Shown here: positions 1 through 64,000 of the stretch, in pieces
Position numbering within the stretch: position 1 is the first letter of the stretch
Layout: the number at the start of each line of letters is the position of its first letter
DNA from: Alphaproteobacteria bacterium
GTDB lineage: Bacteria > Pseudomonadota > Alphaproteobacteria > Reyranellales > Reyranellaceae
NCBI GenBank assembly: GCA_016870115.1
Contig: VGCH01000009.1
Coordinates: 1-64,000, forward strand
Length of the DNA: 64,000 bases
Direction: 5' to 3'
Translations under genes and position numbers: made by a program
Notes under the pieces: model-generated
The model's database searches: none
Told to the model about the DNA's origin: nothing
Seen by the model: only the letters and a program-made list of their open reading frames with translations

Positions 1-920
1 CGGCGTCGCTGCTGATCGGGATCGTGAACGGGCTGCTGGTCGCGGTCCCGGCCACACTGCTCGAACTGCGGGCGCGGCGGATCGGCTGGATGCGCGCGCT
101 CCGCCGGCTGCCATTCCTGGTCTATCTGCTGGCAAAGACCGCCATCCTGACCCTGCTGATCGTGCTCGCCGTTCTTGCCGCCCGAGTAGCCGCCGCCCTC
201 GTATCGACGACCGCGCAGGAGAACTTCACCGAGCGATTGGGCATCGTGATCGCTTTCTCCTTCGGTGCCACCCTGATCATGCTGACGGTCTTCGAGATTG
301 GCGCCCTGCTGGGTTTCACCACGCTGCGCGACGTCTTCACCGGCCGCTACGTCCGCCCACGCGAGGAGCGCCGGCTGTTCGTGCTGCTCGATCTCACGGG
401 CTCGACGGGTCTCGCCGAACGGCTCGGCGCGCCGCGTTTCCATGCCCTGCTCGCGGACTTCTTCCGCGATATCAGCGACGCCGCCCTCGACGGCCGCGGC
501 CACATCCACAAATACGTCGGCGACGAGGCCATCCTCACCTGGGAGTGGAGCCGCGGTATCGCCGACGGCAACGCGCTCGGCGTGCCCTTCGCTGCGCGGG
601 CCCGGATCGCGGACCGCGCGGACCACTACCGGCGGATCTACGGCGTCGTTCCCGAGCTGCGCGCCGCGATCCATGGCGGCGTCGTGGTCGCGGGCGAGAT
701 CGGCGACGTGCGGCGCGAAATCGCCTATGTCGGCGATCCGCTGAATGTCGCCGCGCGCCTGCTCGACGCGGCACGCACGGTCGAGGGCGGCGTCATTGTC
801 TCTCGTGAAGTGCTCGACGCCGCGCCGGTTCCGGCCGGGCTCGCCGCCATCGCGATGCCCGCCCTCGAGTTGCGCGGGCGCGCGGCGCCGCTTGCGGTCG
901 CTGCGCTCGTGCCGCGATAG
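1..920 (+). CDS. Membrane-anchored class III adenylate/guanylate cyclase (5' end outside window)
   Basis: Makes cyclic AMP or GMP from ATP or GTP at the inner membrane. The frame is open to the first base of the window and the codons before the GTG at 24 encode hydrophobic residues, so the true start is probably upstream. Counting from that GTG, hydrophobic segments lie near residues 1-15, 30-60 and 73-97, and the cyclase domain fills 115-298. The first metal-binding Asp is in LLDLTGST (D123). K163 and D167 sit in HKYVGDEA. The motif YVGDPLNVAARL closes the active-site core. Catalytic residues look intact, so activity is likely. The input signal is unknown. The gene converges on livM. Confidence 0.85.
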   Translation, partial: ASLLIGIVNGLLVAVPATLLELRARRIGWMRALRRLPFLVYLLAKTAILTLLIVLAVLAARVAAALVSTTAQENFTERLGIVIAFSFGATLIMLTVFEIGALLGFTTLRDVFTGRYVRPREERRLFVLLDLTGSTGLAERLGAPRFHALLADFFRDISDAALDGRGHIHKYVGDEAILTWEWSRGIADGNALGVPFAARARIADRADHYRRIYGVVPELRAAIHGGVVVAGEIGDVRREIAYVGDPLNVAARLLDAARTVEGGVIVSREVLDAAPVPAGLAAIAMPALELRGRAAPLAVAALVPR

Positions 921-927
921 AGTCCGC

Positions 928-1890
928 CTACTTCGCCGTCTTCGCGCGCCGTTCCATCAGCGACCCCAGGATGCCCTTGGGCAGGAACAGGATGAACAGC
1001 ACCAGCAGGACGCCATAGATGAGGTTGTCCCAGCCTACTGCCTTCGTGCCGAGACCGATGCGCAGACCCTCGGCCAGCATGATCGTCACGATCGCGCCCA
1101 CCGTCGGTCCCATCGACACGTAGATGCCGCCGACCACGACGGCGAACACCATCTGCAGCGAGACCGAGATGCCGCTCACCGTGTCGGGCGCGATGAACAT
1201 CTGGTACTGGCAATAGAGGGCGCCCGCGAGCGCGGTCATCACCGCACTCAACACCGTGATCTTGATCTTCTCCATCGTGACGTTGATGCCAGCCGCCGAG
1301 GCGGCGTCCTCGTCTTCGGAGATCGCCTCCATGGCGTAGCGAGCCATGCTGCGATCGACCCAGTACCAGACCGCTATTCCGCAGGCCCAGACCCCGAGTG
1401 CGATCAGGTACCAGGTTTCCTTGTCGGCGAACTGGAGGGCAGCGATCGCGCTGCCCTTGGTGCGTTCCGGCGTGTAGCCGAGCGAGCCGCCGGTGTGGTC
1501 GCGCGTGGCGGTGATGACCTGCAACACGATGCCCGACAGCGCGAGCGTCACCAGCGCGAAATAGTGACCGGTGATGCGGAACCGGAAGCACGGCCAGGCG
1601 ACAATCAGCGCCAGCACGCCGGCCGATACCATGGCAAGCGGGATGCCGATCCAGGGCGAGATGCCACCATGGTTCCAGAGCAGTGCCGTCACGTAGGCGC
1701 CGACGCCCATGAAGCCGCCGTGCCCCAGCGACACCAGGCCGAAGCGGCCCATCATCGACCACGAAGTGTAGGCAAACGACCAGATCAGGATCAGCACCAG
1801 CACATGCAGGTGGTAGGGCTGCTTGTAGACGAAGGGCAGCGCCACCAGCGCGGCGGCGGCGAGCCAGACGAGCGGGTTGCGCGGGTTCAC
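928..1890 (-). CDS. livM: Branched-chain amino acid ABC transporter permease LivM
   Basis: Inner-membrane permease (320 residues) that pairs with LivH to move leucine-type amino acids or related small acids. It is strongly hydrophobic, with the LivM-type segment SMMGRFGLVSLGHGGFMGVG near the N-terminus. I chose the GTG at 1890 because it overlaps the livH stop as GTGA, which points to translational coupling. The longer reading to 1968 would run through the livH end and gives an Arg-rich, non-membrane N-terminus. Last gene of the liv operon; substrate specificity cannot be read from the sequence. Confidence 0.93.
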   Translation of the reverse strand: MNPRNPLVWLAAAALVALPFVYKQPYHLHVLVLILIWSFAYTSWSMMGRFGLVSLGHGGFMGVGAYVTALLWNHGGISPWIGIPLAMVSAGVLALIVAWPCFRFRITGHYFALVTLALSGIVLQVITATRDHTGGSLGYTPERTKGSAIAALQFADKETWYLIALGVWACGIAVWYWVDRSMARYAMEAISEDEDAASAAGINVTMEKIKITVLSAVMTALAGALYCQYQMFIAPDTVSGISVSLQMVFAVVVGGIYVSMGPTVGAIVTIMLAEGLRIGLGTKAVGWDNLIYGVLLVLFILFLPKGILGSLMERRAKTAK

Positions 1891-2759
1891 GAGCGCCTCG
1901 CCAGCAAGCCCTGCGGCCGCACGAACATCATCAGGATGAAGAAGGCGAAGGCCAGCACGTAGCCCCACTCAAGGTCGGAGTAGAGCCCGCCCAGCGAGAT
2001 GATCTGGGCGAACAGGAACGCCGCCACGAAGCCGCCGATGAAATTGCCCAGGCCGCCCAGCACGCAGATCAGGAAGGTGATCGGTCCGAACGAGAGCCCG
2101 ACGAAAGGATGCACATCGTACTGCAGGACCAGCAGGCAGGCCGCGAGGCCGGCCAGCGAGCCCCCCAGCGCCGAGGTCACGAGATAGAGCCGGCGGGTGT
2201 CGACCCCCATCAGAGCCATGATCTGGCGATCCTGAGCGATCGCGCGGATCGCGGTGCCAACGTAGGTGCGGGTCATGAACAGGTAGACCAGCACCATGCC
2301 GGCCAGCGCCGCGCCGAACGCCAGCAGCCGGGCGTAGCTGAAATGCATCTCGCCGATCGCGAGAATCGGCAGCCGAATGCCGAGATTGCGGAAATCGATG
2401 CCGAACACGACGGTCGCGAAGCTCTGCAGGAAGAACAGCACGCCGCCGGTGGCGAGCAGCTGGTTGATCGGCGCCGCGTCGAGCAGCGGTTCGATCACGA
2501 TCCAGTGCAGCAACAGGCCGAGGATCGCCACGATCACAATGCAGGCGGGCACCGCCAGCCACATCGGCACACCATAGACCGCGTACAGATAGTAGAGGCC
2601 GTACATGCCGATCATGATGAGCTCGGCGTAGCAGATCCACGTGACGTCGATGACGCCGAAGATCAGGTTCAGCCCCAGCGCCAGCAGGGCAAGCACGCCG
2701 CCCAGCAGGATGCCGCTGATGATCGCCTCGGCGAGGTAGATGTCGAAGATTTCCATCAT
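1887..2759 (-). CDS. livH: Branched-chain amino acid ABC transporter permease LivH
   Basis: Second permease of the LivKGFHM importer, 290 residues and almost entirely membrane-spanning. It has the family opening AEAIISGILLGGVLALLALG and the conserved late segment LGGLGNFIGGFVAA. A second ATG one codon in is an equally good start. A purine-rich GGGCGGGA lies shortly upstream. It sits 11 bases after livF and overlaps livM by four bases, so all five liv genes are probably one transcript. Confidence 0.94.
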   Translation of the reverse strand: MMEIFDIYLAEAIISGILLGGVLALLALGLNLIFGVIDVTWICYAELIMIGMYGLYYLYAVYGVPMWLAVPACIVIVAILGLLLHWIVIEPLLDAAPINQLLATGGVLFFLQSFATVVFGIDFRNLGIRLPILAIGEMHFSYARLLAFGAALAGMVLVYLFMTRTYVGTAIRAIAQDRQIMALMGVDTRRLYLVTSALGGSLAGLAACLLVLQYDVHPFVGLSFGPITFLICVLGGLGNFIGGFVAAFLFAQIISLGGLYSDLEWGYVLAFAFFILMMFVRPQGLLARRS

Positions 2760-2770
2760 CGTGTCCCGCC

Positions 2771-3475
2771 CTACACGCCGAGATAGGCCTGTTTGATCGT
2801 GTCGCTCGCCAGGAGCTCCGCCGAGCTTCCGGACAGCCGGATCGAACCGGCCTCCAGGAGGTACGCGCGATCGACGACGCGCAGCACCTGCTGCACGTTT
2901 TGCTCGACGATCAGCACCGTAAGCCCGCTCGCACGGATGCGCTTCACAAGCTCGAAGACCTGCTGAACCACCACCGGCGCGAGTCCCGCCGAAGGCTCGT
3001 CAAGCAGCAGGAGCTTCGGGTCGGACATCAGCGCACGACCGATCGCGCACATCTGCTGTTCGCCGCCCGACATGGTGCCGGCGAGCTGGTTGCGGCGTTC
3101 CTTCATGCGCGGGAAGAGGTCAAACACGAACTCGAGGCGTTGCGCGAACTTGGGTCGCGCCGCGACGGTGAAAGCGCCCATCCGCAGATTGTCCTCGACC
3201 GTCAACCTCGGGAAGAGGCGGCGGTTCTCGGGTACGTGCGCGATGCCGTGCTCGATCACGCGGTGCGCCGCCACTTGGGCGAGGTCGCGTCCCTCCATCG
3301 AGATCGTGCCCGCGCTCGGCCGGATCAGCGCGGAAATCGCCCGCATCAGCGTGGTCTTGCCCGCGCCGTTCGGGCCGATCACGCCGACCGCCTCGCCGGC
3401 GTTCACCTCCAGCGACACGCCGAACAGCGCTTGGAAGCTCCCGTAGCCCGCGTCGACCGACTTCAGCTGCAGCAT
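2771..3475 (-). CDS. livF: Branched-chain amino acid ABC transporter ATPase LivF
   Basis: One of the two cytoplasmic ATPases driving the liv importer. The 234 residues are normal for LivF. Walker A is GPNGAGKTTL, the ABC signature is MSGGEQQMCAIGRAL and Walker B is LLLLDEPSAGL. The late HDS-region His of most ABC proteins is replaced by IVEQNV, as is usual in LivF. It starts 11 bases after livG with GGGGGCGG as a likely ribosome site. Confidence 0.95.
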   Translation of the reverse strand: MLQLKSVDAGYGSFQALFGVSLEVNAGEAVGVIGPNGAGKTTLMRAISALIRPSAGTISMEGRDLAQVAAHRVIEHGIAHVPENRRLFPRLTVEDNLRMGAFTVAARPKFAQRLEFVFDLFPRMKERRNQLAGTMSGGEQQMCAIGRALMSDPKLLLLDEPSAGLAPVVVQQVFELVKRIRASGLTVLIVEQNVQQVLRVVDRAYLLEAGSIRLSGSSAELLASDTIKQAYLGV

Positions 3476-3486
3476 TGTCCGCCCCC

Positions 3487-4236
3487 TCAGCCGCGCGCCG
3501 CGACCGCCTGGGAGGCGCTCGCGTCGGTGCCGAGATAGACTTCGATCACCCGGGGATCGTTGACGACGTCGGCCGGCAGGCCCTCGGCGATCTTTTCGCC
3601 ATGGTCCAGCACCATCACACGGTCGACCACGCGCATCAGCACGCCCATGATGTGCTCGACCCAGATGATGGTGATGCCGAGCTCATCGCGGATGCGCTTC
3701 AGCATGTCGGCGGCCTGATCCATCTCGTGCTCGTCGAGACCCCCAAGACTCTCGTCGGCCAGCAGGAGCTTCGGCTCGGTCGCCAGCGCCTTGGCGAGTT
3801 CGAGCTTCTTCAATCCGGCAGCGCCCAGCCCGTCCACCGCGGCACTCCGTTCGGTCGGCAGTCCGACCGCCTTCAGCGCGCGAAGCGCGGCGTCTTCCGC
3901 CTTGGCGCGGCTGTGGCTGCCCTGCCCGTAGTAGCCCGCGAGCGCGGCGTTCTCGAAGATCGACAGCCGGCGGAACGGACGCGGAATCTGAAACGTACGA
4001 CCGATGCCACGATTGATGATGCGGTGCGGAGCCAGCCCCGCGAGCTGCTGGCCCTCGAACAGGATCGACCCCGCCGTCGGGGGAAACGTCCCCGACAGCA
4101 TGTTGAAGATCGTGCTCTTGCCCGAGCCGTTCGGGCCGATCAGGCCGAGAATCTCGCCCTTCTCGACCTTGAACGACACCTGGTTGACGGCCGTGAACCC
4201 GCCGAAACGCTTGACCAGACCTTCGACGACCAACAC
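3487..4236 (-). CDS. livG: Branched-chain amino acid ABC transporter ATPase LivG
   Basis: Second ATPase of the liv importer, 249 residues. Walker A is GPNGSGKSTI and Walker B is PKLLLADESLGGLD. The signature region is degenerate, GLKKLELAKALA, where most LivG proteins have GxQRRLEIARAL. This is a known kind of variation in the family and the rest is intact. The start is a GTG with GGGAGGG about ten bases upstream. It follows livK by 21 bases. Confidence 0.94.
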   Translation of the reverse strand: MLVVEGLVKRFGGFTAVNQVSFKVEKGEILGLIGPNGSGKSTIFNMLSGTFPPTAGSILFEGQQLAGLAPHRIINRGIGRTFQIPRPFRRLSIFENAALAGYYGQGSHSRAKAEDAALRALKAVGLPTERSAAVDGLGAAGLKKLELAKALATEPKLLLADESLGGLDEHEMDQAADMLKRIRDELGITIIWVEHIMGVLMRVVDRVMVLDHGEKIAEGLPADVVNDPRVIEVYLGTDASASQAVAARG

Positions 4237-4257
4237 GACCCGGGGTCCCTCCCGATC

Positions 4258-5571
4258 CTAGCGCGGCGAATAGACCGAACCCGCCGGGAGCGGCAGGACG
4301 GCGTCGCGTTGCGCCTGGGCCTTCGGCCACACAACGTGGCTCTTGTCGTCGATGTACTGCACGATGACGGGGCTCGCGCGCAGGTTCTGGCCGGCGATCG
4401 GCGAGCCCTCGCCCGCGTACTTCACGCCAAAGCCCAGCATCGTGCCGCCCTCGGGCAGATCGACCTCAAGCGCCGCTTTGCGAAGCGCCTCGGCGTCGAT
4501 ACCGCCGTACTTCTTGATGGCGCGCGGCAGGACCTCAGTGAAGAAGACGTAGGTGTTCGACGCCGCCATGCCGACATGGGCCGACTTGATGGTCGTGCCG
4601 GGCTTGGCCTTCTCGTACTCGTCGCCGACCATCTTGATCAGCGGCGGCAACGTCTTGGCGAGCGCTTCCTGGCGCGTGTCCCAGATCGAGATCGGATCGA
4701 CGTTGAAGATATGGTTCACGTCCTTGCCGAGCCCTTCCTTGAGCTTGGTGTAGACGCCATAGCCCGCGCCGTGTCCGATCAGGGCGCTAAACTTCAAGCC
4801 GCCCTCGCGCGCCTGGCGGTGGAACAGCGTGATGTCGGGGTTGTAGCCGGTATGGGCGATCACGTCCGGTCGGCCGCGCTTGAGCTTGGTGACCAGCGCC
4901 GAGAGATCGGGCGCGGTCGCCGCATAGCCTTCCTTGAGCACGATGTTGAAGCCGGCCTTCTTGGCGCCCGCTTCGTTGCCCTTGGCGACGTCGACGCCGT
5001 AGGCGCCGTCCTCGTGGATGATCGCCACGCGCACGTCCTTGGCGTCCTTGCCGAGCTTCGCCTTAGCGTTCTGGGCGATGAAGTCCATCGCGAGCTCGCC
5101 GAACTGCGAGCCCGACGGCTGGGTGCGGAACACGTACTTCAGGTTCCGGTTCTCCAGCACCGCGGACGAGATGCAAGTCGTGATCCACATGAACTTCTTC
5201 AGCTGCTCCACGCGCGCGGCCACGGGCACGCACTGCGCGGACGAGAAGAAGCCCAGGACCATGTCCACCTTTTCCTGTTCGATCAGGCGGACGGCCTCGT
5301 TGATCGCCACGTCGGGCTTGCTCTGGGCGTCGGCGTAGATCGCCTCGATCTGATAGCCTTCAACGCCACCCTGCTTGATGAAGTGATCGATCATGATCTT
5401 GGCGCCGAGATGGTGGAGCTCCGATCCACCGCCGGCCAGCGGGCCGGTGAGGTCGTAGATCACGCCAATCTTGATCTTCTTGGCCTGAGCGTGGGCCGCA
5501 CCCGCAAGACCCAGCGTGGCAAGAGCCGCCACGACGCCGCCCAGCAGGCGCCGCCCGATGCGCATCGACAT
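4258..5571 (-). CDS. livK: Periplasmic branched-chain amino acid-type binding protein LivK
   Basis: Periplasmic receptor that delivers ligand to LivHM. The N-terminus is a classic Sec signal (RIGRRLLGGVVAALATLG, cleavage after AAHAQA), followed by the type I binding fold opening KKIKIGVIYDLTGPLAGGG. I start at the ATG at 5571 because GGAGG lies five bases upstream; the ATG two codons later is possible, and the longer reading to 5646 adds a charged, non-signal extension. The mature protein is slightly longer than E. coli LivK. First gene of the operon. The ligand may be an amide, aromatic acid or amino acid; family alone does not tell. Confidence 0.93.
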   Translation of the reverse strand: MSMRIGRRLLGGVVAALATLGLAGAAHAQAKKIKIGVIYDLTGPLAGGGSELHHLGAKIMIDHFIKQGGVEGYQIEAIYADAQSKPDVAINEAVRLIEQEKVDMVLGFFSSAQCVPVAARVEQLKKFMWITTCISSAVLENRNLKYVFRTQPSGSQFGELAMDFIAQNAKAKLGKDAKDVRVAIIHEDGAYGVDVAKGNEAGAKKAGFNIVLKEGYAATAPDLSALVTKLKRGRPDVIAHTGYNPDITLFHRQAREGGLKFSALIGHGAGYGVYTKLKEGLGKDVNHIFNVDPISIWDTRQEALAKTLPPLIKMVGDEYEKAKPGTTIKSAHVGMAASNTYVFFTEVLPRAIKKYGGIDAEALRKAALEVDLPEGGTMLGFGVKYAGEGSPIAGQNLRASPVIVQYIDDKSHVVWPKAQAQRDAVLPLPAGSVYSPR

Positions 5572-5642
5572 CCTTCCCTCCCTCGGCTTGCGCATGAATG
5601 CGCGTTTATCGCCCGGCATCACACGGGCCCGCGCGGGCAAAG

Positions 5643-7610
5643 TCAAGCGCGCGGCGGCTCGCGGTCCTCGCCCGGTGTCACAATGTCAAACATCAAATCG
5701 CCCGGCGGATCGAGAAGCGAAAAGAGCAGCGCGAGTTTCGACGGGTCGCCGTCGATCCGGATCAGCCCCTGCTCCACCGCCTCCGGTGCCGTGAGCCGCC
5801 GCAACACGATCTTGTCGAGCACCGAGCGATCGGTCGAGATCGAGACCGGCGCGGCCGCCGCCCAGCCGCCCATGCGGTGGGTGAGTGTGCAGTTCTTCAG
5901 CGTCTGCTCCAGCGTCTCGCCGCGATCCTGGAACCGCCAGTTGATGCGGAACTCGTGGCCGGCAGCCTTCGCCGGATCGATGCGGATCGCCATCATGTCG
6001 AAGAACGCATCGGTCGAGAGACCGGCCAGCGTGTCGCCACCCATCGCCGGTCGCGCCGGGAACTTGAACATCCCATGGCGCAGTTCCTGCGCGCCGTAGA
6101 GATAGGCGTTGCGCCAGGTCGCCGACTCGGCCTGGTAGCCCAACTGCTCCAGCGCGTCGGCCATCAGCGCCCGCGCTTCGGAGTTGGCGGGCTCCGCGTA
6201 AACCACCTCCTTCATCACCTGCGCCACCCAACGGAACTCGCCGCGCGCGAAATCGGCGCGCGCGCGAGCGATCACCGCGGCCGCACCGCCCATGTAGTCG
6301 AGCGTCTTGCGCGCCGCGGGTACGGGCGGCAACGGCTGCAGACTGGCGGGGTTCGCGTCGTACCAGCTGAGATAGCGCTGGTAGACCGCCTTCACGTTGT
6401 GGCTGACGGTTCCATAGTAGCCGCGCACCGACCAGCGCTCGGCCAGTCCCGGAGGCAGATCGATCGTCTCGGCGATCTCCGCCGGGCGCCAGCCGCGATT
6501 CATGAGACGCAGCGTCTGGTCGTGGAGGTGCTTGTAGAGATCACGCTGCGCCTCGAGATAGTCGACCACCGCGGCGCGACCCCAGACCGGCCAATGGTGC
6601 TGGCCGATCAGCACCTCGGTGCCGGGCCCATAGAGCTCGATCGCGTCATCGATGTAGCGCGACCAGACGCGCGGATCGCGCGCCAGCGCCCCGCGCAACG
6701 GGATGAAATTGTGCAGAAGCGGGCACGCGTTCTCGGCCATGTTGAGCACACCGAGCTCGGGATAGTGCATGTGCATCTCGGCCGGCGCCTCGGTCTCCGG
6801 TGCGAGCTGGAACACAATGCGCAGGCCATCGATGGTGTGCTCCTCGATCGGAGCGGTGATGCTGAGCGTGGGCGCGATCAGGCCCGCCGTGCCGCGCGCC
6901 ACACCCTTGCCCAACCCGGCATCGACCTGACCACGGGCGCCCCGCGGCAGCAGCGACCCAAACTGGAATTGCGCGCGGCGCATCATCGGCAGGCCAGCGA
7001 GTACGTTCTCACCGGCGATCGCCTCCATGAAGCCCGTCGGCGCGATCACCTGGACGCGGCCCGACTTCACGTCGGCTTCGTCGACGACGCCACGCACGCC
7101 GCCATAGTGGTCGATGTGGCTGTGAGTGTAGATCACCGCCACCACGGGTTTGCGCGGCCGGTGCTGGAAGTAGAGTTCGAGCGCGGCGCGCGCCACTTCC
7201 GCCGTCGTCAGCGGATCGACCAGGATCACTCCGCTCGCACCCTCCAGCACCGTCATGTTGGCGATGTCGAAGCCGCGCAGCTGATAGCAGCGCTCGGTGA
7301 CCTTGAAGAGGCCGTTGGCCATGTTGAGCCGCGCCATCCGCCACAGGCTCGGATTGACCGTGGGTGGCGCCACGTCGCCGTCGATGAAGCCATACTCGCC
7401 CAGGTTCCACACGACGGTTCCGTTGGCCGCGCGCACGACACCCTCGGGGACCGGGGCGATCAGCCCCCGGGCGGCATCGTCGAAGGCGCGGGTGTCGTGG
7501 AACGGCAGTCGCGCCGCCATCGCGCCATTGGCGGCGCGCGTCGCGGGCTCCGCGTCGCGCGCGGCATCGAGATGGGAGACCGGAACCGGGACGGCGGATG
7601 CGACGGACAT
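5643..7610 (-). CDS. SdsA1-type alkyl sulfatase (metallo-beta-lactamase fold)
   Basis: Likely hydrolyses linear alkyl sulfate esters such as dodecyl sulfate to alcohol and sulfate. It has 655 residues, the usual length of the SdsA1/YjcS/Pisa1 family. The zinc motif THSHIDHYGG (H163, H165, D167, H168) is intact, followed by the family segments EMHMHYPELGVLNMAEN and GQHHWPVWG. The last ~130 residues match the SCP2-like C-terminal domain. I see no clear signal peptide, so it may be cytoplasmic, unlike secreted SdsA1. It follows the MFS gene by 13 bases. Primary versus secondary sulfate preference cannot be told from sequence. Confidence 0.9.
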   Translation of the reverse strand: MSVASAVPVPVSHLDAARDAEPATRAANGAMAARLPFHDTRAFDDAARGLIAPVPEGVVRAANGTVVWNLGEYGFIDGDVAPPTVNPSLWRMARLNMANGLFKVTERCYQLRGFDIANMTVLEGASGVILVDPLTTAEVARAALELYFQHRPRKPVVAVIYTHSHIDHYGGVRGVVDEADVKSGRVQVIAPTGFMEAIAGENVLAGLPMMRRAQFQFGSLLPRGARGQVDAGLGKGVARGTAGLIAPTLSITAPIEEHTIDGLRIVFQLAPETEAPAEMHMHYPELGVLNMAENACPLLHNFIPLRGALARDPRVWSRYIDDAIELYGPGTEVLIGQHHWPVWGRAAVVDYLEAQRDLYKHLHDQTLRLMNRGWRPAEIAETIDLPPGLAERWSVRGYYGTVSHNVKAVYQRYLSWYDANPASLQPLPPVPAARKTLDYMGGAAAVIARARADFARGEFRWVAQVMKEVVYAEPANSEARALMADALEQLGYQAESATWRNAYLYGAQELRHGMFKFPARPAMGGDTLAGLSTDAFFDMMAIRIDPAKAAGHEFRINWRFQDRGETLEQTLKNCTLTHRMGGWAAAAPVSISTDRSVLDKIVLRRLTAPEAVEQGLIRIDGDPSKLALLFSLLDPPGDLMFDIVTPGEDREPPRA

Positions 7611-7623
7611 CGCGGGACCCCGG

Positions 7624-8811
7624 CTACTCAGCCGGCTTCAGGCTGGATCGCATGGCCTCGCGCTCGCTGGGCAGAAACGAGATCGCCAGCACTGTGCAGG
7701 CGGCCACCGCGGAAAGCGCCAACAGGAGGGTCGGGAAGCCCGCGGCTTTCACCGACGGGCCGATCGCGGCCACCACGATCGAGCTCACACCGAAGCCGAT
7801 GGCGAGCCGCATGCCCGTGACGCGGCTGCGCAGTCGGTCGTCGATGTAGCGCACGATCATGGCGTCGGTGAACGGAATGGCGCCGAACACGAACACCATG
7901 AACAGTGTCGTCACCGCCACCAGCGCCCAACCTTCGGAATAGGCCGCGAGTGCGAAGAGCGGCACCTGGCACAGCAGGATCGGCAGGTAGATCGTCTTCA
8001 GCGGATAGCGGTCGATCAGTGTGCCCACGACCAGCTGCATCAGTGATGCCACGGTAAAGATGCCGAACAGCACGGCACTCAACAGGAACGGGTCGGCGGC
8101 GAGCTCCGCGATCTGCGCCTTGAGCATCTCGCCGTTGCCGTTGGTGGTGAAGTTGAAGACGATGCTCCCCGAGATGGCCGCGCAGGTCATGATGAAGAAC
8201 ACCCGCGCCATCATTCCAGGCGACATGTCGAGGATCTTGGCCTTGCGCTGTGCCGGCGCCTGGCGCTCCTCCGGTACCAGCAGCGCGAACAGGATCGCGG
8301 ACGCGAGGCAGATGATGCCCGGCACGATGTAGGCCATCTGCCAGCCCCAGCGCGTCGCCAGCAGCACTGACAGGCTGGCACCAATCGCGATGCCGAGATT
8401 GCCGACCAATCCATTGACGCCGATGGTGAAGCCGGGCTTCTCGGCCTTCTGCACCAGCATGGGTATGCCGACCGGGTGATAGATCGCGGCAAAGGCGCCC
8501 ATGAGAGTCAGTGCCGCGCCGATCTGCCACTTGTTCTGGCAGAGCGCGATGATCAGGCACGAAACGCCCATGCCGGCGAAGAAGATCACCATCATCGCGC
8601 GCCGACCCCACTGGTCGCCGAGCTTGCCGGCCACGATCGAGCCCGCGCCGAACATGAAGGACGCTCCGAAGGCGTAGGGCGTGAGTTCTTTCCAATCGGT
8701 TCCCCAGACCCCGGCGATCACGCTCACGGTGTAGAGGAAGATCGCGATCACCCAATGGTCCATCGCATGACCGAGATTGAGCAGCAGCGCGGTCGGGCTG
8801 GTCAGTTTCAT
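7624..8811 (-). CDS. Major facilitator superfamily transporter
   Basis: A 395-residue, very hydrophobic protein with the usual twelve-helix length. The MFS loop 2-3 motif is visible as GKLGDQWGRRAMM. A central hydrophilic loop near residues 185-205 (PEERQAPAQRKAK) separates the two six-helix halves. It lies just upstream of the alkyl sulfatase on the same strand, so it may import an alkyl sulfate or export a product. That link is inference from position only. The promoter must lie in the 186-base gap shared with the divergent oxidoreductase operon. Confidence 0.85.
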   Translation of the reverse strand: MKLTSPTALLLNLGHAMDHWVIAIFLYTVSVIAGVWGTDWKELTPYAFGASFMFGAGSIVAGKLGDQWGRRAMMVIFFAGMGVSCLIIALCQNKWQIGAALTLMGAFAAIYHPVGIPMLVQKAEKPGFTIGVNGLVGNLGIAIGASLSVLLATRWGWQMAYIVPGIICLASAILFALLVPEERQAPAQRKAKILDMSPGMMARVFFIMTCAAISGSIVFNFTTNGNGEMLKAQIAELAADPFLLSAVLFGIFTVASLMQLVVGTLIDRYPLKTIYLPILLCQVPLFALAAYSEGWALVAVTTLFMVFVFGAIPFTDAMIVRYIDDRLRSRVTGMRLAIGFGVSSIVVAAIGPSVKAAGFPTLLLALSAVAACTVLAISFLPSEREAMRSSLKPAE

Positions 8812-8997
8812 GGATCTCTCCCTGCGGCGCAGTGTACCGCCACACCCGACCCACCTAAACCCCGGCCCGTCTGGGGACTTGCCCGGAGGTCCGCAGACCG
8901 GTACCGGCGCGAATCCTCTCCCTGTTCGCTCGGATTGCGCTATGATGAACCCTCATTCACCCGACATCGGCCGAGCCCTCGCGTCCCGGAGTTCCGT

Positions 8998-10809
8998 TTG
9001 AAGCCGACCGACATCGCCAAGCCCGACTACTTCCACAAGGTCGTCGATTGCCAGTGGGCCTGCCCCGCCCACACCCCCGTCCCCGAATACATCCGGTTGA
9101 TCGCGCACGGACACTATTCCGAAGCGTACATGATCAACTGGAAGTCTAACGTCTTTCCCGGGATCCTCGGTCGCACCTGCGATCGCCCCTGCGAGCCCGC
9201 CTGCCGGCGCAGCCGCGTCGAGGATGAGACGCTGGTGAAGGGCAAGAAGGAGCCGGTGGCGATCTGCCGGCTGAAGCGCGTCGCCGCCGACTATAAGGAC
9301 GACGAAATCGCCGAGCGCATGCCCAAGGCGCCGGCCAAGAACGGCAAGCGCATCGCCTGCGTGGGCGGTGGTCCCGCCTCGCTCACCGTCGCGCGCGACC
9401 TCGCCGTGCTGGGCTACGAGATCGTGATCTACGATCAGGACCCCAAGCTGGGCGGTTTCATCCGCACCCAGATCCCGCATTTCCGCCTGCCCGAGCGCGT
9501 GATCGACGAGGAAGTCGGCTACATCATGGGCATCGGCAACATCGAGTTCCGTCACAAGCGGATCGACTCGCTGAAGGCGCTGCTGGCCGAGGGCTACGAC
9601 GCGGTGTTCGTCGGCTCCGGCGCGCCACGCGGCCGCGACCTCGATGTGCCGGGCCGCAAGGAAGCGGCAGCCAACATCCATATCGGCCTCGATTGGCTCT
9701 CGTCGGTGTCGTTCGGCCACACCACGAGGGTCGGCAAGCGGGTGATCGTGCTGGGCGGCGGCAACACCGCGATGGATTGCTGCCGCACCGCGCGGCGGCT
9801 GGGCGGCGAAGACGTGAAGGTCATCGTGCGCTCGGGCTTCGACGAGATGAAGGCGTCTCCCTGGGAGAAGGAAGACGCCATGGGCGAGGACATCCCGATC
9901 CTGAACATGCTGGTCCCGAAGGAAGTGCGGCACTCGGGTGGTCGCATCGAGGGCGTGCTGTTCGAAAAGGTCGTCGCGCGCTACGACGACAAGGGTCGCC
10001 GCTCGCTTGTCCCGTCGGGCGAGCCCGACGAGTTCCATGCCTGCGACGACGTCCTGGTGGCAATCGGCCAGGAGAACGCCTTCCCCTGGATCGAGGCCGA
10101 TGCCGGCATCGAGTTCGATCGCTGGGGCCTGCCCAAGCTTGGCGAGACGACGCTGCGCAGCACCCATCCCAAGGTGTTCTTCGGCGGCGACTCCGCGTTC
10201 GGGCCGAAGAACATCATCTGGGCGGCGGCGCACGGCCACGACGCGGCGATCTCGATCCACAAGGCCCTGATCGGCGAGGACCCGGACGTCCGCCCGGCGC
10301 CGGGCATGAACATCGTCAGCCAGAAGATGGGCATCCACGAGTGGAGCTACGACAACGCGCCGACCGTGGACAAGCGCGTGAAGGTTCCGCACCGGCCGAA
10401 GGCCGAGGCGCTGAAGGACATCATGGCCGAGGTCGAGCTCGGCTTCGATCCGGAGCTGGCTAGGAAGGAGGCGCAGCGCTGTCTGAACTGCGATGTCCAG
10501 ACGGTGTTCGCCGACACGCTCTGCATCGAATGCGATGCCTGCGTAGATATCTGTCCGATGGACTGCATCTCCTTCACCGACAACGGCGAGGAGGCCGACC
10601 TGCGCAAGCGCCTGATGGCGCCGGCGCTGAACCAGACCCAGGACCTCTACGTGTCCACGCCGGTCAAGACCGGCCGGGTGATGGTCAAGGACGAGGACGT
10701 CTGCCTGCATTGCGGGCTGTGCGCCGAGCGCTGCCCCACCGGCGCGTGGGACATGCGCAAGTACTACATTGAAATGACGCACGCGGAGCACGCATGCCGC
10801 AAGCACTGA
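8998..10809 (+). CDS. GltD-like NAD(P)/FAD oxidoreductase with C-terminal ferredoxin domain; electron-transfer subunit of the 2-oxoacid oxidoreductase
   Basis: Probably passes electrons between the 2-oxoacid oxidoreductase and NAD(P). The N-terminus has the GltD-type Cys cluster region (CQWACPAHTP, then GRTCDRPCEPACRR). A first dinucleotide fold starts at CVGGGPASL and a second at IVLGGGNTAMD. The end carries two ferredoxin motifs, CIECDACVDICPMDC and CLHCGLCAERCP. I chose the TTG at 8998 because GGAG sits six bases before it and no ATG or GTG fits the protein start. The 603 residues match the large third subunit described for the 2-oxoglutarate:NADP+ oxidoreductase of Azoarcus evansii. It overlaps the next gene by 16 bases. 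Confidence 0.88.
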   Translation: MKPTDIAKPDYFHKVVDCQWACPAHTPVPEYIRLIAHGHYSEAYMINWKSNVFPGILGRTCDRPCEPACRRSRVEDETLVKGKKEPVAICRLKRVAADYKDDEIAERMPKAPAKNGKRIACVGGGPASLTVARDLAVLGYEIVIYDQDPKLGGFIRTQIPHFRLPERVIDEEVGYIMGIGNIEFRHKRIDSLKALLAEGYDAVFVGSGAPRGRDLDVPGRKEAAANIHIGLDWLSSVSFGHTTRVGKRVIVLGGGNTAMDCCRTARRLGGEDVKVIVRSGFDEMKASPWEKEDAMGEDIPILNMLVPKEVRHSGGRIEGVLFEKVVARYDDKGRRSLVPSGEPDEFHACDDVLVAIGQENAFPWIEADAGIEFDRWGLPKLGETTLRSTHPKVFFGGDSAFGPKNIIWAAAHGHDAAISIHKALIGEDPDVRPAPGMNIVSQKMGIHEWSYDNAPTVDKRVKVPHRPKAEALKDIMAEVELGFDPELARKEAQRCLNCDVQTVFADTLCIECDACVDICPMDCISFTDNGEEADLRKRLMAPALNQTQDLYVSTPVKTGRVMVKDEDVCLHCGLCAERCPTGAWDMRKYYIEMTHAEHACRKH

Positions 10810-12638
10810 ACGCCATCAACGATTTCGTCGTCAAGTTCGCCAACGTCAACGGCTCGGGTTCCGCTTCGGCAAACGAACTGTTCGCCCGCTCGATCCTGCG
10901 CATGGGCGTGCCGGTAAGCCCCCGCAACATCTTCCCGTCCAACATCCAGGGCCTGCCGACCTGGTACGAGGTGCGGGTGACCGAGAAGGGCTATCTCGGC
11001 CGCCGCGGCGGCGTCGACCTCATGGTCGCGATGAACCCGCAGACCTGGAAAGAGGACGTCGCCGAGATCGAGCCCGGTGGATACCTCTTCTACGACAGCA
11101 CCAAGCCGATGCCGTCCTCGATGTTCCGCGAGGACGTGAATGTGATCGGCGTCCCGCTGACCGCCATCTGCAACGCCACCTACACCGACGCCCGTCAGCG
11201 CCAGCTCTTCAAGAACATCATCTATGTCGGCGCCCTCTCGGTGCTGCTCGACATCGACGAGAAGGAGATCGTGCGGCTGTTCGGCGAGCAGTATCGCGGC
11301 AAGGAGAAGCTGCTCGATTCCAACGTCAAGGCGCTGGCCCTCGGCCGCGACTGGGTGAAGCAGCATATCGATCCCGCGAGCGTGAAGCTCAAGGTCCGCC
11401 GCGCCGACAATGTCGGCGACCGGATTTTCGTCGAGGGCAACAACGCCGCCGCGCTCGGCGCCGTCTATGGCGGCGCCACGGTCTGCGCCTGGTATCCGAT
11501 CACGCCGTCCTCCTCGCTCGCCGAGGCGTTCATGGCGCATTGCAAGAAGCTGCGTCACGACAAGGAGACCGGCCAGGCGAAGTACGCCATCGTCCAGGCC
11601 GAGGACGAGCTCGCCTCGATCGGCATGGTGATCGGCGCCGGCTGGAACGGCGCACGCGCCTTCACCGCGACCTCCGGTCCCGGCATTTCGCTGATGACCG
11701 AGTTCATCGGCCTCGCCTTCTTCGCCGAGGTGCCGGCGGTGATCGTGAACGTCCAGCGCGGCGGGCCGTCCACGGGCATGCCGACGCGCACGCAGCAGTC
11801 CGACCTGCTATCGTGCGCCTACGCCTCCAACGGCGACACCAAGCACGTGCTGCTGTTCCCGGAAGACCCGAAGGAGTGCTTCGACTTCACCGCCGACGCG
11901 CTCGATCTGGCCGATCGCCTGCAGACGCCGGTGTTCGTGATGACCGACCTCGACATCGGCATGAACCAGCGGCTCTGCGCGCCGTTCGCCTGGGACGAGA
12001 GCCGCGCCTACGACCGCGGCAAGGTGATGACCGCCGAGGAGCTCGACGCCGGCAAGAATTTCGGCCGCTATCTCGACGTCGATGGCGATGGCATCCCCTT
12101 CCGGACCTATCCGGGCACGCATCCCACGCGCGGCTCGTTCTTCACCCGCGGCACCACCAAGGACGAGTACGCCCGCTACAGCGAAGAAGGCCCCGTCTAT
12201 GTCCGCAACATGGAGCGGCTGCGCAAGAAGTTCCTGACCGCCGCCCGGATCGCGCCTCAGCCGATCCGCACCTCATCGCCCAAGCCGACGCGCTACGGCG
12301 TCATCTATTTCGGCTCGACCAGCCCGGCGATGGCCGAGGCGCTCGACCGGCTGAATGCCGGCGGCAACCATGTGAACGCGCTTCGCGTGCGATCCTTCCC
12401 CTTCTCCACCGCGGTGGAGGAGTTCGTCCATGAGCACGACCGCGTCTTCATCGTCGAGCAGAACCGCGATGGCCAGCTGCGCTCCATGCTGATGAACGAG
12501 TTCACGCTGGACGCCCGCAAGCTCGTGCCCGTCCTGCACTACGACGGCACTCCCATCACCGCGCGCTTCATCGCCTCCGACATCGAGGCGAAGCTGCAGC
12601 GCTTCAAGGTCGTCTCCTTCGAGAAAGCGGCGTCATGA
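10794..12638 (+). CDS. korA: 2-oxoacid:acceptor oxidoreductase, fused gamma-alpha subunit (KorA-like)
   Basis: Subunit of a thiamine-diphosphate enzyme that oxidatively decarboxylates a 2-oxoacid with CoA. The first ~190 residues are the gamma domain (VNGSGSASANELFARSIL, with GRRGGVDLMV). The pyrimidine-binding alpha domain follows, with WYPITPSSS, AEDELASIGM and SGPGISLMTEF. A transketolase-C-like domain closes the 614 residues. It is an unusually compact gamma-alpha fusion of the 2-oxoglutarate type. Substrate could be 2-oxoglutarate, a branched-chain 2-oxoacid or an aryl-pyruvate. Its stop overlaps the korB ATG by four bases. Confidence 0.9.
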   Translation: MPQALNAINDFVVKFANVNGSGSASANELFARSILRMGVPVSPRNIFPSNIQGLPTWYEVRVTEKGYLGRRGGVDLMVAMNPQTWKEDVAEIEPGGYLFYDSTKPMPSSMFREDVNVIGVPLTAICNATYTDARQRQLFKNIIYVGALSVLLDIDEKEIVRLFGEQYRGKEKLLDSNVKALALGRDWVKQHIDPASVKLKVRRADNVGDRIFVEGNNAAALGAVYGGATVCAWYPITPSSSLAEAFMAHCKKLRHDKETGQAKYAIVQAEDELASIGMVIGAGWNGARAFTATSGPGISLMTEFIGLAFFAEVPAVIVNVQRGGPSTGMPTRTQQSDLLSCAYASNGDTKHVLLFPEDPKECFDFTADALDLADRLQTPVFVMTDLDIGMNQRLCAPFAWDESRAYDRGKVMTAEELDAGKNFGRYLDVDGDGIPFRTYPGTHPTRGSFFTRGTTKDEYARYSEEGPVYVRNMERLRKKFLTAARIAPQPIRTSSPKPTRYGVIYFGSTSPAMAEALDRLNAGGNHVNALRVRSFPFSTAVEEFVHEHDRVFIVEQNRDGQLRSMLMNEFTLDARKLVPVLHYDGTPITARFIASDIEAKLQRFKVVSFEKAAS

Positions 12639-13690
12639 CCTACATCGCCAAACCCAAGCTCCATCACCCCACGCTGGTCCGCAACAAAGCGGGCTTCACG
12701 CGGCGCGACTACGAGGGCGCGATCTCGACGCTCTGCGCGGGCTGCGGCCACGACTCGATCAGCGCCGCCATCGTGCAGGCCTGCTACGAGCTGGATATCG
12801 AGCCGCACCGCGTCGCGAAGCTCTCGGGCATCGGCTGCTCGTCCAAGACGCCGACCTACTTCCTGGGCGCCAGCCACGGCTTCAACACCGTCCATGGCCG
12901 GATGCCGTCGGTGATGACCGGCGCCAACCTCGCCAACCGCGAGCTGATCTATCTCGGTGTCTCGGGCGATGGCGACTCCGCCTCGATCGGACTCGGCCAG
13001 TTCGCCCACGTCATGCGGCGTGGCGTGAACATGGTCTACATCGTCATGAACAACGGCGTGTATGGCCTCACCAAGGGCCAGTTCTCGGCCACCGCCGACA
13101 AGGGCTCGATGAGCAAGAAGGGCCAGGCCAACGCCGACGAGTCGATCGACATGGTCTCGATGGCGATCCTGATGGGCGCGAGCTTCGTCGGGCGCTCCTT
13201 CTCCGGCGACCGCCAGCAGATGGTGCCGCTGGTGAAGGCGGCCATCGCCCACAAGGGCGCGGCCTTCCTCGACATCGTCTCGCCCTGCGTCGCCTTCAAC
13301 AACCACGCGGGCTCGACCAAGAGCTACGACTATGTGCGCGAGCACAACGAGGCGCTGAACCGCATCGACGTGATCGTGGGTCGCGAGGAGATCTCCACCT
13401 CCTACGCGGCCGGCACCACGACCGATGTGCAGCAGCACGACGGCTCGTGGCTGCGCCTGCGCAAGCTCGGCGAAGAGTACGATCCCTCCGACAAGATCAA
13501 GGCGATGCAGCGGGTGCAGCAGGGTCTCAAGGACGGCGAGGTCGTGACCGGACTGCTCTATCTCGACCCGACGCCCAAGGACCTGCACGACAATCTCAAT
13601 ACTGTCGCGGCGCCGCTCAACACGCTCGCCAACGACACGCTCTGCCCGGGCAAGGGCGCGCTGGACCGGATCAACGCCAGCCTGCGCTAA
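12635..13690 (+). CDS. korB: 2-oxoacid:acceptor oxidoreductase beta subunit (KorB-like), thiamine diphosphate-binding
   Basis: Beta subunit (351 residues) holding thiamine diphosphate and probably one Fe-S cluster. The motif STLCAGCGHD opens the domain, and the cofactor motif runs from SGDGDSASIGLGQ to YIVMNNGVYGLTKGQ. Cys residues at CAGCGH, IGCSS and the later SPCVAFN are those expected to hold a 4Fe-4S cluster in two-subunit OFORs. It is the last gene of the operon and ends 18 bases before the convergent selenoprotein-like gene. Confidence 0.92.
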   Translation: MTYIAKPKLHHPTLVRNKAGFTRRDYEGAISTLCAGCGHDSISAAIVQACYELDIEPHRVAKLSGIGCSSKTPTYFLGASHGFNTVHGRMPSVMTGANLANRELIYLGVSGDGDSASIGLGQFAHVMRRGVNMVYIVMNNGVYGLTKGQFSATADKGSMSKKGQANADESIDMVSMAILMGASFVGRSFSGDRQQMVPLVKAAIAHKGAAFLDIVSPCVAFNNHAGSTKSYDYVREHNEALNRIDVIVGREEISTSYAAGTTTDVQQHDGSWLRLRKLGEEYDPSDKIKAMQRVQQGLKDGEVVTGLLYLDPTPKDLHDNLNTVAAPLNTLANDTLCPGKGALDRINASLR

Positions 13691-13708
13691 CTTCGCGGCG
13701 AGTCCGCT

Positions 13709-14782
13709 CTAGCCTTTCTTGAGATCGGCGAAACGGTCGATTCCGAGATCGGCCCGGAGGTCGCGGCTCGCGGCCTCCTTGGCGTCCTCTAGCGGGATGC
13801 CGGTGGCGTCGGCGATGCGAACGACCGCCTCGAACACCGCCGCGACACCACAGGCATCGACCAGCGCCTCCTCGCCCAGGGTCCGACGGACCTCCTCGCG
13901 TTGCCGCGCGAGCTCAGCGTCGTCGCGCCCATGGACGGCCGCGCCGAACGCCATCAGCAAGGCGCCGTGCGGCACACCACCATCGCCTCCGCCTTCCACA
14001 ATCGCGGTGAAGTCGTAGCTGTCGCCGGTGTGCATGCCGCTCCCCCGGAGCAGGACCGCGTGGCTGGTGGTTCAATAGACGCAGCGATTGAGTGCCGACA
14101 TGCGCGCCGCCAGCAACTCGATCTGCGCGTGGCTCAGCGCGCGGTACTCGGTGCCCCAGTCGCGCAGCCAGCGATCGGGCAGATACATCTCGTTGTCGAG
14201 ATCGAAGAAGCCCACCACCTCGTCCGGCACCAGCGACATTGCGCGATGGATGTTGGCGGCGCTTCGCCCCTCATAGAGCGGTGGATCGTCGGCGGTCACA
14301 TCCTCGGGCGCGAGCGTCCGCACCCAGGCGCGATCGCGCCGTGCGCCGGCCGGCGCACGGCGGCTGGGCGCGCCGGCGACCGGGGTCGGCAAGGGCCGCG
14401 GAGGCCGGCCCGACGCGCGATCGAAGGCATCGACCGCCAACACGATCGCCACCACGCCGACCAGCTCGACATAGCGCGCCTCGTCGAACCGCTCCGACAG
14501 AAGGGCGCGGAACCAGCCTTCCGACAGGCGCGCGGGATCGGTGGCGATGCGATGCGCCGCCTCGACGACGGCCGCCGGCAGCTCCGTCACACTGAGATGG
14601 GCGCCCGCGACCGAGGCCGGCGACAACGCCTCCAGCCGGTCGGCGCAGAGGCGGCAGCGGGCCGAGGCACGCACTTCCAGCGCGATGTCGACGCGCTCGG
14701 CACCCGTCCACCAGGTGCCGGGGCGCGCGAGGCGCGCCCACTGGCGCTCGATCGCTTCGGTCAGGGCGGGACGTGGATCCAT
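13709..14782 (-). CDS. AhpD-like selenoprotein, UGA (14072-14074) read as selenocysteine at residue 237
   Basis: Read through a single in-frame UGA, this is a 357-residue AhpD/carboxymuconolactone-decarboxylase-type protein. Residues 1-236 end in SALNRCVY; the UGA follows, and the frame continues TTSHAVLLRGSG and stays open for 120 more residues. The joint is C234-V-Y-U237-T-T-S-H241, the CxxC-x3-H redox motif of AhpD with the second Cys replaced by UGA. An N-terminal CRLC (C43, C46) looks like a relic or second AhpD-like module. Start: ATG at 14782, just after the YddA-like gene. Likely job: thiol/selenol peroxidase or disulfide reductase. A true stop would leave a 236-residue protein cut inside its active site, followed by an orphan 108-residue frame. 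The alternatives are a Cys-to-stop mutation or a sequencing error. Confidence 0.82.
14037..14053 (-). promoter_or_regulatory. Candidate bacterial SECIS hairpin
   Basis: Starting 18 bases after the UGA, the mRNA reads CUGCUCC-GGG-GGAGCGG, a seven-base-pair stem with one G-U pair and a loop of three G. Distance, stem length and a G at the loop start agree with the general bacterial SECIS pattern recognised by SelB. GC-rich coding DNA forms hairpins often, so alone it is only supporting evidence. Confidence 0.5.
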
Positions 14783-14825
14783 GGCACCGTTGTAGGACCG
14801 ATCGGCGCGGCGCGAAAGCCGCTCG

Positions 14826-16538
14826 CTAGGTCGTGGCCGGCACCAGCCGCCCCACCGCATCCGGCGCGCGTCGCAGTTCCAGGTGGCGCGCGTGCCAGAC
14901 CCGCAGCGACGGGCGATGGCCGATCGAGACCAGAGTCGCGCCCGGCAGCCGCTCTTTCAGCACCCCCATGATCTCGGCCTCGGTCTTTTCGTCGAGCGAG
15001 GCGGTGCCCTCGTCCATCAGCAGCCAATCGGGCTTGAACACCAGCGCCCGCGCGATCGCGAGCCGCTGCTGCTCGCCCCCCGACAGCGTGTTGCTCCAGT
15101 GCGCGACCTCGTCCAGCCGGTCGCCGAGATGGCCGAGCCGCGCCGCCGCCAGCGCCTCGCGGATCTCGTTATCGTCGGCTTTCGCCTCGAGGTCGGGATA
15201 TCGCACCGCATCGCGCAGCGTGCCGAGCGGAATGTAGGGCCGTTGCGGCAGGAACAGCACGCGCGCCGATCGCGGCACCTGCACCGTCCCGGCGCCGAAC
15301 GGCCAGATGCCCGCCAGCGCCCGGAAGAGCGTGCTCTTGCCCGACCCGCTCCCCCCGCTCACCAGCGTCCACTCGCCGCGCTTCAGCCGCAGCGCCTCGC
15401 GCGCCAGCAGCGGCGCGCCGTTCGGCAGGGCGAGCGTGAGGCCAGCCGTCTCGATATCGCGGCCCGTGGCCGGCTCCAGTGCCGGCCCCTCGGTGCGCCG
15501 CGCCAAGGCGTCCTGCAGGCCCAAGAGCCGGTCCATCACCGCCCGCAGTTCGGCGAGATCGGTATAGCGGTCGATGAAGAAGGAGAGCGCCCCCTGTACC
15601 GCGCCGAACGCCTGCGCGGTCTGGGTCATGACGCCCAGCGTGATCGCGCCTTCGAAGAAGCGCGGCGCGGTCACCAGATAGGGAAACACGATGGCGATCT
15701 GCGCGTAGCCGGTCTGGTAGAAGGCGAGCTGCACCTCGGTCTTCAGCACGCGCCAGCCATTGGTGAAGATGTCGGCGAAGCGGTCGCGCAACGACGCGCC
15801 CTCGCGCGCCTCGCCGCCATAGAGCGCGATGCCCTCGGCGTTCTCGCGCACCCGCACCAGATCGTAACGGAAGTTCGCCTCGAAGCGCTGCTGCGCGAAG
15901 TTGAGCGGGATCAGCCGGCGCCCCACGAGGTTGGCGAACCAGGTGCCGACCAGCGCATAGGCCAGCGCCGCCCAAACCATGTAGCCCGGCAGCTCGGCAT
16001 CGACGCCGGCGAAGGCGAGCGACAGCGGTCCCGACAGCGCCCACAGGATGGCGAGAAACGACACCAGCGTGGCGGTCGCGTTGATGAAACCGAGGAAGAG
16101 CCGCATCGTGTACTCGCCGAGCAGCCGGATATCCTCCGCCAGCCGCTGGTCGGCATTGTCGATGCGGCGCTCCAGCTCGATCCGGTAGTAGCCGCGCCCG
16201 GCCAACCAGCTCTCCAGGTAACGCGAGGTCAGCCACCGCCGCCACCGCAGCCGCAGATAGGGGCTCACCAGGCCGCGCAGGATCGCGAAGCTGATGGCGA
16301 GTGCCGCGATCCAGACGAAGTTCCCCATTTCGCGCCAGAACGCGGCCTCATCCTTGTTCTGCAGGCTGTCGAAAAAGCGCCGGTTCCACTCGCTGTAGGC
16401 GACCTCGACCGAGACCGCCGCGAGCGTGAGCACGATCGCGCCGATCAGGAGCGCATTGGCGATCACCCGCTCCTCGGAGCGGAAATACGGCACAACAAGC
16501 CGCCACCAGTCGCCGAGGAACGTTTGTACTTTCTTCAT
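14826..16538 (-). CDS. YddA/SbmA-BacA-type ABC transporter, fused membrane and ATPase domains
   Basis: A 570-residue half transporter of the ABC-D-like family typified by E. coli YddA: an N-terminal membrane domain related to SbmA/BacA (about residues 20-330, with WNRRFFDSLQNKD) and a C-terminal ATPase. Walker A is SGGSGSGKSTLF, the signature LSGGEQQRLAIARAL and Walker B WLLMDEGTASLD. It probably works as a homodimer at the inner membrane. I start at the second ATG (16538), which has GGAG seven bases upstream. Known relatives move peptides, B12-like molecules or long-chain compounds; substrate here is unknown. The gap to the selenoprotein-like gene is 43 bases, so they may be co-transcribed. 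Confidence 0.88.
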   Translation of the reverse strand: MKKVQTFLGDWWRLVVPYFRSEERVIANALLIGAIVLTLAAVSVEVAYSEWNRRFFDSLQNKDEAAFWREMGNFVWIAALAISFAILRGLVSPYLRLRWRRWLTSRYLESWLAGRGYYRIELERRIDNADQRLAEDIRLLGEYTMRLFLGFINATATLVSFLAILWALSGPLSLAFAGVDAELPGYMVWAALAYALVGTWFANLVGRRLIPLNFAQQRFEANFRYDLVRVRENAEGIALYGGEAREGASLRDRFADIFTNGWRVLKTEVQLAFYQTGYAQIAIVFPYLVTAPRFFEGAITLGVMTQTAQAFGAVQGALSFFIDRYTDLAELRAVMDRLLGLQDALARRTEGPALEPATGRDIETAGLTLALPNGAPLLAREALRLKRGEWTLVSGGSGSGKSTLFRALAGIWPFGAGTVQVPRSARVLFLPQRPYIPLGTLRDAVRYPDLEAKADDNEIREALAAARLGHLGDRLDEVAHWSNTLSGGEQQRLAIARALVFKPDWLLMDEGTASLDEKTEAEIMGVLKERLPGATLVSIGHRPSLRVWHARHLELRRAPDAVGRLVPATT

Positions 16539-16708
16539 TGTCGCGCTCCGCAAACACCGTCGTCACGGCAAACTCCCCCGCTTCCGCGAGGATGACAAGC
16601 GTGCCACCGCCGCACGGGGCGCGCCGTCCCGGGCGAACCGCCGACCGGCCGTTCCCATCGCGCCGTCCCGGCATGACAATCGGGGCGCGCGCGTCTATGA
16701 CGCCGCGC

Positions 16709-18004
16709 ATGAACGCCTCGGACCTCGACGCCCGCCGCGCCGCACTCGACCTGCTGGGCGGCTGTCTGGACAAGGGCCAGCCGCTCGACGAGTCGCTGGC
16801 CCGCCACGAGGCGTTCGCGAACCTCGCGCCGCGCGACCGCGCCTTTGTGCGGCTGCTGCTCGCCACGACGCTGCGGCGGCTGGGCGAGATCGAGGACGTT
16901 CTCGCCCGTCTGGTCGATCGGCCGCCGGAGGGCCGCAATGCCGCCGCCGCCCACGCGCTCCGACTGGGCGCCGCCCAGCTTCTCTTTCTCGGCACGCCCG
17001 CGCATGCCGCGGTCGACACCTCGGTACGGCTGGTCGAGAGCTGGGGCCTCGGCCATCTGAAGGGGCTGGTCAACGCCGTGCTGCGCCGCATCGACCGCGA
17101 GGGCGGCGCGCTGCTCGGCGATCGCGATCCCGCGCGCCTCAACACGCCGCAATGGCTGTGGGACAGCTGGAGCGAAAGCTGGGGCGAGGATGGCACGCGC
17201 CGCATCGCGGCCGCGCATCTGGTCGAGGCGCTGCTCGATCTCAGCGTGCGCGCCGACGCGGCCTTCTGGGCCGGTCAGCTCGAGGCGGAGATCCTGCCCA
17301 CCGGCACGCTGCGCCGCGCGGCGGGCGGCAACGTCGCCGACTTGCCGGGCTTCGCCGAAGGAACCTGGTGGGTGCAGGACGTCGCCGCCGCCCTGCCCGC
17401 TCGCCTGCTGGGCGACGTCGCGGGCCAGCGCGTCGCCGATCTCTGCGCCGCGCCCGGCGGCAAGACTCTGCAACTCGCCGCCGCCGGAGCGCAAGTAACC
17501 GCCGTCGACATCTCCGCCCGCCGCCTGCAACGCGTCTCCGACAATTTGGCGCGCGCGGGGCTCAGCGCCGAGATCGTCGCCACCGACGCCGCCAAGTGGC
17601 AGCCCGCCGTGCCGTTTGATGCCGTGCTGATCGACGCGCCGTGCTCGGGCACCGGCACCTTGCGCCGCCATCCCGACATCGCCTGGCTGAAGGAACCGGC
17701 GGACGTGGCGCGGCTTGCCAACACCCAGGCCCGCCTGCTCGCGCGGGCCGTCGAGCTCGTCCGGCCCGGCGGCATGATCGTCTACGCCGTCTGCTCCCTG
17801 CAGCCCGAGGAAGGCCCCGAGCAGATCGAGGCGATCCTGCGACGAGAGCCCCGCCTTGCCCGTGCGCCGCTCACGCCAGCCGACCTGCCCGGCCTCCCCG
17901 AAGCGATCGACGCCGCCGGCGACCTGCGCACGCTCCCCTCGATGTGGGCCGAGCGCGGCGGGATGGACGGGTTCTACGCGGCGAGGTTGGTACGGGGGAC
18001 TTGA
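16709..18004 (+). CDS. rsmB: 16S rRNA m5C967 methyltransferase RsmB
   Basis: Methylates a cytosine of 16S rRNA using S-adenosylmethionine. The first ~130 residues are the NusB-like RNA-binding domain (ARRAALDLLGGCLDKG, NAVLRRIDREGG). The methyltransferase domain shows the AdoMet loop LCAAPGGKTLQLA, the motif IV Cys in DAPCSGTGTLRRHPD and the catalytic motif VI Cys in YAVCSLQPEEG. The ATG at 16709 gives a normal 431-residue protein; an ATG four codons earlier is possible. It diverges from the YddA-like gene. Confidence 0.92.
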   Translation: MNASDLDARRAALDLLGGCLDKGQPLDESLARHEAFANLAPRDRAFVRLLLATTLRRLGEIEDVLARLVDRPPEGRNAAAAHALRLGAAQLLFLGTPAHAAVDTSVRLVESWGLGHLKGLVNAVLRRIDREGGALLGDRDPARLNTPQWLWDSWSESWGEDGTRRIAAAHLVEALLDLSVRADAAFWAGQLEAEILPTGTLRRAAGGNVADLPGFAEGTWWVQDVAAALPARLLGDVAGQRVADLCAAPGGKTLQLAAAGAQVTAVDISARRLQRVSDNLARAGLSAEIVATDAAKWQPAVPFDAVLIDAPCSGTGTLRRHPDIAWLKEPADVARLANTQARLLARAVELVRPGGMIVYAVCSLQPEEGPEQIEAILRREPRLARAPLTPADLPGLPEAIDAAGDLRTLPSMWAERGGMDGFYAARLVRGT

Positions 18005-18306
18005 GCTCTCGGCACGCCACGCGCGATGGGACGCCAAGCAGCTAACGCGGCATGGATCGCCTCCTGATAGGATTCCTATAGTCCTCTATCTATACAGGCA
18101 TGAGCCCGCCCGGCCCCACTCTGCCTGCCTCACAGCGCGAACGCGGCACGACCCCGATATCGACAGATCAACACCCCGATTTTTCGACAGAATCAGCGAC
18201 ACAAACGCACCGATTCACGAGCGATTCCAGGCCCTTGAGCCTGTCCATACCCTCGGGTGTCGATTTCAACACATCGCGCGACACTGGCGCGCGCGCGGAA
18301 ACGTTC
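18005..18306. other. Intergenic stretch between convergent rsmB and OYE gene
   Basis: About 300 bases without a convincing gene. It is less GC-rich than its neighbours, with an AT-rich patch around 18065-18100. That patch holds a 13-base inverted repeat, ATAGGATTCCTAT (18067-18079). I see no hairpin with a U-run, no tRNA-like structure and no RNA gene I recognise. Confidence 0.5.
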
Positions 18307-19491
18307 CTATTCAGCCGCGCGCAGCGCCGGTTGGGTCGGCTTGAAGGGCAGGATCGAGCCGGCGCGGTGCATCGGCTGGGGCAGCGCGGGCGGCTCGACG
18401 CCGAGCGCCCGGGCCGCGTTCCAGCCCCAGCGCGGATCGACCAGGAACGAGCGCGCATGGGCGGTGCAGTCGGCCTCGCCCGAGGCGATGATGCGCTCGG
18501 CCTGCTCCGGCTCGGTGATGATGCCCACCGCCCAGGTCTTGATGCCGGCCTCGCGCCGCACCCGTGCGGCGAACGGCACCTGGTAGCCGGGGCCGACCGG
18601 GATCTTGGCGGTCGGCACGGAGCCGCCGGCGCTGACATCGATGAAGTCGCAGCCCAGCGCCTTCAGCTGGCGCGCGGTCTCGATCGTGTCCTCGATGGTG
18701 AGACCACCCTCGACCCAGTCCACGGCGGAGAGGCGGATGCCGAGCGCGCGATCGCGCGGCCACACACGGCGGCACGCCTCGAAGACCTCCAGGGGAAAGC
18801 GCCGGCGCTTTTCCATCGTGCCGCCGTACTCGTCGCTGCGCCGATTGGAGAGCGGCGAGAGGAACTGGTGCAGGAAGTAGCCATGCGCGCCGTGCAGTTC
18901 GACGAGATCGAAGCCGAGCCGCACCGCCCGCTCCGTCGCGGCGACGAACGCGTCCTTGGCCGCCTTCAGGCCGGCCGCGTCCAGCGCCGTCGGGATGTGC
19001 CACTTGGCGGTCGGCAGCTTGGCGGGTTCGCCGCCCTGGAAGCCGACACCCGGTCCGGTTTCATCGAAGGGAACCGCCGACGCCGAGACGGTGGGCCAGG
19101 GCAAGTCCGGCGCATCGGCCGCCGTCAGCGGTCCGCCGCCATTCCACGGGCGCTGCGCGGAGGCCTTGCGGCCGGCGTGAGCGATCTGCACGCCGAGCTT
19201 CACCCAGGGCGTCCAGCGCCGCACCCAGTCGACGATCGGCCGCAGCGCCGCCTCGTTTTCGGCACTGTAGAGGCCGAGGCAGCCATTGGTGATGCGGGCC
19301 TCGCGCGCGACGTGGGTCGCCTCCAGGCACAGCAGGCCCGCCCCCGACATGGCGAGCGCGCCATAGTGGATGCGGTGCCAGTCCTGGGCGCTGCCATCGA
19401 CCGCCGAGTATTGGCACATCGGCGACACGACAATGCGGTTGGGAAGTTCGATGCCGCCGAGCTGCACCGGCGTGAAGAGGTGGGCGGTCAT
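18307..19491 (-). CDS. Old yellow enzyme family NADH:flavin oxidoreductase (YqjM/XenA type)
   Basis: FMN enzyme that reduces activated C=C bonds with NAD(P)H, often in xenobiotic or oxidative-stress handling. It shows the YqjM-type N-terminal Cys in VVSPMCQYSA, the substrate-binding HGAHGYFLHQFLSPLSN and RRSDEYGG of the TIM-barrel core. The C-terminal arginine-bearing stretch is present. The ATG at 19491 is preceded by AAGGAG four bases upstream, giving 394 residues. It follows nudC by 17 bases and is probably co-transcribed with it. Confidence 0.92.
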   Translation of the reverse strand: MTAHLFTPVQLGGIELPNRIVVSPMCQYSAVDGSAQDWHRIHYGALAMSGAGLLCLEATHVAREARITNGCLGLYSAENEAALRPIVDWVRRWTPWVKLGVQIAHAGRKASAQRPWNGGGPLTAADAPDLPWPTVSASAVPFDETGPGVGFQGGEPAKLPTAKWHIPTALDAAGLKAAKDAFVAATERAVRLGFDLVELHGAHGYFLHQFLSPLSNRRSDEYGGTMEKRRRFPLEVFEACRRVWPRDRALGIRLSAVDWVEGGLTIEDTIETARQLKALGCDFIDVSAGGSVPTAKIPVGPGYQVPFAARVRREAGIKTWAVGIITEPEQAERIIASGEADCTAHARSFLVDPRWGWNAARALGVEPPALPQPMHRAGSILPFKPTQPALRAAE

Positions 19492-19508
19492 GACACTCCT
19501 TGTCGGGT

Positions 19509-20438
19509 TCAGCCGGTGATCGAGGGGCCGGCCTCGTGGCCGAGCCATTCCTCGATCAGGCGGCGCGCGATCGAATCGCGGCGCGGCATGAAGAACGAGC
19601 CATCCTTGGGCAGGTTCTCGGGCCGCAGCTCCTCGCGGCTGAGCCAGCGCGCGCTTTCGAGCTCGGACTCGTTCACGTCGAAATCGAGACTCTCGGCCTC
19701 GGCATGAAAGCCGATCATCACCGAGGCCGGGAACGGCCAGGGCTGGGAGGAGCGGTAGCGGACATTGCCGACCCGCACCTTGACCTCCTCGTAGACCTCA
19801 CGCGCGACGGCGTCCTCGAAGCTCTCGCCCGGCTCGACGAATCCGGCCAGCGTCGAGTGCATGCCGCGCGGAAAATGCTTGCCGCGACCCAGCAGGCACT
19901 TGTCGCCGTGATGGACGAGCATGATGACGGCGGGATCGGTGCGCGGGAAATGCTCGGCCTTGCAGGCCTCGTTGGTGCAGCGCCGCACATGGCCGCCCTT
20001 GATCACCTTGGTCGTGGCGCCACAGACACCGCAGTAGCGGTGGCGGCGGTGCCAGTAGGTCATGCCGCGCGCATAGGCGAGCAGCGAGCCTTCGCGCGCG
20101 AACAGGAGCGGACCGACCTGGCGAAGATCGACGAACTCGCCCAACTCGCCCAGGGGCGTCTCCTGGCCGGTGACATCGACGGCGAAGTACGGCGTGCCCT
20201 CGACGTAGCCCAGGAAGACCTGCGTATCGGCGCCGCGCGAGACGGCGCGGCCCATCATGCCGTGCAGGAAGACCGCTTCGGGATTGCCCGACTTCTTGTC
20301 GACCAGATTGCGTTCGGAATCGATCGGGATGAAGCGCGCCTCGCCCGACGAGGCGAGCTCGATCATGCGCTCGTCATCCTCGCGTTCGTGGCTCGCCCGG
20401 TCGATCTCGGCACTGGAGTAGGGATTGCGGTTCTGCAT
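19509..20438 (-). CDS. nudC: NADH pyrophosphatase / RNA decapping NUDIX hydrolase NudC
   Basis: Cleaves NAD(H) and removes NAD caps from RNA. The zinc ribbon reads CGVCG then CTNEAC. The Nudix box runs from GFVEPGESFEDAV to REVYEEVKVRVG. The NADH-pyrophosphatase signature SQPWPFPASVM follows, which separates NudC from other Nudix enzymes. The start at 20438 gives 309 residues; the longer reading adds a Gly/Pro/Cys stretch unlike the family. It begins 48 bases after the FAD/Fe-S gene ends. Confidence 0.93.
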   Translation of the reverse strand: MQNRNPYSSAEIDRASHEREDDERMIELASSGEARFIPIDSERNLVDKKSGNPEAVFLHGMMGRAVSRGADTQVFLGYVEGTPYFAVDVTGQETPLGELGEFVDLRQVGPLLFAREGSLLAYARGMTYWHRRHRYCGVCGATTKVIKGGHVRRCTNEACKAEHFPRTDPAVIMLVHHGDKCLLGRGKHFPRGMHSTLAGFVEPGESFEDAVAREVYEEVKVRVGNVRYRSSQPWPFPASVMIGFHAEAESLDFDVNESELESARWLSREELRPENLPKDGSFFMPRRDSIARRLIEEWLGHEAGPSITG

Positions 20439-20486
20439 GGGGCGGAAACTGGCACAGGGCCCGGAGCCCCGCAACGCGCGCGACTC

Positions 20487-23411
20487 TCAGGCGAGCGAGC
20501 GCGCCAACACTTCGGCGACATGTATCGCCTGCCGGCTCGCCCCGTCGGCGATCTGGTGTCGGCAGGAGGTGCCGTCGGCCACGATCAGCGCATCGACAGG
20601 TGCCGCGCGCACCGCCGGCAACAGCGCGAGCTCGCCCATGGCGCGGGACGCGTCGAGATGCTCGGCCTCGTAGCCGAAGCTGCCGGCCATACCGCAGCAG
20701 CTCGACTCGATCGGTTTCACCTCAAGCTCGGGCACCAGGCGCAGCACGCGCTCGACCGCGCCCATCGCGCCGAAGGCTTTCTGGTGGCAATGGCCATGCA
20801 GCAGCGCCTGACGCTCGGGCAGCGGCTTCAATGCGGCCTTCAGCCGGGCGGCGATGGGCTCGCGCGCCAGATATTCCTCCAGCAGGAGAGCGTTGGCCGC
20901 GAGTCGCTCCGCCGCCTCGCCCAGCCCCAGCGCGAGGTACTCGTCGCGCAGCGTCAGCAGGCACGAGGGCTCCAGCCCGACCACCGCGACGCCGCGCTCC
21001 AGCGCAGGTGCTGCAGCGGCAAGGACGCGGCGCGCCTCCTCGCGCGCGCGCTCGACCTGTCCGGTCGCGAGATAGGTGCGGCCGCAGCACAGCGGTCGTT
21101 CGCCGGCCGGCGCCGCCAGCAACGCCACGCGCTCGCCCGCCGCCTCCAGCACGCGCCACGCCGCCCGCGCGATCGCGGGCTCGAAGCTGTCGGAGAAGGT
21201 ATCGACCATCAGCAAGACAGTTGGTTCCGCGGCGTCCGCGGGCGGCGCGGCCCGGAACGTGTCGGCGCGCCAACGCGGCAGGCGCCGTTCCGGCGCGAAC
21301 CCCAGCAGCCCCGCGAACAGCGACCCAAAATTGGCGAGGCCGGGATAGCGCGCGGCAAGCGGCGCGACCCGCGGCAGCTCGGCAATCGCGCGATCGCGGA
21401 GCGTGAGCCGGTGCGCGGCCATGCGCGCGGCCTTCACCTCGATCTTCATGCGCGCCATGTCGACGCCAGTGGGACAGTCGCGCCTGCAGCCCTTGCAGCC
21501 GACGCAGAGGTCCATCGCCTCCGCGACCTCCGGTCCCGCGATCCCATTGGGACCGAGCTGGCCCGACAAGGCGAGCCGCAAGGTGTTGGCGCGGCCGCGC
21601 GTCAGGTGCGTCTCATCGCGCGTGGCCCGGAAGGACGGACACATCGTGCCGGCATCGAACTTCCGGCAATGGCCGTTGTTGTTGCACATCTCGACGGCCT
21701 TGCTGAAACCCAGCGCGGAATCGCCGCCACTGCCGGGCGCCGTCGCGATCTCGGTGCGCGGATCGAGCGTCACGTCCCAGGCGGACCAGTCGAGCGCCGG
21801 CCGATGCGTCTGCACGGCATAGCCCGGAGGGAAGCGGAACAGGTCGCGCTGGTCCATCTTGGGCGGCCGCACGATCTTGCCGGGATTGAGAAGACCCGCC
21901 GGATCGAACGCATCCTTGATCGCTTCGAAGGCGCGGGTGAGGCGCGGACCGAACTGCCAGGCCACCCATTCGGAGCGCACCAGCCCGTCGCCATGCTCGC
22001 CCGAGAAAGCGCCCTTGTAGGTGCGCACCAACGCCGCCGCCTCTTCGGCGATGGCGCGCATCTTGAGCGCGCCGTCGCGCCGCATGTCGAGGATTGGCCG
22101 GACGTGAAGCGTTCCGACCGACGCATGGGCGTACCAGGTGCCGCGCGTGCCGTGGCGCTCGAACACCTCGGTGAGGCGGTCGGTGTACTCCGCGAGGTGC
22201 TCAAGCGGCACCGCGCAATCCTCAATGAAGGAGACCGGCTTCCCGTCGCCCTTCATCGACATCATGATGTTGAGGCCGGCCTTGCGCACTTCCCAGAGCG
22301 CGGCTTGTGGGGCGGCCTCGGGCATCTCCACGACCGAGCCCGGCAGGCCGAGATCGGCCATCAGCTCGACCAGGCGCTTCAGATCGGCGAGCTGCCGCGC
22401 ACGATCTTCGCCCGCGAACTCGACCAGCAGGATCGCATCGGGACGTCCGACCAGCGCCGCCTCGATCACTGGCCGGAACGCCGGGTTCGAACGGGCGAGC
22501 TCGATCATGGTGCGGTCGACGAGTTCGACCGCAGTCGGACCGAGCGTCACGATGTGTCGCGCCGACTCCATCGCCTTGCGGAAGGTCGGGAAGTTCACCA
22601 CGCCCAGCGTCTTGTGGCGCGGGAGCGGCTGCAGCGGCAGCACGAGACGGCGGGTGACGGCGAGCGTGCCTTCGCTGCCGACCAGCAGGTGCGCGAGATT
22701 GACGGTGCCGTCGGCGGTGTAGGGCCGCTCCGACTGCGGAAAGAAGACGTCGAGATTGTAGCCGCCAACGCGGCGCAGCACCTTGGGGAAGCGCGCCGCG
22801 ATCTCGTCTTTTTCGGCGACGGCGAGCGCGGCGATCCTGTCGGCGATCAGGCGCACCCGGCCCGGCAGCGCGGCGGGCCCGCGGTCGTCGAGCCGCACCT
22901 GCGTGCCGTCGGCCAGGATCGCGTCGATCGCGGCCACGTTGTGGACCATGTTGCCGTAGCGGATCGAGCGGCTGCCGCAGGAATTGTTGCCCGCCATGCC
23001 GCCCAGCGTGCATTGGGCGGCCGTCGACACATCGACCGGAAACCACAGCCCGTCCTTGCGCAACGCCGCGTTCAGGGCATCCAGCACGATGCCGGGCTGG
23101 ACCGTGACCTGCGCCGCCTCGCGGTCGTACTCGACGATGTCGCGCAGATGTCGCGTGCAATCGACGACGAGCGCCTCACCCACCGTCTGACCGCACTGCG
23201 ACGTGCCGGCGCCGCGCGGCAGGATCGGCACGCCCTCGGCGCGCGCCACATCGACGATGGCCGCGAGATCGGCCTCGTCGCGCGGCACCGCCACACCCAA
23301 CGGCTCGACCTGATAGATCGAGGCGTCGGTGGCGTAGCGACCGCGATCGGCGGCGCCGAACAGGACGTCGCCGCGGATCGCCTTCTTGAGGGAGCGTTCG
23401 AGACGGGTCAG
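20487..23411 (-). CDS. Fused FAD-linked oxidase / Fe-S (GlcD-GlcF-like, YdiJ-type) 2-hydroxyacid dehydrogenase
   Basis: Probably oxidises a D-2-hydroxyacid such as D-lactate, glycolate or D-2-hydroxyglutarate. The N-terminal FAD domain shows PRGAGTSQCGQ and LGGMAGNNSCGS. A ferredoxin-type motif CVGCKGCRRDCPTGV lies near residue 640, and two CCG domains close the protein (LCCGRTYLATGQ, SSCCGMAGSFGYE). At ~974 residues it matches E. coli YdiJ in architecture. The start is uncertain: no ATG, GTG or TTG fits the protein beginning. I use the CTG at 23411, which overlaps the Bug-gene stop as CTGA; a GTG at 23450 is the alternative. Confidence 0.87.
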   Translation of the reverse strand: MTRLERSLKKAIRGDVLFGAADRGRYATDASIYQVEPLGVAVPRDEADLAAIVDVARAEGVPILPRGAGTSQCGQTVGEALVVDCTRHLRDIVEYDREAAQVTVQPGIVLDALNAALRKDGLWFPVDVSTAAQCTLGGMAGNNSCGSRSIRYGNMVHNVAAIDAILADGTQVRLDDRGPAALPGRVRLIADRIAALAVAEKDEIAARFPKVLRRVGGYNLDVFFPQSERPYTADGTVNLAHLLVGSEGTLAVTRRLVLPLQPLPRHKTLGVVNFPTFRKAMESARHIVTLGPTAVELVDRTMIELARSNPAFRPVIEAALVGRPDAILLVEFAGEDRARQLADLKRLVELMADLGLPGSVVEMPEAAPQAALWEVRKAGLNIMMSMKGDGKPVSFIEDCAVPLEHLAEYTDRLTEVFERHGTRGTWYAHASVGTLHVRPILDMRRDGALKMRAIAEEAAALVRTYKGAFSGEHGDGLVRSEWVAWQFGPRLTRAFEAIKDAFDPAGLLNPGKIVRPPKMDQRDLFRFPPGYAVQTHRPALDWSAWDVTLDPRTEIATAPGSGGDSALGFSKAVEMCNNNGHCRKFDAGTMCPSFRATRDETHLTRGRANTLRLALSGQLGPNGIAGPEVAEAMDLCVGCKGCRRDCPTGVDMARMKIEVKAARMAAHRLTLRDRAIAELPRVAPLAARYPGLANFGSLFAGLLGFAPERRLPRWRADTFRAAPPADAAEPTVLLMVDTFSDSFEPAIARAAWRVLEAAGERVALLAAPAGERPLCCGRTYLATGQVERAREEARRVLAAAAPALERGVAVVGLEPSCLLTLRDEYLALGLGEAAERLAANALLLEEYLAREPIAARLKAALKPLPERQALLHGHCHQKAFGAMGAVERVLRLVPELEVKPIESSCCGMAGSFGYEAEHLDASRAMGELALLPAVRAAPVDALIVADGTSCRHQIADGASRQAIHVAEVLARSLA

Positions 23412-24397
23412 TCGAGCTTCACCCCGGCGGCCGTGACCACCTTCTGCCACTTCTCGATCTCGCTGCGGATGCGCTTGGCGAAGTCCGCGCGCGACTCGCC
23501 GCCGGGCTCGGCCGTCTGCTGCGCCCAGATTTCCTTGAGCTTGGGCACGGCGAGCGCCTTCACGGTCTCGTTGTACATGCGCTCGACGATCGCCGGCGGT
23601 GTGCCCTTGATCGCCCACAGGCCGTACCAGGTCGAAACCTGCCAGTTCGGAATGCCGATCTCGGCCGCCGTCGGGATGTCAGGGAACGCCGCGAGGCGCT
23701 TGGGCGTCGCGACGCCAAGTCCAAGCAAGCGACCGGCCTTGAACTGCTGCGCCGAGGTGCCCATGCCGTCGAACATCATGTCGGCGTTGCCGGCCAGCAG
23801 ATCCTGCATCGCGGGGCCCGCGCCACGGTAGGGGACATGCACGATGTTGGTCTTGGTCTCGAGCTTGTACAGCTCCGCGGCGAGGTGGTGCGCGGTGCCG
23901 GCGCCGGGCGAGGCGTAGTTCACCTTGCCGGGGTTCTTGCGGAGATAGTCGAGCAGTTCGGCGGCGGTCTTGACCGGCACCTTGGTCGGGTTGATTGAGA
24001 TCACCTGTGGCACCAGCGCCAGCATGGTGATCGGCTCGAAGGCCTTCTCGAGATCGTAGTCGAGGTTCTTGTAGATCGAGGGCGCGATCGTGTGATGAAC
24101 GGCGCCGACGAAGAACAGCGACCCGTCCGGGCGCGCCTTGGCGGCCTGCGAGGCGCCTACCGTGCCGCCCGCACCGCCCTTGTTGTCGATCAGCACCTGG
24201 TGGCCGAGCTGCTCGGCCAGCTGCGCGGCCAACGGTCGGGCGAACGTGTCGGTGCCGCCGCCGGCCGGGAACGGATTGAGGAACGTGATCGCACCGGATG
24301 GCCAGGCCTGCGCGCGCGCGAGCGCGGGAGCGGCAAGAACGGCGGCGGCGCCGAGCTGGATCGCGCGACGGCGCGTGGGACGGAAGCGGTTGGTCAC
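23408..24397 (-). CDS. Bug/TctC-type tripartite tricarboxylate family binding protein
   Basis: Periplasmic receptor for a small carboxylate. It has a twin-arginine-like signal (RRRAIQLGAAAVLAAPALARA) and the Bug-fold landmarks FPAGGGTDTFARPLAAQL, VIDNKGGAGG-like (VLIDNKGGAGGTVGA) and VPYRGAGPAMQDLLAG. The GTG at 24397 has GAGGAA six bases upstream and gives 329 residues. No TctA/TctB membrane genes are next to it, which is common for Bug proteins. It is flanked by the GntR gene and the hydroxyacid dehydrogenase, so its ligand may be that enzyme's substrate. Confidence 0.92.
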   Translation of the reverse strand: MTNRFRPTRRRAIQLGAAAVLAAPALARAQAWPSGAITFLNPFPAGGGTDTFARPLAAQLAEQLGHQVLIDNKGGAGGTVGASQAAKARPDGSLFFVGAVHHTIAPSIYKNLDYDLEKAFEPITMLALVPQVISINPTKVPVKTAAELLDYLRKNPGKVNYASPGAGTAHHLAAELYKLETKTNIVHVPYRGAGPAMQDLLAGNADMMFDGMGTSAQQFKAGRLLGLGVATPKRLAAFPDIPTAAEIGIPNWQVSTWYGLWAIKGTPPAIVERMYNETVKALAVPKLKEIWAQQTAEPGGESRADFAKRIRSEIEKWQKVVTAAGVKLD

Positions 24398-24407
24398 GGG
24401 CGTTTCC

Positions 24408-25076
24408 TCACGGTTCGTTGTTGAGGTCAGCAAGCACCGTGTCACGTTTGGCGTGCAGATGGCCGACCATCAGGCGACGTAGCCCGTCCCCGTCCCGTGC
24501 CGCAAGTGCTTCCAGCATGCGCCGGTGTTCGTCCACGGCGCGGTCCCACTTGGCCGGCCGAAGATTGGACCGGAAGCGCAAGGCGTGGAGGCGCCCGTTC
24601 AACAGCTCCATCGTTCGCGCCAGCACCGCGTTTGCGGCAATCGACGCAAAACGCGCGTGGATTTCCCGGTTCGTCCGGTAGTAGGCCGCGAGATCGCCGC
24701 GCCGATGCGCGCTCTCCATCGACTCCTGCAGCTGGTGCAGCGCGGCCAGATCGTCGGGGGTCGCGCGCTCGGCCGCGCGCGCCGCGGCCTCACCTTCCAA
24801 GGCCGCCATCAGGTCGAACGTGTCCCGCGCCTCGTCGGCGCCCAGCGCCACGACTTGGACGCCGCGGTTGGGCTCCTGGCGCAGCAAACCATCGCCGCTC
24901 AACAGCCGGAACGCCTCACGCAGCGGCGTGCGAGAGACGCCCAGCCGCTCGCAAAGCTCGCGCTCGTTCAGGCGCTCGCCCGGCGCCAAGCCGCCCTCGA
25001 CAATCAGCCCGCGCAGACGCTCCGCGACGGCCTGCGGCAGAGATTGTCGGACGACGAGTGACGGACTTGCGCTCAT
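24408..25076 (-). CDS. GntR family regulator, FadR/FCD subfamily
   Basis: DNA-binding regulator of 222 residues. The winged helix-turn-helix is at residues ~12-75 (LAPGERLNERELCERLGVSRTPLREAFRLL). The C-terminal FCD ligand domain has the metal-site pattern: D and H in YYRTNREIHARF and the late His residues in DEHRRMLEAL and GHLHAKRD. It lies ten bases ahead of the Bug gene and divergent from the aminotransferase. The perfect palindrome between the two start codons is its likely operator. The effector is probably a carboxylic acid. Confidence 0.93.
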   Translation of the reverse strand: MSASPSLVVRQSLPQAVAERLRGLIVEGGLAPGERLNERELCERLGVSRTPLREAFRLLSGDGLLRQEPNRGVQVVALGADEARDTFDLMAALEGEAAARAAERATPDDLAALHQLQESMESAHRRGDLAAYYRTNREIHARFASIAANAVLARTMELLNGRLHALRFRSNLRPAKWDRAVDEHRRMLEALAARDGDGLRRLMVGHLHAKRDTVLADLNNEP

Positions 25077-25093
25077 GGCCTAGACTCACTATT

Positions 25094-25113
25094 GCATTTT
25101 GTATACAAAATGC
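25094..25113. promoter_or_regulatory. Likely GntR-family operator
   Basis: A perfect 20-base palindrome, GCATTTTGTATACAAAATGC, in the 57-base gap between gntR and the divergent aminotransferase. The core TTGTATACAA is the type of site bound by FCD-class GntR dimers. It sits immediately before the gntR start and about 20 bases before the aminotransferase ATG, so one dimer could control both directions. Confidence 0.82.
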
Positions 25114-25133
25114 CAAGAGCCAACGGAGTAGCG

Positions 25134-26315
25134 ATGCGCCTCAATTCACATCCCAGCGGTCGGCATTTCCTACAGATCCCCGGCCCCACCAACGTCCCCG
25201 ATCGGATCCTGCGGGCGATGGATCACCCGACGATCGACCATCGCGGGCCTGAGTTCAACGCGCTGGCGCACAAAGTCCTCCACGGCGTTCGCCATATCTT
25301 CCAGACAAAACAGCCCGTTATCATCTTTCCCGCCTCCGGAACCGGAGCCTGGGAAGCGGCTTTGGCGAACACGCTCGCGGCCGGTGACGCGGTGCTGATG
25401 TGGGAAACCGGGCACTTCGCGTCGCTGTGGCGGAAGATGGCGGAGCGGCTGGGTCTGAAACCCGAGTTCCTGGGCGGCGATTGGCGCCGGCCGGCCGATC
25501 CCGCGGCGATCGAGGCACGCCTGCAGGCCGACGCGGGTCACACCATCAAGGCCGTCTGCGTCGTGCACAACGAGACCTCCACCGGCGTCGTCACCGACGT
25601 GGCGGCGGTCCGCCGCGCGATCGACGCCGCCCGCCACCCGGCGCTCCTGCTGGTCGACACGATCTCTTCGCTGGGCTCGATCGACTATCGCCACGACGCC
25701 TGGAGAGTCGATGTCACCGTCGGCGGCTCACAGAAGGGGTTGATGCTGCCGCCGGGCCTGTCCTTCAACGCCGTGAGCGAGAAGGCCATCGCGCGCTCCA
25801 AGGTCGGCGGCATGGCGCGCGCCTTCTGGAACTGGGAGGAGATGCTGGCGTCCAATGCCGGCGGCTGGTTCCCCTACACGCCCGCCACCAATCTGCTCTA
25901 CGGCCTCGCCGAGGCGATCGACATGATGCAGGAAGAAGGGCTCGGCGCGATCTTCGCGCGCCACACCCGCCATGCCGAAGCGACCCGCACCGCCGTCCGC
26001 GGCTGGGGCCTCGACATCCTCTGCGCCGATCCCTCGGCCTACTCGGGTTCGCTGACCGCCATCCTCATGCCGGACGGCCATGACGCCGACGCTTTCCGAA
26101 AGGTGGCGCTGCAACGCTTCAACCTCTCACTCGGTCAGGGTCTCAGCAAAGTCGCGGGCAAGGTGTTCCGCATCGGCCATCTCGGCGACTTCAACGACCT
26201 GATGCTGATGGGCACGCTTTCGGGGGTCGAGATGGCGCTGGGTCTCGCGAAGGTGCCGCACACGGCCGGTGGCGCGCAGGCGGCGATGACCTATCTCCGC
26301 GACACCGCGCAGTAG
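25134..26315 (+). CDS. Class V PLP aminotransferase, serine/alanine-glyoxylate type
   Basis: Probably transfers the amino group of serine or alanine to glyoxylate, giving glycine. The opening HFLQIPGPTNVPDRILRAM and DHRGPEF are typical of the AGXT/SGA family. The PLP lysine is K201 in GGSQKGLMLPPG, with the cofactor Asp in LLLVDTISSLGS. The ATG at 25134 has GGAG six bases upstream and gives 393 residues. Its promoter overlaps the GntR operator. Together with the divergent hydroxyacid dehydrogenase this suggests glycolate/glyoxylate-type metabolism. Confidence 0.9.
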   Translation: MRLNSHPSGRHFLQIPGPTNVPDRILRAMDHPTIDHRGPEFNALAHKVLHGVRHIFQTKQPVIIFPASGTGAWEAALANTLAAGDAVLMWETGHFASLWRKMAERLGLKPEFLGGDWRRPADPAAIEARLQADAGHTIKAVCVVHNETSTGVVTDVAAVRRAIDAARHPALLLVDTISSLGSIDYRHDAWRVDVTVGGSQKGLMLPPGLSFNAVSEKAIARSKVGGMARAFWNWEEMLASNAGGWFPYTPATNLLYGLAEAIDMMQEEGLGAIFARHTRHAEATRTAVRGWGLDILCADPSAYSGSLTAILMPDGHDADAFRKVALQRFNLSLGQGLSKVAGKVFRIGHLGDFNDLMLMGTLSGVEMALGLAKVPHTAGGAQAAMTYLRDTAQ

Positions 26316-26320
26316 GTCGT

Positions 26321-27331
26321 TCAGACCGTCGTCGACAGCGGATGCGGGCCGCCACCCACCGGCCGGCGGTGGCACGCGACATGGTGGCCCGGCGCGACCT
26401 CGATCAGCGGCGGCGCGAGCGTGCGACACTCGGCGATCGCGTACGGGCAGCGCGTGTGGAAGTGGCAGCCCGGCGGCGGCTTGGCCGGGCTTGGCACATC
26501 GCCCTGAACGATCCGGCGCCGACGCTTGCGGCGCGCCGGGTCGGGGGCGGTTGCGGCCGACAGCAGCGCCTCGGTATAGGGGTGCAAGTGCCCCTCGAAG
26601 AGCGCGCGCTTGGTGGTGAGCTCGACAATGCGGCCAAGATACATGACGGCGATGCGATGGCTGATGTGCCGCATCACCGCGAGGTCGTGGCTGATGAACA
26701 GATAGGCGAGCCCGTACTCTTCCTGCAGGTCGATCAGCAGGTTCAGGACCTGCGCCTGCACCGAGACATCGAGCGCTGACACAGGCTCGTCCGCCACGAT
26801 CAAATCGGGATTGACCGACAAGGCCTTGGCGATTCCCAAGCGCTGACGCTGGCCGCCGGAAAACTCGTGCGCGAACTTGCGCATCGCGTCGGGACGCAAG
26901 CCAACCCGCTCGAAGAGCTTGGCGACCCGCTCTCCCAGCTCCGCGCCACGCGCGAGGCCGAAATTCTCCAGCGGCTCGCCGACCAGCGTCCCCGAAGGAA
27001 GACGCGGATTGAGCGCGGAGTAAGGGTCCTGGAAGATCGTCTGAATGCGGCGGCGATGGGCCCACATGGCGCCCGGCTTGAGGCTGCTCACATCCTCGCC
27101 GCCCAGCAGGATGCGACCGGCGGTGGGTTCGATCAGTTTCAAGACGACCTTGCCGATCGTCGACTTGCCGCAGCCGGATTCGCCCACCAGCCCCAGCGTC
27201 TCTCCGCGCGCGATCGAGAAACTGACGCCGTCCACCGCCCGAACCTCGCCGACACGCCGCTGCAGAAGCCCGCCCAGAATTGGGAAATGCTTCACCAGAC
27301 CCTGGACCTCGAGGACGGGTGCCGTGCTCAT
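26321..27331 (-). CDS. Oligopeptide/dipeptide ABC transporter ATPase (OppF/DppF-like)
   Basis: One of two ATPases of the Opp-type importer. Walker A is [12 protein letters not shown], the signature [15 protein letters not shown] and Walker [13 protein letters not shown]. The C-terminal oligopeptide-ABC extension holds the Cys cluster motif [14 protein letters not shown]. The ATG at 27331 overlaps the end of the OppD-like gene by four bases and gives 336 residues. Last gene of the eight-gene operon; it converges on the aminotransferase with five bases between stops. Confidence 0.93.
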
Positions 27332-28341
27332 GCCGCCTCCGCCACGCGCGCGGTCTCCCAGCACGCGACCTCGTGGCCGGGCCGCACTTCGACCGAGGGC
27401 GGCCGCTCGGCGCGGCAGCGGTCGGTGGCGAAGCCGCAACGGTCCGCGAACGCGCAGCCCGGGATCGGACGCGTGAGAATGGGCACGAGCCCCGGAATCT
27501 CCTGCAGGCGCGGCCGCCGGCCGGCGGTGTCGGCCTCGATGTCGAGGCGCGGGATCGCGCGCATCAGGCCGCGGGTATAGGGATGCATCGGCTGCGCGAA
27601 GAGGCTCGAAACGCTCGCCTCCTCGACCTTGCGGCCCGCATACATCACCACCACCCGCTCCGCCGTCTCGGCAATCACGCCGAGGTCGTGCGTGATGAGC
27701 ACAATGGCCGTGCCGAGCTTCTCTTTCAGTTCGAGCATCAGATCGAGAATCTGCGCCTGGATCGTGACGTCGAGAGCAGTCGTGGGTTCGTCGGCGATCA
27801 ACACCCGTGGCTCGCAACTGAGCGCAATCGCGATCATCACGCGCTGGCGCATGCCACCGGAAAGCTGATGGGGATACTCGTCGAGCCGACGGGCGGCATC
27901 GGCGATGCGCACCAGCTCCAGCATCTCGCGGGCGCGATCCAGCCCCTGCCGCCACGACACACCGAGGTGGCGCACCACGTTCTCGGCGATCTGCGTGCCC
28001 ACGGTCAGCACCGGATTCAGGCTGGTCATCGGCTCCTGGAAGATCATCGAGATTCGGTGTCCACGGAGCGACTTCATCTCGGCCTCGTCGAGGCCAACCA
28101 GCTCGCGCCCGTCGAAGCGGATCGAACCGCCCACGATCCGACCCGTCTCCGGCGGGATCAGCCGCAGGATCGACAGCGCCGTCACCGACTTGCCGCAGCC
28201 CGACTCGCCCACGATGCCGAGCGTCTCGCCGCGCCCGACATCGAAGGTGACTCCATCGACCGCGCGCACAACACCGTCCAGCGTATTGAAGTATGTGCGC
28301 AGGTCGCGAACCTGCAGGACAGGAACCGCGTCGACGCTCAC
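27328..28341 (-). CDS. Oligopeptide/dipeptide ABC transporter ATPase (OppD/DppD-like)
   Basis: Partner ATPase of the OppF-like protein. Walker A is [12 protein letters not shown], the signature [15 protein letters not shown] and Walker [13 protein letters not shown]. The C-terminal motif [14 protein letters not shown] is the Cys-bearing Opp tail. The start is a GTG at 28341 that overlaps the permease stop as GTGA; 337 residues result. The longer reading upstream is the permease gene in another frame. Confidence 0.93.
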
Positions 28342-29207
28342 AGACGCCTCGCGAGACGCGGATCGAGGCGGTCGCGCAGCCCGTCGCCCAGCAAGTTCAC
28401 CGCCAGCACCGTCAGCGCCAGGAACGCGCCGGGGATCAGGATCGTCCAGGGCGCGATCTGGAAGAAAGTACGACCCTGGGCGATGATGTTGCCCCAGCTC
28501 GGCACCTCCGGTGGTACGCCGGCGCCCAGGAACGACAGCCCGGCCTCGATCAGCATCGCCGAGGCGCAGACATAGGTTCCCTGCACAATCAGAGGCGCCA
28601 TCGTATTGGGCAGGACATGACGCCAAAGCAGCTTCGCGTTCTTGGTGCCGCCAGCGATCGCGCTCTCGATGTAGGGCTGGCTGCGGATCGACAACACCAC
28701 GGCGCGCACCACCCGCACGATACGCGGCACCTCCGGAATGACGATGGCGATGATCACGATCGTGAGGCCGGGACGGGTCAGCGTGATCAACGCAATGGCG
28801 AGCAGGATCGAGGGGATGGCCATGATCCCGTCCATCACCCGCATGACGATGGCGTCGACCCGGCGGAAATAGCCGCACACCAGACCAAGTAGCAGGCCGA
28901 GGACGCAGGAAATGGCGGCGACGGAAATGCCCACGATCAGCGAAACCCGAGCGCCGTAGACCGAACGCGAGAACACGTCGCGGCCGAACTGGTCCGTGCC
29001 GAACCACCAACGTTCTGACGGGGGTCGCAGGCGGTTGACGGGCGACAGGCGCAACGGATCGCCCGCGATCAGGTGCGCGAAAACGCCCACCAGCACCAGG
29101 ATCGCCAGCAGCACGCCGCCAAAGGCGATCGTCGGATTGCGCCGGATCGCGGTGCCGAGAGAAAAGCGACGCGGCGGGTCGATCGCGGTATCGGCGAGCG
29201 TCGTCAT
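28338..29207 (-). CDS. Peptide ABC transporter permease (OppC/DppC-like)
   Basis: Inner-membrane permease, 289 residues. It has the N-terminal OppC domain with [24 protein letters not shown], the most recognisable DppC stretch. The EAA loop that contacts the ATPases is visible near [19 protein letters not shown]. It follows the OppB-like gene by one base. Confidence 0.94.
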
Positions 29208-29208
29208 G

Positions 29209-30150
29209 TCAGTACCGGATCCGCGGATCGAGGAAGGCGTAAGAAATGTCGATCGCGAGATTGACCAGGACCTTTCCGGCGGCGAACACCAGAATCAGCC
29301 CCTGCACGATGGGGTAGTCCCGCTTCAGCACGGCATCGACCGTGAGGCGCCCCAGCCCTGGAATGTTGAACACAGTCTCGGTGATGACCACGCCCGAGAT
29401 CAGGAGCGCGATACCGATGCCGATCACCGTCACGATGGGCACCGCGGCATTCTTGAGCGCATGCAGCAGCAGAACGCGATCCGTCGCGAGGCCCTTGGAG
29501 TTGGCGGTGCGGATGTAGTCCTGCGCCAAAACCTCAAGCATCGACGCCCGCGTGATGCGCGCAATCAACGCCATGTAGGTGACGCCCAGTGCCACCGACG
29601 GCAGGATCAGCTTCTCGAGGAATGGCCAGAGCCCCTGCGAGATCGGCGAATAGCCCTGGACGGGCAGAACGCCCCACTTCACCGAGAACAGCCAGATCAG
29701 GACGTAGGCCAGAACGAACACGGGCATCGCGAAGCCCAGAACGGCAAACGCCATGGCGAGCCGATCCACGAGTTTGCGCGCCTTCCAGGCCGCGATAACC
29801 CCGATCGGAATCGCGAGCGCCACCGCCACGAACAGGGTCGAGAAGGTCAGCGCCACGGTCGGTTCGAGACGCTGCTCAATCAACCGCGACACCGGCAGGT
29901 CGGAAAAGATCGAGACACCGAGATCGCCCTGCAGCAGGTGAAGCGTCCAGATCACGAACTGCTCCAGCATCGGCCGGTCGAGGCCGAGCTTGGCGCGTAC
30001 CGCGGCAATCGCATCCGCGGTCGCATCCTCACCGGCGATGATCGCCGCCGGATCGCCCGGCGCGAACCGTACGAGAAAGAACACGAACACGGCGACCACC
30101 GCCATGACCGGCAACGTCGCGAAGAGGCGACGCACGATGTAGGCGGTCAT
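29209..30150 (-). CDS. Peptide ABC transporter permease (OppB/DppB-like)
   Basis: Partner permease, 313 residues. The opening MTAYIVRRLFATLPVMAVV and PGDPAAIIAGEDAT are typical of DppB. The EAA loop is DYIRTANSKGLATDRVLLLHALKN-like, and the late ITETVFNIPGLGRL is conserved in the family. It lies 34 bases after the binding-protein gene. Confidence 0.94.
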   Translation of the reverse strand: MTAYIVRRLFATLPVMAVVAVFVFFLVRFAPGDPAAIIAGEDATADAIAAVRAKLGLDRPMLEQFVIWTLHLLQGDLGVSIFSDLPVSRLIEQRLEPTVALTFSTLFVAVALAIPIGVIAAWKARKLVDRLAMAFAVLGFAMPVFVLAYVLIWLFSVKWGVLPVQGYSPISQGLWPFLEKLILPSVALGVTYMALIARITRASMLEVLAQDYIRTANSKGLATDRVLLLHALKNAAVPIVTVIGIGIALLISGVVITETVFNIPGLGRLTVDAVLKRDYPIVQGLILVFAAGKVLVNLAIDISYAFLDPRIRY

Positions 30151-30184
30151 GGCGCGGACGGATCGCGGTGCGTCGGGCGGCGCC

Positions 30185-31774
30185 TCACTTGCGACGGATG
30201 TTCCAGAGGACGGCGAGCCCGGTGTTGGTCACGACGTTCTCGATGCGGTCCTGGCGATAGGCGATGGGCACCGACCACTGGCCGAACGGAACGTAGGTCA
30301 CGACCTCGGCGGCGCGCTCGTCGACAGCCATCGCCGCCGCCTTCTTCTCGGCGTCGGTCTGGGCGAAGGCGTAGGCGTTGCGCAGCTCCTCGATCTTGGC
30401 GTCGCACGGCCAGCCGGTCAGCGCCTTGTCGCAGGTGCCACCCAACCAGGTATGGAGCACCGGGTTGGACGAGCCCACGCCGCCCGTGGTCGTCACGAAG
30501 ATGTTCCAGCCACCTTGCGCCGGCGGCTCTTTCTTGGTGCGGCGGCTCACGACCGAACCCCAGTCCATGGACTGCGCATCGACGTTCAGACCGGCGTCGC
30601 GCATCGCCTGGATAAGGACCTGGGTCGCGGGCGTGATGGTCACATGGTCCGTCGCCTGAAGGACCGTGATCGGCTCGCCGTTGTAGCCGGCCTCGCGCAT
30701 CAGCTGCAGCGCCTTTTTCGGATTGTAGTCCTTCAGCGCCGCGATGCCGGTCGGGTGCGTGAGCGGCGAGCCGCAGGTGAAGAAGCTGAAGCACTGCTTG
30801 TAGTACTCGGGGTTGCCGACCACGGCGCGCAGGAAGTCCTCCTGCTTGATCAGGTGGTACATCGCCTGACGTGCCTTGGGATTGTTGAACGGCGGATGCA
30901 GATGGTTGAGCCGGATCATCCCCAGCGTGCTGTCGAGCTTGCCGGTCTTCTCAAGCTTCACGCCGCGCGCGCGGGAGAGAATCGGAAGAAAGTCGATGTT
31001 CGGCGCCTCGAAAAAGTCGATCTCGCCCGCGATCAGCGCCTGCATGGCCGTCTGCGAATCCGGAATCCAGATCAACTCAAGCCGGTCCACGCCCGGAAAC
31101 TTCGAGCCGGCGAACGAAGATGCCGGCTCGTTCCCCGGTCGCGGCACGTAGTCGGGGTTCTTGAGATAGATCGCCTTGCTGCCCGGCACCCACTGTTCCT
31201 TGGCGAACCGGAACGGGCCCGAGCCGATCGCTTCCTTGACCTGCTGCTGCGGGTCCGTCGCGGCCTCCTGCGCACGCATGATGACAGGCACCGAGCTGTT
31301 GGTCTTGCCGAGCGACTCCAGCACCATCCCGTAGGGCTTGTTCAGCGTCATGCGGAACGTCTTGGCGTCGATGGCCTCCAGCTTCTCGACAAACGAGAAG
31401 AGCCGACCGCCCACGCCGTCGCGCGCCGCCCAGCGGCGCAACGAGGGAATGACGTCGTTGCTGGTGACCGGCGAGCCATCGTGGAACTTCAGGCCATCGC
31501 GCAGCGTGAAGGTGTAGACGAGTTTGTCGGGGCTGATCTCGTACTTGCCGACCATCTGCGGGTGCGGCTTGAGATCGGAGTCGTTGCCGAACAGCGTGTC
31601 GTAGACCAGCATCCCATGGATGTTGGCGATCGTCTGGGTGGTCCAGATCGGATCGATCACGCGCACATCGGCGTGCATCACGGCCTTGAGAACTTTTTCC
31701 TGGGCGTGGCCCGCTGCCGGAATCGCGAACGGGACGGCCAGCGCGAGGGCGCCGGCGACAATACGATGCAGCAT
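30185..31774 (-). CDS. Periplasmic peptide/opine-type binding protein (SBP family 5)
   Basis: Receptor of the Opp-type importer, 529 residues. The signal peptide is MLHRIVAGALALAVPFA with cleavage after GHAQ. The family 5 fold is seen in the early LKAVMHADVRVIDPIW, then LRDGLKFHDGSPVTSNDV and SGPFRFAKEQWVPG. GGGGGA lies upstream of the ATG. Family members bind peptides, opines, glutathione, nickel or sugars, so the ligand is open. It follows the M81 gene by 65 bases. Confidence 0.92.
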   Translation of the reverse strand: MLHRIVAGALALAVPFAIPAAGHAQEKVLKAVMHADVRVIDPIWTTQTIANIHGMLVYDTLFGNDSDLKPHPQMVGKYEISPDKLVYTFTLRDGLKFHDGSPVTSNDVIPSLRRWAARDGVGGRLFSFVEKLEAIDAKTFRMTLNKPYGMVLESLGKTNSSVPVIMRAQEAATDPQQQVKEAIGSGPFRFAKEQWVPGSKAIYLKNPDYVPRPGNEPASSFAGSKFPGVDRLELIWIPDSQTAMQALIAGEIDFFEAPNIDFLPILSRARGVKLEKTGKLDSTLGMIRLNHLHPPFNNPKARQAMYHLIKQEDFLRAVVGNPEYYKQCFSFFTCGSPLTHPTGIAALKDYNPKKALQLMREAGYNGEPITVLQATDHVTITPATQVLIQAMRDAGLNVDAQSMDWGSVVSRRTKKEPPAQGGWNIFVTTTGGVGSSNPVLHTWLGGTCDKALTGWPCDAKIEELRNAYAFAQTDAEKKAAAMAVDERAAEVVTYVPFGQWSVPIAYRQDRIENVVTNTGLAVLWNIRRK

Positions 31775-31839
31775 GGATGGTCCCCCTAGAAAGATGTCGT
31801 GAGTATGGGAAGCGTGTTGGCGTCTTGTAAAGGAGCGGT

Positions 31840-33312
31840 TCAGAAGATCAGGCCGCGCGGGCGGGCGTCGGCGTCGAGCGGCCAGATCGGACGCTCGACC
31901 TTGGTGTAGGGCATCTTGCTGTGGTCGCGCCGCAGCGGACCGCCGGACTCGACATAAACGACCTTCTTGGCGATCGGGCCGAAGGCGGCCATGAAGTGGT
32001 TGGTCGACTTCACCACCACGAGCTTGCGATCCGTCGGGTCGATGCCGAGATTGGTGAAGAGTTCGAGCCCGGTGGCTTGGGTCCGATTGGTGTTCAACAC
32101 GACCTCGACGCCGCCCAGGCGGATCGCCGCGCAATCGCCGAGCGTGACCTGGGTGGGGCCGAAGCGCTGCCACGCGTCGCGCTTCAGCGCGACGACCTCG
32201 ACCTCGGCGTCGATCGGCGCGCCCGAACTGGGCGCGATCTTGCCTCCGAACCGCAGCGGCAGGCGGGCGCCGACGCCGGCATCGAAGCAAAGCCTTACGG
32301 CGATCGGGTCCCACACCGGACCGAGGCAGGCCTGCTCGACGCCGCTCTGCAGCAAGTGACGCAGGATATCCGTATTGTCCGACGGCGCGCCGCCACCGGC
32401 ATTGTCGGCGGGATCAGCGACCACCACCGGACGGTCGTTGAAGGCCACGCCTTCGGCGATACCCTCAGCAACGCCGCGCGAGGGCGACTGGGTCTTCCCG
32501 CGCAGCGACACGAGTTCCTCGCCCAGGCGTGTCGCCAACGCATCCGCCTTGCCCTTCTCGCCGTCGGCGATGACCAACACGCGTGTCCCGATCTCGGGCA
32601 CATCGCCGTAAGGGAAGCAATGCGCGACGGACACTGACAGGATGCCGTCCTTGCCTTCCAGCGCCATCATCCGATCGACGAAGCCGCGCATCGGCTGAAT
32701 GGTCGTGGGGTAACTCGATATCTGCCGACAGTCGTAGACCGACATCACCGGCCGTATCTTGCCGCGCAGAGTCGCCAGCACGAGATCGAGCACATCCTCG
32801 GCACGCTCGACCACGTCGGTGTGCGGGAACTCCTTGTAGCAAACGATGATGTCGGCGTGAGAGAGCCGCTTCAGCGTCAGGTGGCAATGCGGATCGAGCT
32901 CGACGCCGACGACGCACGTCGTGCCGACGATCGCGCGCAGCCGCTCCAGAATGTCGCCCTCCACATCGTCGTAGCCGTGCGCGACCATGGCGCCGTGCAG
33001 ACCGAGCACCACGCCATCAAGCGGCATCGCGGCCTTCGCCTGCTCAAGGATCTCGTCCCGCATCGTCTCGTAGTCGGCCCGGTTGGTGAGGCCGGCCGGG
33101 CTGGCGGCGAAGCAACTGCCCTCGATCAGGGTGAACCCCTCCCCCGCCGCGCGCCGGCGCATCACAAGGAGCGGCGCGGTGCACATGCGCGGCGCGTCCG
33201 ACGGGTGCTCGCCTGGCCGGAAGAAAACCGACTCGCGATAGTTCTCGATCGAGGTCGGCAATGGCGAGAAGGTGTTGGTCTCGGTCGCCAGCGTTGCGGT
33301 GAAGAGGCGCAT
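31840..33312 (-). CDS. M81 family metallopeptidase (MlrC-like)
   Basis: Zinc-dependent hydrolase related to microcystinase MlrC. It opens with TATLATETNTFSPLPT, the family N-terminus. Likely metal ligands are in LHGAMVAHGYDDVEGD and VELDPHCHLTLK. The C-terminal MlrC domain has DPADNAGGGAPSDNT and the late KSTNHFMAAFGPIA. The ATG at 33312 gives 490 residues; the longer reading is an artefact of GC-rich DNA. Most M81 proteins, like this one, sit beside Opp-type transporters and probably act on small amides or modified peptides rather than microcystin. Confidence 0.92.
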   Translation of the reverse strand: MRLFTATLATETNTFSPLPTSIENYRESVFFRPGEHPSDAPRMCTAPLLVMRRRAAGEGFTLIEGSCFAASPAGLTNRADYETMRDEILEQAKAAMPLDGVVLGLHGAMVAHGYDDVEGDILERLRAIVGTTCVVGVELDPHCHLTLKRLSHADIIVCYKEFPHTDVVERAEDVLDLVLATLRGKIRPVMSVYDCRQISSYPTTIQPMRGFVDRMMALEGKDGILSVSVAHCFPYGDVPEIGTRVLVIADGEKGKADALATRLGEELVSLRGKTQSPSRGVAEGIAEGVAFNDRPVVVADPADNAGGGAPSDNTDILRHLLQSGVEQACLGPVWDPIAVRLCFDAGVGARLPLRFGGKIAPSSGAPIDAEVEVVALKRDAWQRFGPTQVTLGDCAAIRLGGVEVVLNTNRTQATGLELFTNLGIDPTDRKLVVVKSTNHFMAAFGPIAKKVVYVESGGPLRRDHSKMPYTKVERPIWPLDADARPRGLIF

Positions 33313-33323
33313 GAGGTCTCCGA

Positions 33324-34199
33324 TCAGACGGCGGCATCCCAGGACCGGGCGATGGCGCCGGGCGTGGTCAGCCAGATGGTGTCCCGGTGCGCCGCGATGT
33401 GGCGCAGGGCCCGCTTGAGGTGACGCAAGCGATGCGGCTGGCCAACGATGTAGGCATGGAGCGCCACACCCATCACCAGCGCCTGGCCGTCGGCCAGCTC
33501 GCGCATTTCGTCGAACTGATCGACGATCATGTCGGCGAACTCCGAAGCGCCGACGCGGCGCGCGACAATGGCCGGGATGTCGTTCAGCTCCTGAGGATAG
33601 GGCACCGCCAGGATCGAGCGGCCGCCGCGGCAGCGGAATCGAACCGGCTGGTCGTCCATGCACCAGTCGAGCAGGTAGCCGTATCCAGCCTCCGCCAGGA
33701 GATCGGGCGTGAGACGGCTTTGCGAGATCCACGGACCGAGCCAGCCGGCTGGCGGTGCGCCCTCTTCCCGCGCAATCCGAGCCGTCGCCTCGGCGATCAG
33801 CGCGCGCTCGGCCGCCTCGTCGAGCGTCCCCTGACGTTCGGCGTTGCTGCGGCCATGCCCCACGATCTCATCGCCGCGGGCGCGGCACGCCGCGACCAGC
33901 TCCGGCGCATAGTCATACATCGCGCTGTTGATCAGGGCCGCGATCGGCAGGTCGAGGGCGTCGAACGTATCCAGCAGATACCAGGCGCCGACGCGATTGC
34001 CCCAGTCGCGCCACGCGAAGTTGAGAACGTCGGGCTGCGGCCCGCCCGGCGCCAGCTCGGCCCCGAGACCCTCGCCAAAAGAGAAATGCTCGAGGTTGAG
34101 GGCGAGATAGACCGCAAGCCGCTTGCCGCCGGGCCAGACGCGCTCCGGTCGACCGCGCAACGGCTCGTAGTCATAGCGACCGTGGCCCGGAAGCTTCAC
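33324..34199 (-). CDS. Polysaccharide deacetylase-like (PuuE/allantoinase-type) hydrolase
   Basis: A 291-residue carbohydrate esterase 4-fold protein of the PuuE subgroup. Visible are LNLEHFSFGEG, the family segment FAWRDWGNRVGAWYLLD, and IVGHGRSNAERQG, in which the metal-binding His/Ser/Asn cluster lies. Other members hydrolyse allantoin or related cyclic amides, so C-N bond cleavage is more likely than true sugar deacetylation. It overlaps the upstream PLP-enzyme stop by four bases and precedes the M81 gene by 11 bases. Confidence 0.86.
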   Translation of the reverse strand: MKLPGHGRYDYEPLRGRPERVWPGGKRLAVYLALNLEHFSFGEGLGAELAPGGPQPDVLNFAWRDWGNRVGAWYLLDTFDALDLPIAALINSAMYDYAPELVAACRARGDEIVGHGRSNAERQGTLDEAAERALIAEATARIAREEGAPPAGWLGPWISQSRLTPDLLAEAGYGYLLDWCMDDQPVRFRCRGGRSILAVPYPQELNDIPAIVARRVGASEFADMIVDQFDEMRELADGQALVMGVALHAYIVGQPHRLRHLKRALRHIAAHRDTIWLTTPGAIARSWDAAV

Positions 34200-35383
34200 G
34201 AGGCGACCGCGGCACGCAGCGCCGCGGCGAGCGGCATGTCGTGTTCGGGCGCCAGCACCTGCGGATCGAGGGTGAGGACGCCGCGCGCGCTGTGGCGCTC
34301 GGAGAGATGCACCGGCGGGTCGCCCGCCTGAAGCCGTGCGCTGAGAGACAAGGCGTCATCGACCGCAAGCTCCAGCACCGGCACACGGCCTGTCACGGCG
34401 GCGGGAACCAGGGTCGCCCGCAAACCCGGCGTGCCAGCCAGCGCCGCCGCGATCGCGCGCAGCCGCGCTTCAAGCTGGGCATTTGCCATGTCGGCATCGG
34501 CACCGACGAAGCGCTCCAGCGCCACCAGCAGCCCGACAATCTCCTCCTTACCGGCCTTGAACCCGCGACCGATGCCGTGATGCGGCACGCCCTTCAGCAG
34601 GGTGCGATCGACGAGACGCGGAGGTGTCCAGGTCTGTGGCGCGACGTCCATGTCCAACTGCTGAAGCAAGGCCGATGCCACAAGATCGCGCCGACCGGCG
34701 AGGATGCCCGAGGCTTGCGGCCCGCCCAGCGCCTTGCCGCCGGAGAACGCGACCAGATCGGCCCCGAGCGCCGTGAAGCGGCGCAGGTTCTCGCGTGGGG
34801 GCAGTTGCGCCGCCGCATCGACAATCAGGGGCACTGCGCGCGCGCGGCAGACCCCGACGGCCGTTTCGAGATCGCCCAGCGTCGCGGGATTGGCCGACAG
34901 GGCGACCGCCGCAACATCGGGAGCGAGCGCGGCCTCGATCTCCCAGGCTTCAAGCCCGCGCACGCCCGCGCCGGTGCCGCGATCATTGTGGCCGATATCC
35001 ACGAGATGGGCGCCCGCAGCCTGGAGGGCATGGGCGTAACCGGTGCGATGGGTACGCGGCAGCAGGATGCGGTTGGGAAACCCGTCGGCATGTGGCAGCG
35101 CCGCCATGCGGGCGGGATCGAACCGCGCCATGCACGCGGCGGCGGCCAGCGTGAGTGCGGCCGCGGCGCCGGTGGTCACCAATCCGGCCTCGGCGCCGGT
35201 GGCGTCCGCGATACGCCCGCTTGCCGCGTCCTGCAGTTCGCCGATATCCACCGAACCGCGCGCCGCGTCGGCCATGGCGGCCACCACCTCCGGCGCCATG
35301 GTCGCGCCGCCCAGCCGCGTCAGCGCCCCGGCGGCATTGATCCGCCGCCGCACCCCCAGCCGGGCATAGATGTCCGTCGTCAT
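34196..35383 (-). CDS. SelA-like (COG1921) fold-type I PLP enzyme, function unknown
   Basis: A 395-residue PLP protein of the SelA/D-glucosaminate-6-phosphate ammonia-lyase group. The opening YARLGVRRRINAAGALTRLGG is typical of this group, the PLP lysine is K217 in AFSGGKALGGPQASGIL, and the cofactor Asp is in LIVDAAAQLPP. It lacks the extra N-terminal domain and length of true selenocysteine synthase, and heads a transport/hydrolase operon. I therefore read it as a catabolic lyase or racemase, not the Sec machinery. The ATG at 35383 is clear; upstream extension would run into the SRP RNA promoter. Confidence 0.85.
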   Translation of the reverse strand: MTTDIYARLGVRRRINAAGALTRLGGATMAPEVVAAMADAARGSVDIGELQDAASGRIADATGAEAGLVTTGAAAALTLAAAACMARFDPARMAALPHADGFPNRILLPRTHRTGYAHALQAAGAHLVDIGHNDRGTGAGVRGLEAWEIEAALAPDVAAVALSANPATLGDLETAVGVCRARAVPLIVDAAAQLPPRENLRRFTALGADLVAFSGGKALGGPQASGILAGRRDLVASALLQQLDMDVAPQTWTPPRLVDRTLLKGVPHHGIGRGFKAGKEEIVGLLVALERFVGADADMANAQLEARLRAIAAALAGTPGLRATLVPAAVTGRVPVLELAVDDALSLSARLQAGDPPVHLSERHSARGVLTLDPQVLAPEHDMPLAAALRAAVAS

Positions 35384-35423
35384 GCCCGACTGTACCCCGG
35401 CCCGCGTCGGGGGAAAGCGCCCC

Positions 35424-35454
35424 TTGCGGGGGTCGGGCGGAGTCCTGATATAAC
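35424..35454 (+). promoter_or_regulatory. Promoter of the SRP RNA gene
   Basis: TTGCGG (35424-35429) and TATAAC (35449-35454) with 19 bases between; the overlapping GATATA would give 17. The -10 ends six bases before the first base of the SRP RNA stem, the right distance for transcription to start there. Confidence 0.65.
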
Positions 35455-35460
35455 CGCCCC

Positions 35461-35552
35461 GGGAGATCGGTGCGGGCGGAGCAGTCGCCAACCCGGTCAG
35501 GTCCGGAAGGAAGCAGCCGTAACGAATTCGCTTCGGGTCGTGTCGGTCTCCC
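35461..35552 (+). ncRNA. ffs: Signal recognition particle RNA (4.5S type)
   Basis: RNA core of the particle that targets membrane proteins with Ffh. The universally conserved tip GGTCCGGAAGGAAGCAGCC is at 35500-35518, including the GGAA loop and the asymmetric AGCA side. The ends pair perfectly, GGGAGA (35461-35466) with TCTCCC (35547-35552), defining a 92-base RNA of the small bacterial form. It lies 102 bases before dnaX, the common alphaproteobacterial position. Confidence 0.95.
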
Positions 35553-35654
35553 ACCCGACTGCCGGCGCCAGCCGCCGCCGGCCTCGGGCCAACCCGCGCG
35601 CGACGACCGCCGGGTTCCTTGGGGCTGCGGCGCGGGATCGGGAACGGGCCTGGC

Positions 35655-37418
35655 ATGCCTGACGCCACGGACACAGCGCTTCCCTACCGCGTGCTGGCAC
35701 GCAAGTACCGGCCGTCCGATTTTTCGACTCTGGTGGGCCAGGAAGCGATGGTGCGGACGCTCCGCAACGCCATCGCGCAGGGCCGCATCGCGCACGCCTT
35801 CATGCTCACCGGGGTGCGCGGCGTCGGCAAGACGACGACCGCCCGCATCGTGGCGCGCGCCCTGAACTGCATCGGCCCCGACGGCAAGGGCGGCCCAACG
35901 GTCGATCCCTGCGGTGTCTGCGCGAACTGCGTCGCGATTTCCGAGGACCGCCACGTCGATGTGATCGAGATGGACGCGGCCTCGCGGACCGGGATCGACG
36001 ATATCCGCGAGCTGATCGACGGTGTGCGCTATCGCCCGGTCCAGGCGCGCTACAAGGTCTACATCGTCGACGAAGTTCACATGCTGTCGGACAAGGCGTT
36101 CAACGCCCTGCTCAAGACGCTTGAGGAACCGCCGCCGCATGTGAAGTTCGTCTTCGCCACGACCGAGATCCGCAAAGTGCCGGTAACCGTGCTGAGCCGC
36201 TGCCAGCGCTTCGATCTTCGTCGTGTGCCGATGGAAATGCTGGTCGAGCATTTCCAGCGGATCGTCGAAGCCGAGAAGGTCGATGTCTCGCCCGAGGCGC
36301 TGGGCATGATCTCGCGCGCGGCCGACGGCTCGGTCCGCGACGGCCTCAGCCTGCTCGACCAGGCGATCGCCCATGGCGGCGGTGTGGTCGATGCCGCGCA
36401 GGTGCGCGACATGCTGGGCCTCGCCGATCGCGGCCGCATCTTCGAGCTCTTTGAACTCGCGCTGCGTGGCGATGCGCCGGGCGCGCTCGCCGCCCTCGGA
36501 GAGTTGCACGACAATGGCGCGGACCCGGCGGTCGCGCTGCAGGACCTCCTGGAACTCACGCACTGGATCACGCGGCTCAAGCTCGCCCCCGACGCCACAC
36601 CCGGCGTGGCCGATGCCGAGCGGGCGCGGGGTCTCGCGGCGGCCGGCCGATTGTCGGTCGCGACACTGACGCGCGCGTGGAACCTTCTGTTGAAGGGCCT
36701 GCAGGAGACGCTGGCGGCCCCGTCTCCGGTTCGAGCCGCCGAAATGGCGCTGATCCGGCTGTGCTACGCCAGCGACCTGCCATCGCCCGCCGAAGCGATC
36801 CGCCAGCTCCAGGGCGGCGGCGCGCCCGCGCCGTCACCGGCGGGTCCCGCGGCACCAAACGGATCCGCACCACGCGGCGGTGGGGGTGGTGGCAACGGCG
36901 CCGCGACCGCCCGCGCGCCGGCCAACGCACCGCACGCCGCTCTCGCCCCCGCCGCGCCGGTTGCGGCTCCGCGCAACTTCACCGAGATCGTGGCGCTCCT
37001 GGAGACACGGCGCGAACCGAGGCTGGTGCACCATCTGATGCATGACGTGCACGAGGTGCGCTGCGAGCCCGGATTGATCGAGTTCCGTCCGCGACCCGAA
37101 GCGCCTCGCGATCTGGCGGCGCGTCTCTCCGAGTTGCTGGGGGCCTGGACCGGACGGCGTTGGATCGCGTCGGTATCGTCCGCCGCCGGCAAGCCGACGC
37201 TTGCTGAACAGCGCACACAACACGCGGGCGATGCGCGCAGCCGGGCCGAGCAGCATCCGCTCGTGCAGGCGATCCTGCGCACCTTCCCTGGCGCGCGACT
37301 GGACGCCGTGCGCGTGCCTGGGGCCGACTCCTCGATCGTGGCCGGCCTCGCGGATACCAGTGAGCCGCCGGCCGCAGACGACTATCCCGTGGACGAGATT
37401 CCGGAGAGTGACGCCTGA
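35655..37418 (+). CDS. dnaX: DNA polymerase III subunit gamma/tau
   Basis: Clamp-loader ATPase of the replisome. The AAA+ module has Walker A GVRGVGKTTTAR, the zinc-binding Cys set (CIGPDG...CGVCANC), Walker B YIVDEVHML and the sensor motif SRCQRFD. Domain III extends to about residue 370, then comes a Gly/Ala/Pro-rich linker and a tau-like C-terminal domain (to residue 587). The ATG at 35655 begins the family motif YRVLARKYRPSDF. I see no A-rich slippery site, so a shorter gamma form by frameshifting is not indicated. Its stop overlaps the ybaB start by one base. Confidence 0.96.
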   Translation: MPDATDTALPYRVLARKYRPSDFSTLVGQEAMVRTLRNAIAQGRIAHAFMLTGVRGVGKTTTARIVARALNCIGPDGKGGPTVDPCGVCANCVAISEDRHVDVIEMDAASRTGIDDIRELIDGVRYRPVQARYKVYIVDEVHMLSDKAFNALLKTLEEPPPHVKFVFATTEIRKVPVTVLSRCQRFDLRRVPMEMLVEHFQRIVEAEKVDVSPEALGMISRAADGSVRDGLSLLDQAIAHGGGVVDAAQVRDMLGLADRGRIFELFELALRGDAPGALAALGELHDNGADPAVALQDLLELTHWITRLKLAPDATPGVADAERARGLAAAGRLSVATLTRAWNLLLKGLQETLAAPSPVRAAEMALIRLCYASDLPSPAEAIRQLQGGGAPAPSPAGPAAPNGSAPRGGGGGGNGAATARAPANAPHAALAPAAPVAAPRNFTEIVALLETRREPRLVHHLMHDVHEVRCEPGLIEFRPRPEAPRDLAARLSELLGAWTGRRWIASVSSAAGKPTLAEQRTQHAGDARSRAEQHPLVQAILRTFPGARLDAVRVPGADSSIVAGLADTSEPPAADDYPVDEIPESDA

Positions 37419-37747
37419 TGTTCGACAAGTTGAAGGATCTGGGCGGGCTCATGCAGCAGGCACAGGCCCTGCAGCAGCGCATGCAGGAGATGCAGGCGAC
37501 ACTCGACCGCCTCGAAGTCGTCGGCAGCGCGGGCGCCGGGCTGGTGAAGGTCACCGTGAGCGGCAAGAACGAGACGCGCCGCGTCGAGATCGACCCGAGC
37601 CTTTTTGCGCCGGGCGAGAAGGGTGTGGTCGAGGATCTGATCGTCGCGGCGGCCAACGATGCGCGCGCCAAGGTCGAAGCGACGGTGGCCGAGCGCATGC
37701 GCGAGCTGACCGGCGGCATGCCCCTGCCGCCCGGCTTCCGGCTCTAG
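37418..37747 (+). CDS. YbaB/EbfC family nucleoid-associated protein
   Basis: Small DNA-binding protein, 109 residues, thought to act as a homodimer on the nucleoid. The Met/Gln-rich first helix (LKDLGGLMQQAQALQQRMQEM) and the strand motif GLVKVTVSGKNETRRVEID are family hallmarks. It always tends to sit between dnaX and recR, as here. Translation is probably coupled to dnaX through the TGATG junction. Confidence 0.96.
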   Translation: MFDKLKDLGGLMQQAQALQQRMQEMQATLDRLEVVGSAGAGLVKVTVSGKNETRRVEIDPSLFAPGEKGVVEDLIVAAANDARAKVEATVAERMRELTGGMPLPPGFRL

Positions 37748-37768
37748 GGCGCGGGGTCGCGCCGACCC

Positions 37769-38362
37769 ATGGGTGGCTCCGAGATCGAGCGCCTGATCCA
37801 GCTGCTCGGCCGCCTGCCGGGTCTGGGGCCGCGCTCGGCCCGTCGCGTGGCGTTGCACCTCCTGAAGAAGCGCGAGTCGCTGATGCGACCGCTCGGCACC
37901 GCGCTCCATGACGCGGCGCTCGCGATCAAGGCATGCTCGGTCTGCGGCAATCTCGACACGGTCGATCCGTGCGGCATCTGCACGGACACAAGGCGCGATC
38001 CCGGCCTGCTCTGCGTCGTCGAGGATGTCGACGACCTCTGGGCGATGGAGCGCGGGCGCATCTTCAACGGCCGCTATCATGTGCTGGGCGGCACGCTCTC
38101 GGCGCTGGATGGCGTCGGTCCGGACGAGTTGAACCTCGCCAGCCTGGTACGTCGCGTGGACGCCGGCGGCCTACGCGAGGTCATCGTCGCGACCGGCGCC
38201 ACAGTCGATGGCCAGACGACGGCGCACTACATCGCCGACCGCCTGGCCGGGCGCGGCGTCGAGGTCACGCGCATCGCTCATGGCGTGCCGGTGGGTGGCG
38301 AACTCGACTGGCTCGACGATGGCACGCTCGCCACCGCGCTGAAGGCGCGCCGGGCGTTGTAA
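37769..38362 (+). CDS. recR: Recombination protein RecR
   Basis: Works with RecO and RecF to load RecA at gaps. The helix-hairpin-helix [20 protein letters not shown] opens the 197-residue protein. The zinc finger is [16 protein letters not shown]. The Toprim domain starts [17 protein letters not shown], with the Walker-like C-terminal [16 protein letters not shown]. It follows ybaB by 21 bases. RecO is encoded ten kilobases away in the same window. Confidence 0.96.
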
Positions 38363-38370
38363 GCGAGTCC

Positions 38371-38967
38371 ATGGAAACGCTTGCCGCCCTCGCCCTCTCG
38401 CTCGGCGCCGGCTGGGCCGCCGGATACAACAGCTACGCGACCGTGCTGGTGCTCGGCGGCGCGCAGCGGCTGGGCCTGGTCAGCCTGCCGACAGACCTGC
38501 AGGTGCTGGGCTCACCCTGGGTGTTGGGCGTCGCGGCGATCCTGTTCGCGCTCAACTTCCTCGCCGACAAGATCCCCTTCATCGACAGCGTGAACGATGT
38601 CCTGCACACGGCCGTGCGCGTGCCGGCGGGAATTCTTCTGGCCTGGGGCGCCGCCGGCGGCCTCAGCGCGGAATGGGCGGTGATCGCCGGCCTGCTCGGC
38701 GGCACGCTGGCTTTGGGCAGCCACGTCGCCAAGACCGGCACGCGCGCGCTCATCAACACCTCGCCCGAACCCTTCTCCAACGTCGCGGCCTCGCTGGCCG
38801 AAGATGGGCTGGTGATCGGCGGTCTCGTGCTCGCCATCGCCCATCCCGCGATCTTCCTCTTGCTGCTCGCGGGTTTTGTGGCGGCCGTGGTGATCCTGCT
38901 GCCCCGCCTGCTGCGCTGGATGGCCAGCGCCTTTCGCCGTGTGGCTCGACGCGGATCGAGCCCTTGA
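38371..38967 (+). CDS. DUF4126 membrane protein
   Basis: A 198-residue hydrophobic protein with about five predicted membrane segments. The opening SLGAGWAAGYNSYATVLVLGG and the middle DKIPFIDSVNDVLHTAVRVPAG are typical of DUF4126. The family has no settled function. It starts eight bases after recR, so it is probably read from the dnaX transcript. Confidence 0.85.
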   Translation: METLAALALSLGAGWAAGYNSYATVLVLGGAQRLGLVSLPTDLQVLGSPWVLGVAAILFALNFLADKIPFIDSVNDVLHTAVRVPAGILLAWGAAGGLSAEWAVIAGLLGGTLALGSHVAKTGTRALINTSPEPFSNVAASLAEDGLVIGGLVLAIAHPAIFLLLLAGFVAAVVILLPRLLRWMASAFRRVARRGSSP

Positions 38968-39051
38968 CTTCGCGGCCGGCGTCACGCGCGCCGGCCGGTG
39001 GAAAGACTTTCCTTCGGGGCGAGCCGGGTTACACTCGGACCCGGGACCTGC

Positions 39052-39783
39052 ATGTTCATCCGCCAGACCACCCAGACGCTGCGCTTCTTCCGGACAACGC
39101 CGGCGATGCGCTGCCCCTATCTGCCGCACCGGCTTGAGACCAAGCTGGTCACGGAGCTGAGCGGACCTGACGCCGTGGCACAGCACGATACGCTGACCGA
39201 CGCCGGCTTCCGGCGATCCCACCACTTCGTCTATAAGCCGCTCTGCGACGGCTGCCGGGCCTGTGTGCCTGTCCGCATTCGCGTGCGCGACTTCGAGCCC
39301 AATCGCTGGCAGCGCCGCATCCTCGCGCGCAACGAACATGTTCACGCCATCGAGGCGCCATCACTGGCCAGCGGCGAGCAGTTCTCGCTGTTCTCGCGCT
39401 ACGTGGCCGCTCGGCATGGCGAGGGCGACATGGCGGACATGGATTTCGACGACTACCGCGCCATGGTCGAGGAAAGCCCTGTCGACACGGCGATCGTCGA
39501 GTTCCGCGACGACTCCCGGGAAGGACGGCTGGTGGGCGCGTGTCTCGTGGACTGGCTGGGGTCCGGCGTCTCGGCCGTCTATAGCTACTTCGACCCGCAG
39601 GCGCCGCGCCGCAGCCTCGGCACCTACATGATCCTCTGGCTCGCCGACGCGGCCGCCCGGCGCGGCCTGCCGTATGTGTATCTCGGCTACTGGATCGCTG
39701 ACTCCACCAAGATGGCCTACAAACGTGCGTTCCGGCCGCTGGAGTGCTTTGGCCCCGAGGGCTGGACCGAACTCACCGGATAA
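39052..39783 (+). CDS. bpt: Aspartate/glutamate leucyltransferase (N-degron transferase Bpt)
   Basis: Transfers leucine from Leu-tRNA to N-terminal Asp or Glu of proteins, marking them for ClpS/ClpAP. The ATE N-terminal domain has MRCPYLPHRLET and CDGCRACVPVRIRV, carrying the conserved Cys residues. The C-terminal domain shows VYSYFDPQAPRRSLGTYMIL and the ending YLGYWIADSTKMAYKRAFRPLE. The ATG at 39052 gives the normal 243 residues and begins with FIRQTTQTLRFF, as in relatives. Confidence 0.93.
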   Translation: MFIRQTTQTLRFFRTTPAMRCPYLPHRLETKLVTELSGPDAVAQHDTLTDAGFRRSHHFVYKPLCDGCRACVPVRIRVRDFEPNRWQRRILARNEHVHAIEAPSLASGEQFSLFSRYVAARHGEGDMADMDFDDYRAMVEESPVDTAIVEFRDDSREGRLVGACLVDWLGSGVSAVYSYFDPQAPRRSLGTYMILWLADAAARRGLPYVYLGYWIADSTKMAYKRAFRPLECFGPEGWTELTG

Positions 39784-39920
39784 GCTGTCGCGAGCCAGAG
39801 GGTGGGCGACGTGCCGCACCCCATAGCCCGACCGCGGGCCGCCCCGAGGTTGGCTTGGGCTCGCGAGCTGGGTTAAGACTTCTGCGCCGCTGGCGGGGGC
39901 CGGCGTAGCGGGAGACACGG

Positions 39921-40466
39921 ATGCAGCCTCTGCTGAGACTGAGCCACGGCATCGATTGGCTGAACGAAAAGATCGGTGATGTCTGCAACTGGCTGATTGT
40001 CGTCGCCTGCGTGATCAGCGCCGGCAACGCCATGGTCCGGTACGCCTACGACCAGAGTTCGAACGCCTGGCTCGAGGTGCAGTGGTATTGCTTCGCAGTG
40101 ATCGTGATGTTCGGAGCCGCCTACACCCTGAAGAAGAACGAACATGTCCGGGTCGACATCTTCTACATGGGCCTGTCGCGGCGTGGACAGCTCTGGGTCG
40201 ACATCCTGGGCACGCTGGTATTCCTGCTGCCGACCTGTGCCATCCTGGCATGGCTGAGCTGGCCGTTCTTCGCTCAGTCGTTCGCCGTCCTGGAGCACTC
40301 GTCCAACGCCGGCGGCCTGATCCGCTGGCCGATCAAGCTCGTTCTGCCCGTCGGATTCGCCCTTGTCGCGTTGCAGGGCATCTCTGAACTCATCAAGCGT
40401 GTGGCCTTCCTGAACGGAATAGATGTGCCCAGTCTCGAAGCTCACTACGAGAGGCCTACCCAATGA
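39921..40466 (+). CDS. TRAP transporter small membrane subunit (DctQ/FcbT2-like)
   Basis: Four-helix small subunit of a sodium-driven TRAP importer, 181 residues. The family region is SNAWLEVQWYCFAVIVMFGAAYTLKKNEHVRVDIFY. GGGAG precedes the ATG by six bases. The stop overlaps dctM by four bases. The WLEVQWY segment and downstream partner place it in the mannitol/chloroaromatic (FcbT/TakQ-like) branch rather than the C4-dicarboxylate branch. Confidence 0.9.
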   Translation: MQPLLRLSHGIDWLNEKIGDVCNWLIVVACVISAGNAMVRYAYDQSSNAWLEVQWYCFAVIVMFGAAYTLKKNEHVRVDIFYMGLSRRGQLWVDILGTLVFLLPTCAILAWLSWPFFAQSFAVLEHSSNAGGLIRWPIKLVLPVGFALVALQGISELIKRVAFLNGIDVPSLEAHYERPTQ

Positions 40467-42076
40467 TTCCGCTCGATTGGATGCCGCCGCTTATGTTCGG
40501 CGGCTTGATCGTCTTCATGCTGGTCGGATTTCCGGTCGCCTTCTCGCTCTGCGCCCTTGGCTTCTTCTTCGGCTTCCTTGCGATCGAGATGGGCTATTTC
40601 ACGATGTCGTTCATGCAGGCCATTCCCGGCCGCGTGTTTGGCTCGATCCTGGCCAACGAGCTCCTGCTCGCCATCCCATTCTTCACCTTCATGGGCGCCA
40701 TCCTGGAGAAGTGCGGGCTGGCGGAGGATATGCTGGAGTCGATGGGCCAGCTGTTCGGCCCGGTCAAAGGCGGACTAGGCTACTCGACCATCATCGTGGG
40801 CTTCATCCTGGGCGCCATCACCGGCACGGTGGCGGCGCAGGTGATCGCGATGGCGCTGATCACCCTACCGGTGATGATGCGTTACAACTACGACATGCGC
40901 TACGCCACGGGCGTGCTGGCGGCCTCGGGCACCATCACGCAGCTGGTGCCGCCCTCCCTGGTCCTGATCGTGCTCGCCGACCAGCTCGGGCGGTCCGTGG
41001 GCGACATGTATCTCGGCGCCTGGGGACCATCGTTGCTCCAGATCGCGCTGTTCGCCGCCTGGACCTTCATCGTTACACGGTGGAAGCCGGACGCGCTGCC
41101 GCCGGTGCCGCGTTCGCTTTTCGGCCGGGCGCTGATGGTGAAGTGCGCCTGGGGCATCATTCCGGCCGCGATTCTCATCTTCCTGGTGCTGGGCACCATC
41201 ATGATGGGTCTGGCCACCCCCACCGAGGCGGGTGCCATGGGGACCATCGGCGCGATCGTGCTTGCCGTGGTGCGCAACGCGCCGCTGACGCAGTTCGATC
41301 GCTGGACCTTTGGTGCGGGTGTGGGCGCCGCGATCGTCGGCTCGCTGATCGGCGCGGTGGCCTTCAAGTCGCTGCCCTTCCAGATCGCCTTCACGGTGGT
41401 GTTCGCCTCAATCATCTGGCTGTGCTGGCGCGCCTGGCAGGTGACCGAACTGCGCAGTCTGATCATCCAGGCCTTCCAGTCGACCATGCGCATCACCGCC
41501 ATGGTGGCTTTCATCCTGGTCGGTGCCACCTGCTTCTCGATCTCGTTCGCCGGCGTCGACGGCGGCCACTGGGTCGAGCATCTGCTGACCGGCCTGCCGG
41601 GCGGCGTCTGGGGCTTCCTGATCGTCGTCAATATCTTCGTGTTCTTCCTGGCGTTCTTCCTCGATTTCTTCGAGATCGCCTTCATCATCGTGCCGATGCT
41701 GGCCCCGGTGGCGCAGAAGGTGCTGACCCCCATCGTCGGCGCCGACGCGGCGCTGATCTGGTTCGGCGTGATGCTCTGCGTGAACATGCAGACGTCGTTC
41801 ATGCATCCACCCTTCGGCTTCGCGCTGTTCTACCTGCGTAGCGTCGCGCCAAAGGAAGTGAAGAGTTCGGACATCTATTGGGGCTCGATCCCCTGGGTCA
41901 TCCTGCAGCTGGTGATGGTCGCCATCGTCGTGGCCGTGCCGCAGACGGTGACGGTGTTCCTGGACAAGCCGCACGGCGTTGACCCGTCCAAGGTCAAGAT
42001 CGAGCTCGCGCCACCCCCGGCACTGGACGACAATCCGCCGCCCATAATCTTTGCGCCACCTCCGGCGCGAAACTGA
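40463..42076 (+). CDS. TRAP transporter large membrane subunit (DctM/FcbT3-like)
   Basis: Transport channel of the TRAP system. At 537 residues it is about 100 longer than standard DctM; the extra part (about residues 265-340) lies mid-protein and adds hydrophobic segments, as in the FcbT3/TakM branch. Conserved pieces include LLAIPFFTFMGAILEKCGL, GTVAAQVIAMALITLPVM and LATPTEAGAMGTIGAI. The C-terminus ends in a Pro-rich tail. It is convergent with the two dctP genes. Confidence 0.92.
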   Translation: MIPLDWMPPLMFGGLIVFMLVGFPVAFSLCALGFFFGFLAIEMGYFTMSFMQAIPGRVFGSILANELLLAIPFFTFMGAILEKCGLAEDMLESMGQLFGPVKGGLGYSTIIVGFILGAITGTVAAQVIAMALITLPVMMRYNYDMRYATGVLAASGTITQLVPPSLVLIVLADQLGRSVGDMYLGAWGPSLLQIALFAAWTFIVTRWKPDALPPVPRSLFGRALMVKCAWGIIPAAILIFLVLGTIMMGLATPTEAGAMGTIGAIVLAVVRNAPLTQFDRWTFGAGVGAAIVGSLIGAVAFKSLPFQIAFTVVFASIIWLCWRAWQVTELRSLIIQAFQSTMRITAMVAFILVGATCFSISFAGVDGGHWVEHLLTGLPGGVWGFLIVVNIFVFFLAFFLDFFEIAFIIVPMLAPVAQKVLTPIVGADAALIWFGVMLCVNMQTSFMHPPFGFALFYLRSVAPKEVKSSDIYWGSIPWVILQLVMVAIVVAVPQTVTVFLDKPHGVDPSKVKIELAPPPALDDNPPPIIFAPPPARN

Positions 42077-42086
42077 TTGGCTGACA

Positions 42087-42120
42087 AAAAAGAAGGCCCC
42101 GCCGACGGCGGGGCCTTCCC
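42087..42120 (-). terminator. Rho-independent terminator of the first dctP gene
   Basis: On the minus strand, a 12-base-pair stem GAAGGCCCCGCC / GGCGGGGCCTTC with a three-base loop (42092-42118) is followed by TTTTTT. The U-run lies only on the minus side, so it mainly ends dctP transcripts, though the stem could also slow dctM read-through. Confidence 0.9.
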
Positions 42121-42141
42121 ATGTGCGAGGTTCGCAGCGGC

Positions 42142-43245
42142 TCAGCGGCCGGCGGCGGACATCGAGTAGTTGAAGTTGTCGAACGTGTTCTCGGCCACCC
42201 GGAACCACAGGTTCTGGTCGGTACGGAACGCCTTCAGGCTGTCGTAGATCTTCTTGAACTTCGGCTCTTTGGCCGACAGCTCGTCGTAGTACTTGTAAGC
42301 CTCGTTGAAGCACGCTTCGAGCACGGACCGCGGGAACGGCCTGAGCTCGGTGCCCGCCGCCACCAGGCGACGCAGCGCCGGCGGGTTGCCGGCGTCGTAT
42401 TTCGGCACCATCCAGGAGGTGATCAGACCCGACGCGGTCTCGATCATGGACTTGTAGGCCTTGGGCAACGTCTCCCAAGCCTTCGAATTCACGTACATCG
42501 AGCCGACCGAAGCGCCCTCCCACCAGCCGGGATAGTAGTAGTACTTGGCGACCTTGTTGAAGCCGAGCTTCTCGTCGTCATAGGGGCCGACCCATTCGCA
42601 GGCGTCGATCGTGCCCTTCTCCAGCGCCGGGTAGATGTCGCCGCCGGCGATCTGCTGCGGCACGACGCCGAGCCGGGTCAGGATCAGGCCCGCGAAGCCG
42701 CCGACCCGGAACTTCAGGCCCTTGACGTCGTCCATCGACTTGATTTCCTTGCGGAACCAGCCGCCCATCTGGCAGCCGGTGCCGCCGAACGGGAACGAGA
42801 CGATGTTGTAGTCCTTGTAGAACTCGTTCACGAGCTGCGAGCCGCCGCCGTGGTTGAGCCACGCCATGTACTGGCGCTGGTTCATGGTGAAGGGCAAGCC
42901 GGTCTCAAACACGAACGACGGATGCTTGCCGAAGTAGTAGTAGGCCGCGGTCTGGCCCATCTCGACCGTGGCGTTCTGGATCGCATCGGCCACCTGCAGG
43001 CCGGGGACGATCTCGCCGGCGGCGAAGACGCGGATCTGGAACTTGCCGTCCGACATCTCGTTGATCATCTTCGCGAACAGCTCGGCGCCGCCATAGAGCG
43101 TGTCGAGCGACTTCGGAAAGCTCGATGTGAGCCGCCACTTCACCTCGGGCAAGCCCTGGGCGATCGCGGGCGCGGCGATCGTGCTGGTCGCGGCGACGCC
43201 GGCCGCGCCAATTCCGGCGTTTCTGATAAACTTCCTACGCTGCAT
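42142..43245 (-). CDS. TRAP transporter substrate-binding protein (DctP/FcbT1, TakP-like), copy 1
   Basis: Periplasmic receptor, 367 residues. The signal is twin-arginine-like (QRRKFIRNAGIGAAGVAATS). The ligand-site segments FRVGGFAGLILTRLGVVPQQ and EKGTIDACEWVGPYDDEKLGF match TakP, which binds 2-oxoacids in Rhodobacter. The ATG at 43245 is chosen because it begins the signal; the longer reading adds an unlikely leader. It is a close paralogue of the next gene. The reaction partner is presumably the convergent dctQM pair. Confidence 0.92.
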   Translation of the reverse strand: MQRRKFIRNAGIGAAGVAATSTIAAPAIAQGLPEVKWRLTSSFPKSLDTLYGGAELFAKMINEMSDGKFQIRVFAAGEIVPGLQVADAIQNATVEMGQTAAYYYFGKHPSFVFETGLPFTMNQRQYMAWLNHGGGSQLVNEFYKDYNIVSFPFGGTGCQMGGWFRKEIKSMDDVKGLKFRVGGFAGLILTRLGVVPQQIAGGDIYPALEKGTIDACEWVGPYDDEKLGFNKVAKYYYYPGWWEGASVGSMYVNSKAWETLPKAYKSMIETASGLITSWMVPKYDAGNPPALRRLVAAGTELRPFPRSVLEACFNEAYKYYDELSAKEPKFKKIYDSLKAFRTDQNLWFRVAENTFDNFNYSMSAAGR

Positions 43246-43344
43246 GCTGTGCGTTGCCTCCTCGTGAGTCCGCCACCGGCGGGGGGGCGTTAAGCCTCGC
43301 ACGTGCGCCGGCAGATTCAAAGCGGAACCCACCGAACCCCGGGC

Positions 43345-43374
43345 AAAAAAAGAGCCCCGCCGAAGCGGGGCTCT
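43345..43374 (-). terminator. Rho-independent terminator of the second dctP gene
   Basis: Minus-strand stem AGAGCCCCGC / GCGGGGCTCT closed by a TTCG tetraloop (43351-43374), directly followed by a run of seven T. A strong canonical terminator placed between the two dctP copies, so they are probably transcribed as separate units. Confidence 0.93.
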
Positions 43375-43395
43375 CGACCAACCGGCGGGTGCCGA

Positions 43396-44502
43396 TCAGA
43401 GGCGGTTGGCGGCCGACTGGCGCGCCATGAAGTTGTCGAAGCCGCCCTCGGCCACACGCGACCAGAGGACACCCTCGCGACGGAAATCCTTCCAGCTGTC
43501 GAAGATCTTCTTGAAGTTCGGGAACTTCGCGCTGGTCTCCGCGTAGACCTCGTTGGAGGCGTTGAAGCAGGCTTCAAGCACCGCCTGCGGATACGGGTTC
43601 AGCTTGGTGCCGCCAGCCAGCAGCTCGCGCAGAGCCTTCGGGCTGGCTGCGTCGTACTTGGCGACCATCCAGGTGTTCGTGGCCGCGCACGCGGCGCGCA
43701 CGATCGCCTGGTAGCTCTTCGGCAGCTCGTTCCACTTGGCGAGATTGATGAAGGTGTGCAGCGTGGCGCTGCCCTCCCACCAACCCGGGTAGTAGTAGAA
43801 AGGCGCGACCTTGTTGAAGCCGAGCTTCTGGTCGTCGTACGGCCCAACCCACTCGGCGGCGTCGATGGTGCCCTTCTCGAGCGCCGGATAGATTTCGCCG
43901 CCGGCGATCTGCTGCGGGACCACGCCGACCTTGGACATCACCTGGCCGGCAAAGCCGCCAATGCGCATCTTCAGGCCCTTCATGTCGTCCAGCGACTTGA
44001 TCTCCTTACGGAACCAGCCGCCCATCTGCGCGCCGGTGTTGCCCGAGGCGAGCGCGAAGATGTTGAAGCTCTTGAAGAAGTCGTTGAGCGCCTGCTCGCC
44101 GCCGCCATGGGTGAGCCACGCGTCCTGCTGGCGAGTGTTCAGGCCGAACGGAACCGCCGTGCCGAAGGCGAATGCCGGATCCTTGCCGAAATAGTAGTAC
44201 GAGGCGGTGTGGCCCATCTCCACGGTGCCGTTCTGGATCGCGTCGGCGACCTGCAGGCCCGGGACGATCTCACCGGCGGCGAAAACGCGCAGCTGGAAGC
44301 GGTTGTCGGTCGCCTCGGCGATCGCCTTGGAGAAGAACTCGGCGGCGCCGTAGAGCGTGTCGAGCGACTTGGGGAAGCTGGACGTCAGACGCCACTTCAC
44401 CTCCGGCATCGACTGAGCGATGGCCGGCGCAGCAAGAGTGGTGGACGCGGCGACGACGGCCCCGCCGACGCCGGCGGTCCGCATGAATTTGCGACGTTGC
44501 AT
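43396..44502 (-). CDS. TRAP transporter substrate-binding protein (DctP/FcbT1, TakP-like), copy 2
   Basis: Paralogue of the previous gene, 368 residues, with the same signal type (QRRKFMRTAGVGGAVVAAS). Long stretches are identical or nearly so, for example LTSSFPKSLDTLYG and RVFAAGEIVPGLQVADAIQN. Binding-site segments MRIGGFAGQVMSKVGVVPQQ and EKGTIDAAEWVGPYDDQ are conserved, with C-to-A and R-to-K type changes nearby that may alter ligand preference. A tandem duplication followed by divergence is the simplest origin. Confidence 0.92.
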   Translation of the reverse strand: MQRRKFMRTAGVGGAVVAASTTLAAPAIAQSMPEVKWRLTSSFPKSLDTLYGAAEFFSKAIAEATDNRFQLRVFAAGEIVPGLQVADAIQNGTVEMGHTASYYYFGKDPAFAFGTAVPFGLNTRQQDAWLTHGGGEQALNDFFKSFNIFALASGNTGAQMGGWFRKEIKSLDDMKGLKMRIGGFAGQVMSKVGVVPQQIAGGEIYPALEKGTIDAAEWVGPYDDQKLGFNKVAPFYYYPGWWEGSATLHTFINLAKWNELPKSYQAIVRAACAATNTWMVAKYDAASPKALRELLAGGTKLNPYPQAVLEACFNASNEVYAETSAKFPNFKKIFDSWKDFRREGVLWSRVAEGGFDNFMARQSAANRL

Positions 44503-44603
44503 TGAGAGAACTCCCTAATTTCCCAGTTTACGGACGCTATGTTGCTCTGCGGACGGCCCGGAAAGGCGGCGGTTTATGGCACAGCACCCGGAGCTTGGGA
44601 AGC

Positions 44604-45410
44604 TCAACGAATCCAGAGCCAGGCGAGGGCGAGACAGCCCAGCGCGATCCGGTACCAAGCAAAAACCCCGAACCCGTGACGGCTGACAAAACCCAAGAAG
44701 GCGCCAACCACCAGCCAGGCCGTGAGAAACGCGGCACAAAAGCCGACCGCTATCACCGCGGCGCCGTCCCAGCTCAGGGTCGACCAGTTCTTGTAGAGGT
44801 CATAAACCGTTGCCCCCAGCATCGTGGGCATGGCCAGGAAGAACGAGAATTCGGCGGCGGTGGCGCGGTCGACCCGGAACACGCGCGCCCCCATGATGGT
44901 GGCGCCCGCCCGCGACACGCCGGGAACCAGCGCCAGACACTGGCACAGCCCGATCTTTAGCGCGGTCTTCCAGTCGATCTGTTCAAGCGCTTTGAAGCGC
45001 GGCCGCTGGGCGTAGCGCTCGACGACGAGGATCGCGATGCCACCGACGATCAGCGCGATCGCGACGCTCGTCGGGTTGAACAGCAGCGCCTTGATGTGCT
45101 TGTGGGCGAGCGCGCCGATCACGGCCGCCGGCAGGAACGCGATGAGGATCGCGGAGGCGAACCGCAGTGCCACCGGATCGCGCTGCAAGACGCCCAGCCC
45201 GGTGGTCCAGATCTTGAGCCGATAGAGCCAGCACACGGCGAGGATCGCGCCGAGCTGGATCACGATCTCGAACACCTTGCCCGGTGGCCCCTCGAAACCC
45301 AGGACAGCCTCGAACAGGATGATGTGGCCCGTCGAGGACACCGGCAAGAACTCGGTCAGTCCCTCGACAATGCCGATCGCGATCGCCTGCAGGTAGAGGG
45401 TGACGTCCAT
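44604..45410 (-). CDS. uppP: Undecaprenyl-diphosphate phosphatase UppP (BacA)
   Basis: Recycles undecaprenyl pyrophosphate for cell-wall synthesis at the inner membrane; extra copies give bacitracin resistance. The 268-residue hydrophobic protein has both family motifs, EGLTEFLPVSSTGH near the N-terminus and PGVSRAGATIMGA in the second half. It begins two bases after parC ends. Confidence 0.96.
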   Translation of the reverse strand: MDVTLYLQAIAIGIVEGLTEFLPVSSTGHIILFEAVLGFEGPPGKVFEIVIQLGAILAVCWLYRLKIWTTGLGVLQRDPVALRFASAILIAFLPAAVIGALAHKHIKALLFNPTSVAIALIVGGIAILVVERYAQRPRFKALEQIDWKTALKIGLCQCLALVPGVSRAGATIMGARVFRVDRATAAEFSFFLAMPTMLGATVYDLYKNWSTLSWDGAAVIAVGFCAAFLTAWLVVGAFLGFVSRHGFGVFAWYRIALGCLALAWLWIR

Positions 45411-45412
45411 GC

Positions 45413-47653
45413 TCAGGACCGGAACCGTCTGGCCCGCGGCCAGCCCTTTTCGGGCATGCGGCCGGCCTGGGCGCGGTCACCACGCCAGAACTTGAGCTCG
45501 CTCGCGGGCACCACGCGGCTGCCCCAAGCGAGGCCATCGGCCAGGCGGAACGCCGTCGCGTCGGAGAGACGCGCGTCCTTACTCTTCTGCAGGAGAACAC
45601 CCCGTCCGCGCGTCATCTCCGGCACCTGCTCGATTGGGAAGACCAGCAGCTTGCGGTTCTCGCCGAGCGCGGCGATCTGGTCGGCGCCCTCGGGTACGGC
45701 CGCGATCGCCACCGCCTTCTCGTCGTCGGCCACGTTCAGCACCTGCTTGCCATTGCGGGTCTGCGCCACGACCTCGTCCTCGGGCACCAGGAATCCGCGC
45801 CCGGCGTCCGACGCCACGAGGAAGCGCCGGCCACCCTTGAACACCTCCAGCTCGACGATCTCCTGCTCGTTGCCGAGTTCGATCATCAGCCGGATGGGCT
45901 CACCGTGCCCGCGCGCCGACGGCAGCCGGTCGCAGGCGAGCGTATAGAAGCGGCCGTTGGTACCGAACACCAGGAGCTTGTCGGTCGACTGAGCGTGGCG
46001 GGCGAAGCGCGGGCCATCGCCCTCCTTGAACTTCAGCTCCGCCGCCTGCTTGTCATCGAGGTGTCCCTTGGCGGCGCGGATCCAGCCCTTCTCGGAGCAG
46101 ACGATGGTGACGGGCTCGCGCTCGACATAGTCCTCGACAGCCGCGGCGATCTCAGCCGGCGCGTCGGCGAGTTCAGTGCGGCGACGGCCGAGCGCGGTCT
46201 TGGCGCCGAACTTGCGGCGGGTCTCCTGCGTCTCCTCGGCGATCTTGTCCCACTGCTTGCGCTCGTCGGCGATCAGCGCCTTGAGGTCCTTCCGCTCGGC
46301 CGTGAGCTTCTTGTGCTCGGATTTGATCTCGAATTCCTCAAGGCGACGCAGCGCGCGCAGCCGCATGTTCAGGATCGCTTCGGCCTGGGTGTCGGTGAGC
46401 TTGAAGGCCTTGATCATCGCAGGCTTGGGTTCGTCCTGCTCGCGGATGATGCGGATCAGCTTGTCGAGGTTGAGATAGGCGATCAGGAACCCGTCGAGCA
46501 GCTCCAACCGCCGCTCGATCGCCGCCAGCCGGTGCCGCGAACGCCGCAGAAGGACGACACGACGATGGTCGAGGAAGGCCTGCAGCGCCTCGCGCAGATC
46601 CATCACGCGCGGCGTGTTGTCCTTGTCGAGGACATTGAGGTTGAGCGGGAAGCGGATCTCGAGATCAGTCTGACGGAACAGTTGTTCCATCAGAAGCTCG
46701 GCCGGCACATTGCCGGCGCGCGGCTCCAGCACGACGCGCACATCGTCGGCCGACTCGTCGCGCACATCCTCCAGGATCGGCAGCTTCTTGGCGGCGATGA
46801 TCTCGGCGATGCGCTCGATCAGCCGCCCCTTCTGGACCTGGTAGGGAATCTCGGTGACGACGATGATGTAGCGCCCGCGCGGCAGCTGCTCGACCGACCA
46901 GCGCGCGCGCAAGCGGAATGCGCCGCGACCGGTGCGGTAGGTCTCCACGATCGACTCGCGCGGCTCGACCAACAGGCCGCCGGTCGGGAAGTCGGGACCC
47001 TTCACCAGATCGACCAGCGTCTCGATGCGCGCGTTGGGCGTCTTGATGAGATGCAACAAGGCGTCGCACAGCTCGCCGGCATTGTGCGGCGGGATCGAAG
47101 TCGCCATGCCGACGGCGATGCCGGCAGAACCGTTGGCCAGCAGGTTTGGAAACGCCGCCGGCAACACCACCGGCTCCTCGGTCGAGCCGTCGTAGTTGGG
47201 CCGGAAATCGACCGCGTCCTCGTCGATCCCCGCGAGAAGCGCCTCGGCCACCTCGGTAAGGCGCGCCTCGGTGTAGCGCATGGCGGCCGGGTTATCGCCG
47301 TCGATGTTCCCGAAGTTGCCCTGGCCCTCGACCAGGGGAAAGCGAACGGAGAACTCCTGCGCCAGCCGCACCATGGCGTCGTAGATCGATTGATCGCCGT
47401 GCGGGTGGTATTGGCCGATCACATCGCCGACGACGCGCGCGCTTTTCTTGAAGGGGCTCTGCGGGTCCAGGCGCAACTGCCGCATGGCGTAGAGCAGGCG
47501 GCGATGTACCGGCTTCAGCCCATCGCGCACGTCCGGCAGCGAGCGCGCCATGATGGTGGACAGCGCATAGCTGAGATAGCGCTCGGACAGCGCCTGGCCG
47601 AACGGCACCGGGCGGATTTCCGCCGGCACGACAAGGGACGTCTTCTTGGCCAT
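45413..47653 (-). CDS. parC: DNA topoisomerase IV subunit A
   Basis: Cleavage-rejoining subunit that unlinks daughter chromosomes. The catalytic Tyr is in [11 protein letters not shown]. The quinolone-determining region reads [26 protein letters not shown] in two overlapping parts, with Q and D in the E. coli S80 and E84 region. The 746 residues and the reduced C-terminal beta-pinwheel (ending after about residue 720) fit ParC, not GyrA. It lies 45 bases after recO. Confidence 0.94.
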
Positions 47654-47698
47654 CGTGAGGGGGCCCGACCGCGGTTCATGCCGCGGCCCTTTCCGTTT

Positions 47699-48415
47699 CT
47701 ATCGTTGAAGCGATTCCATAAATCTCGCCCGTGCCGGAGGCAAGGGCTTGTTGTGCGGCCAGAAGACGTGCCGTTCGAGGAAGTGCCCGGTGAGATCGAG
47801 GCCGGCCCGCAGTTCGTCCGCGTCGCGGGCCAGTCCACCCCGCAGCAGGAAGTCGGGCAATGTCAGCAGCCGGTCGCGATAGGGTTCGGCCGCCTGCCGC
47901 GAGACCGCGCGGCCGGTTCGGGGCGACACAAACGCCAACTCGTCTGCCGGCCCGCCCAGGGCGCAACTCGTCAGATCGAGTCCGTAGCCCAGCTCCTGCA
48001 GGAGCCCGAGTTCCAGGCGGACATAGAGTGTGGCCCACCCCGTGTGCCCCATCACCCCGAGGAACGCGAGGAGCGCGTCGAATACCGCGGGGTGCGGCTC
48101 GCGCTCGGGCAACGACGCCTCGATCACCACGCAGGCAGCGGAGAGGCCCGCGAGGCACGGCGGATCGTCGAGTGCCAGAGCGGCGTGCGGCGTGCGCAGC
48201 TCGCCCGTGTAGTTGCCAAGCTGCTCGGCGAGCCGCGCCCGCCATTGCGCGGCGACATGGTTTCCGGGCTGCCACACCGGTCGCGCGGCGCGGGAGGCGC
48301 CACCCGCGACGAAGCCCGCGTGGCGCCCATGGTCGCGGGTCAGCAGCGTCGCGACCAGGCCGCCTTCGCCATGCGGTCGTGCCGACAGCACGATGCCCTC
48401 GTCGGCCCATTCCAT
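47699..48415 (-). CDS. recO: DNA repair protein RecO
   Basis: Loads RecA with RecR at single-strand gaps. The N-terminal OB-fold begins EWADEGIVLSARPHGEGG, a family signature. The helical C-terminal part has LELGLLQELGYGLDLTSCALGG. The ATG at 48415 gives 238 residues, the normal length; the longer reading overlaps the divergent phoD and is discarded. The zinc-finger Cys set of some RecO proteins is reduced to one Cys here. Confidence 0.93.
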   Translation of the reverse strand: MEWADEGIVLSARPHGEGGLVATLLTRDHGRHAGFVAGGASRAARPVWQPGNHVAAQWRARLAEQLGNYTGELRTPHAALALDDPPCLAGLSAACVVIEASLPEREPHPAVFDALLAFLGVMGHTGWATLYVRLELGLLQELGYGLDLTSCALGGPADELAFVSPRTGRAVSRQAAEPYRDRLLTLPDFLLRGGLARDADELRAGLDLTGHFLERHVFWPHNKPLPPARARFMESLQR

Positions 48416-48480
48416 CGCCGCGATATGCCCGCTTTCACCGCCGCTCGCAATCGAACGCACCGCCTGTCTAGAATGGATCG

Positions 48481-50031
48481 ATGCGTCTGCCTCGCCGTCG
48501 CTTGTTCGCCGCTTCCTCAGCCACTGCCCTGCTCCCGAAGCGCGTCTACGCGCAGCGCGGCGACAGGCCCCGACTCGAGGGTGGTGTGCAGGCCGGCGAC
48601 CCGACATCCAACCAGGTGACGCTCTGGGCGCGGAGTGATCGTGCCGCACGCCTGGTCGTGGAGTGGTCCACGACCGAGTCCTTTGCCGAGGCGCGTCAGC
48701 TCGAAGGCCCCCTCGCCGGCCCGGACGCCGACTTCACGGCGCAGCTGCGCCTGGTGGGTCTACCCGCAGGACAGACGATCTTCTACCGCCTGCGGTTCGT
48801 CGAACCGGCAAGCGGCGGCTTCTCGAGCGAGCCGGCGTCCGGCCGTTTGACGCTGCCTGCCAGCGCGCCGCGCGACGTCTCTTTCGTCTGGTCGGCGGAC
48901 ACGGTGGGCCAGGGTTTCGGCATCAACCCCGACTTGGGTGGCATGCGCATCTACGAGACCATGCGCTCGCTCAGGCCCGATTTCTTCGTGCATTGCGGCG
49001 ACACGATCTACGCCGACAATCCACTCTCCGCCGAGGTCCGGCTGCCGGATGGCACGATCTGGCGCAACCTTGTCACCGAGGCCAAATCCAAGGTCGCGGA
49101 GACGCTCGACGAGTTTCGCGGCAACTTCCGCTACAATCTGCTGGTCGCCAATCTGCGCCGGTTCAACGCCGACGTGCCGCAAATCGCGCTCTGGGACGAC
49201 CATGAAGTGGTCGACAACTGGCACTGGAACCTGCGGTTGGATAGCGATCCGCGCTATCGCGAGAAGGACGCCGGCGTGTTGGCGCGCCGCGCCGCGCGCG
49301 CCTTCAGCGAATCCGTTCCGATGGCGAGCGCCGCGCCCACGCCGGACAGGACGCTCGCCTTCAACCGACGCTTCGCCTTCGGTCCCGACTTCGATCTCTT
49401 CCGGCTCGACATGCGAAGCCACCGCGCGGCAAACGGGCCCAATCTTGAACCCACGGCCGGTCCTGCGACCGCCTTTCTTGGCCGCGCGCAACTCGACTGG
49501 TTGAAAGCCGCGCTCAAGACCTCGCGTGCCACCTGGAAGGTGATCGCGGCCAGCATGCCGCTCGGTCTCATCGTGTGGGACGACTGGCGCCGCCGTCAGG
49601 GCTCCGAAGCGATTGCCAATGGCGACAACGGGCCGCCGCTCGGTCGCGAGCACGAAATCGCCGAACTACTGTCGTTCCTCGCCCGGGAGAGCGTGCGCAA
49701 CGTCGTCTGGATTTGCGGCGATGTGCACTATCCCGCGACGCACCTGTACGATCCGACCGGTGCGACCTTCGGCGATTTCCAGCCGTTCCACGAGTTCGTG
49801 TCGGGGCCGCTCAATGCCGGCGGCTTCGGTCCGAACGCGCTCGATCGCACTTTCGGACCGCGCATCCTGTTCCAGAAGACGCCGCCGGCGGGCCGATTCA
49901 ACACCGCGCCGTCGGAAGGCTCCGCCCATTTCGGGCATATCCGGATCGTCGCCAAGACGCGCCGCTTGATCCAGACGCATCGCGACGCGGCCGGCACCGT
50001 GCTGCACACCACCGAGCTCGACCCGGCGTGA
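48481..50031 (+). CDS. Alkaline phosphatase D family protein (PhoD-like)
   Basis: Secreted or periplasmic phosphodiesterase/phosphomonoesterase, 516 residues. A twin-arginine-like signal (RLPRRRLFAASSATALL) is followed by the N-terminal PhoD fibronectin-like domain (~35-125). Metal motifs of the phosphatase domain are VWSADTVGQG, HCGDTIYADNP, LWDDHEVVDNW and ICGDVHYPATH. It is on the opposite strand to the era and recO genes between which it lies, ending four bases from the era stop. Confidence 0.91.
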   Translation: MRLPRRRLFAASSATALLPKRVYAQRGDRPRLEGGVQAGDPTSNQVTLWARSDRAARLVVEWSTTESFAEARQLEGPLAGPDADFTAQLRLVGLPAGQTIFYRLRFVEPASGGFSSEPASGRLTLPASAPRDVSFVWSADTVGQGFGINPDLGGMRIYETMRSLRPDFFVHCGDTIYADNPLSAEVRLPDGTIWRNLVTEAKSKVAETLDEFRGNFRYNLLVANLRRFNADVPQIALWDDHEVVDNWHWNLRLDSDPRYREKDAGVLARRAARAFSESVPMASAAPTPDRTLAFNRRFAFGPDFDLFRLDMRSHRAANGPNLEPTAGPATAFLGRAQLDWLKAALKTSRATWKVIAASMPLGLIVWDDWRRRQGSEAIANGDNGPPLGREHEIAELLSFLARESVRNVVWICGDVHYPATHLYDPTGATFGDFQPFHEFVSGPLNAGGFGPNALDRTFGPRILFQKTPPAGRFNTAPSEGSAHFGHIRIVAKTRRLIQTHRDAAGTVLHTTELDPA

Positions 50032-50035
50032 ACCT

Positions 50036-50962
50036 TCAGTCCTTGGGGTCGTAGTCCAGGCCGATCGAGCGATAATGCGCGGGGTCGTCGGACCAGCGCT
50101 CGCTCACCTTCACATGCAGAAAGAGATGCACCGGCCGCTCGAGCATCTCGCCGAGCTCGCGCCGGGCGGCGGCGCCGATCTCCCGCACCCGGGCGCCGCC
50201 TTTGCCCAGCACGATCGCTCGCTGGCCTTCGCGCTGGACGTGGATCGTTTGGTCGATGCGGACCGAACCGTCCTTCCGCTCCGTCCAGGTATCAGTCTCG
50301 ACCGCCGCCTCGTAGGGCAGCTCCTGGTGCAACTGCCGGAACACCTGCTCACGCGTCACTTCGGCGGCCAGCAGGCGCTGCGGCAGATCGGCGGCCTGAT
50401 CCTCGGGATAGAGAAACGGTCCGGCGGGCACGGCGGCGCCCAGCGCTGCCAGCACGTCGGCGACACCATCTTTCTTCAGCGCGCTCACCATGAACGTGCG
50501 CTCGAAGCCCAGCATGGCGTTGGCACGGGCCGTCAGATCGAGGAGTTTCTCGCGCGCGACCAGATCGACCTTGTTCAGAATAAGGATCTTGGGCGCGGCG
50601 CTTTCCTTCAGGCCGGCTATGACCGCACGCGTCTCGTCACCGAGACCGCCGGCTGCGTCGACGACCAGCGCCACGAGGTCGGCGTCCTGCGCGCCCTGCC
50701 AGGCAGCAGCCACCATCGCCCGCTCCAGCCGACGCGAGGCGAGCCGGAAAATGCCCGGCGTGTCGACCAGGACTACCTGCGCGCGCTCGCCGGAAGGAAG
50801 CTCGGCGAGCGCGATGCCAATCACCCGCATGCGAGTCGTCTGGACCTTGGGCGAGACGATGCTCACCTTCGAGCCGACCAGCGCATTCACCAGGGTCGAC
50901 TTGCCGGCATTGGGCGCGCCGACCACAGCCACAAACCCCGCTCGCGTCCCCGCCTCGCTCAT
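50036..50962 (-). CDS. era: GTPase Era
   Basis: Essential GTPase that helps 16S rRNA maturation and 30S assembly. G1 is GAPNAGKSTLV, G3 VDTPGIFRLA, and G4 NKVD. The C-terminal KH domain has VLGKGGARVREIGAAARREL. The length of 308 is normal. It overlaps the rnc stop by four bases. Confidence 0.96.
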   Translation of the reverse strand: MSEAGTRAGFVAVVGAPNAGKSTLVNALVGSKVSIVSPKVQTTRMRVIGIALAELPSGERAQVVLVDTPGIFRLASRRLERAMVAAAWQGAQDADLVALVVDAAGGLGDETRAVIAGLKESAAPKILILNKVDLVAREKLLDLTARANAMLGFERTFMVSALKKDGVADVLAALGAAVPAGPFLYPEDQAADLPQRLLAAEVTREQVFRQLHQELPYEAAVETDTWTERKDGSVRIDQTIHVQREGQRAIVLGKGGARVREIGAAARRELGEMLERPVHLFLHVKVSERWSDDPAHYRSIGLDYDPKD

Positions 50963-51660
50963 CGTCCCTCCAGTTCGACCAAGAGCGCCATCGCCGCCAG
51001 ACGCTCGGCCTCACGCTTGCTGCCGGCACGGCCGACATGCGGCGGTGCTCCTTCCACGCTCACCTCGACCACGAACGTCGGAGCGTGCGGTGGCCCCTCG
51101 CGACCAACCTCCCGATAGGCCGGAAGCTTGAGGCGACGCGCCTGCGCCCATTCCTGCAGCGCCGTCTTGGAGTCGCGCGGCGCCTCGGTCTGACCGTCGA
51201 TGCGATCGCCCCAAAGCCGCTCGACCGTGGCCGCGGCCGCGGCGTATCCCGCGTCGAGATGGATGGCGCCGACCAGCGCCTCGATTGCGTCGGCAAGGAT
51301 GCTGTCGCGGACAGGTCGGCCGCCCCGCTCGGAATCGGCGATGCGAACGTGCCGCCCGAGATCAATCGCACCGGCGATCGCCGCGAGCGTCTCCTCGCGT
51401 ACGAGCGCAGCGTGGCGGCGGGCGAGCTCGCCCTCGCGCTCGGCGGGATGGCGCCGCAGCAGAAGCGTGGCGATGGCGAGCGAGAGCACGCGATCACCCA
51501 GGAACTCCAGCCGCTCGTTGCCGTGCGGGAAGGCCGCCTTCAGGGCCGGCGCGCGATCGAGCGCGCTGCGATGCGTCAGGGCCTCCGCGAGCAGCTCGAC
51601 CCGCGCGAAGACGTGGCCACAGCCGCGCTCGACTGCCGTCCGGTCGATGTCGGTGCTCAG
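50959..51660 (-). CDS. rnc: Ribonuclease III
   Basis: Double-strand RNase for rRNA and mRNA processing. The signature ERLEFLGDRVLSLAIA holds the catalytic Glu/Asp set; the second acidic pair is in DAIEALVGAIHLDAG. The C-terminal double-strand RNA-binding domain has GSKREAERLAAMALL. The start is uncertain: the family N-terminus would begin at a CTG (51660) that overlaps the lepB stop as CTGA, with AAGGG upstream. The only in-frame ATG is at 51711 inside lepB, adding 17 residues. Confidence 0.9.
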   Translation of the reverse strand: MSTDIDRTAVERGCGHVFARVELLAEALTHRSALDRAPALKAAFPHGNERLEFLGDRVLSLAIATLLLRRHPAEREGELARRHAALVREETLAAIAGAIDLGRHVRIADSERGGRPVRDSILADAIEALVGAIHLDAGYAAAAATVERLWGDRIDGQTEAPRDSKTALQEWAQARRLKLPAYREVGREGPPHAPTFVVEVSVEGAPPHVGRAGSKREAERLAAMALLVELEGR

Positions 51661-52481
51661 TGGATGCCCTTGAAGAGCCGGTTGTAGCGCACCGCGCCCG
51701 GCCACTTCCAAGGTTCGAGCCAGCCCGCCGCCCCGGGATCGTGCGAAAAGAAGATGAACTCGGCGCGGCCCACCAGATTCTCGAACGGCACGTACCAGCC
51801 GAGCGTGTCGCGATCGCGCAGTTGCCCCAATCGATCACGGCCGAGCAGCGACGTGCGGCTGTCGAGCGAATCGTCGCGATTGTCGCCCATCACGAAGAAG
51901 TGGCCGGCCGGCACCGTGAACTCCGGCGTGTTGTCTGTCGCGAAGGTGTCGGAGTACTCCAGCAACAGGTACTTGCGGCCGTTGGGCAGCTCCTCCGAAT
52001 AGAGGGTGCCGCGCTGCGAATGGCCATGGGCTGTGCGGGCATAGTCTCCGATCCGGACGCGCTCGACCGGCTTGCCATTGATCGCCAGTACGCCACCCTT
52101 CACCTGCACGCGGTCGCCGGGCATGCCGACAATGCGCTTGATGTAGTCGGTTCGGTTCGTGCCCTGACCCTGGTCGCCGGGATACTTGAACACCGCGACG
52201 TCACCGCGCTGCGGCTGTTGCCCCCACACACGGCCGGAGAAGCCCCCGGCGGAGAACGGGAAAGAGTGCTTGCTGTAGCCGTAGGAGTACTTCGACACGA
52301 AGAGATAGTCGCCGACCAGGAGCGTCGGGATCATCGACCCGCTCGGGATGTTGAACGGTTCGATCGCGAAGGTGCGCACCACAAGCGCGATCAGCACGGC
52401 GTAAATCACCGTCCGGATCGTCTCGCCCCAGCCCTCGGGCTTGTCGCGGCCACGCTTGCGCCGCTCCACCACTTCCGTCAT
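51657..52481 (-). CDS. lepB: Signal peptidase I
   Basis: Cleaves Sec signal peptides at the outer face of the inner membrane. A single N-terminal membrane helix (residues ~20-40) precedes the catalytic Ser49 in IPSGSMIPTL. The general base Lys115 is in YIKRIVGMPGD, and GDNRDDSLDSR is the conserved box E. At 274 residues it is of normal alphaproteobacterial length. A 97-base gap, without a clear terminator, separates it from acpS. Confidence 0.95.
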   Translation of the reverse strand: MTEVVERRKRGRDKPEGWGETIRTVIYAVLIALVVRTFAIEPFNIPSGSMIPTLLVGDYLFVSKYSYGYSKHSFPFSAGGFSGRVWGQQPQRGDVAVFKYPGDQGQGTNRTDYIKRIVGMPGDRVQVKGGVLAINGKPVERVRIGDYARTAHGHSQRGTLYSEELPNGRKYLLLEYSDTFATDNTPEFTVPAGHFFVMGDNRDDSLDSRTSLLGRDRLGQLRDRDTLGWYVPFENLVGRAEFIFFSHDPGAAGWLEPWKWPGAVRYNRLFKGIH

Positions 52482-52578
52482 CGCAGGTCCATTCGCGGGA
52501 AGCCGCGCCTATAGCAGGGCCGTCCCGCCCTGTCCCGCGCCGCTTCGGTGCGGCGGATCGCCCCGCAGTCGGGCCCTT

Positions 52579-52980
52579 TCACGGTGCCGGCACCGCCGAG
52601 ATGATGACGATGGCCTGGGCCAGCGGATACTCGTCGGTCAGGCTGACGTCGATCCGGGCTTGCATGCCGGGGGGTGTGATCTCGTCCAGGCGGGCCAGCG
52701 CGCCGCCGGTCAGCGCCAGCGTCGGCCGGCCACCCCGAACATTGACCACGCCCATGTCGCGCATAAAGACGCCCCGGCGAAACCCGGTGCCCAGTGCCTT
52801 CGAGCAGGCCTCTTTCGCGGCGAAGCGCTTGGCATAGCTGGCCGCCCGGGTGGCGCGCCCCTCAGAGCGTTGCCGCTCCACCTCGGTAAAGCAGCGTTGC
52901 ACGAACCGATCGCCGAAGCGTTCGAGCGATTTTTCGATGCGACGGATATCGCAGAGGTCGCTGCCGAGGCCGAGGATCAC
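52579..52980 (-). CDS. acpS: Holo-[acyl-carrier-protein] synthase AcpS
   Basis: Transfers phosphopantetheine from CoA to acyl carrier protein. The metal and CoA sites are [13 protein letters not shown] and [15 protein letters not shown]. The GTG at 52980 overlaps the pdxJ stop as GTGA and gives 133 residues. The pdxJ-acpS pair is a conserved proteobacterial arrangement. Confidence 0.95.
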
Positions 52981-53729
52981 GCCACGGCCCTCGCCCGGGC
53001 CTCGTCCATCAGCCGCCGCATTTCGCGGATCGCCGGTACGAGGCCCACAAAGATCGCCTCGCCGATCAGGAAGTGTCCGATGTTGAGCTCCCGTGCCTGC
53101 GGGATTGCGGCGACGGGCCCGACATTGTCGTAGGCGAGTCCATGGCCGATGTGGCACTCCAGCCCCAGGCGACCGCAGGCTTCCGCCGCGCGCGCGAGCC
53201 GCCGCAGCTCGTTGGCTCGCTCCTCGCCGGCGAGTTCGCAGTAGCGACCGGCGTGCAATTCGACCACCGGCGCACCGAGCGCGACCGCTGACTCGAGCTG
53301 ACGCGAATCCGCCTCGACGAACAGCGAGACGCGAATACCGGCATCGCGCAGCCGCGCCACCATCGGCTTCAGGTGATTGTGCTGGCCCGCGGCATCCAGC
53401 CCGCCCTCGGTCGTGCGCTCCTCGCGGCGCTCCGGCACGATGCAGGCGGCGTGCGGCCGGTGGCGCAGCGCGATCGCCAACATCTCTTCGGTCGCCGCTA
53501 TCTCAAAATTGAGCGGCAGGTCGATCTCGGCCATCAGCCGCTCGATATCGCTGTCCACGATATGACGGCGGTCCTCCCGCAGATGGGCGGTGATCCCGTC
53601 GGCTCCGGCCTCGGCTGCCAGCCGGGCGGCACGCAGAGGATCGGGCATCGCTCCGCCGCGCGCATTACGCACGGTCGCGACGTGGTCGATGTTCACGCCG
53701 AGGCGGAGCGGCGGCAGCGCGGCTTGCAT
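52977..53729 (-). CDS. pdxJ: Pyridoxine 5'-phosphate synthase
   Basis: Condenses deoxyxylulose phosphate with aminoacetone phosphate to make pyridoxine phosphate. Recognisable are [29 protein letters not shown], and the barrel segment [13 protein letters not shown]. The late GHGLAYDN and [13 protein letters not shown] are also conserved. The 250 residues from the ATG at 53729 fit the family. It starts 23 bases after rsh. Confidence 0.96.
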
Positions 53730-53752
53730 GGGGTTCCTTCGCGATTGAGTTG

Positions 53753-55939
53753 TCAGTTCCGGGCGCGTTCGACGGCGTTGATGGCCGGCGTGGCACGCAA
53801 CGCGGCCGTGATGTCCGCTAGATGTCGCACGTCCGCGACCTCGACGTCGATCACCATGTCGAAGAAGTCGAGCGAGCGGTTCACGATCCTCAGGTTCGAG
53901 ATGTTGCCCTCGTGGCGCGCGATCACCGTCGAGAGACTGGACAGGCTCCCGGGCTGGTTGGCGACGGTGACCTTCAGGCGGCCGGTGAAGGATCCGGCGT
54001 TCTCGCCAACCGCGTCCCAACCGACATCGATCCAGCGATCCTGCGAGTCGCCGAAGCTCTCCAGCGTGGCGCAATCGATAGTGTGGATGGTGACGCCCTT
54101 GCCGGTGGTGACAATGCCGACGATCCGATCGCCCGGCAGCGGATGACAGCAGCGCGCGAAATGGATGGCCATGCCCGGAATCAGCTCGCGAATAGCGATG
54201 CGTCCCGCGGCCGCTTCCCGCTGTGTGGTCGCGGCAGCGCGCTGGCCGCGGCCTGACGGCCGTGCCCTCGAGATCGGCACCACCTCGGCGCCACCCTTGC
54301 GCTGGGGCTTGAGTCCGGGGAACACCGCGAGGAGCACCTCGCGCGCGGTGGTCAGGCCTTCGCCGACATGCGCCACAAGATCCTCGACGCTCGCCTGCTT
54401 GAAATTGGCAAGGACACCTTCGAGCCCCTTGTCGGTGAGCTCGTAGCCTTCTTCGTGGAATGCCTTGCCAAGCAGCGACCGCCCGAGCTGCAGATACTGC
54501 TCGCGCTGGCGCGTGCGCATGAAGCGCCGGATCGCGGCCTTGGCCTTGCCTGTGACGACGAACCGTTCCCAGGTGGGTGACGGCGTCTGCGCCTTCGACA
54601 CCACGATCTCGACCTGATCGCCGTTCACCAGCGTGGTGCGCAGCGGCTGCATGCGCCCGTTGATCTTGGCGCCGACGCAGGTATCGCCCACGCCGGAGTG
54701 CACGGCATAGGCAAAATCGACCGGCGTCGCGTTGCGCGGGAGCGCGATCAGTTTGCCCTTGGGTGTGAAGCAGAAGACCTGGTCCTGGAACATCTCGAGC
54801 CGCGTGTGCTCGAGGAATTCCTCGGGGCTGGGCGCCTTGTCGAGAATCTCGACCAGACTTCGCAGCCAGGCGTATTGCGGCGCGTCGGTGGACGGTCCGC
54901 CCTGTTTGTAGAGCCAGTGAGCGGCGACGCCCCGCTCGGCCTGGTCGTTCATGTCCCTCGTCCGGATCTGCACCTCGATGCGTCGGCCGAGCGGGCCGAT
55001 CAGGCCGGTATGGAGCGAGCGGTAGCCGTTGGGCTTGGCGACCGAAATGTAGTCCTTGAAACGCGAGGGCAGCGTGCGATAGCGCTCGTGCAACAAGCCC
55101 AGGGCCGAGTAGCAGTCGGCGCGCGTCTCCACGATCACCCGGAAAGCGGTGATGTCGGAGAGCTGCTCGAAATCGACGTTCTTGGTGCGCATCTTGCGCC
55201 AGATCGAATAGGGCGTCTTCTCGCGTCCCGACACCTGGGCCTTCACGCCGCCCTCGGCCAACGTCGTCCGCAGTCCTGCCTCGATCTCGGGCACCTGTTG
55301 GCCGCCTTCTTCGCGCAGCTTCTTCAGCCGCGCGGCGATCGAGCCGTGGCCGTCGGGGTTCAACTCCGCGAACGCCAGATCCTCAAGCTGCGTCTTCACC
55401 CGCTCCATGCCGATGCGCGACGCCAGCGGCGCGTAGAGGTCCATCGTCTCGCGTGCGATGCGCTGGCGGCGGGACGGATCCTTGATGTGGCGCAGCGTCG
55501 ACATGTTGTGCAGCCGGTCCGCGAGCTTGACCAGCAGCACGCGGATGTCGGACGACATCGCGATCACCAGCTTGCGCAGATTCTCGGCTTCCTTGGTCGT
55601 CTCCGACTGGAGCTCCAGCCGCGACAGCTTGGTGACGCCATCGACCAACCGCGCGATCTCCTCACCGAACACCCGCGCGATCTCCTCGCGGGTGGTGTCG
55701 GTGTCCTCGATCGTGTCGTGCAACAGGCCGGTGACGATCGACGCGGCATCGAGCTTCATGTCGGCGAGCAGCCCCGCGACCTCGACCGGGTGGGAGTAGT
55801 AGGGATCGCCTGAGGCGCGGGTCTGCGAGCCGTGTTTCTTGACGGCGAAGACATAGGCCGCGTTCAGCAGTTCCTCGTCCGCATCCGGATCGTAGGCCTG
55901 CACCCGCTCCACCAGCTCGTACTGACGGATGATCTTCAC
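53753..55939 (-). CDS. rsh: Bifunctional (p)ppGpp synthetase/hydrolase (RelA/SpoT homologue)
   Basis: Sets (p)ppGpp levels in the stringent response. The N-terminal HD hydrolase has [14 protein letters not shown] and [12 protein letters not shown]. The synthetase domain has [21 protein letters not shown] and the substrate loop [18 protein letters not shown] domain (~395-455) and a C-terminal ACT domain follow. All hydrolase motifs are present, so this is the long bifunctional Rsh typical of alphaproteobacteria with one such gene. It follows rpoZ by 76 bases. Confidence 0.96.
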
Positions 55940-56015
55940 GACCGGCGACTATACGCGCCTGATCGCGGCCGCTCCATGGCGCCGTGGGGCGGCGGCGACC
56001 GCCGCCCGGCAGCGA

Positions 56016-56378
56016 CTACTCGATGTCGTCGCCCTCTTCGGCCATCGGCAGCGCCTTGGGCTGCGCCGCCTCGGCACCACCCTGGGCGAGCGCGGCGGCG
56101 AGCTCCTGTTCGAGCTCGGCCATCTCGTTCACTTCCTCGGGCTTGTCGATGTCGGCGTGCTTCTGCATGCCGGCGATCAGCGAATCGCGCAGGACGCCGT
56201 GATCGAGCTTGGTGTCGGCGATCTCGCGCAGCGCCACAACCGGGTTCTTGTCGCGATCCCGATCGACCGTGATCGGAGCGCCGCCCGACAGGTCGCGGGC
56301 GCGCTGGGAGGCCAGCAGAACCAGATCGAACCGGTTGGGAACCTGCATGATGCAGTCTTCGACCGTGACGCGCGCCAT
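56016..56378 (-). CDS. rpoZ: RNA polymerase omega subunit
   Basis: Small subunit that assists RNA polymerase assembly and contributes to ppGpp binding. The N-terminal core [20 protein letters not shown] and [12 protein letters not shown] is typical. The acidic C-terminal tail extends it to 120 residues. Its position before rsh couples a ppGpp target with ppGpp synthesis, a common arrangement. Confidence 0.97.
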
Positions 56379-56406
56379 TTCGACCTCAAATCCGGGGGAG
56401 CGGCGG

Positions 56407-56434
56407 GTTATACGCTCGCCGGCTCAAAACGCAA
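56407..56434 (-). promoter_or_regulatory. Likely promoter of rpoZ and the downstream operon
   Basis: On the minus strand, TTGCGT (56434-56429) and TATAAC (56412-56407) are 16 bases apart. Transcription would start near 56400, about 22 bases before the rpoZ ATG. The same -35/-10 pair type is seen before the SRP RNA. Confidence 0.55.
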
Positions 56435-56694
56435 GCCGTGCCGGCGGATAGGGCCAATTCGGCCCAACGACGCGGGCGCCGCAGCCTATTCAGCGCGGCA
56501 ATTCAGCCGAAAATCCATATTTTACAATAGGTTACGCCCAGTTCGGGCGCCTGGCTGGGGGTTGACGGCCACCCCAACGCCACCCCTTGAGAGGTCACAA
56601 GGTTTCACATACACTGAACTTGCGGGCGGCGACTGCAAATTTCGATGTGCCGCCTGCTTTATTCGCCTCTCGGCGTATAGCGCGACAAAGGATA
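56435..56694. other. Intergenic stretch between rpoZ and the NYN gene
   Basis: Together with the flanking promoters this makes a ~320-base gap between divergent genes. It includes an AT-rich patch near 56505-56530 unlike the neighbouring genes and the plus-strand promoter listed separately. I see no small gene or structured RNA. Confidence 0.45.
56587..56615 (+). promoter_or_regulatory. Likely promoter of the NYN-domain gene
   Basis: TTGAGA (56587-56592), a 17-base spacer, and TACACT (56610-56615). A transcript from about 56622 would have a leader of some 80 bases before the ATG. Confidence 0.5.
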
Positions 56695-56700
56695 ATGGCC

Positions 56701-57330
56701 ATGAAGGGCAACTTTTACGACAACGAGCGGATCGCGCTTTTTATCGATGGTGCGAACCTCTACTCCGCAGCCCGCTCCCTCGGTTTCGATATCGACTATC
56801 GCCGCCTGCTGAAGGTGTTCCGCGACAAGGGCCGGATGGTGCGCGCCTACTACTACACGGCGTTGGTGGAAGATCAGGAGTACTCGCCGATCCGTCCGCT
56901 GATCGATTGGCTGGACTACAACGGCTACACCATGGTCACCAAGCCGACCAAGGAATTCACCGATGCCATTGGACGCCGCAAGATCAAGGGCAACATGGAC
57001 ATCGAGCTGGCCATCGACGTGCTGGAGATGGCCGAGCATCTGGACCATGTGATCCTGTTCTCCGGCGACGGCGACTTCCGCCGGCTCGTCGAGGCCGTGC
57101 AGCGCCGCGGCCTTCGGGTGTCGGTGGTCAGCACCATCAAGTCCTCGCCGCCGATGGTCGCCGACGAGCTGCGCCGCCAGGCCGACGACTTCATCGAGCT
57201 GTCGGAGCTTGCCGCGCTGATCGCTCGCAGCCCGTCGGAGCGCGCGCCGCGCACCGCGCCGATGGCGCCGCCGATCACGGCGCGCGACGGCGAGGGCGAT
57301 GACGCCGAGCCGATGGTCCGGTCCGCCTGA
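56701..57330 (+). CDS. NYN domain protein (LabA/DUF88 family), putative RNase
   Basis: PIN-like fold protein that probably cuts RNA. The acidic metal-site residues appear in ALFIDGANLY, KGNMDIELAIDVLEMA and FSGDGDFRRLVE. After about residue 175 the tail is Pro/Ala-rich. I use the ATG at 56701, with AAGGA eight bases upstream; another ATG two codons earlier is possible. Length 209. The role of this conserved alphaproteobacterial protein is unsettled. Confidence 0.9.
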   Translation: MKGNFYDNERIALFIDGANLYSAARSLGFDIDYRRLLKVFRDKGRMVRAYYYTALVEDQEYSPIRPLIDWLDYNGYTMVTKPTKEFTDAIGRRKIKGNMDIELAIDVLEMAEHLDHVILFSGDGDFRRLVEAVQRRGLRVSVVSTIKSSPPMVADELRRQADDFIELSELAALIARSPSERAPRTAPMAPPITARDGEGDDAEPMVRSA

Positions 57331-57341
57331 CGCCCTGACGG

Positions 57342-57995
57342 TTGGCCCCTCCCCGCTTCGAACCGCCGCCGCGGGATTGCCCGCGCTGCCCGCGTCTGGT
57401 GTCCTTTCTCGCGACCCATCGCGCGCGCGAACCTGCTTGGCATAACGCACCCGTCGCTTCGTTCGGATCGCTCGACGCGCGCCTTCTGATCGTGGGTCTG
57501 GCGCCTGGATTGCGCGGCGCCAACCGCACGGGTCGCCCGTTCACCGGCGACTATGCGGGCGATCTGCTCTACGGGACCCTCGACCGGTTCGGCTTCTCGC
57601 GGGGCACATTCCGCGCCGATCCGGCCGACGGTCTCGCGCTGGTCGATTGCCGCATCGCCAACGCCGTGCGCTGTGTGCCTCCGGAGAACAAGCCGCTGCC
57701 AGCCGAGTTCGCGGCCTGCCGTCCGTTCCTTGTTCAGGAGATCGCCGCGATGCCGCGGCTCAAGGTCCTACTGGCGCTGGGTCGCGGGGCCCACGATCAG
57801 GTGCTGCGGGCCCTGGCCGTGAAGCCCGCCGGCGCCTTCCCGTTCGCCCACGGCGCGCTCCATCAACTGCCGACGGGCACGTTGCTCGCCGACAGCTATC
57901 ACTGCTCGCGCTACAACACGAACACCGGACGGCTGACCGAAGCGATGTTTCATCAGGTCTTTGCCGGCGTGCGTGCGGTGCTGGACGCCGCATGA
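57342..57995 (+). CDS. Uracil-DNA glycosylase, family 5 (UDGb)
   Basis: Removes uracil, and probably hypoxanthine, from DNA. The active-site motif GLAPGLRGANRTGRPFTGD is diagnostic of family 5, and DSYHCSRYNTNTGRLTEAMF is its C-terminal motif. Cys residues of CPRC near the start, plus two further on (VDCRIANAVRC), should hold a 4Fe-4S cluster. The start is a TTG at 57342. The stop overlaps the next gene as ATGA. Confidence 0.93.
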   Translation: MAPPRFEPPPRDCPRCPRLVSFLATHRAREPAWHNAPVASFGSLDARLLIVGLAPGLRGANRTGRPFTGDYAGDLLYGTLDRFGFSRGTFRADPADGLALVDCRIANAVRCVPPENKPLPAEFAACRPFLVQEIAAMPRLKVLLALGRGAHDQVLRALAVKPAGAFPFAHGALHQLPTGTLLADSYHCSRYNTNTGRLTEAMFHQVFAGVRAVLDAA

Positions 57996-58582
57996 GGCCA
58001 TTCGACCAGCCGCTTCTCGTCGCGACGGCGCGCGCCCACTACGACCAGCCGCATCGCGCCTATCACGACGCCGGCCATCTCGACGAACTTCTGCTTCTGG
58101 CTGCCACGCACACCCCCGATCTCGACGACGCCGAGCAGCTTGCGCTCCTGTTCCACGACGCCGTCTACGTACCGGGTGCGGGCCCCGGCGAGAACGAGCG
58201 GCTGTCGGCGCGGCTGATGGAGGCCACTCTGCATGCGCTGGCTGATCGCCTGCCCCAATGGACGGCCGACACGGTCGCGAAAGCCGCCCGCATCGTCGAG
58301 GCCACGACCCACGCCGCCCCGCCCCCGGATGAGGCGGCCCGCGTCTGCGATCTCGATCTCTGGCGTCTCGCGGCACCGTGGGCGGAGTTCCAGCGTCATG
58401 CCGAAGGCATTTGGCGTGAGTACGGCCATCTGCGCGGCTCGCGGGCGGCCTTCGTTGCGGCACGGCTCGCGTTTTATCGCATGATGCTCGACAAGCCGGC
58501 GTTATTCGCCACGCCATACTTCCGCGGCCGCTTTGAGGCCGCCGCGCGCGCCAACATGCGACGCGCGCTCGACGCCGGGTAA
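57992..58582 (+). CDS. HD-domain metal-dependent phosphohydrolase-like protein
   Basis: A 196-residue HD superfamily protein. Metal ligands are expected in YHDAGHLDELL and LLFHDAVYVPG, with a later Asp in VCDLDLWRLA. Homologues are widespread and carry no firm function; some annotation links them wrongly to NMDA receptors. It is translationally coupled to the uracil-DNA glycosylase, so a nucleotide-related role is possible. Confidence 0.82.
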   Translation: MRPFDQPLLVATARAHYDQPHRAYHDAGHLDELLLLAATHTPDLDDAEQLALLFHDAVYVPGAGPGENERLSARLMEATLHALADRLPQWTADTVAKAARIVEATTHAAPPPDEAARVCDLDLWRLAAPWAEFQRHAEGIWREYGHLRGSRAAFVAARLAFYRMMLDKPALFATPYFRGRFEAAARANMRRALDAG

Positions 58583-58589
58583 GGCGAAC

Positions 58590-59066
58590 TCAGCCCAGCG
58601 CGGCCTCGACCGCGTCCACGATCTCGCGACCGGCGGGTCGCACGCGGCTTGGCCAGCCCTCGACCAAAGCGCCATCGGGGCCGATCAGGTACTTGTGGAA
58701 GTTCCACTTGGGTAGAGCGCCCTCGCCGGCCTGCGAGGCGATCCAGCGATAGAACGGATGCGCGCCGACGCCCTGGGTGGAGACCTTGGCGGTGAGGGGA
58801 AAGCGCACGCCGTACATGCTGTCGCAGAACTTCGCGATCTCGCCCTCGGCGCGCGGCTCCTGGGCGCCGAAGTCGTTACACGGCACGCCCAGCACGACAA
58901 GCCCGCGCGGGCCATGGCTTTCGTGGAGACGTTGGAGGTCGGAGTACTGCGGGGTGAAGCCACAGTAGGACGCGACATTCACCACCAGCACCGGCTTGCC
59001 TGCGAACGAGGCGAGCGGCAGCTCCTTGCCATCGATGGTCCGGAACGAGTGATCGTGCGCCGACAT
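58590..59066 (-). CDS. Glutathione peroxidase-like thiol peroxidase (Cys form)
   Basis: Reduces hydroperoxides, using thioredoxin or glutathione. The peroxidatic residue is Cys35 in VASYCGFTPQY, the place of selenocysteine in animal enzymes. The motif GVPCNDFGAQEP has Asp where many have Gln. WNFHKYLIGPDG holds the Trp and Asn of the active site. Length 158 is normal. The gene is one base after the molybdoenzyme, so the two are probably co-transcribed. Confidence 0.93.
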   Translation of the reverse strand: MSAHDHSFRTIDGKELPLASFAGKPVLVVNVASYCGFTPQYSDLQRLHESHGPRGLVVLGVPCNDFGAQEPRAEGEIAKFCDSMYGVRFPLTAKVSTQGVGAHPFYRWIASQAGEGALPKWNFHKYLIGPDGALVEGWPSRVRPAGREIVDAVEAALG

Positions 59067-59067
59067 T

Positions 59068-59751
59068 TCAGCTCTCCTTCAGTTCTTCATCGTAGCGCTG
59101 TTCACGCCACGGGTCGCCGTAGTTGTGATAGCCACGCACTTCCCAGAAGCCGGGCTTGTCGATGGCCGAGAACTCGATGCGCTTGATCCATTTGGCGCTC
59201 TTCCAGAAGTAGAGTGCCGGGATCACGACGCGCAACGGGCCACCATGCTCGACCGACAGCGCCTCGCCGTTCCAGCTCCAGGCCAGCAACGCGTCGCTGG
59301 CGGCGAAATCGGCCAGCGGCACGTTGGTCGTGTAGGTGTCGAACGCATGTAAGATGACATGCTGCGCTTCGGGCATCGGCTTCACCAGATCGAGCAGCGT
59401 CCGGGTCGCCACGCCCTCCCAGCGATTGTCGTAGTGCGACCAAGCGGTCACGCAATGAATGTCATTGACCATGCGCGCCTTCGGCAGGTCGGTGAACTCG
59501 CCCCACCGCCAGGTGGTCGGCGCCTCGACGGCACCATCGACGACCAACCGCCAGGCATGATGCGGGATCTCGGGCTTCACCCCGAGATCCAGCACCGGCC
59601 AGGTCTCGACCAGACGCTGTCCCGGCGGCAGACGGCGGACACGCCGGGGATCGGGCGCGCCGGTCAGAAGGCGGCCGTCGGTCGCCCATCGCCGTTTGGT
59701 CTCGACCAACTTGTCGCGAAGCCGGCCCAGCAAGGGAATGTCGTCGGCCAT
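59068..59751 (-). CDS. Sulfite oxidase-like molybdopterin oxidoreductase
   Basis: Cytoplasmic-looking 227-residue molybdenum enzyme of the sulfite oxidase/YedY family. The molybdenum-ligating Cys100 is in DIHCVTAWSHYDNRW. Substrate-site residues include HAFDTYTTNVPL and EHGGPLRVVIPALY. There is no twin-arginine signal, unlike MsrP, and no haem domain. The substrate is unknown. Confidence 0.9.
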   Translation of the reverse strand: MADDIPLLGRLRDKLVETKRRWATDGRLLTGAPDPRRVRRLPPGQRLVETWPVLDLGVKPEIPHHAWRLVVDGAVEAPTTWRWGEFTDLPKARMVNDIHCVTAWSHYDNRWEGVATRTLLDLVKPMPEAQHVILHAFDTYTTNVPLADFAASDALLAWSWNGEALSVEHGGPLRVVIPALYFWKSAKWIKRIEFSAIDKPGFWEVRGYHNYGDPWREQRYDEELKES

Positions 59752-59815
59752 GTCTGTGTCCGGTTGTCTCGTACCTATGTTATGCTATCGGCCTTGGAAA
59801 CATAGGAGCACGCCC

Positions 59816-60613
59816 ATGTCTTTCCTCAAGTTCGGCGACAAAGGCGCCGCCGTCAAACGTCTCCAGCGCGCGCTTCTGGACGCGGGCTTCGATCCGGGCC
59901 TGATCGACGGCGCGTTCGGCGCGGGCACACGCGCGGCGGTGCTTGCGTTTCAGCATAGTAAGGGGCTGGTGGCAGACGGTGTCGCGGGCCCCCGGACACA
60001 GTCTGCCCTCGGTCTGACGAAGAGCGCCAAGCTGCCGGACGCGACGCCTCGCGGCACGGTCCAGATCGCGACGCAGATGTTTCCCTTCACACCGCTAGGC
60101 AACATCAAGCGGCACCTGCCGGAGGTGCTGGCTGCCCTGAAGGCCGACGACATCGGCGATCGCCTAATGGTGCTCATGGCACTCGCCACCATTCGCGCGG
60201 AGACCGAGAGTTTCGAACCGATCCCGGAGGGACGATCGGTGTTCAACACGTCTCCCAATGGCCATCCGTTCGACCTCTACGACAACCGCGTCGACCTCGG
60301 AAACAGGGGCAAGCCGGACGGAGAGCGCTTCAAGGGACGCGGCTTCGTGCAGTTGACCGGCCGTTCGAACTATCGCCGGATCGGCAAAACACTCGGCTTG
60401 CCTCTGGAGACTCAGCCCGACCTCGGAGTTGATCCATCCTCAGCGGCCCGAATTCTGGCCGCCTTTCTCAAGTCTGTGGAGGGGCCGGCGAAGGACGCGC
60501 TAGCGCTGGACAACCTGCCAAGAGCACGTTGGCTAGTGAACGGCGGATCGCACGGTCTCGACCGCTTCACCGACGCCTACCGGCGGGGCGAGCGGCTGGT
60601 CGCGCCCGACTAG
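59816..60613 (+). CDS. Peptidoglycan-binding plus GH19 chitinase/endolysin-like hydrolase
   Basis: Residues ~1-65 are a peptidoglycan-binding type 1 domain (KGAAVKRLQRALLDAGFDPG, FGAGTRAAVLAFQ). The rest is a GH19-type lysozyme-like domain with the likely catalytic Glu in TIRAETESFEP and GRGFVQLTGRSNYRRIG. AGGAG is seven bases before the ATG. Length 265. I see no signal peptide, so export would need a holin or other route, as for phage endolysins. No other phage gene is nearby. Confidence 0.87.
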   Translation: MSFLKFGDKGAAVKRLQRALLDAGFDPGLIDGAFGAGTRAAVLAFQHSKGLVADGVAGPRTQSALGLTKSAKLPDATPRGTVQIATQMFPFTPLGNIKRHLPEVLAALKADDIGDRLMVLMALATIRAETESFEPIPEGRSVFNTSPNGHPFDLYDNRVDLGNRGKPDGERFKGRGFVQLTGRSNYRRIGKTLGLPLETQPDLGVDPSSAARILAAFLKSVEGPAKDALALDNLPRARWLVNGGSHGLDRFTDAYRRGERLVAPD

Positions 60614-62145
60614 ATCGCGCGGCCCGCCTTCTCCCAGTAGGGCGCGCGGAGCTTGCGCTTGAAGATCTTGCCTGAGTCCTCGCGCGGCAGGCTCGCAGCG
60701 AACTCGACGACACGCGGAACCTTGTAACGGGCGAGTCGCTCGCTGGCCCACGCGTGGACCGACGTCGCGTCCGGCGTTGTGCCCGGCTGGGGCTCGATCC
60801 AGGCGCAAATCTGCTCGCCAAACTCCTCATCCGGAATGCCGAACACCGCGCAATCGCGGACCTCGGGCATCGCGATCAACGCGGCCTCAATCTCGGCCGG
60901 GTAGATGTTGACGCCGCCCGAGATGATCATGTCGCGCTTGCGATCGCAGAGGAACACGTAGCCTTCGGCGTCGACGAACCCGACATCGCCCACTGTCACC
61001 AGATCCTCGAGGCCGACATCGCGCCGCTTGGCGTCGTCATTGTGATAGGTGAAATCGCCAAGATGCGGTCCGCGGATGAAGATTTCGCCGATGCCGCCCG
61101 GCGGTAACGGGCGTCCCTGCTCGTCCACCACACGCAGGGCGGCGCCGGCGACGACGCGGCCCACGGTCCCCGGTCGGGCCCGCGCATCCTCCGGCTTGCC
61201 CCAGACCACGACGCCACTTTCCGTCGCGCCGTAATACTCGTGAATGACGGGTCCCCACCAGTCGAGCATGCGGCGCTTGATCTCCGGCGGACAGGGCGCC
61301 GCGCCATGGGTGATGAATCGCAGCGAGGATACGTCATGCCGACCGCGTACCTCCTCTGGCAGGCGTAGCAGCCGCACGAACATGGTTGGCACTATATGCA
61401 TGTGGCTGACGCGATGCCGTGCGATCAGGCGGAGCATGTCCTCGGCCTCGAACCGCGCCTGCAGCACCATCGACACGCCGAGCCGGGCGGCCAGCATCCC
61501 GTAAGCGGCGGGCGCGGAATGGTACATCGGACCATTCATCAGCACGACCGTTGCGGGATCCGGCGCGAGCCCCCAGAAGCTGGCGGCCGATTGCGCGAGC
61601 GCCTGCTGTTGCTCTGGCGAGCTCGGACGGCGACGCACGCCCTTCGGCCTTCCGGTGGTGCCCGACGTGTAGATCATGCTGCCGCGCGAAGGCTTGGGCG
61701 GGCCTGCGAGAGGCGTGCCGGCCGCGACGAAGTCGTCCCACAGCTCGGCCCCGGCAGGCACCGTGCGGGCGCTCTCCGGAACGCCGTAGGCCTCGCCGAT
61801 CTCGGGCGGCGTCGGCACCACCAGCACGCGCACACCGGCCGGAATGCCAGCACGGATTGCGGCCAACAGATCGGAATGGACCACCAGAACCTTGGCGCCG
61901 CAGTCGGCGAGGATGTAGCCCGCCTCCTCCGCGGTGAAGTGCCAGTTCACCGGCACCGCGTAGGCGCCGGTCTGGGCCGCCGCCATGTTGGTCTCGAAGG
62001 TGGCGAAGTCGTTGCGCAGCATCAGCGCGACGGAGTCGTCCTCACCGACGCCCGCCGCATGCAAGGCTCCTGCCGCCCTGGCGGCGCGTTGCGCGATTTC
62101 GGCCCAGCCGCGAAACTGTGCCCCGGACTGGATTCCCGGACCCAT
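60610..62145 (-). CDS. Acyl-CoA synthetase (AMP-dependent ligase)
   Basis: Activates a carboxylic acid to its CoA ester with ATP. The phosphate loop is IYTSGTTGRPKGVRRR, then YYGATESGVV. The hinge region is VGDVGFVDAEGYVFLCDRKRDMI, and the catalytic Lys is in SLPREDSGKIFKRKLR. The 511 residues fit the family. It starts three bases after the binding-protein gene. The chain length or ring type of the acid cannot be told; cyclohexane- and benzoate-type acids are possible. Confidence 0.9.
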   Translation of the reverse strand: MGPGIQSGAQFRGWAEIAQRAARAAGALHAAGVGEDDSVALMLRNDFATFETNMAAAQTGAYAVPVNWHFTAEEAGYILADCGAKVLVVHSDLLAAIRAGIPAGVRVLVVPTPPEIGEAYGVPESARTVPAGAELWDDFVAAGTPLAGPPKPSRGSMIYTSGTTGRPKGVRRRPSSPEQQQALAQSAASFWGLAPDPATVVLMNGPMYHSAPAAYGMLAARLGVSMVLQARFEAEDMLRLIARHRVSHMHIVPTMFVRLLRLPEEVRGRHDVSSLRFITHGAAPCPPEIKRRMLDWWGPVIHEYYGATESGVVVWGKPEDARARPGTVGRVVAGAALRVVDEQGRPLPPGGIGEIFIRGPHLGDFTYHNDDAKRRDVGLEDLVTVGDVGFVDAEGYVFLCDRKRDMIISGGVNIYPAEIEAALIAMPEVRDCAVFGIPDEEFGEQICAWIEPQPGTTPDATSVHAWASERLARYKVPRVVEFAASLPREDSGKIFKRKLRAPYWEKAGRAI

Positions 62146-62148
62146 GGC

Positions 62149-63348
62149 CTACTCCTTCACGATGTCGCCGAAGAGCTGGAATCGCTGTCCGTCGAAGCGT
62201 TGGAGGCGCAGAGTCTGATACGGCAAGAAATCTTCCGGCCCGGTGTCGAGCGTGACTCCTGGCAACGTGAGGGGCGTGGCGAAGCCCTTGAGCGACGCCG
62301 CCTGCCTCATCAGGTTCTCGCGAGTGAGAGTGTCGCCGCACTGGCACAGGAGGTGCGCCACGATGATGCTGTAGGTGTAGCCGGCAGACACAAACGAATC
62401 CTCGGGGTTCAGCTCGGGCGCCCAGCGCCTTGCCCAGGCCCGATACTCCACCATGCCGGTATCGGCATCCCACTGCGGATCGCCCGGGCTCTTGGCATTG
62501 GCGGCCGTGATGACACCGGTCGCGGCCTCGGCGCCGGCGGGGCGCAGTACGCCGGGCACTGACGAGGAGCCGACAGGCAGATAGACCTGCGGCTTCCAGC
62601 CGAGTTCGTGCGCTTTGCGCATCGCCTGGGTCGCGTGCTTTCCGGTCGCCACGATGAAGAAGACATCGGCATTGCTCGAGCGGAGCTGGATCACTTGCGA
62701 GTCGACCGTGGGGTCGGTGGTCTCGTAGGTGACGTCGGCCACGATCTGGCTTGCGCGCGCGCCCAGCGCGTGGCGGAAACCCTCGACATAGTCTTTTCCG
62801 AAATCGTCGTTCTGCCGCAGGATCGCGATCCGCGCATTGGGGCTGGCGCCCAGGATGTGTCGGGCATAGACCGCGCCCTCGGTCGAGTAGGCAATCATGC
62901 CCATCATGGTCCAGGGATTGCCCTTGGGATCGTTCCAGGCGGCCGCGCCCGTCAAGATCAGGAGCTGCGGCACCTTCCTCTGATTGAGGTAGCGATGGAT
63001 CGCCTTGTTGGTCGGTGTGCCGAGGGTGTTCACGATGGCGAGTACGTTGTCGCGCTCGACCAGTGAGCGCGTGGCCTCCATCGTCTTGGGTGGGCTGTAG
63101 CCGTCGTCGAGCGAGATCAGGTTGATCTTGCGGCCGTTCACGCCGCCCTGCGTCTCGTTCAGCGACTTGAAATAGGCGCTCTGCGCCTTGCCCACGCCGG
63201 ACAGGGCCGACAGCGGACCACTGTACGGCATGGTCTGACCCAGCCGGATCTCCGCGTCCGACGCACCGGGGTCATACTTCTTCTGCGCCACAGCCGACTG
63301 CGCGGCCATCAAGCAGGTCGACGCGAGAACGAGGGCACGCAGGATCAT
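62149..63348 (-). CDS. LivK-type periplasmic binding protein
   Basis: A 399-residue type I receptor with signal peptide MILRALVLASTCLMAAQSAVA. The fold is seen in IRLGQTMPYSGPLSALSGVG and AILRQNDDFGKDYVEGF. No permease or ATPase is beside it, so it may share the liv-type machinery with another locus. Its pairing with an acyl-CoA ligase suggests an aromatic or fatty acid ligand. It overlaps the TetR gene by four bases. Confidence 0.9.
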   Translation of the reverse strand: MILRALVLASTCLMAAQSAVAQKKYDPGASDAEIRLGQTMPYSGPLSALSGVGKAQSAYFKSLNETQGGVNGRKINLISLDDGYSPPKTMEATRSLVERDNVLAIVNTLGTPTNKAIHRYLNQRKVPQLLILTGAAAWNDPKGNPWTMMGMIAYSTEGAVYARHILGASPNARIAILRQNDDFGKDYVEGFRHALGARASQIVADVTYETTDPTVDSQVIQLRSSNADVFFIVATGKHATQAMRKAHELGWKPQVYLPVGSSSVPGVLRPAGAEAATGVITAANAKSPGDPQWDADTGMVEYRAWARRWAPELNPEDSFVSAGYTYSIIVAHLLCQCGDTLTRENLMRQAASLKGFATPLTLPGVTLDTGPEDFLPYQTLRLQRFDGQRFQLFGDIVKE

Positions 63349-63998
63349 CGTTTCCTCCGGGTAGAACGCTCGGCGGGCGTGGGCGTTGCATCGGACACAA
63401 CCCGCGCGCCGGCGATCATCAGACGTCCGTTATGCTGGGCGATGCTGCCCCAGTCGGGTGCGCCGTGTCTCAGCATGCCCGCCTTCGCGAGCATGACCAG
63501 CCCATGTGTTGTGGCCCACATCGACCAACCGAACAGCGCCGCGTCTCCCGCGATCAGCCCGGCTTTGGCGAGGTCTTCCGCCTGCCGCGTGACGAAGCCG
63601 CGGGCACGCAGCGCCTCGCGCGCGAGCTCGGGATGGCTCTCATCGATCGGTTGGTCGATCTCGAACATCAGCCGATAGGCGTGCGGTTCATTGAACGCGA
63701 ACGCGAAATAGGCGTCGCCCACCGCGCGCATCCGCGCGACCGGGTCGTCGCCCGCCGCGTGCGCCGCCTTCTCGAGCGCATCGGCGAAGCGCCCGAACGC
63801 CTGCGCCCGAACCGTCGCCAGGATCTCCGCCTTGTCCTTGAAGTAGCGGTACGGGGTCTTGGGGCTGCATCCCAGCGCGTCGGCGAGCTGGCGCATGGTG
63901 ACGCCCTCATAGCCCAGCCGCGCGAACCGCTCTGTCGCGACCCGACACAGCTCGGCCCGGAAGTCGGCGATGTCCTGGTCGGTAAGGTAGCGCGGCAT
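63345..63998 (-). CDS. TetR family regulator
   Basis: A 217-residue repressor-type protein. The helix-turn-helix covers residues ~12-58 (GYEGVTMRQLADALGCSPKTPYRYFKDK). The C-terminal ligand domain is of the TetR_C_33/WHG kind. The ATG is two bases from the right window edge, so an upstream start cannot be excluded. Its overlap with the binding-protein gene indicates a co-regulated TetR / receptor / ligase operon. Confidence 0.9.
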   Translation of the reverse strand: MPRYLTDQDIADFRAELCRVATERFARLGYEGVTMRQLADALGCSPKTPYRYFKDKAEILATVRAQAFGRFADALEKAAHAAGDDPVARMRAVGDAYFAFAFNEPHAYRLMFEIDQPIDESHPELAREALRARGFVTRQAEDLAKAGLIAGDAALFGWSMWATTHGLVMLAKAGMLRHGAPDWGSIAQHNGRLMIAGARVVSDATPTPAERSTRRKR

Positions 63999-64000
63999 TG

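Follow-up and report, generated by a model that had tools for sequence, protein, structure and literature searches.

A UGA-Interrupted AhpD-like Gene from an Alphaproteobacterium as a Member of the NF041238 Selenoprotein Family

Introduction

When a reading frame is cut by a single UGA in the middle of a redox motif, does the locus encode one selenoprotein or two unrelated proteins? The question is raised by a gene on the minus strand of the window, the 64,000-nucleotide stretch of alphaproteobacterial DNA analyzed here. From its ATG (14782-14780) to its TAG (13711-13709), the frame at 13709-14782 runs for 357 codons with one internal stop, a TGA at codon 237 (14072-14074). The family to which this gene will be assigned below has been described before. 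In 2005, a selenoprotein family without an assigned function was reported under the name "hypothetical protein 1"; it had a CXXU motif, a SECIS element was predicted for it, and Cys homologues were listed (PMC1088965). A review of 2026 identifies this family, part of the Sargasso Sea selenoproteome of 2005, with NF041238 and notes its CxxU motif (PMC13188914). The explanation that best accounts for the locus as a whole, and that we hold with high confidence, is one 357-residue selenoprotein with a recoded UGA and a fused pair of AhpD-type domains. The gene shows how, in raw sequence, a selenoprotein can pass for two broken pieces, and it supplies codon-level evidence of UGA recoding. It also provides new leads for a family without a known function, namely a sestrin-like two-module architecture, a CxxC that aligns with the CxxU, and a neighboring selenocysteine (Sec) peroxiredoxin-like gene in some relatives.

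The Reading Frame and Its Family

The initial annotation had described a minus-strand frame broken by one UGA at 14074-14072, with the UGA in the place of the second Cys of a CxxC-x3-H motif. Both descriptions are borne out. The frame is open on either side of the UGA, and its translation reads NRCVY-U-TTSH, which corresponds to C234-x-x-U237-x3-H241. An alignment of homologues across the joint, which had been proposed as a check, gives a continuous match (residues 4-352/355, in many loci) with U at residue 237. For NCBIfam model NF041238 (AhpD_rel_CFYUT, "alkylhydroperoxidase-related (seleno)protein"), which has a cut-off of 175, the score is 454.7 bits, with residues 4-352 aligned to model positions 2-356/357, and the C-x-Y-U/C-T motif of the model is present as CVYUT at residues 234-238. 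In Pfam, only the CMD/AhpD core is matched over the cut-off, at residues 214-250. The gene is a new member of NF041238, which NCBIfam already lists among selenoproteins. It shares the CxxU motif, the length, and the full-length match with that family, and apart from CVYUT where the model has CFYUT, nothing about it is distinctive.

If the UGA were instead a true stop, the locus would encode two separate proteins, the second beginning at M250 (14035), where an ATG 13 codons past the UGA opens a 108-residue frame. UGA does serve as a normal stop in this genome. TGA ends the neighboring genes at 8476-10809, 10794-12638, 16538-18004, and 19509-20474, so UGA is not reassigned genome-wide. A division into two proteins would, however, split the C234-x-x-[U]-x3-H241 motif and would place H241, a residue that never varies in the family, ahead of the second start. 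It would also leave the strict co-occurrence of the family with selB, described below, without a reason. We regard two separate proteins as very improbable and continue with the single recoded frame.

Conservation of the UGA Codon

A single genome could not distinguish a TGA that is a recoding signal from one that arose by nonsense mutation or sequencing error, with the TGC or TGT of a Cys-containing AhpD-like gene turned into TGA; in the latter case, the gene would be a pseudogene or an artefact. The relatives decide between these readings. They were collected as 56 loci, with one genome per species and with seed peptides that exclude the UGA site, and every member that covers the motif has U at this position and none has Cys. 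When 288 genomes of the class were searched independently with the NF041238 model, 40 members scored above the cut-off in 22 genomes, and each of the 40 contains exactly one internal TGA. Across several phyla, 74 distinct sequences have the UGA at the same codon, again with Cys in none. The residues that follow the UGA are conserved among the relatives, a second copy of the gene in the same genome also carries the TGA, and the downstream hairpin discussed below is constrained at the codon level. Conservation of this kind effectively refutes a mutation or error, to which we assign next to no credence.

The recoded codon sits among residues that are themselves highly conserved. The C, Y, U, and T of the motif are near-invariant among the relatives, and all 71 family sequences compared have E222, C234, U237, and H241. 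C234 (14081-14083, minus strand) is the partner of Sec237, H241 (14060-14062, minus) is the histidine of CxxU-x3-H, and E222 (14117-14119, minus), which lies 15 residues before Sec237, is by analogy the likely proton-relay acid of an AhpD-type site. Cys homologues, which are known from the 2005 study (PMC1088965), were absent among the relatives found here. In 397 genomes drawn from the phylum, the family was seen in the source genome alone, a result with little bearing on Cys forms. The second family gene of the source genome is also full length, lies at C14:73677-74729 (L108:7669-8733, minus), has its UGA in a CEYU motif, and shares the hairpin. At another locus, two family genes adjoin as tandem copies (L095:237-1325 and 1477-2565, minus) with a UGA in both.

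Selenocysteine Machinery and a Predicted SECIS Hairpin

A search for the sel genes, also proposed at the outset, found the complete set in the source genome. On contig C19 are selB (C19:2903-4750, 443.8 bits), tRNA-Sec (C19:1476-1567, 72.3 bits), and selA (C19:5546-6856), and selD is located at C34:3705-4631. The Rfam model SECIS_3 also has a match on C19, in the formate dehydrogenase region (L017:12785-12843, minus); the cluster there comprises tRNA-Sec, selB, and selA together with apparent genes for fdhE and for formate dehydrogenase subunits. Across the 288 genomes of the class, selB is found above the cut-off in all 22 genomes that carry the family compared to 45 overall (P = 8e-21, uncorrected for relatedness), and in 5 of the 22 a family member lies within ~4 kb of selB.

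Immediately past the UGA, a bacterial SECIS hairpin is predicted (CUGCUC-CGGGG-GAGCGG; 14037-14053, minus strand), spanning 19-35 nt downstream of the codon; its apical loop, CGGGG, contains the G expected of such elements. All four inner base pairs are kept in 70 of the 74 distinct relatives, compared to a mean of 7.5 and a maximum of 19 in 1000 trials in which random synonymous codons were drawn from each gene's own usage. This stem-specific test was designed with the conserved codons already in view, and its margin is large. The pairing is reflected in the choice of codons. Eight codons past the UGA, Leu is encoded by CTC in 73 of 74 sequences; at codon 10, the third base is G in 74 of 74 while the residue varies among Ala, Glu, Gly, Val, and Leu; and the Arg codon is CGT or CGG and never CGC among the 74 relatives. 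Relatives that have LLGLS in place of LLRAS retain the stem all the same. A scan of the 3.56 Mb genome for the core pattern TGA-N21-CTCSGKNNGAG gives two matches, in this gene and in the family gene on C14, and none for its reversed control. Folding energy over the 54 nt after the UGA does not differ significantly from synonymous shuffles for this gene (z = +0.56) and is slightly low for the family as a whole (mean z of -0.41), and the Rfam SECIS models give no match at this gene. The structural case therefore rests on the short inner stem, since the whole-region folding energy is weak. The original proposal that the product is a selenoprotein is supported by the U at position 237 in the homologues, the sel machinery, and the codon-constrained hairpin, and on this sequence evidence codon 237 almost certainly encodes selenocysteine.

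Two AhpD-like Modules

An AlphaFold2 model built from 71 family sequences predicts an all-helical protein (pLDDT 96.9) in two halves. The C-terminal half, about residues 149-344 (13751-14338, minus strand), is the catalytic AhpD-type half; it contains the Pfam CMD match and gives a fold Z score of 13.8 to 6k40 over residues 149-341. The N-terminal half, residues 1-160 (14303-14782, minus), is also predicted to adopt an AhpD fold when folded alone (pLDDT 95.8). Its best 12 fold matches are all AhpD/CMD-family proteins with Z scores of 6.3-7.5, values that are modest by the comparison tool's own caution; Sestrin2 scores 4.5 and the other matches reach at most 3.0. This first half carries CRLC (C43/C46; 14645-14656, minus), the CxxC of a diverged AhpD-like half. 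When the two halves are compared as profiles, C43-x-x-C46 falls opposite C234-x-x-U237 (E 1.3e-4, probability 53%), and the first half keeps the CxxC while the motif histidine is absent. The initial suggestion that two redox modules may be fused thus gains support from the N-terminal AhpD fold and from the CxxC at the CxxU position. The N-terminal CRLC, to which that suggestion appealed, is present in this protein; it is not universal in the family, being found in 57 of 71 members and missing mainly from actinobacterial ones. The chain looks like an internal duplication in the predicted model, as in fused AhpD dimers and sestrins, and very likely forms a fused AhpD-type oxidoreductase.

The closest whole-chain fold match to the model is human Sestrin2 (Z 16.7, 232 residues, 3.2 Å, residues 1-330, 12% identity). 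Sestrins likewise consist of two AhpD-like domains in one chain (PMC4674687). The arrangement is distinct, however. Sestrin2 has its catalytic half at the N-terminus with a single Cys (C125) and uses its C-terminal half for leucine and GATOR2 binding, whereas here the catalytic half is C-terminal and has CxxU, and the N-terminal half has a CxxC without the His. Sestrins are absent from the sequence-profile matches in the PDB up to an E value of 10, and for this reason we do not claim common descent with them. Among single-module proteins, the TIGR01926 peroxidase-related and AhpD-like structures (2oyo, 2prr, 6k40, and 3c1l) share the fold of the C-terminal half and the CxxC/U-x3-H motif, but they use Cys, and the protein described here adds an N-terminal module and Sec. 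AhpD of Mycobacterium tuberculosis also shares the fold (Z 8.3) at ~12% identity, with Cys in the place of Sec, and its active site (E118/C130/C133/H137) has the same motif spacing as E222/C234/U237/H241. Bacterial counterparts of the two-module arrangement are available as well. The excerpted passages of PMC11429811 describe sestrin analogues that are fused AhpD dimers from Corynebacterium ureicelerivorans and Comamonas aquatica and E. coli YciW. According to these passages, the catalytic cysteines of the C. ureicelerivorans and Comamonas aquatica proteins are C-terminal, as they are here, and their N-terminal halves are without cysteines, in contrast to the CxxC kept in the present protein. 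Selenocysteine is not mentioned for these fused dimers in those passages.

Proposed Mechanism and Genomic Context

In the mechanism that we propose, SelB and tRNA-Sec would read the UGA at codon 237 as selenocysteine, guided by the hairpin just downstream. The single chain would then fold as a pair of AhpD-type helical domains with the active site E222...C234-x-x-U237-x3-H241 in the second half. U237, activated by a relay through E222 and H241, could attack as a selenolate on either a hydroperoxide or an oxidized peroxiredoxin and subsequently pair with C234 as a selenenyl-sulfide. A cellular dithiol would reduce this intermediate, possibly by way of C43/C46. The predicted fold and the active-site residues suggest a thiol/selenol peroxide reductase or peroxiredoxin reductase, a specific role to which we give about an even chance.

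Neighboring genes bear on this assignment. A consistent gene neighborhood was sought across the family and none was found, as the neighbors are mixed; minorities of the relatives share sel genes, a Sec peroxiredoxin-like gene, or fatty-acid/short-chain dehydrogenase genes. At five distinct loci (L048, L051/L112, L113, L029, and L087/L109), the family gene has as its neighbor a peroxiredoxin-like gene with a UGA of its own (FYRGHWUPYC). In L048, L051, and L113, the peroxiredoxin-like gene is directly upstream on the same strand and has an N-terminal hydrophobic segment. This adjacency points to redox defence and speaks against a selenoprotein with different chemistry, which might, for example, reductively strip off halogen or sulfur groups or catalyze a step in the breakdown of acyl-CoA compounds or ketones instead of defending against peroxides. 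Such chemistry has its own attractions: the fold matches include Bmp8, a debrominase with an AhpD fold (Z 12.8), which also matches weakly by profile, and the neighboring genes of several relatives encode short-chain dehydrogenases, AMP-binding ligases, and acyl-CoA dehydrogenases. These neighbors are, however, inconsistent across the family, and we rate a different chemistry as unlikely, though a serious competitor to the peroxide or peroxiredoxin reductase that we favor. A more ambitious form of the favored role is that the family is a selenium-using bacterial counterpart of the sestrins, passing electrons from the CxxC to the CxxU and recycling a co-encoded Sec peroxiredoxin. We offer this as a long shot; if true, it would define a peroxide-detoxifying pair with selenium in both partners.

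In the window itself, no peroxiredoxin or sel genes adjoin the selenoprotein gene. On one side lies a convergent apparent operon (8476-13690) that encodes a GltD-like oxidoreductase containing ferredoxin domains and, after it, the alpha and beta subunits of a 2-oxoacid:acceptor oxidoreductase. On the other, 43 nt separate the start of the selenoprotein gene from the end of an SbmA/BacA-like ABC transporter gene (14826-16553, minus strand), which lies upstream on the same strand and is a candidate operon partner. Farther along the same contig, 84 kb away, the source genome contains a peroxiredoxin-like UGA gene (SFFRGHWUPYC) at C9:98471-98983 (L132:1501-2013, minus), which is a possible further selenoprotein and a possible partner.
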